From the NCBI GenBank assembly GCA_018268455.1, contig JAFDWM010000006.1, forward strand, positions 1-54,546: a stretch of DNA of 54,546 nt, given 5' to 3'. Source of the DNA: Actinomycetota bacterium (lineage in GTDB: Bacteria > Actinomycetota > Actinomycetes > Actinomycetales > Microbacteriaceae). The notes beneath the pieces are model-generated. The model did not search any database and was not told the origin of the DNA. It worked only from the letters and a program-made list of their open reading frames with translations. Of the stretch, positions 1 through 54,546 are shown in pieces (position 1 is the first letter of the stretch; every line of letters starts with the position of its first letter). A program made the translations under genes and the position numbers.

Positions 1-56
1 GCGCTCGGATCCGCACTCGACTCACACGCCTCTGCACGTCTGTCGAGGGTCTGAGC

Positions 57-1223
57 ATGGCCGGCTTCTCCACGCTGACCGGGGCGGTGTCGCGCCTCGA
101 CGCCGAACAGGGTGCCACGGACGGCGTGCTGCTGCACTTCGGGGAGCCGATCCGCGAGCAACGCGCGCTCGAGCGCGGCAGCGCGCTCGTCCCGCTCGGC
201 GACCGCACCGTCATCGAGCTGACTGGATCCGAACGACTCACCTGGCTCGACTCCATCACCTCGCAGTCGGTTGCCCACCTGCAGCCCGGGCAGAGCACCG
301 AGCTGCTCGTGCTCGACCCGCAGGGCAGGGTGGAGCATGTCGCCGCCGTGTTCGACGACGGCGTCACGACCGTGCTCATCGCCGATGGGGCCGACGCGGA
401 TCCGCTGGCCACCTGGCTGAAGCGGATGGTCTTCCGGGCCGACGTGACGGTGACCGTGCGCGACGAGCTGGAGGTCGTCGGGTTCTTCGCCGGCGGTCCC
501 GCCGAGCGTCTCGCCGAGGCGGCGGCCCTCGCCCCGCACGGCATCCCGGAGATCTGGACCGACCCGTGGCCCGAGGTGCAGCCCGGCGGCCATCAGTACC
601 ACGAGGGCGCCCACCCCGGCGCCGCCTACCACTGGCGCACCGCCGTGCTCGACGAGGCGGGTGCGGCGGCGCTGATCGCCGCCGCCGACGCCGATCCCGG
701 CACGAGCTGGGCCGGGACGCTCGCCGCGGAGGCGCTGCGCATCGCCGCCTGGCGGCCGCGCTGGACGGCCGAGGTCGACGAGCGCTCGCTGCCGCACGAG
801 ACCGACTGGATCCGCAGCGCGGTGCACCTCAACAAGGGCTGCTACCGCGGACAGGAGACCGTCGCGAAGGTGCACAATCTCGGTCATCCGCCGCGCCGCC
901 TCGCCGCACTGCATCTGGACGGCAGCGAGAGCCTGCTGCCCGCGACCGGGGCGCCGGTGCTGGTCCGCGGCGCGGACGGCGCCGAGGACGAGGTCGGGCA
1001 TGTGACCTCGGCCGCCCGGCACCATGAGCTCGGCCCGATCGCGCTCGCGATCCTGTCCCGGCGCGCGCCCGTCGGCGACCTCGTCGTGCGCACCCCGGAG
1101 GGCGACATCGCGGCGGCACAGGAGGTCATCGTCCCTGCCGACGCCGGTGCGACCGCCGACGTGCCGCGGCTGACCCGGCTGTCGCGGCGCCCGTCCGCAC
1201 CGGATCCGCGCGACGTCGGCTGA
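57..1223 (+). CDS. ygfZ: YgfZ/GcvT-like folate-binding protein
   Basis: A 388-aa protein of the YgfZ/CAF17 family, which binds tetrahydrofolate and helps assemble or repair certain Fe-S enzymes. The family signature KGCYxGQE is visible at about residues 260-267 (K-G-C-Y-R-G-Q-E) and holds the conserved cysteine. The N-terminal half has the GcvT-like pattern around 'LTWLDSITSQ', and the C-terminal part resembles a GcvT-type barrel. The ATG at 57 is preceded by a weak GAGGG. The stop lies 4 nt before the pabAB GTG, so the two genes are probably cotranscribed and share a folate theme. The family is clear; the exact client enzymes cannot be read from sequence. Confidence 0.93.
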   Translation: MAGFSTLTGAVSRLDAEQGATDGVLLHFGEPIREQRALERGSALVPLGDRTVIELTGSERLTWLDSITSQSVAHLQPGQSTELLVLDPQGRVEHVAAVFDDGVTTVLIADGADADPLATWLKRMVFRADVTVTVRDELEVVGFFAGGPAERLAEAAALAPHGIPEIWTDPWPEVQPGGHQYHEGAHPGAAYHWRTAVLDEAGAAALIAAADADPGTSWAGTLAAEALRIAAWRPRWTAEVDERSLPHETDWIRSAVHLNKGCYRGQETVAKVHNLGHPPRRLAALHLDGSESLLPATGAPVLVRGADGAEDEVGHVTSAARHHELGPIALAILSRRAPVGDLVVRTPEGDIAAAQEVIVPADAGATADVPRLTRLSRRPSAPDPRDVG

Positions 1224-1227
1224 GGCC

Positions 1228-3810
1228 GTGGAGCGAGAAGCCCGGGGCGCCGTCGACGCGGCGTCTTCGTCCGCTCCCGTGCGCGGGCTACGCACGCTGC
1301 TGATCGACAACTACGACTCGTTCACGTACAACCTGGTGCATCAGATCGCGGCCGCCGCGGGGGAGGCGCCGACGGTCGTGCCCAACGACTGGGCGGCGTG
1401 GGATCCGGCGGTGCTCGACGGATTCGACGCGGTGGTCCTCTCGCCCGGCCCCGGCGATCCGAGTGTTCCTGCGGACTTCGGCATCTGCGCCGAGGCGATC
1501 CGCGAGTGCGCCGCTCGGCGCATCCCGCTGTTCGGCGTCTGCCTCGGCCATCAGGGCCTGGGCCTCGCCTACGGCGCCCGGGTGCTGCGCGCGCCCGAGC
1601 CGCGGCACGGACGGCCCTCGCCCGTCTTCCACGACGGGACCGGGCCGTTCCGAGGCCTGCCGTCGCCGGTGCAGGTGATCCGCTATCACTCGCTCATGAT
1701 CGAGGATGCGCCCGACGAGCTCGTCGTGACGGCGCGGTCCGACGACGGCGTGATCATGGGGATCCGGCATCGCGACCTGCCGCTGTGGGGCGTGCAGTTC
1801 CATCCGGAGTCGATCGGCACCCGCGACGGCGCCGCCATGATGGACTCCTTCTTCGCGATGGTGCGTGCTTTTCGGCAGGGGGCCGTGCCTCTGCCCGGAT
1901 CCGACCCTGGCGTGCCCGGATCCGACCCGGGTGTGCCCGGATCCGACCCGTTCCCGCCCCAATCCGCCCCGTTCCCGCCCCAACTTCGGAGCACGGGCGC
2001 GACACGCCGGGTGGAGCTGGGATTCGGCGGCGTGTCGACTGCCAGCTCCGAAGTTGGGTTGGGGACAGCGGCCGAGGGTGGGCCCGCGCGTGGATCCGAC
2101 CGGGGTGTGCACGGATCCGACCCTGGCGTGCCCGGATCCGCCCCGTTCCCGTCCCAACTTCGGAGCACGGGCGCGACACGCCGGGTGGATCACGGATCCG
2201 GCGGCGTGTCGGCGGCCAGCTCCGAAGTTGGGTTGGGGACAGAGGCCGAGACGGGGCCTGGACCGCGTGCCGTCGTGCGGAGGGTCGTGCCCCTCCAAGC
2301 GGATCCGGCCGACCTGTTCGCCGGGCTGTACGGCGACGCCGCACAGGCGGTGTGGCTGGACGGGAACCGGCCCGGTGACCTGCGCGCCCGGTACTCGATC
2401 ATGGGTGGTGGCGACGATCTGGTGACCGCGACCGCCGACGTGCAGGTGGGCACCGTGACCGTGCGCGCCGGTGCCGACGAGCACGTCGAGCGCACCGGCT
2501 TCTTCGACTGGCTCGAGCGGGCGCTCGCCGCGACCCGCACAGCGGACTCCGGGCTGCCGTTCGCGCTCGGCTGGGTCGGCGCGCTGGGCTATGAGCTTCG
2601 CGCGGAGTGCGGATCCGTGCACGACCGGGCCGCCCCGACGCCCGACGCCCTGCTCGTGCGCCTCGATCGCGCCCTCGTGATCGACAACGTGCAGGGGCGG
2701 ATCCACCTGCTCGCGCTCGACGACGACGCCTGGGTCGACGAGATGGCCGAGAGGATCCGCACGCTCTCCCCTCCGGCCGACGCGGCAGGCACGGCTGGCG
2801 CGCTAGCCGCGGCCGGCTCGGCCCGCACCGGGCTGCTCGCCGGCGCACTCACCGCACGGCACTCGCGTGAGCACTACCTGGCACTGATCGCCGACGCGCA
2901 GGAGCAGATCGCGGCGGGGGAGACGTACGAGGCGTGCCTGACGAATCTGCTGCACGCGCCGCTCGCCGCCGCGGATCCGCTCGCTGCCGCGGATCCGCTC
3001 GCTGCCGCGGATCCGCTCGCGGACGCGGATCCGCTCACGTATGCGCCGCTCGCCGCCGCGGATCCGCTCGCTGCCGCGGATCCGCTCGCCACCGGGCTCG
3101 CCGCCGGGGATCCGCTCGCCGCCTACCTCGCCCTGCGTGCGCAGAATCCTGCGCCGTTCGGGGCGTTCCTGCGCATCGCGGGCGTGACGGTGCTGAGCAC
3201 CTCGCCCGAGCGCTTCCTGCGGATCACGTCCGACGGCGCGGTCGAGTCCAGCCCGATCAAGGGCACCAGGCCCCGGGGAGCGACCGCCGAGGAGGACGAG
3301 CGGATCCGTGCGGAGCTCGCCGCCAGTGAGAAGGACCGGTCCGAGAACCTCATGATCGTCGACCTCGTGCGTCACGATCTCGGTCGCACCGCGCAGCTCG
3401 GCTCCGTGCACGTGGACGGACTGTTCCGCGTGGAGAGCTATGCCACGGTGCACCAGTTGGTGAGCACCGTGCGCTCGACGCTCGCCGCCAGCCCCGTCGC
3501 CTGCGTGCGCGCCGCGTTTCCGCCGGGCTCGATGACCGGGGCGCCGAAGCTGCGCACGATGTCGATCCTGGACCGGCTCGAGGGCGGCCCGCGTGGGCTG
3601 TACAGCGGTGCGCTGGGGGTCTTCTCGTTCGACGGCGCCGTCGACCTCAGCGTCATCATCCGCACCCTGGTGCTGCATGACGGCGGCGCCGACTACGGTG
3701 TGGGGGGCGCGATCGTCGCGCTCTCCGATCCCGACGACGAGTACACCGAGACCGTCGTCAAGGCTCGGCCGCTGCTGCGGCTGACCGGAGCCGCCTTCCC
3801 CCAGGGCTGA
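1228..3810 (+). CDS. pabAB: Fused aminodeoxychorismate synthase PabA-PabB with in-frame repeats
   Basis: An 860-aa bifunctional enzyme making 4-amino-4-deoxychorismate from chorismate and glutamine for folate synthesis. The N-terminal glutamine amidotransferase (about residues 21-212) has the nucleophile Cys105 in GVCLGHQ and the His192/Glu194 pair in FHPES. The C-terminal chorismate-binding domain (about 350-858) carries PIKGT with Lys678, the lysine typical of PabB rather than TrpE, and the metal-binding stretch SEKDRSENLMIVDLVRHDLGR-like region near 705-725. Oddities: the linker (about 220-345) consists of PGSDPGV repeats and two in-frame copies of an 80-bp nested palindrome, and residues about 577-632 are a LAAADP minisatellite inside the PabB domain. 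The protein is therefore well over 100 residues longer than usual. The GTG start follows ygfZ directly. Confidence 0.95.
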   Translation: MEREARGAVDAASSSAPVRGLRTLLIDNYDSFTYNLVHQIAAAAGEAPTVVPNDWAAWDPAVLDGFDAVVLSPGPGDPSVPADFGICAEAIRECAARRIPLFGVCLGHQGLGLAYGARVLRAPEPRHGRPSPVFHDGTGPFRGLPSPVQVIRYHSLMIEDAPDELVVTARSDDGVIMGIRHRDLPLWGVQFHPESIGTRDGAAMMDSFFAMVRAFRQGAVPLPGSDPGVPGSDPGVPGSDPFPPQSAPFPPQLRSTGATRRVELGFGGVSTASSEVGLGTAAEGGPARGSDRGVHGSDPGVPGSAPFPSQLRSTGATRRVDHGSGGVSAASSEVGLGTEAETGPGPRAVVRRVVPLQADPADLFAGLYGDAAQAVWLDGNRPGDLRARYSIMGGGDDLVTATADVQVGTVTVRAGADEHVERTGFFDWLERALAATRTADSGLPFALGWVGALGYELRAECGSVHDRAAPTPDALLVRLDRALVIDNVQGRIHLLALDDDAWVDEMAERIRTLSPPADAAGTAGALAAAGSARTGLLAGALTARHSREHYLALIADAQEQIAAGETYEACLTNLLHAPLAAADPLAAADPLAAADPLADADPLTYAPLAAADPLAAADPLATGLAAGDPLAAYLALRAQNPAPFGAFLRIAGVTVLSTSPERFLRITSDGAVESSPIKGTRPRGATAEEDERIRAELAASEKDRSENLMIVDLVRHDLGRTAQLGSVHVDGLFRVESYATVHQLVSTVRSTLAASPVACVRAAFPPGSMTGAPKLRTMSILDRLEGGPRGLYSGALGVFSFDGAVDLSVIIRTLVLHDGGADYGVGGAIVALSDPDDEYTETVVKARPLLRLTGAAFPQG
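1897..2262. repeat. Tandemly duplicated GGATCC array plus nested palindrome inside pabAB
   Basis: GGATCC occurs at 1897, 1918 and 1939 (21-bp period), followed by an 80-bp nested palindrome at 1979-2058. The block is then repeated: GGATCC at 2092, 2113 and 2134, palindrome at 2153-2232. Each palindrome has 14-bp outer arms (CCCAACTTCGGAGC / its complement) and inner arms containing CGACACGCCG / CGGCGTGTCG. The repeat offset is 195 bp for the arrays and 174 bp for the palindromes, both multiples of three, so the reading frame is preserved. The block encodes the inter-domain linker of PabAB. Confidence 0.9.
2961..3122. repeat. 18-bp in-frame minisatellite in the PabB domain
   Basis: Degenerate tandem copies of an 18-bp unit, GCGGATCCGCTCGCTGCC, each encoding A-D-P-L-A-A, run through this stretch; seven units keep the GGATCC core. 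The surrounding protein has CLTN...YLALRAQNPAPFGAF, the normal PabB sequence on either side. The array therefore looks like an expansion of the ancestral DPLAAYLALR segment. Units are multiples of three, so slippage would change length without breaking the frame. Confidence 0.9.
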
Positions 3811-3816
3811 CGCCGC

Positions 3817-4638
3817 TCAGCCCGGCGCGACGGCGCTCCAGGGAACGGTCAGCTCACCCAGCCGCCAGCGTGTGCGCGTGCCGAGCACAGGGTGTCCGGC
3901 GTCGCGCAGTGCCGTGACGGCGGCGAGGAAGCGCTGCGTCGCGCCGAACGTCGACAGGCCGGCGGCCCGCTCCCACTCGCGGTCGAGGTCGACGAGCAGC
4001 GTGTGGATCCGTTCGCCCGGCACGTTGTGATGGATGAGCGCCTTGGGCAGGCGCTCGGCGACGATCGACGGGCGGTCGAGATCGGCGAGCCGGAGCGAGA
4101 CCGTGAACCGCACCGGGGATCCGTTCCCGTCGACGTCGATGAAGCTCGCGATCCGGCCGATCTCATCGCAGGTGCCCTCGACGAGCAGCCCGCCCGGGGC
4201 GAGCCGCGACGCCATCCGTGCCCAGGCGTCCGGCACATCCCTCTCGTCGTACTGCCGCAGCACGTTCATGGCACGGATCACGGCGGGCCGATGGTGATCG
4301 GGCAGCGGCACCTCGAACCCGCCGCGGGCGAACGACACCGGCAGGTCGGCGGGGAAGTGGCCGGTGCCGGCGCGCAGTTCGGCGAGCTGCGCCTGCGCGG
4401 TGGCGACGCGCTGCGGATCCAGCTCGAGGCCGAGCACCTGCGCGTCGGCGCGCACCCGCACGAGCCGGGTCGCGAGTTCGAACGCGGTCACGCCGCTGGC
4501 GCCGAAGCCGAGGTCGACGACGAGCGGATCCGCCGCGCGCCGGAACGCCGCGGAGGCCGCGATCCATCGGTCGTTGCGACGCAGCCGGTTCGTGCCGGTG
4601 GTGCCCCGGGTGGGCCGGCCGAGCGGAGTGGACGCCAT
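3817..4638 (-). CDS. Class I SAM-dependent methyltransferase
   Basis: A 273-aa protein. The SAM-binding motif I is visible at residues 40-50 (VVDLGFGASGV) with the acidic post-I motif GLELDPQRV at 70-78, both typical of Rossmann-type class I methyltransferases. A Pro-rich, Arg-rich N-terminus (RPTRGTTGTNRLRRND) precedes the core. It is convergent with pabAB, with only 6 nt between the stops. The ATG at 4638 sits 6 nt after a possible -10 CAGGAT on its own strand, so it may be leaderless. No acceptor-specific motif is recognisable, so the substrate is unknown. Confidence 0.85.
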   Translation of the reverse strand: MASTPLGRPTRGTTGTNRLRRNDRWIAASAAFRRAADPLVVDLGFGASGVTAFELATRLVRVRADAQVLGLELDPQRVATAQAQLAELRAGTGHFPADLPVSFARGGFEVPLPDHHRPAVIRAMNVLRQYDERDVPDAWARMASRLAPGGLLVEGTCDEIGRIASFIDVDGNGSPVRFTVSLRLADLDRPSIVAERLPKALIHHNVPGERIHTLLVDLDREWERAAGLSTFGATQRFLAAVTALRDAGHPVLGTRTRWRLGELTVPWSAVAPG

Positions 4639-4675
4639 GCATCCATCCTGCCGGACCCGGCGGCCCGTCTCGTGA

Positions 4676-5638
4676 TCAGCGCGGACCGGGGCCCATCGAT
4701 CCTCCGGTGGGCGCGGTGCGGGTGTCGACGCGCACCGTCAGGGTCGCGGAGTAGCCCTTCGACACGTCGCCGCTCACGGCCGCCAGCTGCAGTGCGCCGC
4801 CGTCGTCGCCGAAGACGTTGTCCGAGGTGAGGGAGATCTGCGACAGGTTCCGCGTGGAGCCGTCGTACCCGCTGCTGGCGTAGACCGCCTCGCAGGCGGC
4901 CTGCGGCAGGGCGATCTGCGAGGTGGCGATGGCGTTGGCGGAATCGGTGACGTCAGCCGCGCTCGGATACACCTCGAAATGGATGTGCGGCCAGCGGCCG
5001 GAGTAGCAGCCGGGGAAGACGGAGGTGAACGAAACCCTCCCGTCCGCGTCGGCGACCTGCACGCCGCGCAGGTAGTTCTCGTTCTCGATGCCCGAGGAGT
5101 ACATCGAGTAGCCCCCGGCGGCGTTGCAGTGCCAGGCGTACACGGCGACACCCGCGAACGGGGCATCGCCGTTGGCCATGTCGAGCACGTTCAGCGAGAA
5201 CGTCAGCGGCACGCCCGCCGCAGTCGTGCCGCCGCCGATCGACGAGCGGATGTCCTGGCGCACGATGCCGGAGTCCGTCAGTGCGTCCGGTCCGTTCGAG
5301 CCGTCGCCGGGGTACGGGCCCGCGGTCTCGTCGGGGATCTCGGCGGCGGGCACGGACGCACCCGGCGTCGTGCTCGCCGTGGCCGCTGGGCTCGGTGCGG
5401 CGGTCGTGGCCGTCGGCGTCGCGGTGGATGCCGCGTTCGACGCGAGCGGTGCGCATGCGGCGAGCACCGCACCGCCCGCACTGAGCCCGACCAGGCTCAG
5501 CACCATGCGGCGGGACATCAGGGTGCGGATGTCGAACGGGGCGCCCTGATCCACGACCTCCTCTTCCGGGCGATCGAGCAGACGGCCCTCGTAGGCGGGG
5601 CCCTGCGGCGTGCGGGTCGGGTCGGGGAAGGTGCTCAT
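4676..5638 (-). CDS. Exported intradiol-type dioxygenase lipoprotein
   Basis: A 320-aa protein related to intradiol ring-cleavage dioxygenases (protocatechuate 3,4-dioxygenase fold), non-haem Fe(III) enzymes that open catechols between the hydroxyls. The four iron ligands expected of the family are present: Tyr177 (in NAAGGY), Tyr212 (in PGCYSGR) and the pair His218/His220 in PHIHFE. Residues 43-62 form a twin-arginine-like signal (SRRMVLSLVGLSAGG) ending in the lipobox LAAC with Cys62, followed by an Ala/Thr/Pro linker. This points to an envelope-anchored enzyme. ATG 5638 was chosen over an upstream in-frame start because GAGAGGA lies just before it. Extracellular members are common in actinobacteria; substrates are mostly untested. 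Confidence 0.85.
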   Translation of the reverse strand: MSTFPDPTRTPQGPAYEGRLLDRPEEEVVDQGAPFDIRTLMSRRMVLSLVGLSAGGAVLAACAPLASNAASTATPTATTAAPSPAATASTTPGASVPAAEIPDETAGPYPGDGSNGPDALTDSGIVRQDIRSSIGGGTTAAGVPLTFSLNVLDMANGDAPFAGVAVYAWHCNAAGGYSMYSSGIENENYLRGVQVADADGRVSFTSVFPGCYSGRWPHIHFEVYPSAADVTDSANAIATSQIALPQAACEAVYASSGYDGSTRNLSQISLTSDNVFGDDGGALQLAAVSGDVSKGYSATLTVRVDTRTAPTGGSMGPGPR

Positions 5639-5785
5639 GATCGGATCCTCTCGTGGGGCGGCAGAAGGATCCTCTCGACCGCGGCGCACCTCGGCCTGTG
5701 CGGACGCTATGCGCCGCCTAAGTCCTCCGCGTCATGCGCGGACGCGCGCTTCGAGGCGGTGGCCGGCACGCCATAGGCTGGAGCC

Positions 5786-6529
5786 ATGACCCGCACCCTG
5801 ATCCTGCTCCGCCACGGCCAGAGCGAATGGAATGAGCTGAACCTGTTCACCGGCTGGGTGGACGTCCGTCTGACCGCGCAGGGCCAGGACGAGGCGCGCC
5901 GCGGCGGCGAGCTGCTGGCCGAGTCGGGGATCCTGCCCGACGTGCTGCACACCTCGCTGCTGAGCCGGGCGATCCAGACCGCGAACATCGCGCTCGACGC
6001 CGCCGACCGACTGTGGATCCCGGTGACGCGTTCGTGGCGTCTCAACGAGCGCCACTACGGCGCACTGCAGGGCAAGGACAAGGCGCAGACGCTCGAGGAG
6101 TTCGGTCCCGAGCAGTTCCAGCTGTGGCGCCGCTCGTTCGACGTGCCGCCGCCGCCGCTGGACGACGCGAGCGAGTTCAGCCAGGTCGGCGATGCGCGCT
6201 ACGCCGGCATCGACGGCGAGCTTCCCCGCACCGAGTCGCTCAAGCTCGTCATCGACCGCCTGCTGCCGTACTGGTCCTCGGCGATCGTGCCCGACCTCGA
6301 TGCCGGCAAGACGGTGCTCGTCACCGCGCACGGCAATTCACTGCGCGCGCTGGTGAAGCACCTCGACGGGATCAGCGACGCCGACATCGCCGAGCTCAAC
6401 ATCCCCACCGGGATCCCGCTCGTCTACGAGCTCGACGACGAGAACCGACCTGTCGCCCCGGCGCGCTATCTCGACCCCGAGGCCGCCGCAGCGGGAGCCG
6501 CCGCCGTCGCGAGCCAGGGCAAGAAGTAA
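5786..6529 (+). CDS. gpmA: 2,3-bisphosphoglycerate-dependent phosphoglycerate mutase
   Basis: A 247-aa glycolytic/gluconeogenic enzyme interconverting 3- and 2-phosphoglycerate. The phosphohistidine signature [10 protein letters not shown] (His10) opens the protein, [14 protein letters not shown] follows in the middle, and the second catalytic histidine is in [13 protein letters not shown]. Length matches the family (about 245-250 aa). A TAGGCT hexamer at 5774-5779 ends 6 nt before the ATG; the intervening GGAG could be a Shine-Dalgarno or the promoter-start spacing of a leaderless transcript. A strong hairpin follows the stop. Confidence 0.97.
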
Positions 6530-6541
6530 CCCGCACGTCAG

Positions 6542-6584
6542 CAGCACGAGGCCCCCGCACCGTTGGTGCAGGGGCCTCGTGCTG
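6542..6584. terminator. Bidirectional terminator between gpmA and phoU
   Basis: Arms CAGCACGAGGCCCC (6542-6555) and its perfect complement (6571-6584) form a GC-rich hairpin in the gap between the convergent gpmA and phoU genes. No long T-run follows, as is usual in high-GC actinobacteria. Confidence 0.8.
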
Positions 6585-6597
6585 TGCGCAATGATGC

Positions 6598-7308
6598 TCA
6601 GGCGAGCCCGGATCCGGCCTCCGCCTCGGCCTGCGCCTCGACGGCCTGGGAGATCGCCTCGTCGTCGACGGCCCAGTCGCCGGTCGCGAGGTAGACGACC
6701 TTCTTGGCGACGGCGACGGCGTGATCGGCGAACCGCTCGTGATAGCGGCTGGCCAGGGTGGCGTCGACGGTCGCGCCGGCCTCACCCTTCCAGTTGTCGC
6801 TGAGCACCTTCGCGAAGACGCTGGCGTGCAGCTCGTCCACGTCGTCGTCGAGGTTGCGGATCTCGTCCGCGAAGCGCAGGTCCTGTGTGCGCAGGAGGTC
6901 GGCGAGTGTGCGCGCGATCGTCACATCCCGCTCGCCCATCTTGGTGAAGGTGCCCTTGAGACCCTTCGGGATCGCCCGCTCGGGGAAGCGCAGCCGGGCG
7001 AGCTGCGCGATGTGCTCGGACATGTCGCCCATGCGCTCCAGCGACGCGCTCACCCGCAGCGCGGTGATGACGATGCGCAGGTCGCGGGCGACCGGCTGCT
7101 CGCGGGCCAGGATCTGGATCGCCTGCTCGTCGAGGGCGACGGTGAGCTCATCGATGTGCGCGTCGTCGGCGATGACCTCTTCGGCCAGGGACACGTCGCT
7201 GGTCGCGAACGAGCGGGTGGCCTTCTCGATCGACACGGACACGAGGTCGGCGATCTCGACGAGCTGGCGCTGCAGCTCCTCGAGGGACTGGTGGAAGAGT
7301 TCGCGCAC
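6598..7308 (-). CDS. phoU: Phosphate-signalling accessory protein PhoU
   Basis: A 236-aa cytoplasmic protein with the two-repeat PhoU three-helix-bundle pattern. The metal-binding style motifs appear twice, around 'VIADDAHIDELTVALDEQAIQIL' and 'RNLDDDVDELHASVF'. PhoU restrains the phosphate sensor kinase when phosphate is plentiful. The GTG at 7308 (VRELFHQSLEELQ) was chosen because GAAAGGTG precedes it and homologues start MRE-FH; the upstream in-frame extension is unlike the family. It is divergent from senX3-regX3, its expected signalling partners, across a region with GTTCACC-type sites. Confidence 0.94.
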   Translation of the reverse strand: MRELFHQSLEELQRQLVEIADLVSVSIEKATRSFATSDVSLAEEVIADDAHIDELTVALDEQAIQILAREQPVARDLRIVITALRVSASLERMGDMSEHIAQLARLRFPERAIPKGLKGTFTKMGERDVTIARTLADLLRTQDLRFADEIRNLDDDVDELHASVFAKVLSDNWKGEAGATVDATLASRYHERFADHAVAVAKKVVYLATGDWAVDDEAISQAVEAQAEAEAGSGLA

Positions 7309-7490
7309 GGCTGCGCACCTTTCATTCTGTGACCCTGAGGGCGAAGGCCCCGGTCGCACGGCGTCCCGCAGGGCGGGCACGATTCGATGCCTGCCACAGG
7401 TCGCGACACGCATGTGCCGATTGTGTTGGTCGAAGGTTAACGGCTGGTGCCGTTGTCGTGAACAGTAGTCGCACGAGCCCCGATACGGCC

Positions 7491-7517
7491 GTTCACCCGC
7501 ATTCCGCCCGGGTGAAC
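7491..7517. promoter_or_regulatory. Inverted GTTCACC pair, likely RegX3/PhoP-type box
   Basis: GTTCACC at 7491-7497 and its complement GGTGAAC at 7511-7517 lie in the phoU/senX3 divergent region, with further half-sites GTGAAC at 7458 and GTTAAC at 7436. GTTCACC is the known half-site of actinobacterial PhoP and RegX3 phosphate-response regulators. Autoregulation by RegX3 is an inference. Confidence 0.5.
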
Positions 7518-7535
7518 GCCCCTACTCTGGAGAGC

Positions 7536-8813
7536 ATGGACAGCACTGTGCTCGCCCTGCTCGCACTCGGGCTCGGGATCGCGATCGGCGCCGGGGTGAG
7601 CGTGCTCATCGTCGCGGCGCTGCGGGCGCGCTCGTACGCGGCGCACCAGGCGTCCAGTGAGCTGCCGGACGGGCTGCGCGACGTGCTGGCCGCGATGGAC
7701 GACGCCGCGTGCGCGGTGGACTCGTCGGCCCTGGTGCTGGCCGCGAGCAGCGCCTCATCCCGGTTCGGCATCGTCGCGGACGCCACCCTGGAGAATGCCG
7801 AGCTGCGTCAGCTCGTGCGGTCCGTGCGCGAAGGCGGCTCGGAGCGGGCCACGCTGCGCCTCGCCCGCGGCGGCCGCAACCTCGACCCGCGCCTGGTCTC
7901 GGCGCGCGCCAGCTGGATCGCGCCGCGGCTGGCCCTGCTGATCATCCGCGACGTGACGGAGCAGGAGCGGCTGGAGCAGATGCGCACCGACTTCGTCGCG
8001 AACACGAGCCACGAGCTGAAGACCCCGGTCGGCGCCGTCAGCCTGCTCGCCGAGGCGATCGAGTCGGCCGCCGACGATCCCGATCAGGTGCGCGCCTTCG
8101 CGACCAGGATCCAGGCCGAGGCGGCTCGTCTGGGCCGGCTCACCGGCCGGATCATGAGCCTGTCGCGGCTGCAGTCCGCGGACGGCCTCGGCGAGTTCGG
8201 ATCCGTCGCGATCGACGAGGTCATCGCGAACAGCGTCGAGTCGCATGCGGTGCAGGCGTCCGCGGCCGGTGTCGAGCTCGCCCGCGGCGGCGACCGTGGC
8301 GCATGGGTGCAGGGCGACGCGCAGATCCTCGTCGAGGCCGTCGGCAACCTCATCGCCAACGCGATCGTGTACTCGCCGCGTGGCTCGCGCGTCGGCGTCG
8401 GCGTGCGCGTCGAGGGCGGAGTCGTCGAGATCTCCGTCTCCGACCAGGGCATCGGGATCGAGGAGGCGGACCGGGATCGGATCTTCGAACGCTTCTACCG
8501 TGCCGACGAGGCCCGCTCGCGCCGTACCGGCGGCACGGGTCTCGGGCTGTCGATCGTCAAGCACGCCACCCAGCGCCACGGCGGGGAGGTGCGGTTGTGG
8601 TCGCGCCCCGGCCGAGGGTCGACCTTCACCATGCGCCTGCCGCAGATCGAGGCGCCCGAGGGGGACATCGAGCCCGCCGCGCGGCAGAAGAAGCCCAAGG
8701 ACAAGAACAGCAAGAGCAAGAAGAAGCGTGCGACGCGGAAGCCGGCCGGCCCGGCGGCGGCGCAGGCGATGACCGCGGAGAAGATCCGCACCGAATCCGG
8801 AGACAGCGCATGA
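7536..8813 (+). CDS. senX3: Phosphate-sensing histidine kinase SenX3
   Basis: A 425-aa membrane kinase. One or two hydrophobic segments span residues about 4-30, then a PAS-like region (about 40-140) and a HisKA domain with the phospho-acceptor His159 in NTSHELKTPVG. The HATPase_c domain follows (GNLIANAIVYSPRG, SDQGIGI, GGTGLGLSIVKH). The C-terminus has a lysine-rich tail (KKPKDKNSKSKKKR) of unknown purpose. ATG 7536 was chosen because it begins the membrane segment; TACTCT at 7523-7528 fits a leaderless promoter. The stop overlaps the regX3 start (ATGA), giving translational coupling. Gene order with phoU and regX3 makes the assignment firm. Confidence 0.93.
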   Translation: MDSTVLALLALGLGIAIGAGVSVLIVAALRARSYAAHQASSELPDGLRDVLAAMDDAACAVDSSALVLAASSASSRFGIVADATLENAELRQLVRSVREGGSERATLRLARGGRNLDPRLVSARASWIAPRLALLIIRDVTEQERLEQMRTDFVANTSHELKTPVGAVSLLAEAIESAADDPDQVRAFATRIQAEAARLGRLTGRIMSLSRLQSADGLGEFGSVAIDEVIANSVESHAVQASAAGVELARGGDRGAWVQGDAQILVEAVGNLIANAIVYSPRGSRVGVGVRVEGGVVEISVSDQGIGIEEADRDRIFERFYRADEARSRRTGGTGLGLSIVKHATQRHGGEVRLWSRPGRGSTFTMRLPQIEAPEGDIEPAARQKKPKDKNSKSKKKRATRKPAGPAAAQAMTAEKIRTESGDSA

Positions 8814-9493
8814 CCCGAATCCTCCTCGTCGAAGACGAGCCCGACCTCGCCGACCCGCTGGCGTACCTGCTGCGCAAAGAGGGGTACGAGGTCGAGATCG
8901 CCGAGGACGGCCGCACCGCGCTGGCGCTGTTCCGCGAGGGCGGTGCAGACATCGTGCTCCTCGACCTCATGCTGCCCGGGATGCCGGGCACCGAGGTGTG
9001 CCGTCAGATCCGCGCCACGTCGGCCGTCCCGATCATCATGCTCACCGCGAAGGACTCCGAGGTGGACATCGTCGTGGGGCTCGAGCTCGGGGCGGACGAC
9101 TACATCACCAAGCCGTACTCGTCACGCGAACTGCTCGCCCGGATGCGTGCCGTGCTGCGCCGCGTCGTGCAGGCGGAGGAGGACATCGACGAGCGCATGC
9201 TCGAGGGCGGTCGGGTGACGGTCGACATCGACCGGCACACCGTGGCCGTCGACGGCGAGGTCATCAATATGCCGCTCAAGGAATTCGAACTGCTGGAGGT
9301 GCTCATGCGCAACTCCGGTCGCGTGCTCACGCGCGGACAGCTCATCGACAGAGTGTGGGGCAGCGACTACTTCGGCGACACCAAGACGCTCGATGTGCAC
9401 ATCAAGCGGATCCGCTCCCGCATCGAGGAGAACCCCTCGGAGCCGGTCATGCTCGTCACCGTGCGCGGGCTCGGCTACCGCTTCGAGGGCTGA
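8810..9493 (+). CDS. regX3: Phosphate-response regulator RegX3
   Basis: A 227-aa OmpR-family regulator. The receiver domain (1-about 118) has the acidic pocket VEDEPD, the phospho-acceptor Asp52 in LLDLMLPG, the switch threonine in MLTAKD and the lysine in TKPYSS. The winged-helix DNA-binding domain occupies the C-terminal half (LKEFELLEVLMRNSGRVLTR...TVRGLGYRF). It overlaps senX3 by 4 nt. Its family partner activates phosphate uptake genes. A strong terminator follows directly. Confidence 0.94.
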   Translation: MTRILLVEDEPDLADPLAYLLRKEGYEVEIAEDGRTALALFREGGADIVLLDLMLPGMPGTEVCRQIRATSAVPIIMLTAKDSEVDIVVGLELGADDYITKPYSSRELLARMRAVLRRVVQAEEDIDERMLEGGRVTVDIDRHTVAVDGEVINMPLKEFELLEVLMRNSGRVLTRGQLIDRVWGSDYFGDTKTLDVHIKRIRSRIEENPSEPVMLVTVRGLGYRFEG

Positions 9494-9509
9494 GCACCCG
9501 GCGCACACG

Positions 9510-9545
9510 AGAGAACCCCGGATCCGTGCGGATCCGGGGTTCTCT
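9510..9545. terminator. Bidirectional terminator after regX3 and lpqE-like gene
   Basis: A 17-bp perfect inverted repeat (AGAGAACCCCGGATCCG and complement at 9529-9545) sits between the convergent regX3 and lipoprotein genes. Its core is a GGATCC pair. Confidence 0.85.
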
Positions 9546-9562
9546 GCGAAGCGATGCGGGAC

Positions 9563-10114
9563 TCAGCCGACGGGGGTCTCGCTGGGGGTCGGGGTCGGCT
9601 CGACGGCCGGGGCGACCGAGCCCGAGGTCGGAACCGGAGCCGGTGCCGCCGTCGGGACGAGGTGCGAGTAGTAGGGGAGGGTGCCGTCGAGCACCGGGAT
9701 CGCGTAGGTGATGCCCTCGGCGTCGCCGGACTGGAAGTACACCTTGACCGTGGTGCCGGCCTTGGCGTCCAGGCCCTCGAAGCGCAGCGGATCCGCGTCG
9801 TCGCCGCCCAGGCTCACGACCTTGCCGCCGGGGACGCGGACGCTCTGATCCGGGCCGTCGCCGATCGAGATGTGGATGGTCTGCGCGTCGGAGGTCGTGT
9901 TGACCAGGCCCGCGACGAGGTTTCCGAGATCGCCCTTCTCGTCGACCACGAGGAACGCGTTGCGCACCTCGATCGGACCGCTCTTCGGCACGTTCGCGCC
10001 GTCGGAGGCCGAGTACTCGATGGTGGTCGCCTGCGGAGTGATCGCGGCGCAGCCGGCGGTGCCGACGACGACGAGTGCGCTGAGGGCGATGGACGCTGCA
10101 AGGCGCGATTTCAC
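9563..10114 (-). CDS. LpqE-like lipoprotein
   Basis: A 183-aa secreted lipoprotein. The signal peptide is followed by a lipobox TAGC (Cys22), then a beta-rich domain (VRNAFLVVDEKGDLGNLVAGLVNTT) resembling the LpqE/DUF461 relatives of PCu(A)C copper chaperones, and a Pro/Thr-rich C-terminus. GTG 10114 is preceded by a textbook AGGAGG. The position divergent from carD matches lpqE in mycobacteria, which supports orthology. The classical PCuAC Met/His copper ligands are not evident, so a copper role is not claimed. Confidence 0.75.
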   Translation of the reverse strand: MKSRLAASIALSALVVVGTAGCAAITPQATTIEYSASDGANVPKSGPIEVRNAFLVVDEKGDLGNLVAGLVNTTSDAQTIHISIGDGPDQSVRVPGGKVVSLGGDDADPLRFEGLDAKAGTTVKVYFQSGDAEGITYAIPVLDGTLPYYSHLVPTAAPAPVPTSGSVAPAVEPTPTPSETPVG

Positions 10115-10251
10115 GGGTCCTCCTGGAAAATTCACGTGATGATCCGAGACCATTCTAGGGGCACGCACCGCTCGCGCATGGCTTCGTGCTCACGTGCGCG
10201 TGCGGGCGCGCGTCTGAAGGGGGTGCGCACCTTAGCGCATTCCCGCTGTGG

Positions 10252-10257
10252 TATCCT
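10252..10257 (+). promoter_or_regulatory. carD: Possible carD -10 element
   Basis: TATCCT lies 27 nt upstream of the carD ATG and before its GAAAGGA ribosome site. No convincing -35 is visible at the right distance; many actinobacterial promoters have weak -35 elements. Confidence 0.35.
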
Positions 10258-10283
10258 GGAGGTTGCCGAAAGGACACGACTTT

Positions 10284-10766
10284 ATGCTTTTTGAGGTTGG
10301 TGAGACCGTGGTCTATCCGCACCACGGCGCCGCGACGATCATCGAGGTCAAGGACCGTGTGATCAAGGGGGAGACCAAGAAGTACCTGAAGCTGAACGTC
10401 ACGCAGGGAGACCTCATCATCGAGGTGCCTGCGGAGAACGTCGACCTGGTCGGCGTCCGCGATGTGATCGGCCAGGAGGGCCTGGATCGGGTGTTCGAGG
10501 TGCTGCGCGCCCCGTTCACCGAGGAGCCGACCAACTGGTCGCGCCGGTACAAGGCGAACCTGGAGAAGCTGGCTTCGGGTGACGTGATCAAGGTGAGTGA
10601 GGTCGTCCGCGACCTGTGGCGCCGCGATCAGGACCGCGGGCTCTCCGCCGGCGAGAAGCGCATGCTGGCCAAGGCCCGTCAGATCCTCACGTCCGAGCTG
10701 GCGCTCGCCGAGAAGATCGACGAGGAGAAGGCCGGGACGCTGCTCGACGAGGTCCTCGCCTCCTGA
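10284..10766 (+). CDS. carD: RNA-polymerase-binding transcription factor CarD
   Basis: A 160-aa essential actinobacterial regulator. The N-terminal RNAP-interacting Tudor-like domain ([19 protein letters not shown]) binds the beta subunit, and the helical C-terminal domain contacts promoter DNA to stabilise open complexes, notably at rRNA promoters. The conserved tryptophan in [17 protein letters not shown] is present. ATG 10284 is supported by GAAAGGA upstream and homologue starts; an upstream in-frame ATG is rejected. It is divergent from the lpqE-like gene and ends at a strong hairpin. Confidence 0.97.
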
Positions 10767-10776
10767 CACGCTCTCA

Positions 10777-10816
10777 CGAAGGGGCGGATGCCGGTCGATC
10801 GGCATCCGCCCCTTCG
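10777..10816 (+). terminator. carD terminator
   Basis: A 16-bp perfect inverted repeat (CGAAGGGGCGGATGCC, complement at 10801-10816) with an 8-nt loop lies 11 nt after the carD stop. It may also serve the convergent ABC operon. Confidence 0.85.
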
Positions 10817-10863
10817 TCGTGTCCGCGCCGCGGTGTCGGCTGCGTGATCGGATACGGTCGCGA

Positions 10864-11679
10864 TCAGATCGAGCGCTGGTAACTGCGGATCGCACGCAGC
10901 GCCCATGCGAAGGACAGCGCGGCCAGCAGCGCCAGGCCGCTCGCCTGCCACCATCCCTCGGCCGGGAGCGCTCCGGCGAGGCCGCCGCGGCCGAGCTCCA
11001 CGGCCCAGGTCATCGGATTCCACCGCGACACGTTCTGCACCCATTCCGGCATCGCCGTCGCGGGCATCATCGTCGTCGACAGGAACGTCGCGGGCAGCAC
11101 GATCAGCTGGGACAGGCTGATGAGCGCGATCTGACTGCGCGAGGTGAGCGCGACCGCCGTGGAGGCGCAGCAGAAGATCGTCGCGAGCAGCGTCGCGATC
11201 CCGAGCGCCAGGAGCATCCCGCCGACGCCGCCCGGATAGCGTGCGCCGCCGAGCCAGCCGATCCCGAGCACCACGAGCGACTGCAGCACGTTGACGACGA
11301 GCTGCTGCAGCAGCTGCCCCGCGATGATCGCCGAGCGCCGCAGGGGCGAGGTGAGGTACTGGTCCATGACTCCGGATGCGATGTCGTCGATGTAGCCCGT
11401 GCCGGCCCAGGCGCCGGAGTACAGCACCGTCATCATCAGGATCCCGGGGACCAGGTAGTCGATGTAGCCGTGACCGCCGAACTGCGGGAGGGCGCCGAGA
11501 GTGCGGAACACCTGCCCGAACAGCAGGATCCAGATCACCGGCTGGATGAGGCTCATCACAGGGCCCCAGGCCTGACGGATCGAGACGATCGACCAGCGCC
11601 GCAGCACCTGCCCGGTCTGCGTGAACCAGCCGGGACGCGCGGGGGCGCCGACGGCGGGGGAGAGGGTGATCGCGCTCAT
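10864..11679 (-). CDS. ABC-2 type exporter permease (DrrB-like)
   Basis: A 271-aa integral membrane protein with six predicted hydrophobic segments, e.g. MSLIQPVIWILLFGQVF, VLQSLVVLGIGWLGG and LLALGIATLLATIFCC. The pattern fits DrrB-type ABC-2 permeases that export drugs or lipids. Its start overlaps the stop of the upstream ATPase gene by 4 nt (ATGA), so the two proteins are surely partners. It is the last gene of an operon headed by a PadR regulator. The exported compound is unknown. Confidence 0.9.
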   Translation of the reverse strand: MSAITLSPAVGAPARPGWFTQTGQVLRRWSIVSIRQAWGPVMSLIQPVIWILLFGQVFRTLGALPQFGGHGYIDYLVPGILMMTVLYSGAWAGTGYIDDIASGVMDQYLTSPLRRSAIIAGQLLQQLVVNVLQSLVVLGIGWLGGARYPGGVGGMLLALGIATLLATIFCCASTAVALTSRSQIALISLSQLIVLPATFLSTTMMPATAMPEWVQNVSRWNPMTWAVELGRGGLAGALPAEGWWQASGLALLAALSFAWALRAIRSYQRSI

Positions 11680-12704
11680 GCGGCGACTTCTTCCGTGAGG
11701 GCGGACGCGGGCGCGTCGCCGAAGGTGTGGCCGACGAAGTGCAGGTACACGTCGTCGAGGGTGGGGTGGGACGCCGCGACCTGGCCGTAGCGGATCCCGG
11801 CGCCGTCGAGCGCGGCGATGACCGCGCCGACCGCGGAGCCGGCGTCGTCGGTGCGGGCCACGAGCAGCCCGTCGACGCCCGCCGTCTCGACGAGCACGTC
11901 GCGCAGCCCGGGCAGGGACGAGACCGCGGCGCGCACGGCGACCGGATCCGGCTCGATGAGCGTCACGCGGACCGCGTCCCCGTGCAGTGCGGCCTTGAGC
12001 TGGTCCGGGGTGCCCTGGGCGACGGCCCGACCGCGGTTCACCAGCAGCAGCTCGTCGGCGAGGCGGTCGGCTTCGTCCATGTCGTGCGTGGTGAGCACCA
12101 CGGTGAGGGCCTCCTCACTGGCCAGGCGCCGGATCTCGGCCCACATGGCCGCACGGGCCTCGGGGTCCAGCCCCGTGGTGGGCTCGTCGAGGAAGAGCAC
12201 CTGCGGGCTGTGCACCAGGGCGGCGGCGACGTCGAGGCGGCGCCGCATGCCGCCGGAGAACGTGCGCACCGGCCGCCGGGTGGCGTCCGCGAGCCCGAAC
12301 TCGGTCAGCAGTCGCGCGGTGCGAGCCCTGGCGTCTGGGCCGCCGAGGCCGCGCATGCGCCCGGCGATCTCGAGGTTCTCGGTCGCCGTGAGGTTCGGAT
12401 CCGTTCCGGTGCCCTGGGAGACGTAGCCGATCGCCGCGCGCACGTCGCCGGGGGCGTCGGTCACGTCATGCCCGGCCACGTGAGCACGGCCCGCGGTGGG
12501 GCGGGAGAGCGTGGTGAGGATCTTGGTGGTGGTGGACTTGCCGGCACCGTTCGGGCCGAGCAGTCCGAAGACGCGTCCGGCCGGAACGGTGAAGCTCAGG
12601 CCGTCCAGGGCGCGGACGGCGGGGCGGCGGCCGCGGCCACGGTACTCCTTGACGAGCTCCTCGGCGACGATGGCGTCGCCGTCAATGCGCTGGTGTGCGG
12701 GCAT
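11676..12704 (-). CDS. ABC exporter ATPase (DrrA-like)
   Basis: A 342-aa ATP-binding subunit. It carries Walker A GPNGAGKST, signature FSGGMRRRLDVA and Walker B VLFLDEPTTGLDP, followed by the H-loop TTHDMDEADRL. The C-terminal extension after the nucleotide-binding domain is typical of DrrA drug-exporter ATPases. ATG 12704 is preferred over one 9 nt upstream because GGAAGGG then lies at a normal distance. It follows the membrane protein gene at 12798-13691 and overlaps the permease gene. PadR control suggests induction by a small toxic molecule. Confidence 0.9.
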   Translation of the reverse strand: MPAHQRIDGDAIVAEELVKEYRGRGRRPAVRALDGLSFTVPAGRVFGLLGPNGAGKSTTTKILTTLSRPTAGRAHVAGHDVTDAPGDVRAAIGYVSQGTGTDPNLTATENLEIAGRMRGLGGPDARARTARLLTEFGLADATRRPVRTFSGGMRRRLDVAAALVHSPQVLFLDEPTTGLDPEARAAMWAEIRRLASEEALTVVLTTHDMDEADRLADELLLVNRGRAVAQGTPDQLKAALHGDAVRVTLIEPDPVAVRAAVSSLPGLRDVLVETAGVDGLLVARTDDAGSAVGAVIAALDGAGIRYGQVAASHPTLDDVYLHFVGHTFGDAPASALTEEVAA

Positions 12705-12797
12705 GACGAACATCCCTTCCGTTCTGAGGGTTCTCTGCGTTGTGGGGAGGGCGGATCCGGTCTCACCGCGGCGCGGTCGCCGGATCCGCCGGACCGG

Positions 12798-13691
12798 TCA
12801 GCGGCGGTCGCCGCCGCGCGGTGCGTACAGCATGCGTGCCAGAAGCAGCATCATCGCGACGAGGCCGCCGACGAACGCCACGGGCGCCCACCACCAGCCC
12901 ACCGTGAAGACGAGCACGACGATCAGGGCGAGGGTGAGGAACCAGATCGCGGCCGTGTAGATCCCGAAGCGGGCGGCGGATTCCGGGTCCGTCTCGAAGC
13001 GGTTCGGTGGCATCTGGGTCATCGCGCCGCGGGTCCAGGCCTTATGCCGGTTGGTCTGCGTCGCGCCGAGATAGGAGAACAGCGCGATGGATCCGACCAG
13101 GAGCACGGCCGCGAGGATCACGAGCCAGAGCTGGTCGAGGGCGAGCGCGAACGCGCCGCCGAGCCCGAGCGCGAGCAGGGTGCCGCCGGTGGCCAGGCCG
13201 AAGCCGACCGCTCGGCCGGCCGGCAGGGGATGGTTCGTGGTGGTCTCCTGCAGCAGCGCGTCCGCCGTGACGATGCCGAGCGCGATGGCGACGACGGCGC
13301 CGAGTCCGGCGACGGCGAGCGGCGCGGGCGGCTGCACGAGCAGCACCACGAGGAGGATTCCGACGAGGGCGGCCGCCGCCACGAGGCTCAGCAGCACGGT
13401 GCGCACAACGAAGCCGGGCTTCGGCCGCACCCGGTTGCGGGCGGTGAGCGCCTCCCAGCCCGGTGCGGGAGAGGCGCCGGCGGAAGGATCGTCGTCGAGC
13501 AGCGCGCGCACGTCGCCGAGTTCGGCGATCGCGCTCTGTGCGGCGTCGGCGGGCGACGCGCCCGCGGCGACCAGCTCGTCGACCCGTGCGGCGAGGTTCG
13601 CGCGGACCTCCTCCTTCAGATCCTGTGCGGCCGGCGTCATCTCGATGCCGGCGAAGGCCTCATCCAGGAGGCGGTGGATGTCGGTGTTCAT
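12798..13691 (-). CDS. Permease-prefix-domain membrane protein
   Basis: A 297-aa protein. The soluble N-terminal helical region (MNTDIHRLLDEAFAGIEMTPAAQDLKEEV-like, ending AIAELGDVRALLDD) is the permease prefix domain found beside PadR regulators. About six hydrophobic segments follow (TVLLSLVAAAALVGILLVVLLV and others). It begins 6 nt after the padR stop and precedes the ABC ATPase gene. Proteins with this domain are usually encoded with PadR and ABC exporters; their mechanism is not established. Confidence 0.82.
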   Translation of the reverse strand: MNTDIHRLLDEAFAGIEMTPAAQDLKEEVRANLAARVDELVAAGASPADAAQSAIAELGDVRALLDDDPSAGASPAPGWEALTARNRVRPKPGFVVRTVLLSLVAAAALVGILLVVLLVQPPAPLAVAGLGAVVAIALGIVTADALLQETTTNHPLPAGRAVGFGLATGGTLLALGLGGAFALALDQLWLVILAAVLLVGSIALFSYLGATQTNRHKAWTRGAMTQMPPNRFETDPESAARFGIYTAAIWFLTLALIVVLVFTVGWWWAPVAFVGGLVAMMLLLARMLYAPRGGDRR

Positions 13692-13696
13692 GAGTT

Positions 13697-14038
13697 TCAG
13701 TCCTTCGCTTCCAGAAGCGTGTCGATCACGCGGCGAGTGGCGACCCAGGCCGTGACGTTGCGCCGGTACACCGCGCGGCCCGCGTCGGTGATCCGGTAGT
13801 ACTTGCGGCGTCCGCCCTGGGTCTCGTCCCCCCAGTACGACTCCGCGAGGCCGTCCTTCTCCAGGCGGCGGTAGGTGGCGTACAGGGTGGCCTCCTTGAT
13901 CTCGTGGTCCCCGCCGGTCGCGTCGCGGATGGCCTTGTAGATCTCGAAGCCGTAGCGGTCGCCGGTGCGCAGCATGCCGAGCACGATTGTGTCGGTGTGC
14001 CCGCGCAGCAGATCCGCGGAGAAGGCGTCCTCGTTCAT
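13697..14038 (-). CDS. PadR-family transcriptional regulator
   Basis: A 113-aa winged-helix repressor. The PadR pattern is clear: TDTIVLGMLRTGDRYGFEIYK helix, recognition segment IKEATLYATYRRLEKDGLAESYW, and wing GGRRKYYRITDAGR. It heads a four-gene operon with the prefix-domain membrane protein and the ABC exporter. PadR proteins are usually autoregulated and released by aromatic or amphipathic ligands. A direct repeat of TCAAGTACT immediately upstream is the likely operator. Confidence 0.93.
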   Translation of the reverse strand: MNEDAFSADLLRGHTDTIVLGMLRTGDRYGFEIYKAIRDATGGDHEIKEATLYATYRRLEKDGLAESYWGDETQGGRRKYYRITDAGRAVYRRNVTAWVATRRVIDTLLEAKD

Positions 14039-14039
14039 G

Positions 14040-14065
14040 TCAAGTACTGTATCAGATCAAGTACT
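14040..14065. promoter_or_regulatory. Probable PadR operator
   Basis: TCAAGTACT occurs at 14040-14048 and 14057-14065, a 17-bp spaced direct repeat whose AGTACT core is itself palindromic. It sits immediately upstream of the padR start codon (14038), the usual place for autorepression. Confidence 0.5.
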
Positions 14066-14082
14066 ACGGCAGGTAAGAACTT

Positions 14083-14234
14083 TTCTGCAGGGAGACTCGG
14101 TCGTTGTGCAGGGAGCCTCGGTCGTTGTGCAGGGTGACGGGGGCCGGCGCGGGGTGCGTTCGGCATCTTTCCGCGACGTGACGCGCCCGGCGAGATGGGC
14201 GGATCCTGCGGAACGGCAGCGCCTCCCTGCAGAA
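14083..14234. repeat. Element bounded by 12-bp inverted repeats with 21-bp tandem repeats
   Basis: TTCTGCAGGGAG at 14083-14094 is exactly complemented at 14223-14234. Just inside the left arm, a 21-bp unit (TGCAGGGAGnCTCGGTCGTTG) is repeated at 14086-14106 and 14107-14127, with a partial third copy to about 14140. The 152-bp block fills most of the padR/ispDF divergent gap. It has no coding potential that I trust. Confidence 0.6.
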
Positions 14235-14266
14235 GGGCGCGAGGCGACGCGCGCTAACGTGAGAGC

Positions 14267-15559
14267 GTGACCGACCAGCCCTCGTCCTCACCCCTCGCGC
14301 GCAGCGCGGTGATCGTCGTGGCCGCAGGCTCCGGCACGCGGCTCGCCGCCGGGGCCCCCAAGGCATTCGTGCTGCTCGGTCGGCGCACGATCCTCGAGCA
14401 CGCGCTCGACGGCGTCTTCGCCGCGGCGCCGGCACAGGTGATCCTCGTCGTGCCAGAAGGCCGTGAGGACGAGGCGAGCGCTCGCCTCCATGCAGCGCAG
14501 GAGGCCTTCACTGGTCGTGCATCGCCGTCATCGGGGGTGCAGAGGGACACGATGCACCCGGCCAACGGGGAGAGGCGCCCCGCTGCGACCGTGGTCGTCG
14601 GCGGCGACACCCGGCAGCGCTCCGTGGCGGCCGGTCTCGCGGCGCTCGCCGTGGGCATCGAGACCGTGCTCGTGCACGATGCCGCGCGGGCGCTGACTCC
14701 GCCGGCGCAGTTCGCGGCGGTGGCCGCAGCGGTCGGCCCCGGTGTCGGCGTCATTCCCGCGCTGCCCGTCGTGGACACTCTCAAGCGCGTGCATGGCGAG
14801 AACGTGGTGGCTCCGGTCGACCGCGCCGAGCTCGCCGCCGCGCAGACCCCGCAGGGCTTCCCGCGGGCCGAGCTCGTCGCCGCCTACGGGCAGGCCGCGG
14901 ACAATGCAGTCGAGTACACCGACGATGCGGCGCTCTTCGCCGCAGCCGGCGGGGCGGTGCGGCACGTGCCCGGATCCGACGACGCCTTCAAGATCACCAC
15001 CCCGCACGACCTGGAGCGCGCCCGCATGATCCTCTCGTCCTCGGTCCCTGCCCCCGGACGATCGGAGCACCCGGCCGAGGCGCCGATGGTCCCTCGGATC
15101 GGCGTCGGCACGGACGTGCACGCGTTCGCCTCGGGCGGCACGCTGCGCCTCGCGGGGCTCGACTGGCCGGGGGAACCCGCGCTCGAGGGGCACTCCGACG
15201 GCGATGCCGTGGCGCACGCGATCGTCGACGCACTGCTGGGCGCCGCGGGGCTCGGCGACATCGGCCAGCACTTCGGCACCGCCCACCCGGAGTACGCCGG
15301 TGCTCACGGCGACGTGTTCCTCGCCCGCACCGCCGAGATCCTCGCCGAGGCAGGCTTCGCGATCGGCAACGTCTCGGTGCAGTTCCAGGGCAACCGGCCC
15401 CGCTTCAGCGCGCGCCGGGCCGAGGCCGAGCGTGCGCTGTCGGAGGCGCTCGGCGGCGCCCCGGTCGCGGTCTCGGCCACGACGACCGACGGGCTGGGCT
15501 TCCCGGGCCGCGGTGAGGGGATCGCCGTCACGGCCGTCGCCCTCGTGCACCGCCGCTGA
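14267..15559 (+). CDS. ispDF: Bifunctional IspD-IspF isoprenoid enzyme
   Basis: A 430-aa fusion for the non-mevalonate (MEP) pathway. The N-terminal IspD part (about 1-240) converts MEP to CDP-ME and shows the nucleotide-binding [16 protein letters not shown] and VHDAARAL. The C-terminal IspF part (about 272-430) cyclises CDP-MEP to MEcPP and shows the zinc ligands in GVGTDVHAF and [11 protein letters not shown], plus [15 protein letters not shown] stretch near residue 65-105 is unusually Arg/Pro-rich. GTG 14267 is preceded by TAACGT 6 nt upstream, fitting leaderless transcription. In mycobacteria ispD and ispF are separate neighbours of carD. Confidence 0.96.
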
Positions 15560-15653
15560 CCCCGGCGCACAGGATTCGGATCCGGGACATCGGATCCATG
15601 CCTACGCTGAGGACACCGTCGTCCGCGGATCCGTCTTCGTCGAGAGGCCCCTC

Positions 15654-16631
15654 ATGCGCGCAGTCATCCACTCCTCCTTCGGCGATCCGGCCGAGGTGCT
15701 CTCCGTGCAGGACGTGCCCGAGCCCGAGCCCGGGCCTGGGCAGGTGCGGCTGAGGGTGCTGCTCGCCACCGTGCACAACCACGACCTGCTCACGGTGGGC
15801 GGCCTGTACGGTTACAAGCCGGAACTTCCCGCCCGCAGCGGCACCGAGGCGGTCGGGATCGTCGACGCGGTCGGTGCGGGTGTGGACGAGGCGCTGATCG
15901 GGCGTCGCGTCACGGTCGGCGGCGCGTTCGGCGCGTGGGCCGAGTACGTGCTCGCCGCAGCCGCGGGCCTCATCGCCGTGCCCGACGACATCCCCGACGA
16001 GCAGGCCGCACAGCTCGGATCCATGCCGTTCAGCGCCATCAGCGTGCTCGACTCGCTCGCCCTGCAGCCCGGGGAATGGATGATCCAGAATGCGGCGAAC
16101 GGCGCGGTCGGCCGGATGGTCGCCCAGCTCGCGGCAGCGCGCGGCGTGCATGCGGTGAGCCTGGTGCGCCGCACGGCGGGAATCACCGAGCTCGCGGCAC
16201 AGGGCGTCGGCAACGTCGTCGCCACCGACACGGACGACTGGGCCGACCGGGTCGCGGCACTCACCGCCGGTGCTCCGATCCGCGCCGGCATCGACTCCGT
16301 CGGCGGCCAGGCCGCCGGGCAGATCGCGGCGATGGTGTCCGAGGGCGGGCAGGTGGTGATCTTCGGGGCGATGCATTCACCGACCCTGCAGATCTCGTCG
16401 GGCGACATCATCTTCAAGCAGCTCACCGTGCGCGGGTTCTGGGGCTCCAAGGTCGCCGCGGCCATGCCGGCCGAGGAGCGCGCCTCCCTGTTCAGGGAGC
16501 TGCTGCAGCGGCTGAGGGAGGGGGCGCTCACCCTGCCGGTCGCCGCGGTGCTGCCGTTCGAGCGCGCGGGCGAGGCGAACCAGGCGACCCTCAGCGCCGG
16601 ACGTGAGGGCAAGATCCTGCTGCGGCCGTGA
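15654..16631 (+). CDS. MDR-family reductase (quinone / 2-enoyl thioester reductase-like)
   Basis: A 325-aa medium-chain dehydrogenase/reductase. The N-terminal GroES-like domain lacks the cysteine/histidine zinc ligands of alcohol dehydrogenases. The coenzyme domain has WMIQNAANGAVGRMVAQLA, close to the QNxANSxVG motif of Etr1/MECR 2-enoyl thioester reductases and quinone reductases. NADPH use is therefore likely. ATG 15654 is supported by GAGAGG and by alignment of MRAVIHSSFGDPAEVL to family starts; a longer upstream frame overlapping ispDF is rejected. No substrate can be named. Confidence 0.88.
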   Translation: MRAVIHSSFGDPAEVLSVQDVPEPEPGPGQVRLRVLLATVHNHDLLTVGGLYGYKPELPARSGTEAVGIVDAVGAGVDEALIGRRVTVGGAFGAWAEYVLAAAAGLIAVPDDIPDEQAAQLGSMPFSAISVLDSLALQPGEWMIQNAANGAVGRMVAQLAAARGVHAVSLVRRTAGITELAAQGVGNVVATDTDDWADRVAALTAGAPIRAGIDSVGGQAAGQIAAMVSEGGQVVIFGAMHSPTLQISSGDIIFKQLTVRGFWGSKVAAAMPAEERASLFRELLQRLREGALTLPVAAVLPFERAGEANQATLSAGREGKILLRP

Positions 16632-17108
16632 TCGAGCTGCTGCACTCCGTGTGAGTGGATCCGCGGATCTGGCTGCGCCGCGGATCCCGCCCACCGGATC
16701 CGCCCGCCGGGGCCCAACTTCGGAGCCAGGGTGCGACACGCCGTGCTTCGGGGTGTGTCTGGCGGCGTGTCGCGGGTCAGCTCCGAAGTTGGGTTCTCCG
16801 AGGGGCAGGAACGGGCAGGGATCCGCCCTGCCGGGATCCCTCCTGTCGGATCCGCCATGCCGGGATCCGCATGCCGGGACCCGTCCTGCCGGATCCGCCG
16901 GCTGGATCCCAACTTCGGAGCCAGGGCCCGACACGCCGTGCTTGGGGGTGTGTCTGGCGGCGTGTCGCGGGTCAGCTCCGAAGTTGGGTCGCGGGCCGCA
17001 CCCGCGCGATGGACCGACCGCCGCGCCCGTTCCGGACCGCACGGCAGGCCGACTCGAACGGGAAACGGGCCCGGGATTCTCCGAGGGCCGCCCCGGTAGG
17101 CTTGAGCG
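16632..17108. repeat. Intergenic GGATCC arrays with two nested palindromes
   Basis: This 477-base gap before cysS holds no gene I can support. GGATCC occurs at 16657, 16682 and 16696, followed by an 81-bp nested palindrome (16713-16793). A second array with GGATCC at 16819, 16834, 16848, 16863, 16891 and 16904 (about 14-15 bp period) leads to a second 81-bp copy (16908-16988). Outer arms are the same CCCAACTTCGGAGC as in pabAB; inner arms are GCGACACGCCG / CGGCGTGTCGC. After 16988 the sequence runs to a TAGGCT at 17097-17102, the likely cysS -10. Confidence 0.9.
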
Positions 17109-18608
17109 GTGACGATCCGCCTCCATGACACGCGCGCGCAGCAGCTGCGCGACTTCGTCCCGCTCGATGAGTCGAACGTGACGATGTACGTGTGCGGACC
17201 CACCGTGCAGTCCGGCCCGCATATCGGGCATGTGCGGGCGGCGCTGAGCTTCGATCTGCTGCGCCGCTGGCTCGAACGCCGGTACGGCAGGGTCACGGTC
17301 GTGCGCAATGTCACCGACATCGACGACAAGATCCTCGCGAACGCGACCCAGACGGATCCGTGGTGGGCGCTCGCCTATCGCATGGAGCAGGAGTTCGCCG
17401 CGGCGTATGCCGCCGTCGGCATCCTCCCGCCGACGTACGAGCCGCGCGCGACCGCGTCGGTCCCGCAGATGCAGGAGCTCATCCAACGGCTCATCGAGCG
17501 CGGGCACGCGTACCCCGCGGCCGACGGATCCGGCGACGTGTACTTCGATGTGCGCTCCTGGGCCGCCTACGGTGAGCTCACCCGGCAGTCCGTCGACGCG
17601 ATGGAGGCCGCGGAGGATGCCGATCCGCGCGGCAAGCGCAACCCGCAGGACTTCGCACTGTGGAAGGGCGCGAAGGTCGGGGAGCCGGCCGATGCGACCT
17701 GGGCGTCACCCTGGGGGGCCGGCCGTCCGGGCTGGCACATCGAGTGCTCGGCGATGGCGCGCCGCTACCTCGGGCCGGAGTTCGACATCCACGGCGGCGG
17801 CCTCGACCTGCGCTTCCCGCACCACGAGAACGAGCTCGCGCAGTCCGCGGCCGCCGGCGACGGCTTCGCCAGGTACTGGGTGCACAACGGCCTGGTCACC
17901 GTGAACGGCCAGAAGATGTCGAAGTCGCTCGGCAACTTCACCCTCGCCGCCGACGTCATCCGCGGCCTCTCGGCGGACGCACGCGGCGCCCATGACCCGC
18001 TCGTCGTGCGGTACGCACTCGCCGCCGCGCATTACCGTTCGAGCCTCGACCTCTCCGACTCATCCTGGGCCGAGGCGGAGTCGGCGCTCGGCCGGATCCG
18101 CACGTTCCTGGAGCGGGCGGAGCACGCCGTCGCGCGCAATGACGCCCGGCGCCGCGCGCTGCAGGAGGCGGGGGCGACGACTCCGGGAGAGGCCCCCGGC
18201 GATACCGTCGAGTACATCCCGCTGATCCCCGACGCCTTCGCGCGCGCCATGGACGACGATCTCGGCGTGCCGCAGGCGCTCGCCGTGCTGCACGAGACGG
18301 TGCGCCGCGGCAACCAGGCCGTCGACGACGGCGACGACCCGGCCGCCGAGCGGGCGCTGATCGAGGTGCGTGCGATGACCGCCGTACTCGGGCTGGATCC
18401 GCTCGCTCCCGAGTGGACGCCGGCCGGATCCGATACCAAGACCACCGCCGCGCTGGACGCTCTCGTCCAGGCGATGATCGGCCAGCGCGCGCAGGCGCGC
18501 GCCGACAAGGACTGGCCTGCTGCCGACCGCATCCGCGATGCGATCGCCGCCGCAGGCATCACCCTGGAGGACACTCCAGACGGAACTCATTGGAGCATCG
18601 ATGTCTAA
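17109..18608 (+). CDS. cysS: Cysteinyl-tRNA synthetase
   Basis: A 499-aa class I synthetase charging tRNA-Cys. HIGH is at residues 38-41 (PHIGHVR) and KMSKS at 269-273. Zinc-site elements are visible: Cys29 in [15 protein letters not shown], and the HHENE segment. Full length and the anticodon-binding C-terminus distinguish it from the shorter mycothiol ligase MshC. GTG 17109 has TAGGCT ending 6 nt before it, which suggests leaderless initiation. The last 8 nt overlap rlmB. Order ispDF-cysS-rlmB is conserved in actinobacteria. Confidence 0.97.
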
Positions 18609-19608
18609 GCCGAGCCGTCCCGGAGCGGGCAACAGCAAGAAGAAGGGCGCCACCAAGGGCACCGGCGGCAACGGCCGCAAGGCGCTCGAGGGCCGCGGCA
18701 ACACGCCCAAGGCCGAGGACCGGTCCTGGCACGTCGCCGGCAAGCGCAAGGCGGCGCAGGAGCGTTACGCCGCCGCGGGCGGCAAGGGCCGGGTCGGCCA
18801 GAAGCCGCAGGGCGGATCCAACCCGAATCGCCGGGTGTCGAGCTCGGCCGCGTCGAACGACACGGAGACGGTCACCGGGCGCAATTCGGTGCTCGAGGCG
18901 CTGCGCACGAAGATCCCCGCGACGACGATGTACATCGCCCAGCGCGTGGAGATGGACGACCGCGTCAAAGAGATGCTTGCCATCGCCCGGCACCGCGAGA
19001 TCCCGGTGCTCGAGGTCACCCGGCAGGAGCTCGACCGGATGGCCGGCTTCGACGGCGTGCACCAGGGTGTCGCGCTCAAGGTCCCCCCGTACGAGTACGC
19101 GCATCCGCAGGACCTGCTCGAGCAGGTCATCGACCGCGGCGAGACGCCCCTGTTCGTCGCGCTCGACGGCATCACGGATCCGCGCAACCTCGGCGCGATC
19201 ATCCGCTCCACCGCAGCGTTCGGCGGCCACGGTGTGATCCTGCCGCAGCGCCGCTCGGCGAGCGTGAACTCGGCGGCGTGGAAGACCAGCGCGGGAGCGG
19301 CGGCGCGGGTGCCGGTCGCACTGGCGGCGAACCTCACGACGATGCTCAAGGAGTTCAAGAAGCAGGGCGTGTTCGTGCTCGGCCTCGATGGCGGCGGCGA
19401 CGTCTCACTGCCCGCGCTCGAGCTGGCCGATCGGCCGGTCGTGATCGTCGTCGGATCCGAGGGCAAGGGGCTGTCCCGCCTGGTCACCGAGACCTGTGAC
19501 CAGATCGTCTCGATCCCGATCTCCGCATCCACGGAGTCGCTGAACGCCGGCATCGCGGCGTCCGTCGCCCTCTACCAGGTGTCGACCACTCGCGCCGCCA
19601 AGGCCTGA
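18601..19608 (+). CDS. rlmB: 23S rRNA (guanosine-2'-O-)-methyltransferase RlmB
   Basis: A 335-aa SpoU/TrmH-family enzyme that 2'-O-methylates G2251 of 23S rRNA. After a basic, Gly/Lys-rich disordered N-terminus (about 1-95) comes the substrate-binding domain ([19 protein letters not shown]) and the trefoil-knot SPOUT domain with motif 1 [16 protein letters not shown], motif 2 [16 protein letters not shown] and motif 3 [24 protein letters not shown] 18601 overlaps the cysS end by 8 nt, implying coupling; an upstream in-frame start within cysS is rejected. Confidence 0.95.
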
Positions 19609-19792
19609 GCCGCGACTCGACAGGGAGTCGCCGGCGCGGGCCGCGATCGGCGCATGAGCGACGGCGCATGACCGACCGCGCATGACGTTGCCTGGGCGTG
19701 CACGTCTGTGCATGATCCCGGCTCGACGGAATAGTGCTCGGCGGGGGAGCCTTTCTCCTTCCGAACGCAGTGCAGGAACGGAAGGAAAGCAC

Positions 19793-20434
19793 ATGGCTCG
19801 CATCATCGTCATCGGAGGAACCGGCTACGCCGGCGGTCATATCGCCGCGGAGGCGGCATCGCGCGGATACGACGTCGTGGCCGTGTCCCGCAAGGAGCCG
19901 TCGGAGCGCATCGAGGGCGTCACGTACGCGCAGGGCGATGCGCTCGACCCGGCGTCGCTCGCGGACACCTTCTCCGGGGCCGACGTGGTGGTCTCCGCGA
20001 TCTCGCCCCGTGGCGACATGACCGACCTCGGCCTCGACGTGGTGCGCGGACTCGTCACCGCGCTCACCGGATCCGCCACCCGCCTCGGCGTGGTGGGCGG
20101 CGCGATGGGCAGCCTGAGCGCCCCCGGCGGACCCCGGCTGTGGGATCTCGGCGTGCCCGAGGAGTACCGTCACGAGGCGAAGTTCGGCATGGATTCGCTC
20201 GAGATCCTGCAGGAGACGCCCGACGACCTGGACTGGTTCTACGTGCACCCGCCGAAGGAGTTCGGCGCCTGGGTCCCCGGTGAGCGCACCGGCGCGTACC
20301 GCGACGGCGGGGAGGTGTTCGTCGAGGACGCCGACGGCAAGTCGTACATCTGCGGCGCGGACTACGCGGTGGCCTTCGTCGACGAGATCGAGCGCGGCGC
20401 GCACCGCCGGCAGCGCTTCACCGTCGGCTACTGA
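19793..20434 (+). CDS. NAD(P)-binding, NmrA-like SDR protein
   Basis: A 213-aa protein with an N-terminal Rossmann fold (MARIIVIGGTGYAGGHIA) and the NAD(P)H-binding pattern of atypical short-chain dehydrogenases: acidic/basic end of beta-2 (VSRKEP), GDALDP and VVSAIS. A catalytic YxxxK motif is not evident, as in NmrA-like sensors or epimerase relatives. ATG 19793 is supported by GAAGGAAA upstream. Function beyond dinucleotide binding is open. GC-rich repeats (20444-20668) follow. Confidence 0.82.
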   Translation: MARIIVIGGTGYAGGHIAAEAASRGYDVVAVSRKEPSERIEGVTYAQGDALDPASLADTFSGADVVVSAISPRGDMTDLGLDVVRGLVTALTGSATRLGVVGGAMGSLSAPGGPRLWDLGVPEEYRHEAKFGMDSLEILQETPDDLDWFYVHPPKEFGAWVPGERTGAYRDGGEVFVEDADGKSYICGADYAVAFVDEIERGAHRRQRFTVGY

Positions 20435-20443
20435 CCCGCGCGC

Positions 20444-20668
20444 GGATCCGGCCCCGCGACCCGGAGGACCGGATCCGACCCCGCAACCTGGAGGACCGGA
20501 TCTGACCGCGAGACTTCAACTGCGACGCGAGACTGCAGCTCACAGCCGCAGTCTCGGCACGCAGATGGAGTCTCGCGGTCAATGGGGTCACCAAACGGGC
20601 GGGGTCGCCCAACGGGGTGGGGCCACCCAAACGGGGCGGGGTCACCCACCGGGGGCTGCCCGACGGGG
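20444..20668. repeat. GGATCC array, 77-bp nested palindrome and G-rich tandem repeat
   Basis: GGATCC at 20444 and 20471 and GGATCT at 20498 (27-bp period) precede a 77-bp nested palindrome (20504-20580). Its outer arms are GACCGCGAGACT / AGTCTCGCGGTC and its inner arms CGAGACTGC / GCAGTCTCG. The sequence is unrelated to the CCCAACTTCGG palindromes but the architecture is the same. A tandem array of about 18-19 bp units (GGGGTCACCCAAACGGGGC-like) then runs from about 20584 to 20668. This fills the gap between convergent genes. Confidence 0.85.
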
Positions 20669-20683
20669 CAGCTCCGGGAGCGC

Positions 20684-22003
20684 TCAGACCAAGTCGCGCC
20701 AGTCGACGTCGGGATCGCCGTCGTCGAGGGACAGAGCTCCGGTGATCACCGGCAGCGACATCGTCTCGGTCGGCGGGCCCATGATGGTCGCCTCGTCGCG
20801 GCGGTGGCGCAGCACGTCGTTGATGTACGACGTGAGCACCTCGGCGAGCGGCACCGAGCGGCCCTGCGCCTGAGACATGTACCAGCGGTGCTCGAGCACC
20901 TGATGGAACACCTCGGCGGGTTCGAGCTTCGCACGCAGGTCGTACGGGATCGCGCGCACCACCGGCTCGAACACCCGGGTCAGCCATTCGTGCGCAGACA
21001 TCTCCTCGTCGAGCGCCTGACCGTTCGCGCGCGACGTCGCCGAGCGCGCGCGGAACTCGTCCAGATCGTTGAGCAGCCGCCGGGCCTGGTTCTCCTCCAC
21101 ATCGAGCCCGGTGAGGCGGATCAGGCGACGCTGGTGGTGGCCGGCGTCGACCACCTTCGGCTCGATCTCCACGCGTGTGCCGTCGGCCGTCGTCTGGATG
21201 GACATCTCGCCGATGTCGAAGCCGAGTGCGTTCAGCTTCTCCACGCGCTCGGTGATCCGCCACGCCTCTCCGACGGCGAAGGATTCGTGCTCGGTGAGCG
21301 CCGCCCACAGCGCGCGGTACGACGAGACGATCCCGTCGGCGATCGCGACGGCGTCCACACCGCGCTCGAGCCGCCCGCCCGCGGCGAGGTCCATGATCTC
21401 GCCGGCGATGTTCGTGCGTGCGAGGTCGAGGTCGTATGCACGCTGACCCTCCGTGAGTCCGCTCTCGTGCAGTTCGCCGGTCTCGGCGTCCACGAGATAG
21501 GCCGCGAACGCTCCCGCGTCACGGCGGAACAGCGCGTTCGACAGCGACACGTCGCCCCAGTAGAAGCCGACGTTGTGCAGTCGCACAAGCAGGAGCGCCA
21601 GTGCATCCACGAGCCGGGTGGCCGTGTCGGGGCGCAGCACGCGCGTGAACAGCGCGCGGTACGGCATGGAGAAGCGCAGGTGCGAGGTGACCAGCGCGGC
21701 CGGCAGTGCATGGCCGCGCTCGTCCATGCGGCCGGCGATCACGGCGACGCGGGAGACGCACGGCACGTCGAGGCGCGCGAGGCTGCCGAGCATCTCGTAC
21801 TCCCTGGTCGCCATCTGGGCGGTGGTCTCCTTGACCGCGACGACGGATCCGGACAGGTCCGCGAAGCGCACCAGATGCCGGGAGAGGCCCTTCGGCAGCG
21901 AGACGATCACGTCGGACGGCCACTTCGACAGCGGCTGGGACCACGGAAGCGACAGCAGGCCCGGGTCCACGGCGCTCGCCGTGATGGTCAGTGCATCCTT
22001 CAT
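20684..22003 (-). CDS. DUF4032 domain protein with kinase-like N-terminus
   Basis: A 439-aa protein of the DUF4032 family. The N-terminal half resembles lipopolysaccharide-kinase-type protein kinases: VVAVKETTAQMATREYEML suggests a catalytic lysine and glutamate, and GFYWGDVSLSNALF is a W-G-D catalytic-loop analogue. The C-terminal half is the actinobacterial DUF4032 domain. Start ATG 22003 has GAGGAG upstream. It lies downstream of the sugar-type ABC ATPase gene on the same strand, separated by a terminator. Real kinase activity is unproven. Confidence 0.82.
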   Translation of the reverse strand: MKDALTITASAVDPGLLSLPWSQPLSKWPSDVIVSLPKGLSRHLVRFADLSGSVVAVKETTAQMATREYEMLGSLARLDVPCVSRVAVIAGRMDERGHALPAALVTSHLRFSMPYRALFTRVLRPDTATRLVDALALLLVRLHNVGFYWGDVSLSNALFRRDAGAFAAYLVDAETGELHESGLTEGQRAYDLDLARTNIAGEIMDLAAGGRLERGVDAVAIADGIVSSYRALWAALTEHESFAVGEAWRITERVEKLNALGFDIGEMSIQTTADGTRVEIEPKVVDAGHHQRRLIRLTGLDVEENQARRLLNDLDEFRARSATSRANGQALDEEMSAHEWLTRVFEPVVRAIPYDLRAKLEPAEVFHQVLEHRWYMSQAQGRSVPLAEVLTSYINDVLRHRRDEATIMGPPTETMSLPVITGALSLDDGDPDVDWRDLV

Positions 22004-22044
22004 GGGCTCTCCTCGAGGTGAATGGGGCTCGGATCCGCAGACGA

Positions 22045-22080
22045 CGACGCGGCGCGGGGGAGAACCCCCGCGCCGCGTCG
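22045..22080 (-). terminator. Terminator after the ugpC-type gene
   Basis: A 16-bp perfect inverted repeat (CGACGCGGCGCGGGGG and complement) with an AGAA loop sits between the ABC ATPase stop and the DUF4032 gene. Confidence 0.8.
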
Positions 22081-22099
22081 CGCGTTCAGTGCCGGCCGA

Positions 22100-23203
<1,104 letters not shown>

Positions 23204-23362
23204 TGTCTTCTCCTTCACCGGCAGGTACGTGCCGGACGATCCGTAGTGAAAAAGCGACGAGGGTGAACCCGCCGTGGCCCGCCATCGGGCCGCGATCAGT
23301 ATGACATGCGCCGCGGCGAAGAGTCCATTCAGCGCGATGAAGCGCTTTCCCAGGGGTGTCCG

Positions 23363-24016
23363 TCAGGTGCGCTCGGGACGGATGAACCCCGATTCATAGG
23401 CGAGCACGATCGCCTGGATGCGGTCTCGAGCGCCGAGCTTCGCCAGCAGCCGGGCGACGTGGGTCTTCACGGTCGCGTCGCCGAGGAACAGCGCACGGGC
23501 GATCTCGCCGTTGGACATGCCGCGGGCGAGGAGGTGCAGCACCTCGCCCTCACGGGGGCTGAGCAGCGCGAACCGGGCGTCGTCGTTCGACGCCCCGACG
23601 CCGGCGAACCGTTCGATCAGCCGCCGGGTGATCGACGGCGCGAGCAGCGCGTCGCCCGCCATGACCTGACGGATCGCCGAGATCAGCTGCTCCCGCGGGG
23701 CATCCTTCAACAGGAAGCCCGCGGCGCCCGCGCGCAGGGCGCGGAACACGTACTCGTCGAGATCGAACGTCGTCAGCACGAGCACCCGGGACGACACACC
23801 CGCCGCCGTCAGGCGTTCCGTCGCGGTGATGCCGTCGAGACCGGGCATGCGCACGTCCATCAGCACGACATCCGGAACCAGACGGGTCGCGAGCCGCACG
23901 CACTCCGCGCCGTCGGCGGCCTCCCCGACGACCTCGATGCCGTCCTCGAGGTCGAGGATGAGACGGAATCCGGTGCGCACCAGCATCTGGTCGTCGGCGA
24001 TCAGCACGCGGATCAC
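23363..24016 (-). CDS. NarL/LuxR-family response regulator
   Basis: A 217-aa regulator. The receiver domain has IADDQMLVRTG, the phospho-acceptor Asp in VLMDVRMPG, LTTFD and KDAPRE. The C-terminal LuxR helix-turn-helix is LSPREGEVLHLLARGMSNGEIARALFLGDATVKTHVARLLAKL. Its GTG start overlaps the kinase stop (GTGA) and is preceded by GGGGAGG, so the pair is translationally coupled. No target genes are obvious nearby. Confidence 0.92.
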   Translation of the reverse strand: MIRVLIADDQMLVRTGFRLILDLEDGIEVVGEAADGAECVRLATRLVPDVVLMDVRMPGLDGITATERLTAAGVSSRVLVLTTFDLDEYVFRALRAGAAGFLLKDAPREQLISAIRQVMAGDALLAPSITRRLIERFAGVGASNDDARFALLSPREGEVLHLLARGMSNGEIARALFLGDATVKTHVARLLAKLGARDRIQAIVLAYESGFIRPERT

Positions 24017-25248
24017 GGCGCATCCTCCCCGGTGCGGCCCGCAGGATCGGGGAGGGGGCCGGTGTCGGGCGGCAACGGCAGCGTCGCGGTCACCTCGAAA
24101 CCGCGGGAGGTCCGCCCCGCGTGGAGTCGGCCGCCGAGCGCATCGACACGCTCCTGCATGCCACGGATGCCGTAACCGGCGCGTTCCCGCGTGGAGAGCG
24201 CGGAGAGCGCGGAGGGCGCCGCGGGGCCGGCGTCGTCCGAGACCCGCAGCACGAGCCGGCGCGGCTCCTGCACGATCGTGACGTCCGCGGCAGCACCGGG
24301 TGCATGGGCGCGGATGTTGCTGAGCGACTCCTGCACGATGCGGTAGCAGGCGCGCGCGACGCCACTCGGGATCTGCGCCTCGACCAGCCTCATGTCCAGC
24401 CGCACCCGCAGGCCCGACTCCCTCGCGGACTTCACCAATCGGCGGATTCCCGGCAGCCCTGGACTGTCGCCGTCCGTCTGCTGCGGCTCCGTGCGGTGCG
24501 GGGATCCGGGAGGCGCCTCGTCGCCGCGCAGCACGTCGAGCACATCGCGGATCTCGGTGAGAGCCTCGCGCGCCGTGCGTGAGATCGCCTGCACGGGGCC
24601 GAGCGCGCGCTCGGGCGCCGAGCGCAGAGCGGCCTCGGCGGCATCCGCCTGCACCGCGATGGCGCCCAGGCTGTGCGCGACCACGTCGTGCAGCTCGCGC
24701 GCGATGCGCAGCCGCTCCTCGGCCGTGGCGAGGCGCGTCGCGTCGCGCTCCCTCTTCTCGGCCTGACGGATCCGGCCCCGCCATGAGCGGCTCGCGCGCC
24801 CCAGCAACCACACCCCGCCGAAGAGCAGCAGGATGAACACGTAGTCGACACCGGCGGCGATGCGCTCCTCGAGCAGCAGCGCGGCCACGAAGAGCGCACC
24901 GGCGATGGCCGCGACCAACTCCGTCGACCAGGCGGCGAGCGAGTACATCGCGATGGCGTGCACCACCAGCGACCAGAGCGACCCGGGGGTCTGCGCCAGC
25001 ATCGTCTGTGCCAGCCCGGCAGCGGCGATCACGGCGATCGCGACGACCGGTGCCCGCCGTCGCGCGCTCAGGGAGAGGGTACTGGCGACGGCGACGGGGA
25101 GCACGATCGGCAGCGGGCCCTCGGCGGGGTTCCCGGTCAGCACGCTGGCCACGGCGATCACGCACAGCGCGCAGGCCAGCACGACGTCCGGCAGGGGGAA
25201 GAAGCCCCACAGCACGCGTCGACGGAAGCGATCCAGCGCGGCCCGCAT
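24013..25248 (-). CDS. NarL-type sensor histidine kinase
   Basis: A 411-aa membrane kinase. Four to five hydrophobic segments fill residues about 15-145 (VVLACALCVIAVASVL, VAIAVIAAAGLAQTML and others). The HisKA_3 motif RIARELHDVVAHSLGAIAVQAD follows, then a degenerate HATPase region (YRIVQESLSNIRAHAPG, GYGIRGMQERVDALGG). It phosphorylates the adjacent regulator. ATG 25248 lies exactly 6 nt after a TAGCAT hexamer on the same strand, so I favour it over the upstream GTG (25254). The signal sensed is unknown. Confidence 0.9.
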   Translation of the reverse strand: MRAALDRFRRRVLWGFFPLPDVVLACALCVIAVASVLTGNPAEGPLPIVLPVAVASTLSLSARRRAPVVAIAVIAAAGLAQTMLAQTPGSLWSLVVHAIAMYSLAAWSTELVAAIAGALFVAALLLEERIAAGVDYVFILLLFGGVWLLGRASRSWRGRIRQAEKRERDATRLATAEERLRIARELHDVVAHSLGAIAVQADAAEAALRSAPERALGPVQAISRTAREALTEIRDVLDVLRGDEAPPGSPHRTEPQQTDGDSPGLPGIRRLVKSARESGLRVRLDMRLVEAQIPSGVARACYRIVQESLSNIRAHAPGAAADVTIVQEPRRLVLRVSDDAGPAAPSALSALSTRERAGYGIRGMQERVDALGGRLHAGRTSRGFEVTATLPLPPDTGPLPDPAGRTGEDAP

Positions 25249-25404
25249 GCCCACATGCTAGCCAGGCTGCGGCGGCAGCGCGTCCGCCGTGCGGGCTACA
25301 TCGTTCGTCCGGGCGACGGACGCGGTTCGGCTGCCGGGCCGACGCGCGAGAACGGTGGCGGCGCCCACGATGGGCGCATCATCCATCCCAGAAGGGACTC
25401 TCCC

Positions 25405-26106
25405 ATGTTCGCTCGACTCACCAGGATCGGTGCTCTGGTCGCCCTCGTCGTCGGCCCGCTCACGCTCGTCGTCACGAGCATCGTGCAATGGACCCTGCAG
25501 CCCACCGGGCCGGATCCCACGACCACCGCGGTGGCGCAGCAGTTCCCCACCGCCTGGATGGCGGTCGGGCTGCTGTCGGTGCTCGGCCCGCTGGTCTGGC
25601 TCGGCGGGTTGCCCGCGGCCGGTGCCCTCGCCGTTGGGCGCGGCCTCGTTCTCACCCGCATCGGCGCGCTGGTCACCGGAGTCGGCCTGAGCGCCGCGAT
25701 CGGCCACCTGGCGCTGTTCTTCGGGCTCTTCGGCACGACGGCCCTGAGCGGTCTGGATCCGGCGTCGATCGGGTCCGTCGAGGCGGCAGCCGATCGCGAG
25801 CCGCTCGGGAACATGCTGCTCGTGCTGTTCCTCGTGGCGTACTCGCTCGGACCGATCCTGCTGACGGTCGGCCTGCGGATCGCTCGCCGCGTCGCGGTCT
25901 GGGTTCCGATCGCCGCCATCCTCACCGCCGGCGCGAATCTGTTCGGCGGCCCGATCGCCGGCGTGGTGCAGCTGGTCTGTCTGGTCGCGGCCTGGGGGGC
26001 GATCGTGGTCGCGGTGGCCAGGGCGGGGGAGGGACGCCGGCCCGCGGCGCCGGTCGTGGCATCGGCGAGCCCCGCTGTGTCCACGGCGACGCAGCGGGGC
26101 CTGTGA
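25405..26106 (+). CDS. Hypothetical multi-pass membrane protein
   Basis: A 233-aa protein with about six hydrophobic segments, including ALVALVVGPLTLVVTSIVQW, MAVGLLSVLGPLVWLGGLPA, AIGHLALFFGLFGTTAL and GVVQLVCLVAAWGAIVVAVA. I do not recognise a named family. ATG 25405 is preceded by AAGGG. The stop is 7 nt from the end of a convergent gene for a membrane protein of similar size and layout, so the two may be distant paralogues. Both lie between kinase genes, and a role in envelope sensing is only a guess. Confidence 0.75.
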   Translation: MFARLTRIGALVALVVGPLTLVVTSIVQWTLQPTGPDPTTTAVAQQFPTAWMAVGLLSVLGPLVWLGGLPAAGALAVGRGLVLTRIGALVTGVGLSAAIGHLALFFGLFGTTALSGLDPASIGSVEAAADREPLGNMLLVLFLVAYSLGPILLTVGLRIARRVAVWVPIAAILTAGANLFGGPIAGVVQLVCLVAAWGAIVVAVARAGEGRRPAAPVVASASPAVSTATQRGL

Positions 26107-26113
26107 CCGCGGC

Positions 26114-26788
26114 TCAGCGCGCGAGCTCCGCGGGGGCGCTCGACGGCACTGTGTGGGTGGTCCTCGACAGCCCCAGGACCACCCACACGCCGACCACGAG
26201 CAGCAGCACATCCGCGATGAGGGTGGCCACCATCGTGCCCAGCACCGCGTTGACGAGAACCCCGAGCACGCACAGTAGCAGCGGCCAGATCGGCGTCAGG
26301 CCCGCCCGCCACAGCGCCACCAGCACGAGCAGGATGCCCAGCTGCGCGACGATCTCCAGCACCCAGGAAATCGTCGAGGCGGTAGCCAGCGGGCCGTCCG
26401 CACTGATCGTGGAGGCCACCTGGAACGCGGTGTCGCGATCAGGCTGCTGCGCGAGTGCCACCACCGCGAGGCCGGCGCCGTTGGAGAGGCCGAAACCCGC
26501 GATCCCCAGCACCGCGAGCACGGCGCCGACGGCCCCGAACATCCGGCCCCGCGCGGGCAGCATCCACGCGGCGGCGGCGAGCGCGGCCAGCATCATCGCG
26601 AAGCCCACGGTCTCCAGCACATCCTGGATGACGATGATCGTGGGGTGCGCCGCCATCGCGTCGAAGCCGGCCCGCATCGACGCGGGCTCGGGCCCCAGCC
26701 CGATCAGCAGGGACGAGATGACCAGCACCGGACCGAGGACGAGCCCGATCCGGATGAGCAGCATGCGCACGGGTTCCTGGTGTCCCAT
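26114..26788 (-). CDS. Hypothetical multi-pass membrane protein
   Basis: A 224-aa protein with about six hydrophobic segments (LLIRIGLVLGPVLVISSLLIG, VGFAMMLAALAAAAWML, MFGAVGAVLAVLGIAGFG, LEIVAQLGILLVLVALW, MVATLIADVLLLVVGVWVVL). No catalytic motif or named family is recognised. ATG 26788 follows AAGGAG at a good distance; a longer upstream reading frame is rejected. It is divergent from the orphan kinase gene at 26955. Confidence 0.75.
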   Translation of the reverse strand: MGHQEPVRMLLIRIGLVLGPVLVISSLLIGLGPEPASMRAGFDAMAAHPTIIVIQDVLETVGFAMMLAALAAAAWMLPARGRMFGAVGAVLAVLGIAGFGLSNGAGLAVVALAQQPDRDTAFQVASTISADGPLATASTISWVLEIVAQLGILLVLVALWRAGLTPIWPLLLCVLGVLVNAVLGTMVATLIADVLLLVVGVWVVLGLSRTTHTVPSSAPAELAR

Positions 26789-26954
26789 GATCGACTCCTT
26801 CTTGGACGGCCGTTCCGCCCACCGCCTCCGACGGTGCCACCGCCCTGCGCCGCACCGCATCCGACATCGGGCCGGAGTGCATCGGCCGAAAGTCGCACGG
26901 GGGATCGGGCTCACGACAGATCCGGCCGCGGAGCGCTCGGACTACTGTGGGCGC

Positions 26955-28145
26955 ATGCGCCGCACGATGTGGTCCTGGCGCGACGTCCTGTTCGATGTCG
27001 CACCCGTGATCGTGCTCCTGACCGCGGGGCTGCTGGATGTCGCCCTCGGCCTGTCCCCGCCGTACGGACAGGCGCCGCGCTGGACGGCGATCGCACCGGT
27101 CGTCGTCGCCTGTCTCGCGCTGCTGCTGCGTCGCCGCCGGCCGTTGCTCACCCTCGCCGTGATGCCCGTCGGTGTCGCCCTGCTCGCGGTGCTGACGCCG
27201 GTGCTGCTGACGTACTGGGGGCAGTTCGTGCCGTGGCTGGTCGGGATGTACTCCGCCGGCCGGCACCTGCCCTGGCGTCGCGGACTCTGGGCGATCCCGA
27301 TCTCGCTCGGCGCCTATGTGCTTCTGCTCGTGTCCTATCCGGCGATGCGGGATCCGGACAGTGTGATGTTCAACGTCGCGATCCTGCTCGGCCTCTGGGC
27401 GATCGGTCGGCTGGCCGCGAGCTGGTCGGGGTACCGGGATCGCACCGTGCGGCTGGAGTTCGAGCGGCTGCACGCCGAGGAGCGTGCGGCGGTGCTCGAG
27501 CGCACCCGCATCGCCCGCGAGCTGCACGACGTCATCGCGCACACGATCACCGTGATCGTGATGCAGGCCGGGGGAGCGCGGATGGCGTCCGCCGCCGATC
27601 CTCGGGCCGCTGTGGCCGCGCTGAGCCGGATCGAGGGGCTGGGCAGGGAATCGCTCACGGAGCTGCGGGCGCTGCTCGATGTGCTCGGCAGCCACGACGG
27701 CGCTGAAGTGGACAGGGCTCCGCAGCCGGGGCTCGGCGACCTCGATGAACTGTGCGCGACGATGCGCACGCTCGGGCTGCCGGTCGAGTTGCGCGTCGAC
27801 GGCGACCTCGCGCGTCCTGCCGCCGCGTTGCAGCTGACCGCCTACCGTGTGGCGCAGGAGGGGCTCACGAACGTGCTCAAGCACGCCGGCCCCGTCGCGA
27901 CGACGGTCGACGTCCTGGTCGCAGCGGAGTCTCTGACGATCGAGGTCGGCAACGCTCCGGGCGGGCGCGAGGGTGGGATGCCGGGCGCCTCCCGGGGGCT
28001 GGCCGGCCTGCGTGAGCGCGTAGCGGCACTGGGCGGTGCGGTGGCCGCAGGGCCCGATGGCGACGGCGGGTTCCGCGTGCGCGCCGTGCTCCCGCTTCAG
28101 CCCGTTCCCGGGACGTACCCCGCGACGGCCGGGGAAGCGCCGTGA
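26955..28145 (+). CDS. Orphan NarL/DesK-type sensor histidine kinase
   Basis: A 396-aa membrane kinase. Residues about 10-150 contain five to six hydrophobic segments. HisKA_3 is RTRIARELHDVIAHTITVIVMQAGG, followed by a HATPase domain (AYRVAQEGLTNVLKHAG, GLAGLRERVAALGG). ATG 26955 lies 6 nt after TACTGT and is likely leaderless. Unlike the kinase at 24013, no intact response regulator follows: only a short remnant that begins with the expected GTGA overlap. The kinase may be signalling to a distant regulator or be decaying. Confidence 0.9.
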   Translation: MRRTMWSWRDVLFDVAPVIVLLTAGLLDVALGLSPPYGQAPRWTAIAPVVVACLALLLRRRRPLLTLAVMPVGVALLAVLTPVLLTYWGQFVPWLVGMYSAGRHLPWRRGLWAIPISLGAYVLLLVSYPAMRDPDSVMFNVAILLGLWAIGRLAASWSGYRDRTVRLEFERLHAEERAAVLERTRIARELHDVIAHTITVIVMQAGGARMASAADPRAAVAALSRIEGLGRESLTELRALLDVLGSHDGAEVDRAPQPGLGDLDELCATMRTLGLPVELRVDGDLARPAAALQLTAYRVAQEGLTNVLKHAGPVATTVDVLVAAESLTIEVGNAPGGREGGMPGASRGLAGLRERVAALGGAVAAGPDGDGGFRVRAVLPLQPVPGTYPATAGEAP

Positions 28146-28276
28146 CGGAGCCGTCGGTGCCGCGGATCCTGCTCGCGATCGCCGCGCACGCGCAGGGGGT
28201 GGGCCGCGTACGAGAGGGAGCGGCTCGCAGGTTGCGACCAGCGCCCGTCTGGGCATTTCTCAGCCTGCCTGGCTAG
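28142..28276 (+). pseudogene. Remnant start of a deleted response regulator gene
   Basis: A GTG at 28142 overlaps the kinase stop as GTGA, exactly as in the complete pair at 24013-24016. The first codons read V-T-E-P-S-V-P-R-I-L-L-A, the typical opening beta-strand of a LuxR-type receiver domain. Where the acidic DD/DDQ motif should follow, the sequence turns into unrelated codons and stops at 28274-28276 after 44 residues. I infer an internal deletion that removed nearly all of the cognate regulator. Confidence 0.55.
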
Positions 28277-28352
28277 CATCGAACACGTGCCTGCGCCGGT
28301 CCCGTCGGCGGTCAGGCACGGGGATAGCACTCCCGAGCAACCAAGAGGAACG

Positions 28353-29312
28353 ATGTCGAGCGACGAAACGCCGAACGTCCCCACGCCCTCGCCTTCGCGT
28401 GCGGCCGTGCGGGAGAAGGCCCAGCAGGTCAACGCCCAGCAGTCCCGTGCCCGGATCATGCGACGCGTGATCATCGGGATCGTCGCGGTGATCGTCGTCG
28501 GCGCCGCAGGGGGCGCCGTCGCCTGGGCCGTCGGCTCGGCCGTCTCGAAGCCCACGCTGAGCCCGTCCGACCTGCGCGAGGGCGGAGTCGCGGTCACCAA
28601 GTCCGATGTCGCCGCCGCGCGTGCCGCCGCCACCCCGACGCCGTCACCGACCGCCTCGGGCGAGCCGGCCCCGGCCGCGCCGAGCACTGAACCGTCGCCG
28701 AAGGCCACGACCGGGACGGTCGACATCCACGTGTACGTCGACTATCTCTCGCCGGGCGCCGGCGACTTCGAGCGCGCCAACGCCCGCCAGCTCGCGACCT
28801 GGGTCGACCAGGATGCGGCCACCGTCACCTACCACCCGGTCGCGCTGCTGACGGCGAACTCGAACGGCACCAGGTACTCGCTGCGCGCGGCGAGCGCCGC
28901 CGCGTGCGTCGCCACGGTGCAGCCGGGCGCGTTCTACGCCTTCAACCATGCGCTGCTCGTCGACCAGCCGAAGCAGGACACCGACGGCCGCACCGACAAG
29001 CAGATCGCCCAGCTCGCCGGAGCCAACGGGGTGAAGGACGCGGACCGCATCGAGAGCTGCATCTCCGACCACACCTACGATTCCTGGGTCAAGGACGCCA
29101 CGCAGCAGGCGGTGGACGGCCCGCTCGCCGGTGCGAAGAAGGGCTCGCTCACGGGCGCCCCCACGATCGTCGTGAACGGCCAGATCTACGCGGGTTCGCT
29201 CACCGACGCCGCCGAATTCAGCCAGTTCGTGCTGTCTGTCGCGAGCGACTCCTACTACGGCACCCCGGGCCCGACCCTGTCGCCGACTCCCACCCCGACC
29301 GCGACGAAGTAG
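28353..29312 (+). CDS. DsbA-like thioredoxin-fold protein lacking the CxxC site
   Basis: A 319-aa membrane-anchored protein. A charged N-terminus is followed by a transmembrane helix (IIGIVAVIVVGAAGGAVAWAV, split at about residues 37-57), a Pro/Thr linker and a DsbA-type thioredoxin domain (VDIHVYVDYLSPGAGDFE ... TGAPTIVVNGQIY with the cis-proline). The usual CPxC after the first strand is replaced by S-P-G-A, so redox activity is unlikely. The two remaining cysteines (AAACVATV, IESCIS) lie elsewhere. ATG 28353 follows AAGAGGA; a GTG 66 nt upstream just after TAGCAT marks the likely transcript start. Chaperone-like or scaffold roles are possible. Confidence 0.85.
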   Translation: MSSDETPNVPTPSPSRAAVREKAQQVNAQQSRARIMRRVIIGIVAVIVVGAAGGAVAWAVGSAVSKPTLSPSDLREGGVAVTKSDVAAARAAATPTPSPTASGEPAPAAPSTEPSPKATTGTVDIHVYVDYLSPGAGDFERANARQLATWVDQDAATVTYHPVALLTANSNGTRYSLRAASAAACVATVQPGAFYAFNHALLVDQPKQDTDGRTDKQIAQLAGANGVKDADRIESCISDHTYDSWVKDATQQAVDGPLAGAKKGSLTGAPTIVVNGQIYAGSLTDAAEFSQFVLSVASDSYYGTPGPTLSPTPTPTATK

Positions 29313-29382
29313 ACCGTGTCCAGCGCGTCCGCGCGCCCTTGCTACGCTGTCACCGGCCCCGTCATCGCGACGCGGGCCGCTC

Positions 29383-29455
29383 GCCTCCTTAGCTCATCTG
29401 GTAGAGCAGCGGCCTTGTAAACCGCAGGTGGCCGGTTCGAGTCCGGCAGGAGGCT
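29383..29455 (+). tRNA. tRNA-Thr (anticodon TGT)
   Basis: Acceptor arms GCCTCCT (29383-29389) and AGGAGGC (29448-29454) pair fully. The D-arm is AGCTCATCTGGTAGAGC, the anticodon loop CTTGTAA gives anticodon TGT, and the T-arm is GCCGG-TTCGAGT-CCGGC. The 3' CCA is not encoded. TACGCT at 29343-29348 may be the -10 element. Confidence 0.95.
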
Positions 29456-29484
29456 CCGGCTCCCTCGCGCAGGAGGACATCGCG

Positions 29485-31008
29485 ATGACCAAGCCCAACG
29501 TGGTGCTGATCTGCGTCGACCAGTGGCGGGGCGATTGCCTCTCGGCCGAGGGCCACCCGGTCGTGCGGACGCCCTACCTGGACGCCCTCGCCGAACGCGG
29601 AGTCCGCTTCCGCAACGCCTACTCGGCGACGCCGACGTGCGTGCCGGCGCGGATGGCTCTCATGACCGGCCTCGCCCAGGAGCACCATCGCCGTACCGGC
29701 TACACCGACGGCGTCGATTTCGACATCACGCAGACGCTGCCTCGAGCCTTCTCGCAGGAGGGCTACCAGACGCAGGCGATCGGCAAGATGCACTACGCGC
29801 CGGAGCGGGTGCGGATCGGGTTCGACGACGTGATCCTGCATGACGGCTACCTGCACCACTCCCGCCGGCGCGAGCGGGATCCGCGGTTCTACGACGACTA
29901 CCTCAGCTGGCTGCGTGCTCAGGCCGGGGTGAGTGCCGTCGAGGACTACATCGAGAACGGCGTGAACTGCAACTCCGTCGTCGCCCGCAGCTGGGACAAG
30001 GAGGAGCGGCTGCATCCGACGAACTGGGTGGTCACGCAGGCGGAGGAGTGGCTGTACCGGCGGGATCCCACCTGTCCGTTCTTCCTCTACCTGTCCTTCC
30101 ACCGTCCGCACGCCCCGTACGACCCGCCGGCCTGGGCCTTCGAGCAGTACCTCGACGAGGGCGACCATGAGCCGCCGATCGGCGACTGGGCGGACGAGTT
30201 CTCGCACTGGCGCAACGACCGGCTCCCGGACGCGAACGTCGCCCGGTACGACCAGCGCACTATGAACAGGGCCCGAGCCGGGTACTACGGGCACATCAGC
30301 CACATCGACCAGCAGATCAGCAGGTTCCTCGACATCCTCGGTGAGTTCGGCGTCGCCGATGACACCTACATCCTCTTCACGTCCGACCACGGCGACATGC
30401 TCGGCGACCATGGCATGTGGCGCAAGGGCTACCCGTACGAAGGGTCGGCGCGCGTTCCGATGATCCTGGCCGGGCCGACGATCTCCGCGCAGCAGCGCAA
30501 CGACGACATCGTCGAGCTGCGGGACATCATGCCGACGCTGCTCGGTTGCGCCGGCGTGCCGATCCCGGAGGGACTGGACGGCCGGGATCTGCGCGAGATC
30601 GTGGGCACGCGAGAGTCCGCGCCCTGGCGCGCGGCGCCCTCCTCACGCGGCGCCGACGCCTCGCCGGTCGCGTCTGGTCCGCGCACCGCCCCGGGGACCG
30701 AGGACCCGCACCTGCACGGCGAGCACGCGGCCCTCGGGCAGTCGATGCAGTGGATCCGGGTGGACCGATGGAAGTACGTGTGGCTGAGCGAGAACGGGCA
30801 CGAGCAGCTCTTCGACCTCCTGGCGGATCCGCAGGAGCTGCATGACCTGTCCGCGGATCCGGATGCCTCCGCCGCGCTGGTCGCCTGCCGGGCGCGACTG
30901 ATCGGCGACCTCCGCGGCAGGCCCGAGGGATTCGTGAGCGGCGGCGCACTGGTCGCTGGCCGTCCGGTGCAGTCCCTGCTGGAGCGGCCGCACGCGCGGG
31001 TGGAGTGA
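29485..31008 (+). CDS. Sulfatase (formylglycine-dependent)
   Basis: A 507-aa alkaline-phosphatase-superfamily sulfatase. The N-terminal metal-binding strand is NVVLICVDQWRGD, and the modification motif CVPAR (C-x-P-x-R) carries the cysteine converted to formylglycine. Further family motifs are IGKMHY, SFHRPHAPYDPP and the second metal site TSDHGDMLGDHG. The Pro/His-rich PHAPYDPP region resembles choline-sulfatase and phosphonate-monoester-hydrolase relatives. There is no signal peptide, so it acts in the cytoplasm. ATG 29485 follows AGGAGGA, 30 nt after the tRNA. No formylglycine-generating enzyme is in the window. Confidence 0.92.
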   Translation: MTKPNVVLICVDQWRGDCLSAEGHPVVRTPYLDALAERGVRFRNAYSATPTCVPARMALMTGLAQEHHRRTGYTDGVDFDITQTLPRAFSQEGYQTQAIGKMHYAPERVRIGFDDVILHDGYLHHSRRRERDPRFYDDYLSWLRAQAGVSAVEDYIENGVNCNSVVARSWDKEERLHPTNWVVTQAEEWLYRRDPTCPFFLYLSFHRPHAPYDPPAWAFEQYLDEGDHEPPIGDWADEFSHWRNDRLPDANVARYDQRTMNRARAGYYGHISHIDQQISRFLDILGEFGVADDTYILFTSDHGDMLGDHGMWRKGYPYEGSARVPMILAGPTISAQQRNDDIVELRDIMPTLLGCAGVPIPEGLDGRDLREIVGTRESAPWRAAPSSRGADASPVASGPRTAPGTEDPHLHGEHAALGQSMQWIRVDRWKYVWLSENGHEQLFDLLADPQELHDLSADPDASAALVACRARLIGDLRGRPEGFVSGGALVAGRPVQSLLERPHARVE

Positions 31009-31068
31009 CCGGAGGCCGGGAGCGGCTCGGACGAGTGCGCGCGAGGCGACCATTGGAACCGCCTGCGC

Positions 31069-31719
31069 TCAGAACAGCCGATCCGTGCCCTTGTCGTCGA
31101 GGCGGGGGGTGACGGCGACGCGGGCGGCGGTCTCGGCGGACGCCCGCAGCGCCTCGTCCATGAGCTCACGAGTCGGAGCGCCGTCGAGCCAGTCCCTGGC
31201 GAAGGAGGCGGGCAGCACCACCGGCATCCGGTCGTGGACCCCGGCGAGCTGCGGTGCGGCCGGCTGCATGACGATCGAATAGCAGGTGAACCAGGATCCG
31301 TCCTCGGTGCGGCCACGCTGGGTCACGGCCGCCATGCCGAACAGTGCGGCGTCGAGCCCGAACTCGTGCCACTGCTTCGACGGCTTCTGCATCTCGTACC
31401 AGCCGGTGGCCGGCACGATCGCCCGGCCGCGCAGCGAGCCCGGCTTGTCCTGCAGGCGCTCGGAGCGGGTGTTGATCGACGGGAACCGCGAGGGCCTGCC
31501 GTCGACCAGGAAGCCCCACCAGCCGAGCTCGAGCATCGGCGCGGACTCGCCGGGCAGCACGATCGGGTTGAGGTTGCGCAGCAGTCGCCCCGTGGGCCGC
31601 AGCGTCTCGTCGGCGTTCCGCTGCGCCCACGCGCGGATACCCTCCATCAGCTCGTCATCGGCATCGTCCAGCATCTGCTGGTCGCTGAACCGAGGATCCA
31701 GACCGTAGCTCGCGCACAT
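31069..31719 (-). CDS. SOS-response-associated (SRAP/HMCES) protein
   Basis: A 216-aa SRAP-domain protein (YedK/HMCES family), which shields abasic sites in single-stranded DNA by a covalent link. The catalytic cysteine is residue 2 (M-C-A-S-Y-G), exposed after Met removal. The Asn in RNLNPI, the Glu in ATGWYEMQ and the His in VHDRMPVVL match the active site. The start must therefore be ATG 31719; TACGCT ends 6 nt upstream, fitting a leaderless mRNA. Longer upstream frames would bury the essential cysteine and are rejected. Confidence 0.95.
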   Translation of the reverse strand: MCASYGLDPRFSDQQMLDDADDELMEGIRAWAQRNADETLRPTGRLLRNLNPIVLPGESAPMLELGWWGFLVDGRPSRFPSINTRSERLQDKPGSLRGRAIVPATGWYEMQKPSKQWHEFGLDAALFGMAAVTQRGRTEDGSWFTCYSIVMQPAAPQLAGVHDRMPVVLPASFARDWLDGAPTRELMDEALRASAETAARVAVTPRLDDKGTDRLF

Positions 31720-31813
31720 GTCTGGAGCGTACCTCCGGGTGCGGACATCGCGCGGGTGCGATGTCGCCGAGGCGCAGCCGCCGGGCGAGGCGGGCGCAGG
31801 TAGGCTGGGGCCG

Positions 31814-32812
31814 GTGACCTCGCAACCCGCCCGCACCACCCGCGGGGCAACGGTGCTCGCTCTGGGCGGTGCCGTGTCGATCGGCGCGATGACGGCGATC
31901 CAGGCGCGGGTGAACGGGCAACTCGGTGTGCGGCTGGACAACGGCATCCTCGCCGGCTTCGTGTCGTTCGCGGTCGGTCTCGTGCTGCTGTGCTTCCCCG
32001 TGCTGCTGACCGGCTCCGGCCGCGCGGCTCTCGGGCGGCTCTGGCGGGGTGTGCGCACGCGCCACGTGCCGTGGTGGATGCTCGTGGGAGGCGCGTGCGG
32101 GGCGCTCACGGTATCGACCCAGGGCCTCGTCGCCGGGATCCTCGGGGTGGCCCTGTTCACGGTCGGCGTCGTCGCCGGCCAGACCCTCCATTCGCTCCTG
32201 TTGGACCGCACCGGCATCGGCCCGGCCGGGGTGGTCGCGATCACCCCCGGCCGCATCCTCGGCGGGCTGTTCGCGCTCGTCGCGGTGGGCGTCTCGCTCA
32301 GCGGCGACGTGCTCTCCCGCGCCCCGCTGTGGATGCTCGTGCTGCCCTTCCTCACTGGCGCCGGCATCGCGTTCCAGTCCGCGGTGAACGGCCGGCTGGG
32401 TCAGCGCATCGCCTCACCGCTCGGCGCGACGTTCATGAGCTTCATCGGCGGCGTGATCGTGCTCGCGCTCTGCGCCGGCACGAGCATCCTGGTCACGGGG
32501 CCGCCTGCGCCGTTCCCGTCCGCGCTGTCGGGCGACGTGTGGCTGTACCTCGGCGGGCTGCTCGGCGCCGTCTACATCCTGCTCGGCGTCGTGATCGTCG
32601 CCCGCACCGGCGTCCTGCTGATGGGCCTCGGCGCCGTGCTCGGCCAGCTCGTCGTGTCGGTGCTCATCGACGTGATCTGGCCGCCGGCCGCAGGCCCTGC
32701 GCCCTGGCAGGTCGCGGTGATGGTGCTCGCCGCCGTGCTCTCGGTGCTCGTCGCGCTGCCGTGGCGGATCCATCGAAGGCCGCGGATCGAGCACGGCTCC
32801 CGAGCTCGCTGA
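31814..32812 (+). CDS. YdcZ/DUF606-type DMT transporter
   Basis: A 332-aa membrane protein made of two DUF606 (YdcZ) repeats, each about five hydrophobic segments. Repeat hallmarks are AIQARVNGQLGVRL near the start and AFQSAVNGRLGQRI in the second half, each with the conserved N-G-x-L-G. GTG 31814 follows TAGGCT by 7 nt and begins just before the first helix. The upstream region is shared with the divergent SRAP gene. Members are presumed drug/metabolite transporters; the substrate is not known. Confidence 0.88.
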   Translation: MTSQPARTTRGATVLALGGAVSIGAMTAIQARVNGQLGVRLDNGILAGFVSFAVGLVLLCFPVLLTGSGRAALGRLWRGVRTRHVPWWMLVGGACGALTVSTQGLVAGILGVALFTVGVVAGQTLHSLLLDRTGIGPAGVVAITPGRILGGLFALVAVGVSLSGDVLSRAPLWMLVLPFLTGAGIAFQSAVNGRLGQRIASPLGATFMSFIGGVIVLALCAGTSILVTGPPAPFPSALSGDVWLYLGGLLGAVYILLGVVIVARTGVLLMGLGAVLGQLVVSVLIDVIWPPAAGPAPWQVAVMVLAAVLSVLVALPWRIHRRPRIEHGSRAR

Positions 32813-32881
32813 ACCGACCCGGCGAGGCCGCGGACCACGCCGCCCGCATTCCGATCGGGGGAGGGCGTGGAACGGCCAGGT

Positions 32882-33415
32882 TCAGCGCGGAAGCGCGGAG
32901 AGCAGCGGAGCCGGATCCACGACCCTGCGGCTGCCGGGGGAGCGGCTGGGCTTGCCGCCCACGTAGAGCCAGCCCATCAGGGCCTCGTCCGGGCCGAGCC
33001 CGTGCAGGGCGGCCACCTCGGGGCTGCGGGTGTAGTCGCCGGTGCGCCAGATCACGCCCCAGCCGGCCTCGTCGAGCAGCAGGCTGAGCGTGTGCGCGAC
33101 GCCGGATGCGACGGCCTCCTGCTCCCAGCGCGGCACCTTCTCACTCGGCCGGAAACTCGCGACGACCGCGATGAGCAGAGACGCGCGCAGCGGCTTGGCC
33201 GACGGCTCGACATCGCCGCGCACCACCGAGATCGCCTTTCCCAGGCGCACCCGGTCCTCGCCGCGCAGCTCGATCAGCCGCCACGGCTGCAGGGCCGAGT
33301 GATCGGCCACCCGGCCCGCTGCGGCGACGAGGGGGAGGAGCTCCTCCCGCGTGGGCGCGTCGGGGGTGACCTTCGACCAGGACTGCCGTCGGCTGACCGC
33401 CTCGAGGGCGCTCAT
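32882..33415 (-). CDS. Nitroreductase-family protein
   Basis: A 177-aa flavoprotein-type nitroreductase. The FMN-binding opening SRRQSWSKVTPDAPTREEL and HSALQPWRLIELRG correspond to the RRS...NxQPWRF motif of the family, and the end WLYVGGKPSRSPGSRR matches the typical GxP...R closing motif. Its ATG overlaps the msrB stop (ATGA), so the two are cotranscribed, both with oxidative-damage themes. Likely NAD(P)H-dependent reduction of an unknown substrate. Confidence 0.88.
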   Translation of the reverse strand: MSALEAVSRRQSWSKVTPDAPTREELLPLVAAAGRVADHSALQPWRLIELRGEDRVRLGKAISVVRGDVEPSAKPLRASLLIAVVASFRPSEKVPRWEQEAVASGVAHTLSLLLDEAGWGVIWRTGDYTRSPEVAALHGLGPDEALMGWLYVGGKPSRSPGSRRVVDPAPLLSALPR

Positions 33416-33825
33416 GCCTCGGCGGACTCGTCCGGCGTGAACGACAGCGCGATCGAGTTCATGCAGTAGCGGTCACCGGTGGGCGTGCCGAAACCGTCCG
33501 GGAAGACATGACCGAGGTGCGACCCGCAGTTCGCGCAGCGCACCTCCGTGCGCACCATGCCGAGGGTGGTGTCCTCGATGAGCTTCACGGCCTCGGGGCG
33601 CACCGACTCGTAGAAGCTCGGCCAGCCGCAGCCGGAGTCGAACTTGGTGCCGCTCTGGAACAGCTCTGCGCCGCAGGCGCCGCAGGCGTACAGCCCGGCG
33701 CGGTGCTCGTCCAGCAGCTCCCCGGTCCACGGTCGCTCGGTCGCGGCCTCGCGCAGCACCGCGTACTGCTGCGGGCCCAGCTCGGCACGCCATTCGGCGT
33801 CGGTCTTGGTCACCGGGTTCGACAT
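33412..33825 (-). CDS. msrB: Peptide-methionine (R)-S-oxide reductase MsrB
   Basis: A 137-aa enzyme repairing oxidised methionine. Zinc-binding pairs CGAC and CANC are present, with the substrate motif GCGWPSFYE and the catalytic cysteine in DRYCMNSIALSF. ATG 33825 has a perfect AGGAGGATCC ribosome site directly upstream. It overlaps the nitroreductase gene by 4 nt and is divergent from the DUF3263 gene. Length is normal. Confidence 0.97.
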   Translation of the reverse strand: MSNPVTKTDAEWRAELGPQQYAVLREAATERPWTGELLDEHRAGLYACGACGAELFQSGTKFDSGCGWPSFYESVRPEAVKLIEDTTLGMVRTEVRCANCGSHLGHVFPDGFGTPTGDRYCMNSIALSFTPDESAEA

Positions 33826-33970
33826 GGATCCTCCTGAGGTCGGTTCCATTCTCGCGCGTTCTCGGGGTCTGCGGGGCGGTCGCCTGCGCGGAGGGACGGG
33901 AGGGGCGGATCCGGCTCCGCGGACGGTGCGCCTGCGCACCGGGCAGGATCCGTCGACATACCCTGGGACG

Positions 33971-34228
33971 GTGACCGATCTCCTCAGCGACCGCGAGCGT
34001 GTCATCCTCGCGTTCGAGGCCGGGCGGCCGGGGCACTCGAGCGCGAAGGAGCAGGCGATCCGCGCCGAGCTGCAGCTCACCCCCGCCCGCTACTACCAGC
34101 TGCTGGATCGCGTGATCGACTCGGAGCAGGCGCTCGTTGCGGATCCGATGCTCGTGCGGCGGCTGCGCCGGATCCGCGACGACGCGGCGGCCCGCCGTGC
34201 CGGCCGCACCACGCTGTCGGCCGGCTGA
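33971..34228 (+). CDS. DUF3263 small helical protein
   Basis: An 85-aa actinobacterial DUF3263 protein. The sequence LSDRERVILAFEAGRPGHSSAKEQAIRAEL...TPARYYQLLDRVID looks like a short helix-turn-helix and is rich in Arg/Glu. The GTG start is 6 nt after TACCCT (33959-33964), which fits leaderless expression. Together with the LytR_C gene and groL it reproduces an arrangement also found near mycobacterial groEL2. Function is not known; DNA binding is a guess. Confidence 0.88.
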   Translation: MTDLLSDRERVILAFEAGRPGHSSAKEQAIRAELQLTPARYYQLLDRVIDSEQALVADPMLVRRLRRIRDDAAARRAGRTTLSAG

Positions 34229-34305
34229 GCGCCGCTCGTCCACCGCGCGCACCGGGCACCGGGTGCTCACGGAAACGACCGGCGCGCTGCGGATAACATC
34301 GGGGG

Positions 34306-34923
34306 ATGCCTGAATCCGCGCGCGACCGATTCGACGAGCTCCCGCATACGCAGGGACGCGTCGGCGCCCACCGTGCCGAGAACCCCGGGATGCACGGCTG
34401 GTTCGTGCTGCTCTGGGCCGCCGTGGCGACGGCGGTGCTCATCGCGGTCGGGATCTTCGCCGCAATGCTCGCGATGGGCAAGATCAGCTTCGACGCGGCC
34501 ACGCCCCTGCCCACGGTCAGCCCGAGCGCGACGCCGACCGTTCCGCCGCTGGACACCGGATTCGCGGTGCTCGTGCTCAACGCGACCACCGCCAACGGAC
34601 TCGCGGCCACCACCCGCGAGACGATCGTGAACGCCGGCTTCGCGTCCGGCGCGGTCGCCGCCACCGACGCCGACACCCAGGATTTCCCGACCACCACGGT
34701 CTACTACAAGACCGCGGCCGACCAGCCGGGCGCCGAGGCGCTGGCGCACCTCATCGGCGCGACCAAGGTCGTTCTGAGCGACACCTACGGCGACGACGTC
34801 ATCCCCGGGCAGAAGCAGCTCACGGTCGTGCTCGGACTCGACCTGGCCAAGAACGCGCCGGCCACCGAGCCGGCGCCGCAGGACGCCCCCGGCGACGCTC
34901 CGTCCGACACCTCCGGCGGCTGA
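34306..34923 (+). CDS. LytR C-terminal domain membrane protein
   Basis: A 205-aa protein with a cytoplasmic N-terminus, one transmembrane helix (WFVLLWAAVATAVLIAVGIF, about residues 28-48), a Pro/Thr linker and an extracytoplasmic LytR_C domain (VLVLNATTANGLAATTRETIVNAGF ... VYYKTAADQPGAEALAHLIG). The C-terminal tail is Pro/Asp-rich. ATG 34306 follows TAACAT by 6 nt. The domain occurs at the end of LCP proteins and alone in actinobacteria; it may bind wall polymers. Confidence 0.88.
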   Translation: MPESARDRFDELPHTQGRVGAHRAENPGMHGWFVLLWAAVATAVLIAVGIFAAMLAMGKISFDAATPLPTVSPSATPTVPPLDTGFAVLVLNATTANGLAATTRETIVNAGFASGAVAATDADTQDFPTTTVYYKTAADQPGAEALAHLIGATKVVLSDTYGDDVIPGQKQLTVVLGLDLAKNAPATEPAPQDAPGDAPSDTSGG

Positions 34924-34941
34924 TCGCGCCCCCTCCCGCGG

Positions 34942-35003
34942 CTTGCACTCTCAGGGGTCGAGTGCCAGACTGGTGTTTAGCACTCGACTGATAGGAGTGC
35001 TAA
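34942..35003 (+). promoter_or_regulatory. groL: groL promoter with two CIRCE operators
   Basis: A perfect CIRCE (TTAGCACTC-N9-GAGTGCTAA) lies at 34977-35003. A second, degenerate copy (CTTGCACTC-N9-GAGTGCCAG) lies at 34942-34968. A -35 TTGCAC (34943-34948) and -10 CAGACT (34966-34971) with 17-bp spacing overlap the first copy. HrcA binding to both would block the promoter and the start region, giving heat-shock control. Confidence 0.9.
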
Positions 35004-36659
<1,656 letters not shown>

Positions 36660-36673
36660 GTCCAGCCCTCACC

Positions 36674-36711
36674 GGAAGACCCCCGGGACCTCTTGGTCCC
36701 GGGGGTCTTCC
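36674..36711. terminator. groL terminator (shared)
   Basis: A 17-bp perfect inverted repeat (GGAAGACCCCCGGGACC and complement at 36695-36711) with a TCTT loop sits 15 nt after the groL stop and before the convergent WXG100 gene. Confidence 0.9.
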
Positions 36712-36771
36712 CGTGTCCGCGGTGCGTCCCGCGGTGCGTCCCGCGGGACAGCCGCTCGGGGCAGCCGCCGC

Positions 36772-37059
36772 TCAGCGGAACAGCGAGGTGGAGTACGCCT
36801 CGGCGTCGGAGTACTGCTGGCCCGCGGCGTTCAGCGCGTGGCCGATCGCGGTGAGCGCCTGCTCGACGTGCGCGGCCGCGCTGCGCCACTGCTCCGCGGC
36901 CGCCTGGCAGGCGACGGAGGCGGATCCGGTCCACGACGACTGCAGCTGCGTGAGCTGAGCCATCATGGCCGCGGAATCGCTCTGCAGCCGGTCGGCGGTG
37001 GACTGCACCGAGACCCGCGTGGTGAGAACGGCATCGGTGTCGACGGTGAAGACGGACAT
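36772..37059 (-). CDS. WXG100-family (ESAT-6-like) protein
   Basis: A 95-aa helical-hairpin protein with the central W-T-G turn (QSSWTGSASVACQ) typical of WXG100 substrates of type VII secretion. The first helix (TTRVSVQSTADRLQSDSAAMMAQL) and second helix (EQALTAIGHALNAAGQQYSDAEA) have the family length. ATG 37059 follows AAAGGAA. It is a singleton: no partner WXG100, EccC ATPase or other secretion gene is in the window. Whether it is exported is unknown. Confidence 0.9.
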   Translation of the reverse strand: MSVFTVDTDAVLTTRVSVQSTADRLQSDSAAMMAQLTQLQSSWTGSASVACQAAAEQWRSAAAHVEQALTAIGHALNAAGQQYSDAEAYSTSLFR

Positions 37060-37178
37060 GGGGTTCCTTTCGTCGGGGTGATGCCTCGACGCTAGGGATC
37101 CGGCGGCACCGCTGGAGCAGGGGACGCGCAACCGGTGCACAAACCGCGGCGCGGCGCGATTGTGCGGACCGAGCCGAC

Positions 37179-38879
37179 TCAGCCCAGATCGATCGGCTCG
37201 ATCGGCTGCGTGTCCTGCAGCAGATGCTCGGGCGTCGCCCTGGACGGCGCGAGCGGCAGCGACACCGTGAACGTCGCGCCACCGCCGGGTGTCTCGGTCA
37301 CCTGCACCGAGCCGTTCAGCGCGCGCACGATCGACGCGACGATCGCAAGCCCCAGGCCCGCGCCGCCGGTGTCCCTGGTGCGCGAGGAGTCGGCGCGCCA
37401 GAAGCGCTGGAAGATCTGGTCCCGGATCTGCTCCGGCACGCCCTCGCCGTGGTCGACGATCGAGAACCAGCCGACGTCCCGGCTCCGGTCCGCGCCGACG
37501 ACGACCTCGATCGGGGAGTCAACGGGGGAGAACCGGCGCGCGTTGCCGAGCAGGTTCGCGATCACCTGACGCACCTTGTTCTCCTCGCCGAGCACGATCG
37601 GCGGCGTCGACACGGGCGTGACGACCGCCTCGGAGAAATCGATCTCCGGCACGGATGCGCCCTCGCGCACCCTGCGGCGCAGGATCGCGGGGATCCGTCG
37701 TGCGGCGATGGCGCGCGTGACCGGGGCCTGCGGTCGCAGGATCGCCTCGGGCTGTGCGGACGGGCTCGGATCCGGGGTCTCCGCGGTCATGTCCACCACC
37801 GTGACGGGGCGCTCCGGAGCGGCGGCGCGCAGGTCGAGCGCGGCGTCCTGTGCAAGCGGACGCAGATCGAGCGGTTCGATCGTCAGCGCGCGCTGCTCGT
37901 CGAGGCGGGCGAGGGCCAGCAGATCCTCGACCAGCACCCCCATCCGCAGCGCCTCCTTCTCGATCCGGTCCATCGCGCGCGCGGTGTCCTCGTCGCCGGT
38001 GATGGCTCCCATCCGGTACAGCTCCGCATACCCGCGCACGCTGACCAGCGGTGTGCGCAGTTCGTGGCTGGCGTCGCCGACGAAGCGGCGCATCTGCTGC
38101 ACCGATCGGTCGCGCTGGGCGATCGCCGCGTCGATCCGATCGAGCATGGTGTTGATCGCACCGTTCAGCCTGCCCACCTCGGTGGTGGGCTCGAGGTCGG
38201 TCATGCGCTGGCTGAAGTCGCCCGCGGCAATCGCCATGGCCGTCGACTCCACGCGCCCGAGACGGCGGAAAGCGAGCGTGACCAGGCCCCGGGTGAGCAG
38301 CGCGGCGATGACGATCGTGACGAGCGCGACCGTCGTGAACACGCCGAAGAACGTGGCGATGATCCGATCGGGCTCGTCCAGCGACAGCGCGACGATCTGC
38401 GTGAACGTGATGTTGCTCTTCGGATCCTCGCGCACCGCGACGGCAGCGCGGAACTCGGATCCGTCCGAACCCCGGAGCACCATCGGATCCGTCCGCTCCG
38501 CCGCCTGCGTGGCCTGTGCGAGGGGGAACGAGGCGGGGAAGTCGGGCTTGGTCGCCTTGGGGGCGCCGCCGCCGGAGAAGACCAGGGCACCCTCGGCGTC
38601 GTAGACCCCGACGAAGTAGTCCGAGAGCCGCAGCGTCTCGTCCTTGAGCGTGACGGTGAACGTGCCGCCGCCGGTGGGCGTGAGGGTCGCCAGATCGCTC
38701 GTGACGAGCGTGGGCAGCTGGGATTCGACGTTGGTGATCAGCAGGTTGCGCAGGATCGGCATGGTGCCGATGCCGGTGACCAGGAGCCCGAGCGTGAGCA
38801 CGCCGACGGTGACGCCGGTGACCTTCGCCCGAAGGCTGATCCGGCGCCACCATCGCGTGATCGCGTCGGGCCTGGCCAT
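37179..38879 (-). CDS. HAMP-containing OmpR-type sensor histidine kinase
   Basis: A 566-aa membrane kinase (PhoR/TrcS-like). One transmembrane helix lies near residues 20-45 (VTGVTVGVLTLGLLVTGIGTM), then an extracytoplasmic sensor, a second helix (ATFFGVFTTVALVTIVIAALLT) and a HAMP domain (RVESTAMAIAAGDFSQRM). HisKA has FVGDASHELRTPLVSVRGYAEL-type sequence, and HATPase has VIANLLGNARRFSP, DHGEGVP and GGAGLGLAIVASI. A roughly 60-residue Pro/Arg/Ala insertion between HisKA and the ATPase domain is unusual. It lies 3 nt after its response regulator. Confidence 0.92.
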   Translation of the reverse strand: MARPDAITRWWRRISLRAKVTGVTVGVLTLGLLVTGIGTMPILRNLLITNVESQLPTLVTSDLATLTPTGGGTFTVTLKDETLRLSDYFVGVYDAEGALVFSGGGAPKATKPDFPASFPLAQATQAAERTDPMVLRGSDGSEFRAAVAVREDPKSNITFTQIVALSLDEPDRIIATFFGVFTTVALVTIVIAALLTRGLVTLAFRRLGRVESTAMAIAAGDFSQRMTDLEPTTEVGRLNGAINTMLDRIDAAIAQRDRSVQQMRRFVGDASHELRTPLVSVRGYAELYRMGAITGDEDTARAMDRIEKEALRMGVLVEDLLALARLDEQRALTIEPLDLRPLAQDAALDLRAAAPERPVTVVDMTAETPDPSPSAQPEAILRPQAPVTRAIAARRIPAILRRRVREGASVPEIDFSEAVVTPVSTPPIVLGEENKVRQVIANLLGNARRFSPVDSPIEVVVGADRSRDVGWFSIVDHGEGVPEQIRDQIFQRFWRADSSRTRDTGGAGLGLAIVASIVRALNGSVQVTETPGGGATFTVSLPLAPSRATPEHLLQDTQPIEPIDLG

Positions 38880-38882
38880 CCG

Positions 38883-39572
38883 CTACGCAGTCTTTCCCAC
38901 CTTGAGCATGTAGCCGAACCCGCGCTTGGTCTGGATGACGGGCTCGTCGGTGTGCGGATCGATCTTGCGGCGCAGGTATGAGATGTAGCTCTCCACGATG
39001 CCGGCGTCCCCGTTGAAGTCGTACTCCCAGACATGGTCGAGGATCTGCGCCTTCGACAGCACGCGGTTCGGGTTGAGCATGAGGTAGCGCAGCAGCTTGA
39101 ACTCCGTCGGGCTGAGCTCGATCGGGCTGGATCCGACGAACACGTCGTGCGTGTCCTGATCCATCGACAGCTCTCCGGCGCGGATCACCGACTCCTCGTC
39201 GGCCTGCATCGTGCGGCGCAGGATCGCCTGTGCACGCGCGACGATCTCATCCAGCGCGAACGGCTTGGTGACGTAGTCGTCGCCACCGGCGTTCAGGCCC
39301 TCGATCTTGTCCTCGGTGTCGTCCTTCGCCGTGAGGAAGAGGATCGGCGCCGTGAATCCCGCCCCGCGGAGGCGCTTGGTGACGCTGAACCCGTTCATGT
39401 CGGGGAGCATCACGTCGAGGATGATGAGGTCGGGCTCCTCCTCCAGCACCGCCGAGATGGTGGCGGCGCCGTTGGCGACGGTCTTCACCGAGAAACCGGC
39501 GAAGCTCAGGCCCGTGGAGAGGACATCGCGGATGTTGGGTTCGTCGTCGACGACCAGGATGCGCGCTTCAGT
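38883..39572 (-). CDS. OmpR-family response regulator (PhoP/TrcR-like)
   Basis: A 229-aa regulator with receiver motifs VVDDEPNIRDVL, phospho-acceptor Asp in IILDVMLPDMNG, FLTAKD and TKPF, and a winged-helix DNA-binding domain (LSPTEFKLLRYLMLNPNRVLSKAQILDHVW ... GFGYML). It resembles mycobacterial PhoP and TrcR in the receiver and effector domains. ATG 39572 lies 6 nt after CATAAT on its strand, so leaderless. It heads the pair with the kinase at 37179-38879. Confidence 0.93.
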   Translation of the reverse strand, partial: TEARILVVDDEPNIRDVLSTGLSFAGFSVKTVANGAATISAVLEEEPDLIILDVMLPDMNGFSVTKRLRGAGFTAPILFLTAKDDTEDKIEGLNAGGDDYVTKPFALDEIVARAQAILRRTMQADEESVIRAGELSMDQDTHDVFVGSSPIELSPTEFKLLRYLMLNPNRVLSKAQILDHVWEYDFNGDAGIVESYISYLRRKIDPHTDEPVIQTKRGFGYMLKVGKTA

Positions 39573-39665
39573 CATGCCCCCATTATGGTGACCGGAGCCG
39601 TGTTCGCGCTGATTGAGGGCGGTTTCTGTGGTGGTGCATGGGAGCACGGGTGCAGAGTGGGCGCT

Positions 39666-40259
39666 ATGGACATCGAGATCATCGAACACGAACCTCCGTA
39701 CCGCGTCGGCGTCATCGTCGGAAGTCTCTCGAAGGAATCCATCAATCGGAAGCTCGCCACCGCGCTCGTCGCGCTGGCGCCGCCCGAGTTCGAATTCTTC
39801 GACATCTCCTACGCCGACCTGCCGCTGTACAACCGCGACCACGACGCGGACTATCCGCAGGTGGCGCTCGACTTCAAGGCACGGGTCGCCGAGGCCGACG
39901 CGCTGCTTTTCGTGACGCCCGAGTACAACCGTTCGGTGCCGGGCGCGCTCAAGAACGCGATCGACTGGGGCAGTCGCCCGTGGGGGCGCAACGTCTGGGC
40001 GAACAAGGCGACCGGCGTGATCGGCGCCTCCGCCGGCGCGATCGGCACGGCGGTCGGGCAGCAGTCGCTGCGCAGCACCCTGAGCTTCCTGAACGTGCGT
40101 CAGATGACGTCGCCGGAGGCGTACATCCACTTCACGCCCGGGCTGATCGACGATGCCGGCCATATCACGGTCCCGGACACCGAGGACTTCCTGCGCATGT
40201 ACATGACGGCGTTCGCCGAGCACGTGCTGCGCGTGCTCACGGTGATTCCGCGCCCCTGA
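39666..40259 (+). CDS. NAD(P)H-dependent FMN reductase
   Basis: A 197-aa flavodoxin-fold reductase (ChrR/FMN_red family). The FMN-phosphate loop GSLSKESINRKLA and the signature TPEYNRSVPGALKNAIDW are clear, with GASAGAIGTAVGQQSLR after. Such enzymes reduce quinones, chromate or azo compounds, and protect against oxidative stress. ATG 39666 begins a normal-length protein; the upstream frame inside the divergent regulator gene is rejected. A terminator hairpin follows. Confidence 0.92.
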   Translation: MDIEIIEHEPPYRVGVIVGSLSKESINRKLATALVALAPPEFEFFDISYADLPLYNRDHDADYPQVALDFKARVAEADALLFVTPEYNRSVPGALKNAIDWGSRPWGRNVWANKATGVIGASAGAIGTAVGQQSLRSTLSFLNVRQMTSPEAYIHFTPGLIDDAGHITVPDTEDFLRMYMTAFAEHVLRVLTVIPRP

Positions 40260-40269
40260 GCGAACGCTG

Positions 40270-40303
40270 CGACCGGGATCCGGGCGGATCCGGATCCCGG
40301 TCG
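40270..40303 (+). terminator. Terminator after FMN reductase
   Basis: CGACCGGGATCCGG (40270-40283) pairs perfectly with 40290-40303 across a 6-nt loop. Both arms contain GGATCC/GGATCCC cores. Confidence 0.8.
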
Positions 40304-40328
40304 TCGTGGGCGGAGTAGCATCCGGAAC

Positions 40329-40463
40329 ATGGGCGACGAGGAGTACGGCGGTGACGCCGCGTGCTGGCTGTCGAAGGTGTGCCCGGAGTGCGGTGCGCTG
40401 CTCGACGATCTCTCCGCCCCGTGCTGGCGCTGCGGGCTGACGCCCGCGCAGTCGCGGGACTGA
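40329..40463 (+). CDS. 44-aa zinc-ribbon microprotein
   Basis: A short frame starting at ATG 40329 encodes 44 residues ending in TGA 40461-40463. It contains KVCPECGALLDD followed by APCWRCGL, a CxxC-N10-CxxC zinc-ribbon or rubredoxin-like knuckle. TAGCAT (40316-40321) ends 7 nt before the ATG, matching the leaderless pattern of neighbours. The preceding gene has its own terminator, so this is a separate unit. It precedes the FAD reductase gene by about 55 nt; an electron-transfer or regulatory partnership is a guess. Confidence 0.7.
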   Translation: MGDEEYGGDAACWLSKVCPECGALLDDLSAPCWRCGLTPAQSRD

Positions 40464-40518
40464 ACAGGCCCTGGCTCGCCGGCAGGGCGAGGTGGCTGAC
40501 GACGCAGGGAGACGCGTG

Positions 40519-41739
40519 ATGGACGATCCGATGGTCATCGTCGGAGGCGGGCTCGCGGGCGGCACGGCCGCGCGGACGCTGCGCAGCGAGGGGTTCGAGG
40601 GGCGGATCCTGCTGTTCGCCGCGGAGGCGCACCGACCGTATCAGCGGCCTCCGCTGTCGAAGGAGTTCCTCACCGGCGCCAAGCCCCTGGACGCGGCGTA
40701 CCTGCAGGCCGAGGGGTGGGAGCAGGAGCACGACGTCGAGCTGTCCGTGGGCGTCGCGGTGCGCGAGCTGGATCCCGGGGCGCACGAGATCATCCTCGAA
40801 GACGGCACGCGCGTCGGCTACGGGGCGCTGCTGCTCGCGACCGGCGCCCACCCGCGCCGGCCGGCCTTCGACGGCATCCACGCCGACGGCGTGCACCTGC
40901 TGCGCACCATCGAGGACGCCCAGGCGCTGCGCGATGACCTGGCTGCCGGGGGACGCCGCGTGGTCGTCGTCGGCTCGGGATGGATCGGGCTCGAGGCGGC
41001 CGCCGCGGCCCGCGGCTACGGCAACGACGTGGTCGTGCTGGGACGGCAGGAGATCCCGCTCGCGAACGCGCTGGGGCCGGAGGTCGGCGCGCTGTTCGCC
41101 GACGTGCACCGGGCGCACGGCGTCGACCTGCGCGGCTCGGCCGAGGTGCTCGGGCTCACCGACGTCGGCCGACGGGTGGCCGCGGTGCGGACCGCGGAGG
41201 GCTCCGTCCCGGCCGATGTGGTCGTGATCGGCGTCGGAGCGATCCCGAACACGGCCCTCGCCGAGGACGCCGGGCTCGCCGTGCACAACGGCATCCTGGT
41301 GGACCAGCGGCTGCGCACCAGCGCGCCGGACGTGTATGCCGCCGGCGACGTGGCCAACGCCTACCATCCGTTCGTCGACGCGCGGATGCGCAACGAGCAT
41401 TGGAACAACGCCCTGACGGGCGGGAAGGTCGCGGCGCTGTCGATGCTCGGCCGGGAGGCGCTGCACGAGAGCGTGCCGTACTTCTACACCGACCAGTTCG
41501 AGATCGGCATGGAGTACGCCGGCTACCCGCCGCTCGCCGACGGGGCCGAGGTGGTGTTCCGCGGCGACCCGGCCGGCGGCGAGTACGTCGTGTTCTGGCT
41601 GCGCGACGGCGCGGTCGTCGCCGGGATGAATGTGAACGTCTGGCGCGTGAACGCCAAGATCAAGGCGCTCGTGTCGAGCCGACGCGAGGTCGACCTGGCG
41701 CGGCTGACGAATCCGGAGATCCCGATCGACGAGGTCTGA
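40519..41739 (+). CDS. FAD-dependent ferredoxin/rubredoxin reductase-like protein
   Basis: A 406-aa pyridine-nucleotide-disulfide oxidoreductase-fold protein. The FAD site is MVIVGGGLAGGTAARTLR, the NAD site VVVVGSGWIGLEAAAAARGYG, and the second FAD motif DVYAAGDVANAYHP. The Q-R-P-P-L-S-K motif near the start is typical of ferredoxin reductases of oxygenase systems, with a reductase C-terminal domain at the end. ATG 40519 follows AGGGAG. No ferredoxin or oxygenase gene is adjacent, apart from the 44-aa cysteine protein upstream. Confidence 0.9.
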   Translation: MDDPMVIVGGGLAGGTAARTLRSEGFEGRILLFAAEAHRPYQRPPLSKEFLTGAKPLDAAYLQAEGWEQEHDVELSVGVAVRELDPGAHEIILEDGTRVGYGALLLATGAHPRRPAFDGIHADGVHLLRTIEDAQALRDDLAAGGRRVVVVGSGWIGLEAAAAARGYGNDVVVLGRQEIPLANALGPEVGALFADVHRAHGVDLRGSAEVLGLTDVGRRVAAVRTAEGSVPADVVVIGVGAIPNTALAEDAGLAVHNGILVDQRLRTSAPDVYAAGDVANAYHPFVDARMRNEHWNNALTGGKVAALSMLGREALHESVPYFYTDQFEIGMEYAGYPPLADGAEVVFRGDPAGGEYVVFWLRDGAVVAGMNVNVWRVNAKIKALVSSRREVDLARLTNPEIPIDEV

Positions 41740-41750
41740 GGCGCCCGGAC

Positions 41751-43394
41751 TCAGGCCGCTTCGAGTTCGTGCGCGTCCATGATCGTGTAGCTGTAGCCCT
41801 GCTCGGCGAGGAAGCGCTGACGGTTCTGCGCGTAGTCCTGGTCGACCGTGTCGCGGGCGACGAGCGTGTAGAAGCTCGCGGTGTGCCCGGACTGCTTCGG
41901 CCGCAGCAGGCGGCCGAGCCGCTGCGCCTCCTCCTGCCGGGATCCGAAGGATCCGGAGACCTGGATCGCGACTGATGCCTCGGGCAGATCGATGGAGAAG
42001 TTCGCGACCTTCGACACCACGAGCAGCTCGATCTCGCCCTCGCGGAACTGCCGGTAGAGCTCCTCGCGCTCGTCGACGGGTGTCGCACCGGTGATCGAGG
42101 GCGCGTCGAGCGCCTCGGAGAGCTCGTCGAGCTGGTCCAGGTACTGGCCGATCACCAGGATCCGCTCGCCGGGATGCTTCGCGATGAGCTCGCGCACGGC
42201 GGTGATCTTCGCCGGCGCGGAGGCGGCGAGCCGGTAGCGCTCGTCGTCGGTCGCGGCGGCGTACTCGAGCCGGTCATCCGGGGGCAGATCGACGCGCACC
42301 TCGTAGCAGGCGGCGGGGGAGATGAATCCCTGCGCCTCGATCTGCTTCCACGGGGCGTCGAACCTCTTCGGCCCGATGAGGCTGAACACGTCGCCCTCGC
42401 GGCCGTCCTCGCGCACGAGCGTCGCGGTGAGGCCGATCCGGCGTCGCGCCTGCAGATCGGCAGTCAGCTTGAACACCGGCGCCGGCAGCAGGTGCACCTC
42501 GTCGTAGATCACGAGGCCCCAGTCCATCTCGTCCAGCAGCGAGAGATGCGCGTACTGGCCCTTCCTCTTCGCGGTGAGGATCTGGTAGGTCGCGATCGTG
42601 ACGGGCTTGACCTCCTTCACCTGCCCCGAGTACTCGCCGATCTCCTCGGCGGTGAGGCTGGTGCGCTTGATCAGCTCGTCGCGCCACTGTCGTGCGGAGA
42701 CGGCGTTCGTGACCAGGATCAGCGTGGTCGTCTTGGTCGCGGCCATCGCGCCGGCGCCGACGATCGTCTTGCCGGCGCCGCAGGGGAGCACGACGACACC
42801 GGATCCATCCTTCGCATACGCGTCCACCGCCTGGCGCTGGTACGGTCGCATCTCCCAGCCGTCCTCGGCGAGCGTGATCTCGTGCGGCGTGCCGGGCGTG
42901 TAGCCGGCGAGATCCTCGGCGGGCCAGCCGATCTTCAGCAGCTCCTGCTTGATCTGCCCGCGCGCCCAGGCATCGATCACATAGGCGTCGGCGGCGGGAT
43001 GGCCGATGAGCAGCGGCTGGATCCGCTTGTTCCCCGCCACCTGGGTGAGCACCGCGGGGTCGGTCGAGCGCAGGATGAGCAGGCCCTCGTCGTCGCGCTC
43101 GATCACCAGCCGCCCGTAGCGGTTCACGGTCTCGCGGATGTCGAGGGACACCGACGGGGGCACCGGGAAACGGGACCAGCGGTCGAGGGTCTCCAGCATG
43201 TCGTCGGCGGTGTGCCCGGCGGCGCGGGCGTTCCACAGGCCGAGCCGGGTGATCCGGTAGGTGTGGATGTGCTCGGGTGCGCGCTCGAGCTCGGCGAAGA
43301 TCGCCAGCTCGTGCCGCGCGCTCTCGGCGTCGGCGTGCGCGACTTCGAGCAGCACGGTGCGGTCGCTCTGGACGATCAGCGGGCCATCAGACAT
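41751..43394 (-). CDS. XPB/ERCC3-type DNA repair helicase
   Basis: A 547-aa superfamily 2 helicase related to eukaryotic and archaeal XPB. The N-terminal damage-recognition-like region (about 1-170) is followed by Walker A at 203-211 (LPCGAGKTI), the DEVH box in VIYDEVHLLPAP, motif III GLTATLVRED, an RED-type loop (REDGREGDVF) and the C-terminal helicase half (VIGQYLDQL, QEEAQRLGRLLRP). 3'-5' unwinding in repair is the expected role. ATG 43394 lies 8 nt after TAGACT. The neighbouring upstream gene encodes its usual partner. Confidence 0.95.
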   Translation of the reverse strand: MSDGPLIVQSDRTVLLEVAHADAESARHELAIFAELERAPEHIHTYRITRLGLWNARAAGHTADDMLETLDRWSRFPVPPSVSLDIRETVNRYGRLVIERDDEGLLILRSTDPAVLTQVAGNKRIQPLLIGHPAADAYVIDAWARGQIKQELLKIGWPAEDLAGYTPGTPHEITLAEDGWEMRPYQRQAVDAYAKDGSGVVVLPCGAGKTIVGAGAMAATKTTTLILVTNAVSARQWRDELIKRTSLTAEEIGEYSGQVKEVKPVTIATYQILTAKRKGQYAHLSLLDEMDWGLVIYDEVHLLPAPVFKLTADLQARRRIGLTATLVREDGREGDVFSLIGPKRFDAPWKQIEAQGFISPAACYEVRVDLPPDDRLEYAAATDDERYRLAASAPAKITAVRELIAKHPGERILVIGQYLDQLDELSEALDAPSITGATPVDEREELYRQFREGEIELLVVSKVANFSIDLPEASVAIQVSGSFGSRQEEAQRLGRLLRPKQSGHTASFYTLVARDTVDQDYAQNRQRFLAEQGYSYTIMDAHELEAA

Positions 43395-43460
43395 AGCGGA
43401 CCAGTCTACCGGCCGCACCCGGCACCGGGCGCGCAGGGCGGGTGCCGGCTGTGTGCCGGC

Positions 43461-45215
43461 TCAGGATTCGGGATCCTCGATCGCGCGGGTGGACAGGATC
43501 GAGCGGATCGGCAGGGTGCGCTCCACGTCGCTCGCGCGATCCCGGCCACGCAGACGCCCGCCGCCGAAGCCGGTCACCTCGAGCACCAGTTCGCGGGCGG
43601 AGCCGTCGGGCATCGCGACCTCGACGGCGAGCACGGCGCGCTGCTTCGCCGCGTGCTCGAGCTCGCGGTCGAGCCAGGCCGCATCGGCATCGGTCTCGCG
43701 CGCGGCGCGCAGCCGCGCGATGAGGGCGCCGTAGCGGTCCTGGTCGCTCGGCGGTGCGGGCGGCGCCTCCGCCAGGGTGCGCATCGGGCGCTCGAACGCG
43801 CCCGTGCCGTCGACGAGCGCGGCCGGATAGTGCTCGTCGCTCAGCGCCCAGAACACGGTGTCACGATTCACCCTGGTGCTCAGCAGGGAGCCGTCGACGG
43901 TGTCCTCCGGCACGAGCCCGAGCGGGCGCAGCGCCTGGTCGACGCCGATCGCGCGCAGCAGGGTCGGATCCGCACTGCGTACCTGGGTGCGTCCGCTCCC
44001 GGGGTCGGTGCTGACGCGCACCTGGCCGTGCCGGCCGGCGCTCTGCGCGAGTTGGTATCGCAGCGGCTGCGGAACGCCCGTGAGCGAGACGGACTCGAGG
44101 AAGGCGAGCAGGCCGTCCTCGGTCTCGCCGGCGGACAGCGCCGCGGTGAGCGAGTCGGCGGTGAACCGGTAGGAGGAGGCCTGACTGGCGGATTCCCGGG
44201 TCGCCATCCCGCGCAGCCGCAGATCGAGCGCGGGCAGCAGCGGCCCCGGTGCGATCGCGGTGAGGTCGTTCTGCAGGAAGATCCGGTCGACCTCGCCCGG
44301 CACGTAGGCGGCAAGACCCGAGGCGTCCGGATCGGCTCCCTGTCGTGGTGCCGGAGCCCAGGATGGCTCAGCGGCGGGGGCGCCTGCGTCGTCGTCGGCG
44401 ACCAGGCCGAGCAGGCGGGCCTGACGGGTGAGCGCGTCGGCCACGGCGGGCCACGCGGGGTCCCACGGGTACTCGCAGCGCCAGGCGGGCAGAGGGATCC
44501 AGCCGCCCTCGGCGGTGCGCAGCGCGGGCGGGAGCGCGGCGCGGAACCCGGCGACCAGGCCCTCCCAGCGCCGCGGCCCCGGCAGACGCAGCCAGGTGAC
44601 GCCGGCGTCGGAGAGTGCGAGGGTGCGCTCGACCGGTCGCAGCAGGCCCGCATCGACGCCGAGCGCGAGCAGGTCGTCGAGCAGCGCGGCGTCCTCGGGC
44701 AGGCCGCGCTCGCCGAGGCGCCGCTTCTCGCTCAGCCCGACCGTGCCTCCGGCGAGCAGCGCGAGTGGTGCCTCTTCGGCGATGAGGAGCGCGTCGGCCA
44801 GCGTCGCCACGGTCGTGAACGCGAGCTCGGCGGCGCGGGCCTCGGCGGAGGCCACCGCAGGGGCGAGCTCATCGAGCGCGGGCGGATCCGGTATCGAGCG
44901 GCCGGCGACCGCCGCCACGACCGACGGCGGCATCGCGCCGCCGGCGGGGGAGAGCAGTCCGAGAGCGCGCAGCGACTCGCCGGCGGCTCCCGGATCGGCG
45001 CCTGTCGCGGCCTGCGCGAGCGCGATCGCATCCGCGCGGGTGAGCCGGCCCATGATCCGTGCCAGCGACGCCGGATCCAGCAGCGCCTCGGCCGCGTCGA
45101 AGAAGTCGTTCCAGGTCACGTCGGGCCGCACGTCCCGGGTCGCGAAGACCGCGGCGAGGTCGTCGTCGGCGCGCGCGGAGAGCGCCTCGGCGAGCAGGCG
45201 CGCGTGGGTGCTCAT
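43461..45215 (-). CDS. Helicase-associated (Helicase_C_3-type) protein
   Basis: A 584-aa protein with the helicase-associated domain that accompanies XPB helicases in actinobacteria. The C-terminal third (ATVDGSLLSTRVNRDTVFWALSDEHYPAALVDGTG... and ELVLEVTGFGGGRLRGRDRASDVERTLPIRSI) is the most recognisable part, and the N-terminal part is helical with winged-helix-like segments. It is encoded just upstream of the helicase gene on the same strand, 66 nt apart. Likely a repair-complex subunit; no catalytic motif is visible. Confidence 0.85.
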   Translation of the reverse strand: MSTHARLLAEALSARADDDLAAVFATRDVRPDVTWNDFFDAAEALLDPASLARIMGRLTRADAIALAQAATGADPGAAGESLRALGLLSPAGGAMPPSVVAAVAGRSIPDPPALDELAPAVASAEARAAELAFTTVATLADALLIAEEAPLALLAGGTVGLSEKRRLGERGLPEDAALLDDLLALGVDAGLLRPVERTLALSDAGVTWLRLPGPRRWEGLVAGFRAALPPALRTAEGGWIPLPAWRCEYPWDPAWPAVADALTRQARLLGLVADDDAGAPAAEPSWAPAPRQGADPDASGLAAYVPGEVDRIFLQNDLTAIAPGPLLPALDLRLRGMATRESASQASSYRFTADSLTAALSAGETEDGLLAFLESVSLTGVPQPLRYQLAQSAGRHGQVRVSTDPGSGRTQVRSADPTLLRAIGVDQALRPLGLVPEDTVDGSLLSTRVNRDTVFWALSDEHYPAALVDGTGAFERPMRTLAEAPPAPPSDQDRYGALIARLRAARETDADAAWLDRELEHAAKQRAVLAVEVAMPDGSARELVLEVTGFGGGRLRGRDRASDVERTLPIRSILSTRAIEDPES

Positions 45216-45234
45216 GAGCGAGCCGCAGGCGGCG

Positions 45235-45510
45235 TCACGAACGCCGGGCTGCGCGTCCTCTCCGGACGAAGCTCATGATCAGCAGCACCACGATCATCAG
45301 GAAGGCGATCGGCAGCCCCCAGAACGGGAAGGCGCCCACGATCGGCCAGGCGCCGTGCGTGAAGTCGGCCTGCTTCATGCCGACGGCGGTGCCGATGATG
45401 ATCGTGAAGAAGCAGATCACCGAGAGCGCCGCGAGACCCAGCGCTCCGAACGTGAGGAACCGGTCGATCCCGCGGATCTCCGGCTCGGGGGCTGGGGGCC
45501 GAGTGCTCAT
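45235..45510 (-). CDS. Small two-helix membrane protein
   Basis: A 91-aa protein with two transmembrane helices, FLTFGALGLAALSVICFFTIIIG and FWGLPIAFLMIVVLLIMSFV, and a basic C-terminus (RRGRAARRS). ATG 45510 lies 7 nt after TAGGCT on its strand. It precedes the helicase-associated gene by 19 nt. I do not recognise a named family. Confidence 0.78.
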   Translation of the reverse strand: MSTRPPAPEPEIRGIDRFLTFGALGLAALSVICFFTIIIGTAVGMKQADFTHGAWPIVGAFPFWGLPIAFLMIVVLLIMSFVRRGRAARRS

Positions 45511-45622
45511 CCGTCCCAGCCTACCCGCTCCCGGGCCGGTAGGCTGGAGGGGTGCGGGTCCCCGCACGCTTCCCATCGGATCGTACGGATCCGATTCCCG
45601 ATCCACACAGCGAGGTTCTCCC

Positions 45623-46003
45623 ATGCCCACCGGCAAGGTCAGGTTCTACGACGACGAGAAGGGGTTCGGCTTCATCTCCACCGATGACGGCCAGGACGTC
45701 TTCCTGCACGCCACGTCCCTCCCCGCCGGCGCGACAGTCAAGGCAGGCGCCCGCGTCGAGTTCGGCGTCGCCGACGGCAAGCGCGGGCTGCAGGCGCTCT
45801 CGGTGCGCGTGCTCGACGCGCCCGTCAGCCTGGCCAAGGCCAAGCGCAAGCCCGCCGACGACATGGCCGTGATCGTCGAGGACCTCGTCAAGCTCCTGGA
45901 CGGCATCGGCGGCGATCTGCGCCGGGGCCGCTATCCCTCGACCAGCCACGGCCGCAAGATCGCGGCCATGCTGCGAAACGTGGCCGAGGACTTCGATGCC
46001 TGA
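45623..46003 (+). CDS. Cold-shock-domain protein with C-terminal extension
   Basis: A 126-aa single-strand nucleic-acid-binding protein. The cold-shock domain (1-about 65) has RNP1 KGFGFI and RNP2 VFLH. A helical extension of about 60 residues (ADDMAVIVEDLVKLLDGIGGDLRRGRYPSTSHGRKIAAMLRNVAEDF) is characteristic of the actinobacterial form, which is longer than E. coli CspA. TAGGCT near 45540-45545 suggests a transcript starting about 70 nt upstream. The final 8 nt overlap the DUF3027 gene, a common actinobacterial pairing. Confidence 0.93.
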   Translation: MPTGKVRFYDDEKGFGFISTDDGQDVFLHATSLPAGATVKAGARVEFGVADGKRGLQALSVRVLDAPVSLAKAKRKPADDMAVIVEDLVKLLDGIGGDLRRGRYPSTSHGRKIAAMLRNVAEDFDA

Positions 46004-46793
46004 CATCGAGCCGGACGCTGACGAGCAGGGGCCGGTGGCGGCCTCCGCAGCCGCGCTGTCGGCGCTGGATGAGGGTGCGACCGGCGCCGACATCGCCGCA
46101 GCCGTCGAGGCGCCGTTCACCGTCGATGAGCCCGTGGCCACGCTGCCCGAGCCTTCGCTCACCGCCGCCGCCGTGAACGCCCGTCTGCTCGACGCCCGGG
46201 ATCTCGCCCTGGCGGCACTGCACGAGATCACGCCCGCCGCGACCGTCGGGCCGCCGGCCGGCTATCTCCCCGAGGCCGACGGCGTCATCTCGCTGCGCTT
46301 CGAGAACCGGCTCGGCGGCTATCCGGGCTGGTACTGGACCGTGTCCGTCGCCCAGGTCGATGACGCGGAGCCGACCGTGCTCGAGGCGGAGCTGCTGCCC
46401 GGTGATGGCGCGCTGCTCGCGCCGGACTGGGTGCCGTGGGCCGAGCGGCTCGCGGAGTACCGCGCGCACCAGGCCGAGCTCGCGGCTGCCGGGCAGGCGG
46501 AGGGCGGATCCGACGCGGCATCCGAGGACGAGGGATCCGACGACGAGGGCGACCTCGTCGCGGAGGACCTCGAGGACCTCGAGGACCTCGACGAGGACGA
46601 CCTCGACACCGAGGACCTCGAAGACGACGAAGAAGAGGGCGACTCCGGGCCGCGGCTGCACGCGGGAGACCTGGACGGCGTCGACATCGACGAGCTCGAC
46701 GACTCGACGCCGGACGAGGACTCCGATGACGAGGACTCCGATGACGAGGACTCCGATGACGAGGACGACGCGGACGACTCCGAGGAGGAGTGA
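45996..46793 (+). CDS. DUF3027 protein with acidic repeat tail
   Basis: A 265-aa actinobacterial DUF3027 protein. The folded core (about residues 60-165) contains ARDLALAALHEITPAATVG and RFENRLGGYPGWYWTVSVAQVDD, ending in the WVPWAERL box. The last 90 residues are almost pure Asp/Glu/Ser, including tandem D-S-D-D-E units encoded by 15-bp repeats (about 46717-46776). It overlaps the cold-shock gene by 8 nt. Function is unknown; the acidic tail could mimic nucleic acid or bind basic proteins. Confidence 0.9.
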   Translation: MPDIEPDADEQGPVAASAAALSALDEGATGADIAAAVEAPFTVDEPVATLPEPSLTAAAVNARLLDARDLALAALHEITPAATVGPPAGYLPEADGVISLRFENRLGGYPGWYWTVSVAQVDDAEPTVLEAELLPGDGALLAPDWVPWAERLAEYRAHQAELAAAGQAEGGSDAASEDEGSDDEGDLVAEDLEDLEDLDEDDLDTEDLEDDEEEGDSGPRLHAGDLDGVDIDELDDSTPDEDSDDEDSDDEDSDDEDDADDSEEE

Positions 46794-46809
46794 GCCGAGC
46801 GCCGACTGC

Positions 46810-46855
46810 GCAGACGAGAGAAGCGCCCCCGCGAGGGGGCGCTTCTCTCGTCTGC
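46810..46855. terminator. Bidirectional terminator, DUF3027 / serC
   Basis: A 21-bp perfect inverted repeat (arm 46810-46830, GCAGACGAGAGAAGCGCCCC plus one C; complement 46835-46855) with a GCGA loop separates the convergent genes. Confidence 0.9.
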
Positions 46856-46863
46856 GGCAGGTG

Positions 46864-47985
<1,122 letters not shown>

Positions 47986-48089
47986 CTAGGCGGCGCGGGC
48001 ACCCTGCCTCGGCCCGTGTGACACGGGGGGACATGCGTGCGGGCAGACCTCTCGCGGGCCCCGGGCGCGGAGCCGGTGGTCACCGGCAG

Positions 48090-48108
48090 AAGGTAGGCTT
48101 GCCTAAGA
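48090..48108 (+). promoter_or_regulatory. dtxR: DtxR/IdeR iron box
   Basis: AGGTAGGCTTGCCTAAG (48091-48107) is a good match on the minus strand to the TTAGGTTAGSCTAACCTAA iron-box consensus. It overlaps TAGGCT (48094-48099), a possible -10, and lies about 45 nt before the dtxR ATG, suggesting autoregulation. Confidence 0.65.
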
Positions 48109-48152
48109 ACGAGCAGCGATCGCGGCACTCCCGCGGCAGGACAGGGGGATCG

Positions 48153-48845
48153 ATGGCCGATCTGATCGACACGACCGAGATGTATCTGCGCACCATCCTC
48201 GAGCTCGAGGAGGAGAACATCGTGCCGCTGCGGGCGCGCATCTCCGAGCGGCTCGGGCATTCCGGCCCCACGGTCTCGCAGACGGTCGGGCGCATGGAGC
48301 GCGATGGATTGGTGGTCGTGTCCGAGGACCGCCGTCTCGAGCTGACCGAGTCCGGCCGGCGCAAGGCCGTCGACGTGATGCGCAAGCACCGTCTCGCGGA
48401 GCGCCTGCTCTCCGACGTGATCGGCCTGGACTGGGCGTACGTGCATGAAGAGGCCTGCCGCTGGGAGCACGTCATGAGCGAGCAGGTCGAGCGCCGGCTC
48501 GTCGAGCTGCTCGGCCACCCGACCGAGTCGCCCTACGGCAACCCGATTCCCGGGCTGGATCAGATCGGCGCGGCCCCGGCGCGCACGTTCGACGAGGGCG
48601 TGATCGGACTCGTCGAGCACATGAACACCGCGGGCACCCCGACCGAGGGCACCGTGCGCCGCCTCGCCGAGCCGGCGCAGGTGGATCCGGAGCTGCTCGA
48701 GCAGCTGCGCGGCGCCGGCGTGGTGCCCGGTGCGCGCGGCCGGTTCCGCTTCAACGAGGGTTACGTGCTGATCGAGGTGGACGGCCAGGACGAGGGCCTG
48801 GAGCTGCCGGTCGAGCTGGCCTCGCACATCTTCCTCGTGGCCTGA
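48153..48845 (+). CDS. dtxR: Iron-dependent regulator DtxR/IdeR
   Basis: A 230-aa metal-dependent repressor. The N-terminal helix-turn-helix (LIDTTEMYLRTILELEEENIV, RISERLGHSGPTVSQTVGRMERDGL) and dimerisation/metal domain (MRKHRLAERLLSDVIGLDW, EEACRWEHVMSEQVERRL) closely follow DtxR, including metal-ligand Cys and His/Glu positions. A C-terminal SH3-like domain completes it. With Fe(II) it represses iron uptake genes. ATG 48153 follows AGGGGGATCG. An iron box lies upstream. Confidence 0.94.
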   Translation: MADLIDTTEMYLRTILELEEENIVPLRARISERLGHSGPTVSQTVGRMERDGLVVVSEDRRLELTESGRRKAVDVMRKHRLAERLLSDVIGLDWAYVHEEACRWEHVMSEQVERRLVELLGHPTESPYGNPIPGLDQIGAAPARTFDEGVIGLVEHMNTAGTPTEGTVRRLAEPAQVDPELLEQLRGAGVVPGARGRFRFNEGYVLIEVDGQDEGLELPVELASHIFLVA

Positions 48846-48983
48846 GCGCCGTTCCGGCGGGCCCGATCCTGACCGACCGCTGAACGTGGTCGTGCAGCGG
48901 GCCCGGGAATCCGCGGAAAATCGGCGTTCAGCCGCCGCAAATCGCGGTGTGACACGGTCATGAGTTTCCGATAGCGTCGAAGA

Positions 48984-49130
48984 GCCGTCGACGCCATCCC
49001 GTCGTCGGACTCCGCTGCGCTCGCCTCATCGGCCCGTCGCCGCCGTGGAGAGACGTGTGTCCGAACCCGTGCGGACCGACCCGATCGACGACGGACCGGC
49101 GCCCTGTGCGCAGAGGCCGGAGGACAGACT
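48984..49130 (+). other. Long 5' leader of the first M23 gene
   Basis: TAGCGT at 48972-48977 predicts transcription from about 48984, leaving about 147 nt of untranslated leader. It contains a small hairpin (GTCCG ... CGGAC) and ends GAGGCCGGAGGA before the TTG. The second M23 gene has a leader of nearly the same length and the same kind of ending. No known riboswitch core was recognised. The gap 48846-48971 holds no gene. Confidence 0.4.
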
Positions 49131-49946
49131 TTGCCTGACACCACGATCGAGACCAGCAGTACTCCCGAGGCGACGAAGCGACGTCCGGCGCAGACCCGAA
49201 CCGAGGCGCTCGTGCGCCCCGTGCGCACCGTCGCGATCCTCGGCGCCGTCGGCGCCCTGGTCGCCGCCATCGCCCTGCCGGCGTTCGCCTCGGCGAACGG
49301 CCCCGCGGGAGCGGAGCCCGTCACCACCGAGCAGATCGCCAAGGACAACGCGCAGTCGATCGTCGTGGCGTCGGAGGCGGTCCAGACCTCGAATGTGCGT
49401 GCGTCGTTCACCGCCACCACGCCCGACGAGATCGAGAAGAAGAAGGCCGAGGAGGCCGCCGCCGCCCGCGCCGCCGAGGCCGCGGCTGCGGCATCCTCGT
49501 CCAGTTCGGCTCGGCCGTCGACGGCCGGCGTGCTGCTCGCCGCACCCGGATCCGGCGCCGTGCGCTATCCCGTCCTGAGCTTCACCTCCGGCGAGGGCCC
49601 GGGTTCCGGGCGCGGCCACGAGGGCTGGGACATGATCGCGCCGGAAGGCACCCCGATCTACGCCGCGGCATCGGGCACCGTGACCGCCTCGGCCGAGAGT
49701 ATCGGCGGCTACGGCGTCTCGATCATGATCATGAGCAACATCAACGGCACCATGGTCGAGACCCGCTACGGGCACATGGTCTACGGCAGCCGCCAGGTCT
49801 CCGCAGGAGACACGGTCCAGGCTGGTCAGCTCATCGGGCTCGTCGGCAACACCGGCAACTCCTACGGCTCGCACCTGCACTTCGAGGTGCGCATCGGCGG
49901 CTCGGTCCTCGACCCCGAGCCCTGGCTCGCCGCCAACGCGGGCTGA
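49131..49946 (+). CDS. M23-family metallopeptidase (LytM type)
   Basis: A 271-aa secreted or membrane-anchored peptidase that likely cuts peptidoglycan cross-links. A basic N-terminus is followed by a hydrophobic segment ending ALPAFASA (about residues 33-55), an Ala/Glu/Lys coiled region (EIEKKKAEEAAAARAAEA) and the M23 domain. Zinc ligands are in GRGHEGWDMIAP (H and D) and SHLHFEV (H-x-H), plus the catalytic RYGHM. TTG 49131 is set by GGAGGA six bases upstream. Its neighbour at 50237 is a close paralogue with the same start codon and layout. Confidence 0.9.
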   Translation: MPDTTIETSSTPEATKRRPAQTRTEALVRPVRTVAILGAVGALVAAIALPAFASANGPAGAEPVTTEQIAKDNAQSIVVASEAVQTSNVRASFTATTPDEIEKKKAEEAAAARAAEAAAAASSSSSARPSTAGVLLAAPGSGAVRYPVLSFTSGEGPGSGRGHEGWDMIAPEGTPIYAAASGTVTASAESIGGYGVSIMIMSNINGTMVETRYGHMVYGSRQVSAGDTVQAGQLIGLVGNTGNSYGSHLHFEVRIGGSVLDPEPWLAANAG

Positions 49947-49986
49947 TCCCGCGGCCTTCGCAGCGCGGCTCCGCCCGCCTGTCTGC

Positions 49987-50018
49987 TCACGCCCTTCTCC
50001 TCGCGGAGAGGGGCGTGA
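49987..50018 (+). terminator. Terminator after first M23 gene
   Basis: TCACGCCCTTCTCC (49987-50000) pairs with GGAGAGGGGCGTGA (50005-50018) with one G-T pair and a TCGC loop, 41 nt after the stop. Confidence 0.7.
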
Positions 50019-50053
50019 CCGTCTCCGACACCGGGATCCTGAGAGAACCGGGG

Positions 50054-50080
50054 GTGACAGGAAGGTCACATTCGGGTAAC
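50054..50080 (+). promoter_or_regulatory. Three 11-bp-spaced GTnAC repeats at the second M23 promoter
   Basis: GTGAC (50054), GTCAC (50065) and GTAAC (50076) are spaced exactly 11 bp, one helical turn. The last overlaps TAACGT (50077-50082), the likely -10. Direct repeats of this kind resemble binding sites of the cell-wall regulator MtrA, which controls M23 and NlpC/P60 peptidases in actinobacteria; that link is an inference. Confidence 0.45.
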
Positions 50081-50088
50081 GTCGGGGA

Positions 50089-50236
50089 GGTCGCCATCGA
50101 GAAGCCCGATGACGATCGCCGCGTCGGACGCCTCCCGGCTCGTCTCCGGCACGGTCACACTGCGCACGTCGTGTGGGTTGAGGTGCGCGCGAATCCGGAC
50201 GAGCCGACGCCCCCGTCGAGGCCTGGAGGAAGCCCT
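50089..50236 (+). other. Long 5' leader of the second M23 gene
   Basis: Measured from the predicted start about 7 nt after TAACGT, the untranslated leader is about 148 nt, almost identical in length to that of the paralogue. It contains CACAC ... GTGTG and ends GAGGCCTGGAGGA before the TTG. The remaining gap sequence (49947-50053) holds the upstream gene's terminator and no gene. Confidence 0.4.
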
Positions 50237-51097
50237 TTGGCTGGAGCACCCGAGAACAGCGAGAACAGCACGATCGAGCGCGCGACGCCGCACCGCTCAC
50301 CCCGCCCGGCGCGGGGAGCGAAGAGATCCGCGGTGGGCCCGTTCCGCACCTTCGCGATCCTCGCGGCCGTCGGCGCTCTCGTCACGGCCATCGCGCTGCC
50401 GGCGTTCGCAACTGGTGCGCCGGTCGCCGCCAGTGCAGCGCAGACCACCCAGAAGCTCGCCGCCGATCATGCCCAGTCGATCGTCGTCGCCTCCGAGGCG
50501 ACCGCGCCGACGGCCACGCGCAGCGCCTTCACCGCGACGACTCCGGAGGAGATCGCGGCGAAGAAGGCCGAGGAAGAGGCCGCGGCCCGTGCGGCCGAAG
50601 CCGCGGCAGCCAAGGCGGCGGCGGATGCAGCCGGCGCCGCGACCGCGTCCGTGCGCAGCGGCATGCCGACGATCGCGCAGCCCGGACAGGTGATCTACCC
50701 GATGGTGGGCGGCTCGTACACGCTGAGCGACGGCTTCGGCGCCGCGCGCAGTGGCCGCAGCCACATGGGTCAGGACTTCGCGGCTCCGATCGGCACGCCG
50801 ATCTACGCCATCGCCGACGGCTGCGTCACGACGTCGCAGAGCGACTACGGCGGGTACGGCGAGACCATCGTCCTCGCGCACCCGGGACTCAGCGGAGCGA
50901 ATGCGATCTCCACCCTGTACGGGCACATGAACTACGGCAGTCGCGCGGTGGGCGTGGGCCAGTGCGTCACGGCGGGGCAGTACCTCGGAGAGGTCGGGAA
51001 CACGGGCTGGGTGTCCGGATCCTGCCTGCACTTCGAGGTGATGGTCAACAACGTCGAGATCGACCCGCTGGCCTGGCTGCAGTCGAACGTGCTCTGA
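50237..51097 (+). CDS. M23-family metallopeptidase, paralogue
   Basis: A 286-aa paralogue of the preceding peptidase. Order: basic N-terminus, hydrophobic segment (FRTFAILAAVGALVTAIALPAFA), Ala/Glu/Lys coiled segment (EEIAAKKAEEEAAARAAEAAAAK), M23 domain with RSHMGQDFAAP, LYGHMNYG and CLHFEV. The first histidine and aspartate and the terminal H-x-H equivalents read S-H-M-G-Q-D and C-L-H-F, so the last motif has Cys in place of the first His of HxH; activity may be altered. TTG 50237 has GGAGGA 6 nt upstream, matching the paralogue; the longer frame from 50015 is rejected. Two extra cysteines (DGCVTT, GQCVTA) suggest a disulfide. Confidence 0.88.
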   Translation: MAGAPENSENSTIERATPHRSPRPARGAKRSAVGPFRTFAILAAVGALVTAIALPAFATGAPVAASAAQTTQKLAADHAQSIVVASEATAPTATRSAFTATTPEEIAAKKAEEEAAARAAEAAAAKAAADAAGAATASVRSGMPTIAQPGQVIYPMVGGSYTLSDGFGAARSGRSHMGQDFAAPIGTPIYAIADGCVTTSQSDYGGYGETIVLAHPGLSGANAISTLYGHMNYGSRAVGVGQCVTAGQYLGEVGNTGWVSGSCLHFEVMVNNVEIDPLAWLQSNVL

Positions 51098-51185
51098 GAC
51101 GGATCCGGGTTCACCGGATGTTCTCCGCGTCCTCAGGGGCGCATGCGTTAGCCTGAACGCGTCGTCGCAAGGGCGGAGGAACTCG

Positions 51186-51299
51186 ATGGAGCGAATACCG
51201 GCCATCCGAACCACGGATGCACTCGGTCGCCTCGTTCTTCGGCAATGCCCGCAGGATCTGCACGGTGTGTCCGTGCGCGCAAGGCGCTGTCTCTCGTAG
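51186..51299 (+). CDS. Possible 37-aa leader peptide upstream of HNH gene
   Basis: ATG 51186 follows a strong GGCGGAGGA and opens a 37-codon frame ending TAG 51297-51299. TAGCCT at 51149-51154 could be the promoter -10. The peptide is basic and ends ARRCLS; no family is recognised. It lies about 90 nt before the HNH ATG, and translation of the leader could influence that gene. The rest of the 51098-51389 gap holds nothing else I can support. Confidence 0.35.
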   Translation: MERIPAIRTTDALGRLVLRQCPQDLHGVSVRARRCLS

Positions 51300-51389
51300 A
51301 CGGCGCCTTTCGTCTTTCCTGCGGACCTTCCGCCTGCGCACGGTCGAGAGCACCGGGAAGCCGTCCCGGTCGATTCGAAGGGATGCAGG

Positions 51390-51887
51390 ATGCGCACACT
51401 GGTGCTCAACGCAGGCTACGAACCGCTGGCGATCGTGTCGTTCAGACGCGCGCTCGTGCTGGTCATGAACGAGAAGGCGTCCGTGGTGGAATGCGTCATG
51501 GACGACCCCGTCTGGACCGCGAGTCGCAGCTTCGACCGCCCCGTCGTCATCGTGCTCAGCCGCTACGTGCGGATGCCCAGAGCCCGGCACGCACCGGTGA
51601 CCCGGCGCGGGGTGCTGCGCCGGGATGGCAACCGGTGCGGCTACTGCGGCAAGTCCGCCTCCACGATCGACCACGTGCTCCCGCGCTCGCGCGGCGGCAA
51701 GAACTCCTGGGAGAACCTCGTCGCCTGCTGTCTGCGCTGCAACAACATGAAGAGCGACCGCACCCCCCAGGAGATGGGCTGGGAGCTGCGTCTGACACCG
51801 GCGCCGCCTCGAGGCGGCGGGTGGACGGTGCGCGGATCCGAGCGCAGAGAGCCCAGCTGGGAACCCTACCTCGCGATGGCCGCGTGA
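51390..51887 (+). CDS. HNH endonuclease-family protein
   Basis: A 165-aa protein of the small HNH family common in actinobacteria. The zinc-binding cysteine pairs are CGYCGKSAS and CCLRCNNMKSDRTP, flanking the His-containing core STIDHVLPRSRGGKNSWENL (D-H...N). The N-terminal part (MRTLVLNAGYEPLAIVSFRRALVLVMNEKA) is the typical partner segment of this family. ATG 51390 follows AAGGG/GCAGG. Role in DNA metabolism is assumed; no mobile or phage genes accompany it. Confidence 0.92.
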   Translation: MRTLVLNAGYEPLAIVSFRRALVLVMNEKASVVECVMDDPVWTASRSFDRPVVIVLSRYVRMPRARHAPVTRRGVLRRDGNRCGYCGKSASTIDHVLPRSRGGKNSWENLVACCLRCNNMKSDRTPQEMGWELRLTPAPPRGGGWTVRGSERREPSWEPYLAMAA

Positions 51888-51917
51888 CGGATCCGCTCAT
51901 CGATAGACTGTTCGGGC

Positions 51918-51991
51918 GCCCTCGTAGCTCAGCAGGATAGAGCAGCCCTCTCCTAAAGGGCAGGTCGCAGGTTCGAATCCTGTCGAGGGCA
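51918..51991 (+). tRNA. tRNA-Arg (anticodon CCT)
   Basis: Acceptor arms GCCCTCG (51918-51924) and CGAGGGC (51984-51990) pair fully. The D-arm is TAGCTCAGCAGGATAGAGCA, the anticodon stem GCCCT/AGGGC encloses CTCCTAA giving CCT, and the T-arm is CGCAGG-TTCGAAT-CCTGT-like. CCA is not encoded. It reads the rare AGG codon. Confidence 0.95.
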
Positions 51992-52000
51992 CGATCCGCA

Positions 52001-52030
52001 GAAGGGGCCGCCCGCCAGGGCGGCCCCTTC
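52001..52030. terminator. Terminator between tRNA-Arg and lsr2
   Basis: GAAGGGGCCGCCC (52001-52013) pairs perfectly with 52018-52030 across a GCCA loop, followed by TTT on the plus strand. It serves the tRNA and possibly the convergent lsr2 gene. Confidence 0.85.
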
Positions 52031-52050
52031 TTTCGCGGGTTTCGTGGGGG

Positions 52051-52395
52051 TCAGTGCGCGGCGCGGTACGCCTCGACGACGTCGGCCGGCACACGGCCGC
52101 GGTCGGAGAGCTTGTAGCCGTTCTCACCGGCCCAGGCCCGGATGAGGGCGGTCTCGGGGTTGCGGTTCGGGCGCTTCGCCGCGGCGGCCGGCCGGACGGC
52201 GCCCGCGCGCTGGGTGCGGCGACCCGCGGAGACGTACGTCGCGAGAGCGGCGCGCAGCTCCTCCGCATGCGCTGTGGTGAGGTCGATCTCGTAAGCGGCG
52301 CCATCGAGGGAGAAATGCACCGTCTCGCCTTCGCCGATTTCCAGGACAGTGCCGTCGATATCGTCGACGAGCTGATGAACGATTTTGCGTGCCAT
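52051..52395 (-). CDS. lsr2: Lsr2-family nucleoid-associated protein
   Basis: A 114-aa H-NS-like protein that bridges AT-rich DNA and silences foreign genes. The N-terminal dimerisation domain starts ARKIVHQLVDDIDG, with EIDLTTAHAEELRAAL, and the C-terminal DNA-binding domain (IRAWAGENGYKLSDRGRVPADVVEAY) holds the AT-hook-like R-G-R. ATG 52395 has TATCTT 7 nt upstream. It is convergent with tRNA-Arg. Confidence 0.96.
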   Translation of the reverse strand: MARKIVHQLVDDIDGTVLEIGEGETVHFSLDGAAYEIDLTTAHAEELRAALATYVSAGRRTQRAGAVRPAAAAKRPNRNPETALIRAWAGENGYKLSDRGRVPADVVEAYRAAH

Positions 52396-52448
52396 GCGCA
52401 CAAAGATATGTCGTCGCAATGCTGTGCGCAATCATTGCAATGCGTGTG

Positions 52449-52775
52449 TCAGGAATGCCCGGTGTCGATGAGCTTCAGCCCGACAATGCAACCGACCAGA
52501 CCGAGGATCAGCAGGATCCGCAGCCAGGACACTTCAGAATCACCGGTGATCATCGCCCAGATCACCGTGAGGGACGCGCCGATTCCCACCCAGACCGCAT
52601 AGGCGGTGGGAGTCGGGATCTCGCGCATGGCCCAGCCTAGGCCGAACATCGACAGTCCAAGGCCTGTCACGAAGATGATGCTCGGCCACAATTTCGTGAA
52701 GCCCTCCGACTTGCCGAGAGCTGTGGCCCAGACGGCTTCGAACATTCCCGAGACGACGAGCACGATCCACGACAT
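52449..52775 (-). CDS. SMR-family exporter, SugE/Gdx-like
   Basis: A 108-aa four-helix small multidrug resistance protein. The conserved Glu in the first helix (SGMFEAVWATALGKSEGF), the central IPTPTAYAVWVGIGA motif and the end GLVGCIVGLKLI fit SugE/Gdx-type transporters, which export guanidinium or quaternary compounds as antiparallel dimers. ATG 52775 follows GGAGGAT. No guanidine riboswitch was recognised upstream, so the guanidinium assignment is tentative. It stands alone, not as a paired SMR. Confidence 0.9.
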   Translation of the reverse strand: MSWIVLVVSGMFEAVWATALGKSEGFTKLWPSIIFVTGLGLSMFGLGWAMREIPTPTAYAVWVGIGASLTVIWAMITGDSEVSWLRILLILGLVGCIVGLKLIDTGHS

Positions 52776-52902
52776 GTGATCCTCCGAGAGCCAGTCTTTT
52801 CGCTTTCCGGGTACTGGCCCGCCTCGTCCGGGTGCGCATCGCGCAATGGTCACAGTAGCCCGGCGGCCTGGGCAGGACCCGTGCAGTCGTGGAACGGTGC
52901 GC

Positions 52903-53757
52903 TCAGGGGATGAGACTGTCGCGGCGCGCCCGGGCGACCGCCGCGTGCCGCGTCGGGGCGTCCAGCTTGGACATCGCGGTGCCGAGGTACGCCTTCACCG
53001 TCGACTCGCGCAGGCCGAGCTCCTCCGCGATCTGCCCGTTCGTCTGTCCGAGCGCCGCACAGGCGAGCACGTCGAGCTCGCGTGGCGAGAGGTGCACCTC
53101 GGTGGCGCGGGGGAGGGGATCCGGGGTGGCGAGCGCGAGCAGCCGGCGCTCGAGCACGCCGAGGCGTTCGCGCACGTCCGAGTCCTGCGCGAGAGCGGCG
53201 ATGGAGCGCACCTCGGCGAAGCTCTCGCGCAGCTCCTCCCGATGCGCGGCGCTGAGCGAGGGGACCGGAGTCGGAGGCTTGATGGCGCGCACCCGCCGCT
53301 CGACCTCCTCGCGGATGCGCAGCTCCGCGCCCAGCGCGTCCGCGATCTGGATGGCCGGCGTGGTCGTCACTCCGCCGGCGGGGCTGTGCTCCCAGGTGCC
53401 GACGTAGAGCACACCGCGGGGGCGTCCGGAGACGATCACGGGGATCGCCAGCAGGGTGCGCAGACCCTCGCCGAGCACGAAGCCGTCGTAGTCGTGCGTG
53501 ATCTGCTGGGAGGACCCGTAGTCGTGGGTCATGCGCGGGCGCAGCTCGGTCATCGCGCGCCCGCCGAGACCGCGCTGGAGCTGCACGCGCAACCCCTCCA
53601 GGCTCCGCGTGCGGTTGCCGACGACCGTCGTCACGGGAACCTCTCCGCTGGCGAGCAGGCCGCCGAAGGCCACGGGGAAGCGCGTGCGACGGGTCAGCTC
53701 GCGCACGGCCTGCGCGACCAGATCCGCGTCGGATCCGACGGCGTCGAAGGTGTTCAC
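52903..53757 (-). CDS. GAF-LuxR transcriptional regulator
   Basis: A 284-aa regulator with an N-terminal GAF-like sensory domain ([24 protein letters not shown] ... [20 protein letters not shown]) and a C-terminal LuxR helix-turn-helix ([43 protein letters not shown]). The GTG start at 53757 has no clear ribosome site and is tentative. It is divergent from the DUF485/symporter operon across a perfect 14-bp palindrome, so control of acetate or carboxylate uptake is likely. Confidence 0.85.
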
Positions 53758-53802
53758 CGATGTACCAACTTTCGGGGGTGACGTCTGCGTCCCCGCGTTT
53801 CG

Positions 53803-53816
53803 TAGCGTCGACGCTA
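53803..53816. promoter_or_regulatory. Perfect 14-bp palindrome in the divergent promoter region
   Basis: TAGCGTCGACGCTA is self-complementary and lies between the LuxR regulator and the DUF485 gene. It is a good operator candidate and also contains TAGCGT-like -10 hexamers on both strands. A GC hairpin at 53820-53847 follows in the DUF485 leader. Confidence 0.5.
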
Positions 53817-53873
53817 TCACCTGGGCGGGCATTGGGGCCCGCCCAGGATGTCGATATGAGGCAAGGAGGCCCC

Positions 53874-54221
53874 GTGTCAGATCCCACGGATGTACGCCCT
53901 TCGTTGGGCGTCGATTACCTGCAGGTGCAGGAGTCCGAACCATTCCGCACATTGCGCAAGGACCATCGGTCCTTCGTCTTCCCGCTGGCCGTCGTGTTCC
54001 TCGTGTGGTACTTCGTGTACGTGCTGCTCGCCGCATTCGCCCCGCAATTCATGGCGCAGCGCGTGTGGGGCGACATCACGGTCGGGTTGCTTTTCGGCCT
54101 CGGACAGTTCGTCACGACGTTCGCGATCACGATGGGATATGTCGCATTCGCGAATCGTCGTCTGGATCCGCAGTCCGCGAGCATCCGATCCACGCTGGAG
54201 AAGGCGGAGGTCGACGCATGA
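53874..54221 (+). CDS. DUF485 membrane protein, symporter partner
   Basis: A 115-aa protein with a soluble N-terminus and two transmembrane helices ([24 protein letters not shown] and [25 protein letters not shown]), the DUF485/YjcH pattern. Such proteins are encoded just before the acetate permease ActP. GTG 53874 has AAGGAGG directly upstream and is preferred to ATG 53853. The stop overlaps the next start as ATGA, confirming the operon. Confidence 0.9.
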
Positions 54222-54502
54222 TCGCACATGCCGCCACCGGATCCACGCTCGCGCAGAGCAATCCCGTCCTCAACATCTCGGTGTTCCTCGGCTTCGTCGC
54301 CGTGACACTGTTCATCGTCATCCGCGCCAGCCGAAACAACAAGACGGCAGCGGACTATTACGCCGCAGGGCGCAGCTTCACCGGACCGCAGAACGGATTC
54401 GCGATCGCGGGCGACTATCTGTCGGCGGCCTCGTTCCTCGGCATTTGCGGGCTCTTCGCAGTTGAGGGTGTAGTCGAGGGTCGGGTGCGGGTTCGCGGAT
54501 AG
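54218..54502 (+). pseudogene. Solute:sodium symporter (ActP-like), interrupted by an IS
   Basis: From ATG 54218 the product starts as an SSS-family symporter: an N-terminal helix ([21 protein letters not shown]), then [37 protein letters not shown], the conserved opening of ActP-type permeases. At 54450 this stops matching and the frame runs into insertion-sequence DNA, ending at 54500-54502. Only about 77 residues are symporter, of roughly 540 expected. The DUF485 partner upstream is intact. The host thus probably lacks this transporter, unless the IS excises. Confidence 0.75.
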
Positions 54503-54546
54503 AGGTCGAGGTCTTCCAGGATGGGAGTTCCTACACTGCCCATTCG
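54450..54546. mobile_element. End of an ISL3-like insertion sequence (window edge)
   Basis: From 54450 the sequence reads GGCTCTTCGCAGTTGAGGGT, beginning with the GGCTCTTC terminal repeat typical of ISL3-family elements. The preceding 8 bp (CATTTGCG, 54442-54449) would be the target duplication usual for the family. The element runs off the window; no transposase is visible in the 97 bp present. Confidence 0.6.

Follow-up and report, generated by a model that had tools for sequence, protein, structure and literature searches.

The palindromic repeats of the pabAB and cysS regions

The gene for a fused PabAB enzyme carries two in-frame copies of a palindromic element within an interdomain linker, which raises the question of what kind of repeat this is and which protein, if any, recognises and spreads it. 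The window, meaning the whole stretch of 54,546 nt that was analysed, contains four copies of a nested inverted repeat of 80-81 bp, two in pabAB and two near cysS. The features of these two regions are as follows.

1228..3810, + strand: fused PabAB ORF with GATase, Anth_synt_I_N and Chorismate_bind domains (ORF finding, Pfam, orthologue alignment)
1892..1954, + strand: three 21-nt GGATCC-bearing units, adjacent DNA judged to lie outside the palindromic family
1911..2258, + strand: tandem duplication of a 174-nt unit with one element in each copy, 87% identical
1979..2058, unstranded: palindromic element 1 (outer arms 1979-1992 and 2045-2058; inner arms 2000-2009 and 2028-2037; N7; loop 2010-2027)
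2108..2149, + strand: two more 21-nt GGATCC-bearing units (repeat analysis)
2153..2232, unstranded: palindromic element 2 (outer arms 2153-2166 and 2219-2232; inner arms 2174-2183 and 2202-2211)
2961..3118, + strand: GGATCC tandem array encoding AADPLA-like repeats within PabAB, missing from eight aligned orthologues
16713..16793, unstranded: palindromic element 3, between the ORF ending at 16631 and cysS (ORF 17109-18608)
16908..16988, unstranded: palindromic element 4, in tandem with element 3 at a period of 195 bp

Across the Microbacteriaceae, the element follows the layout [outer arm]CGGAG-N7/8-CGACACGCCG-N18/19-CGGCGTGTCG-N7/8-CTCCG[outer arm], the outer arms measuring about 14 bp and the inner arms 10 bp, around a loop of 18-19 nt. 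A pattern combining the half-site and the inner pair has eight matches in the window (the four elements on both strands) vs none in 100 shuffles. As judged by eye, the consensus lacks GTAG and the half-sites are not themselves palindromic. The initial annotation had described a nested palindrome of 80 bp in tandem within pabAB and again between genes near cysS. Both placements hold, with the length corrected to 80-81 bp and the intergenic occurrence being a pair.

The PabAB linker and the GGATCC repeats

Elements 1 and 2 lie between the GATase domain (aa 24-210) and the Anth_synt_I_N domain (aa 358-494) assigned by Pfam, and the ORF of 860 codons is open throughout despite the inserts. Each belongs to one copy of the 174-nt (58-codon) unit, at 1911-2084 and 2085-2258. 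The 21-nt units number five in total, at 1892-1912, 1913-1933, 1934-1954, 2108-2128 and 2129-2149. Both periods, 21 and 174, are divisible by three, in agreement with the earlier observation that all repeat offsets are.

It had also been proposed that a 21-bp GGATCC array and the palindrome form one composite mobile element. Both components are present, but the GGATCC units fall outside the palindromic family, and a joint mobile unit finds no support, as GGATCC is over-represented also where elements are absent or weak: this is the case in 12 of 13 relatives with a fused PabAB, most of which have no elements or only weak ones. In the source genome, GGATCC reaches 13.2 per kb within 150 bp of elements vs 4.4 per kb in other non-coding DNA; at about 3.5 occurrences per kb, the hexamer is retained in coding sequence more than codon use explains. 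The GGATCC repeats represent a hexamer that is over-represented throughout the clade, and they are separate from the palindromes. For this part the over-represented palindromes of the HIP1 type (PMC4390886) are the known comparison; they are alike in over-representation, the present repeat being a hexamer in an actinobacterial clade. An element whose reading frame lacked stops would have been tolerated as a linker in pabAB and then duplicated along with the neighbouring GGATCC repeats.

The block is not shared by the pabAB orthologues that could be aligned, a point that the initial annotation had marked for checking. Neither of the two outcomes that it had named as refuting its proposal is seen, since the arms also recur elsewhere in the genome. 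Among 13 loci tried, eight orthologues could be aligned, and in all eight the linker is short and the block is missing; the other five loci had no ORF bearing the search motif and were left unaligned. The gap between ispF and cysS is 426-457 bp in the source genome vs 15-129 bp in 11 of 13 relatives, those with matches listed on both sides. Of 11 cysS segments from relatives, five lie inside cysS and six span the gap, and this element is present in none of the six.

Copies occur in frame in other genes as well, namely in nadB and fruK, and a decayed copy is found in a penicillin acylase gene. The linker of a TPP enzyme bears an in-frame element in three genomes (G029, G021 and G014), with highly similar proteins and differing outer arms. 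The nadB element is in none of the three orthologues aligned (G111, G352 and G004), 10 of 13 nadB loci having no ORF with the motif. Copies within genes are found at interdomain linkers, except that the fruK copy interrupts the PfkB domain. The suggestion that the repeat can be tolerated in frame within coding sequence is borne out in pabAB, nadB, fruK and the TPP enzyme.

Most copies are intergenic, and these are biased to the 3' ends of genes, after stop codons, and are rare between divergent genes. With gene calls from a simple GC3-based ORF finder, gaps with elements comprise 30 convergent, 27 codirectional and 2 divergent cases, vs 29, 70 and 43 for gaps without (p 1.6e-6).

The element population of the source genome

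A genome-wide search for the arms, as had been suggested, found 38 elements in the source genome, in tandem arrays of up to five, so that the arms recur well beyond pabAB and define a dispersed repeat family. The half-site AACTTCGGAG-N8-CGACACGCCG has 79 matches in this genome (66 perfect, 10 with one mismatch, none with two and three with three) vs 0 for the reversed control. Half-sites are nearly never single: 76 of the 79 lie within the 38 pairs, and 66 of these 76 are perfect.

Conservation is concentrated in the arms. Over 23 independent loci, identity is 0.99/0.98 in the outer and 0.98/0.96 in the inner arms, vs 0.36/0.38 in the N7 segments, 0.34 in the loop and 0.32/0.35 in the flanks; for all these unpaired parts, composition predicts 0.29-0.34. 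Array neighbours (14 pairs) agree at 662 of 672 arm positions vs 379 of 459 spacer positions (p 4e-23), one pair being left unscored because a contig starts at its first copy. Since the spacers are near background identity, no recent burst is visible. The earlier proposal of a mobile or amplifying repeat stands as regards a dispersed family, with 38 copies and none at the pabAB and ispF-cysS positions of the aligned relatives. Recent hopping is not upheld, given spacers near background and neither a target duplication nor a precise empty-site pair.

Matched double changes between the arms number 3 vs 2.9 expected from permutation in G021 and 5 vs 9.2 in G097, and none occur in the source genome or G029. 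Because they do not exceed permutation within genomes, the arms act as half-site sequence and not as a stem. In G029, G021 and G097, elements were selected by how well they scored against a model of the source copies, which somewhat inflates their arm conservation; the source-genome count is free of this bias.

Dialects across the Microbacteriaceae

In 51 genomes, the inner arm is common across the family, whereas the outer arm is largely typical of the species, with an identity of 0.86 within and 0.48 between genomes. When one element from each of these genomes is considered, the outer 10 nt pair at 8.18 of 10 positions vs 4.59 (sd 0.23) after arms are swapped between genomes. G029 and G021 have five orthologous intergenic positions in common (of 18 and 16 loci), and at these the outer arms differ.

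The distribution is patchy, with elements in 85 of 149 genus genomes and few, weak matches in 5 of 13 of the closest relatives with a fused PabAB. A survey with the N8 pattern detected elements in at least 13 of 398 family genomes, a lower bound, as the pattern misses the N9 form of the source genome, which itself scored 0. The exact source-genome arms were found on 0 contigs of other species, in a search that may omit records of the source genome or its nearest ones, and viral contigs gave 0 matches to the N9 form.

A nuclease gene flanked by elements

A gene encoding a nuclease with an AbiEi-type wHTH and a DUF559/MTES_1575 part was seen in 11 genomes, and in 9 of these it has an element on either side. 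A profile of this nuclease has 12 matches (11 places, 11 genomes) in 320 stretches including the window, and all adjoin elements; as the loci were chosen for containing elements, nuclease genes without them are hardly visible in this set. Four contexts are represented, namely pstB/ADC-lyase and those of M. oleivorans, M. testaceum and Naasia. By a rule-based measure over 863,895 bases, 8 of 11 nuclease genes are flanked on both sides vs 4 of 370 other ORFs (p 8e-12), a value that is overstated because 8 of the 11 genes occupy one orthologous position and the independent contexts number about four. At L056, L192 and L271, the open frame continues through the upstream element; the gene starts there were for this reason shortened manually, which raises the flanking score. 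L207 was scored as one-sided (its ORF start overlaps an element) and is two-sided by eye, L271 is one-sided, and L057 is truncated by the edge of its locus.

For M. oleivorans, M. flavescens, G129 and G147, the nuclease locus was the only stretch covered, so that its flanking elements presumably, but no more than that, carry the dialect of the genome. The pstB/ADC-lyase gap of G143 contains one element and no nuclease match. Profile searches found no nuclease in the element loci of the source genome, or in loci of another palindrome family. Five of the nuclease proteins have invariant E, D and ExD positions, and DUF559 resembles Vsr. Searches returned no solved structure for the nuclease and no curated NCBIfam family. 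Its relatives on plasmids (three records) and in phages (two) are all distant. Comparison of protein identity with arm identity in 10 genomes gives a mixed picture, with rho 0.05 for the first 60 aligned columns, 0.62 for the middle and 0.41 for the nuclease; phylogeny and the poor alignment of the N terminus confound all three values.

A proposed explanation and its alternatives

The palindromes are read here as a putative REPIN-RAYT-like system with another enzyme. The elements would be non-autonomous inverted pairs of a two-block half-site, in which a variable outer block and a constant inner block are spaced about two helical turns apart, and a dialect-specific protein would recognise these half-sites in duplex DNA. 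In related species, the gene of the nuclease is enclosed by two elements, much as a RAYT gene is by its REPINs, and its product is on that account a candidate for an enzyme that would recognise or spread them. The evidence for this link is correlative, and the nuclease is a candidate only. The chances that the elements are a REPIN-like population served by such a protein, with the AbiEi-DUF559 nuclease as the best candidate, are judged about even.

The nuclease may bind the arms, with its specificity setting the dialect, and the source genome may have, or have had, such a gene; cutting followed by repair could spread or maintain the arms. A fuller version is tentative, and judged less likely than not. 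Here, an AbiEi wHTH and Vsr-like DUF559 nuclease encoded between two palindromes would hold them in the exact spelling of the species, recognising half-sites and cutting with short-patch repair that both spreads copies and corrects drifted arms. This would leave pristine arms and saturated spacers, with the dialect shifting genome-wide along with nuclease specificity.

The strongest competitor, although an unlikely one, is that the elements are functional sites of the host, read by a co-evolving host DNA-binding protein (for example as a transcription roadblock or a topological insulator between convergent genes), with the nuclease as a passenger. This would account for arms conserved half-site by half-site against diverged spacers, for the bias to convergent genes, and for orthologous positions held in common while the outer arms change. 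It fits poorly with copies inside pabAB, nadB, fruK and the TPP enzyme, with the patchy distribution in the genus and the weakness of the elements in the closest relatives, with tandem arrays of up to five, and with the flanking of the nuclease gene.

It is improbable that the stem itself is functional, as an RNA or ssDNA hairpin that acts at gene ends as a terminator or mRNA stabiliser. Predicted folds are very stable (z between -6.9 and -9.4 in the four family members folded), the arms stay complementary while differing between genomes, and the copies lie after stop codons. Opposed N7 bases also pair less than permuted ones in the source genome (129 of 5000 shuffles as low) and in G029 (53 of 5000), which hints, in these two genomes, at a hairpin whose internal loop is open, against duplex recognition. 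The under-pairing is absent when other species are pooled, and unclear in G021 and G097. Against a functional stem, there is no excess of compensatory changes within genomes, and the source-genome arms are near-invariant in sequence, beyond what pairing demands. On the sense strand, G-U pairs outnumber A-C by only 24 to 18, which is uninformative. No Rfam family reaches its gathering score on an element, with weak matches far below threshold. By eye, none of the 38 source-genome copies has a T run in the 14 nt 3' of the right arm, as the U-tract of an intrinsic terminator would require.

Still less probable is a MITE of the conventional kind, whose mobility would depend on an ordinary DDE or HUH transposase not found here. 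Such an element would be a dispersed inverted repeat of uniform length, present in the source genome where aligned relatives lack it, as is the case. Target duplications (2-9 nt, at offsets of 0-6) do not exceed permutation in the source genome, G029, G021 or G097, however, and a RAYT/Y1_Tnp protein (PF01797) occurs in 1 of 149 genus genomes and not in the source genome. Clustering of 569 neighbouring ORFs revealed no transposase recognisable by eye, and clusters of at least three loci are housekeeping-like, save for a nuclease cluster of five loci. In addition, the outermost arm is the variable part and the spacers of different copies are unrelated.

The attC sites of an integron-type system have R boxes of the form RYYYAAC / GTTRRRY, and while the source ends resemble these (first base a purine in 28 of 36 aligned copies, last a pyrimidine in 34 of 36), this reading has next to no probability and was dropped because other dialects break the box (GCACAAC, CGAAACG, GCCGTCC), the copies moreover being single or in short tandem arrays with no evident cassette genes between them.

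Comparison with known systems

As in the REPIN-RAYT systems described in PMC3116915 and PMC8049555, conserved inverted ends surround a diverse spacer of fixed length, and there are tandem clusters, within-genome uniformity and one flanked gene. The differences are a two-block half-site without GTAG, the scarcity of Y1_Tnp in the genus, and a flanked gene encoding an AbiEi wHTH and DUF559 nuclease in place of a RAYT. The CGTC-tagged REPs (PMC3733652) are likewise palindromic, 3' of genes and in some cases intragenic, with no known transposase; their stems of 8-9 bp and loops of 4-5 nt differ from the longer arms and loop found here.

Studies of how short palindromic repeats last over long times in bacterial genomes have concerned mainly REPINs and one enzyme class, and the question is still open. 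A set of elements that spans the family, with clear dialects, arms that hardly vary, diverged spacers and a flanked enzyme of another kind, provides an independent test system, in which enzyme-site co-evolution becomes directly testable by swapping nuclease and dialect. A candidate role is offered for an uncharacterised protein family, parts of which are annotated as AbiEi antitoxin and DUF559. If true, the fuller version of the proposal would establish a partnership of enzyme and palindrome that involves no RAYT or HUH protein, and would give a role to part of the AbiEi-DUF559 family. Among the matches listed in open PubMed Central papers, there is no report of this element or of DUF559 genes with palindromes.

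Other short repeats are comparable in part. Rickettsia palindromic elements are in-frame inserts within protein genes, and the parallel drawn with them in the initial annotation holds no further than tolerance in frame. The present case shows that several enzymes can harbour such in-frame elements; the hosts differ. MITEs and ERIC sequences are short, dispersed, imperfect palindromes, from which the present elements differ in having no target duplication and no interior common to the copies. The DNA-uptake-sequence dialects of Neisseriaceae and Pasteurellaceae have a species spelling around a conserved core, and paired copies at gene ends. The dialects are alike, whereas the half-sites here are practically never alone. 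A lone half-site of the source genome that was considered as a regulator operator proved to be the decayed element inside the penicillin acylase gene.

Nested inverted repeats in the window and its genome

Both palindromes described in the initial annotation are present: those in tandem in the PabAB linker as two 174-nt units with one inverted repeat each, and that near cysS as two copies. Two RNA matches lie elsewhere in the window.

1228-3810, fused PabAB ORF (ORF search)
1979-2058, element 1, in the first 174-nt unit of the PabAB linker
2153-2232, element 2, in the second 174-nt unit of the PabAB linker
16713-16793 and 16908-16988, elements 3 and 4, upstream of cysS
23203-23262, minus strand, msiK RNA (Rfam)
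52786-52849, minus strand, Guanidine-III riboswitch (Rfam)

The element pattern has 8 matches in the window (71% G+C), counting both strands, vs 0 in 100 shuffles. A search of the 3.6-Mb draft genome with the first copy as query returned 85 match rows, and the copy count that the initial annotation had proposed, made in the regions retrieved, gave 38 elements with both arms at about 23 places, frequently arrayed in tandem with periods of 149-253 bp. Half-sites (one outer and one inner arm) number 79 in this genome and 0 in a reversed control; 66 have no mismatch, 10 have one, none has two and three have three. One of these matches is accounted for by a decayed extra element in a penicillin acylase gene (L049:3831-3858 and about 60 bp downstream).

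Anatomy and constraint

The consensus in this genome is CCCAACTTCGGAGC-N7-CGACACGCCG-N18/19-CGGCGTGTCG-N7-GCTCCGAAGTTGGG. Across 23 independent loci, identity is 96-99% in the arms and 32-38% in the N7 spacers, loop and flanks, where composition alone predicts 29-34% (an excess of 0-6 points). In 14 pairs of tandem neighbours, 662 of 672 bases are identical in the arms vs 379 of 459 in the spacers. Since the arms are near-identical while the spacers have diverged even between tandem neighbours, the arms of each copy are under strong constraint.

Within genomes, double changes that preserve pairing are no commoner than in permutations, and in the related genome G021 one outer-arm position is C, A or G in 16, 10 and 6 of 32 half-sites, with most others invariant. 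These two observations favour recognition of half-sites in duplex DNA rather than as a hairpin. Counting against duplex reading, opposed N7 bases pair below the permuted level in the window's genome (129 of 5000 shuffles as low) and in its relative G029 (53 of 5000), a hint of an open internal loop; this under-pairing is not clear in G021 or G097 and is absent from the remaining species pooled.

Distribution and outer-arm dialects

Of 149 genus genomes, 85 contain the family according to a covariance model built from 36 copies of the window's genome (E <= 1e-3, 28 candidates scored per genome). Among named records, 47 stretches contain the N8 core form, from Microbacterium, Agromyces, Cryobacterium, Naasia, Glaciihabitans, Mycetocola, metagenome genomes and one Cellulomonas; a Marinactinospora match looks like chance. 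The displayed elements of a Cryobacterium cheniae locus (L208) and a locus of the window's family (L239) are identical, which places that family as Microbacteriaceae; the genus is probably Microbacterium. Cellulomonas alba, outside the Microbacteriaceae, has two elements about 1.9 kb apart (L228:4518-6466).

The inner arm is almost constant between species, and the outer arm is typical of each.

Outer arms in other genomes
G029: CACAACTTCGG
G021: CGAAAVGTCGG
G097: CACAACGGCGG
M. flavescens and M. gallinarum: CGCAACATCGG
One metagenome genome: GCCGTCCTGCGG

Among 143 elements, outer-arm identity averages 0.86 inside a genome and 0.48 across genomes. With one element taken from each of 51 genomes, 8.18 of 10 positions pair, vs 4.59 (sd 0.23) after arms are swapped between genomes. 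Some genomes have a dialect in common or nearly so, and a few are heterogeneous (A. terreus, 0.57 identity; M. oleivorans, 0.60). The exact arms of the window's genome were found in none of the other species compared, a comparison from which its own and very near records were possibly excluded.

Genomic position and in-frame copies

Among gaps of 60-900 bp between genes called by a simple GC3-based ORF finder rather than from annotation, those with elements are convergent, codirectional and divergent in 30, 27 and 2 cases, vs 29, 70 and 43 for those without (p 1.6e-6). Of the elements, 146 lie no more than 700 bp from an end of a gene, and for 116 of these the nearest one is a 3' end. Five orthologous intergenic positions are common to G029 and G021 (among 18 and 16 loci), where a rough, uncomputed estimate of chance is about 0.2. 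The same TPP-enzyme linker holds an in-frame element in G029, G021 and G014, with differing outer arms and dissimilar encoded peptides; the enzyme of an Agromyces relative has none. In the two proteins submitted to Pfam, this linker separates the M domain from the C domain. From these comparisons, the common positions and the common linker with its differing arms, element positions are old or preferred, whereas the outer arm changes.

The pabAB elements lie in the linker joining the amidotransferase and synthase parts (Pfam). A strong PabAB match was found in 14 of 366 genus genomes, including the window's own. As the initial annotation had suggested, orthologues were compared at the aligned linker: in all 8 that could be aligned, from 13 loci tried, the linker is short and lacks the block, and the downstream AADPLA array is likewise absent. 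The gap between cysS and the gene upstream, which we take to be ispF, is 426-457 bp in this genome vs 15-129 bp in those relatives, 11 of 13, with a match listed on both flanks. Further in-frame copies occur in a variable linker of nadB, with no element in three aligned orthologues, and in fruK/pfkB (Pfam PfkB matches in two stretches).

A flanked AbiEi-DUF559 nuclease

A profile search across 320 overlapping stretches (1.43 Mb, the window among them) detected, in 11 genomes, a gene that combines a DUF559/MTES_1575 nuclease with an AbiEi_4 winged helix (Pfam; AbiEi part unscored in loci L184 and L271). Nine genomes have it between two elements (M. gallinarum, M. flavescens, M. oleivorans, M. 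testaceum NS283, Naasia, G097, G021, G029 and G129). In G125 an element was seen on one side; the G147 locus ends within the gene, and the flank that it includes carries an element. Judged from independent loci, the flanking elements match the genome dialect in M. gallinarum, M. testaceum, Naasia, G097, G021, G029 and G125, the other four genomes (M. flavescens, M. oleivorans, G129, G147) being sampled at the nuclease locus alone. By rule, two-sided flanking applies to 8 of 11 nuclease genes vs 4 of 370 other ORFs, a post hoc association in loci chosen for their elements and representing about four independent contexts.

The neighbourhood includes pstB and/or ADC lyase in eight genomes and differs in M. 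oleivorans, M. testaceum and Naasia. Between pstB and ADC lyase, G143 has a solo element (L054:1507-1587) and no nuclease match, as would be left after nuclease loss via recombination between two elements. E177, D204, E214 and D216 (numbering of the first alignment row) are invariant across five nuclease proteins. PADLOC recognised AbiEi parts only, plus a single weak DpdF match, and NCBIfam gave no match above cut-off. The profile search did not find the gene in the loci of the window's genome, and no mobility of the elements was observed. We infer that the nuclease may act on the elements.

Relation to known repeats

REPINs are described as a diverse spacer flanked by conserved ends in inverted orientation, duplicated by RAYT (PMC8049555, PMC3116915). 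The present elements resemble them in anatomy and population pattern but fall outside on RAYT and GTAG membership; they also differ in size from the CGTC REPs, which have no known transposase (PMC3733652). We therefore class the elements with REPIN-like repeats, as a variant whose candidate enzyme comes from another class.

GGATCC and other motifs

The initial annotation had joined GGATCC array and palindrome in one composite element, a view that was not supported: GGATCC is over-represented on its own, also in relatives, and is a separate matter from the palindromic elements, decorating the pabAB linker. Its density is 3.5 per kb in loci of the window's genome (201 kb), 1.6-3.3 in those of 12 of 13 fused-PabAB relatives (G004, 0.92) and 0-1.24 in the remaining genomes with loci, single values being rough (3-8 kb sampled for most). 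In 130 ORFs of the window's genome it occurs 431 times vs 93.9 (sd 6.7) after synonymous-codon shuffling. GGATCC resembles the cyanobacterial HIP sequences (PMC4390886): it is a clade-specific palindrome, over-represented in the manner of HIP1.

A second palindrome family has a fixed 47-bp core, GAGCGATGT-N29-ACATCGCTC (e.g. L169:1501-1547, among loci L161-L175), with exact copies in G115 (9), G111 (6), G064 (3) and G170 (2) and 0 in the window's genome. In the loci examined it lies mostly 13-37 bp past stop codons, and it fills the pre-cysS gap of G115, where the window's genome has its element pair. AGTACT occurs 19 times in the 201 kb of loci of the window's genome, vs 3.9 expected from a second-order Markov model.
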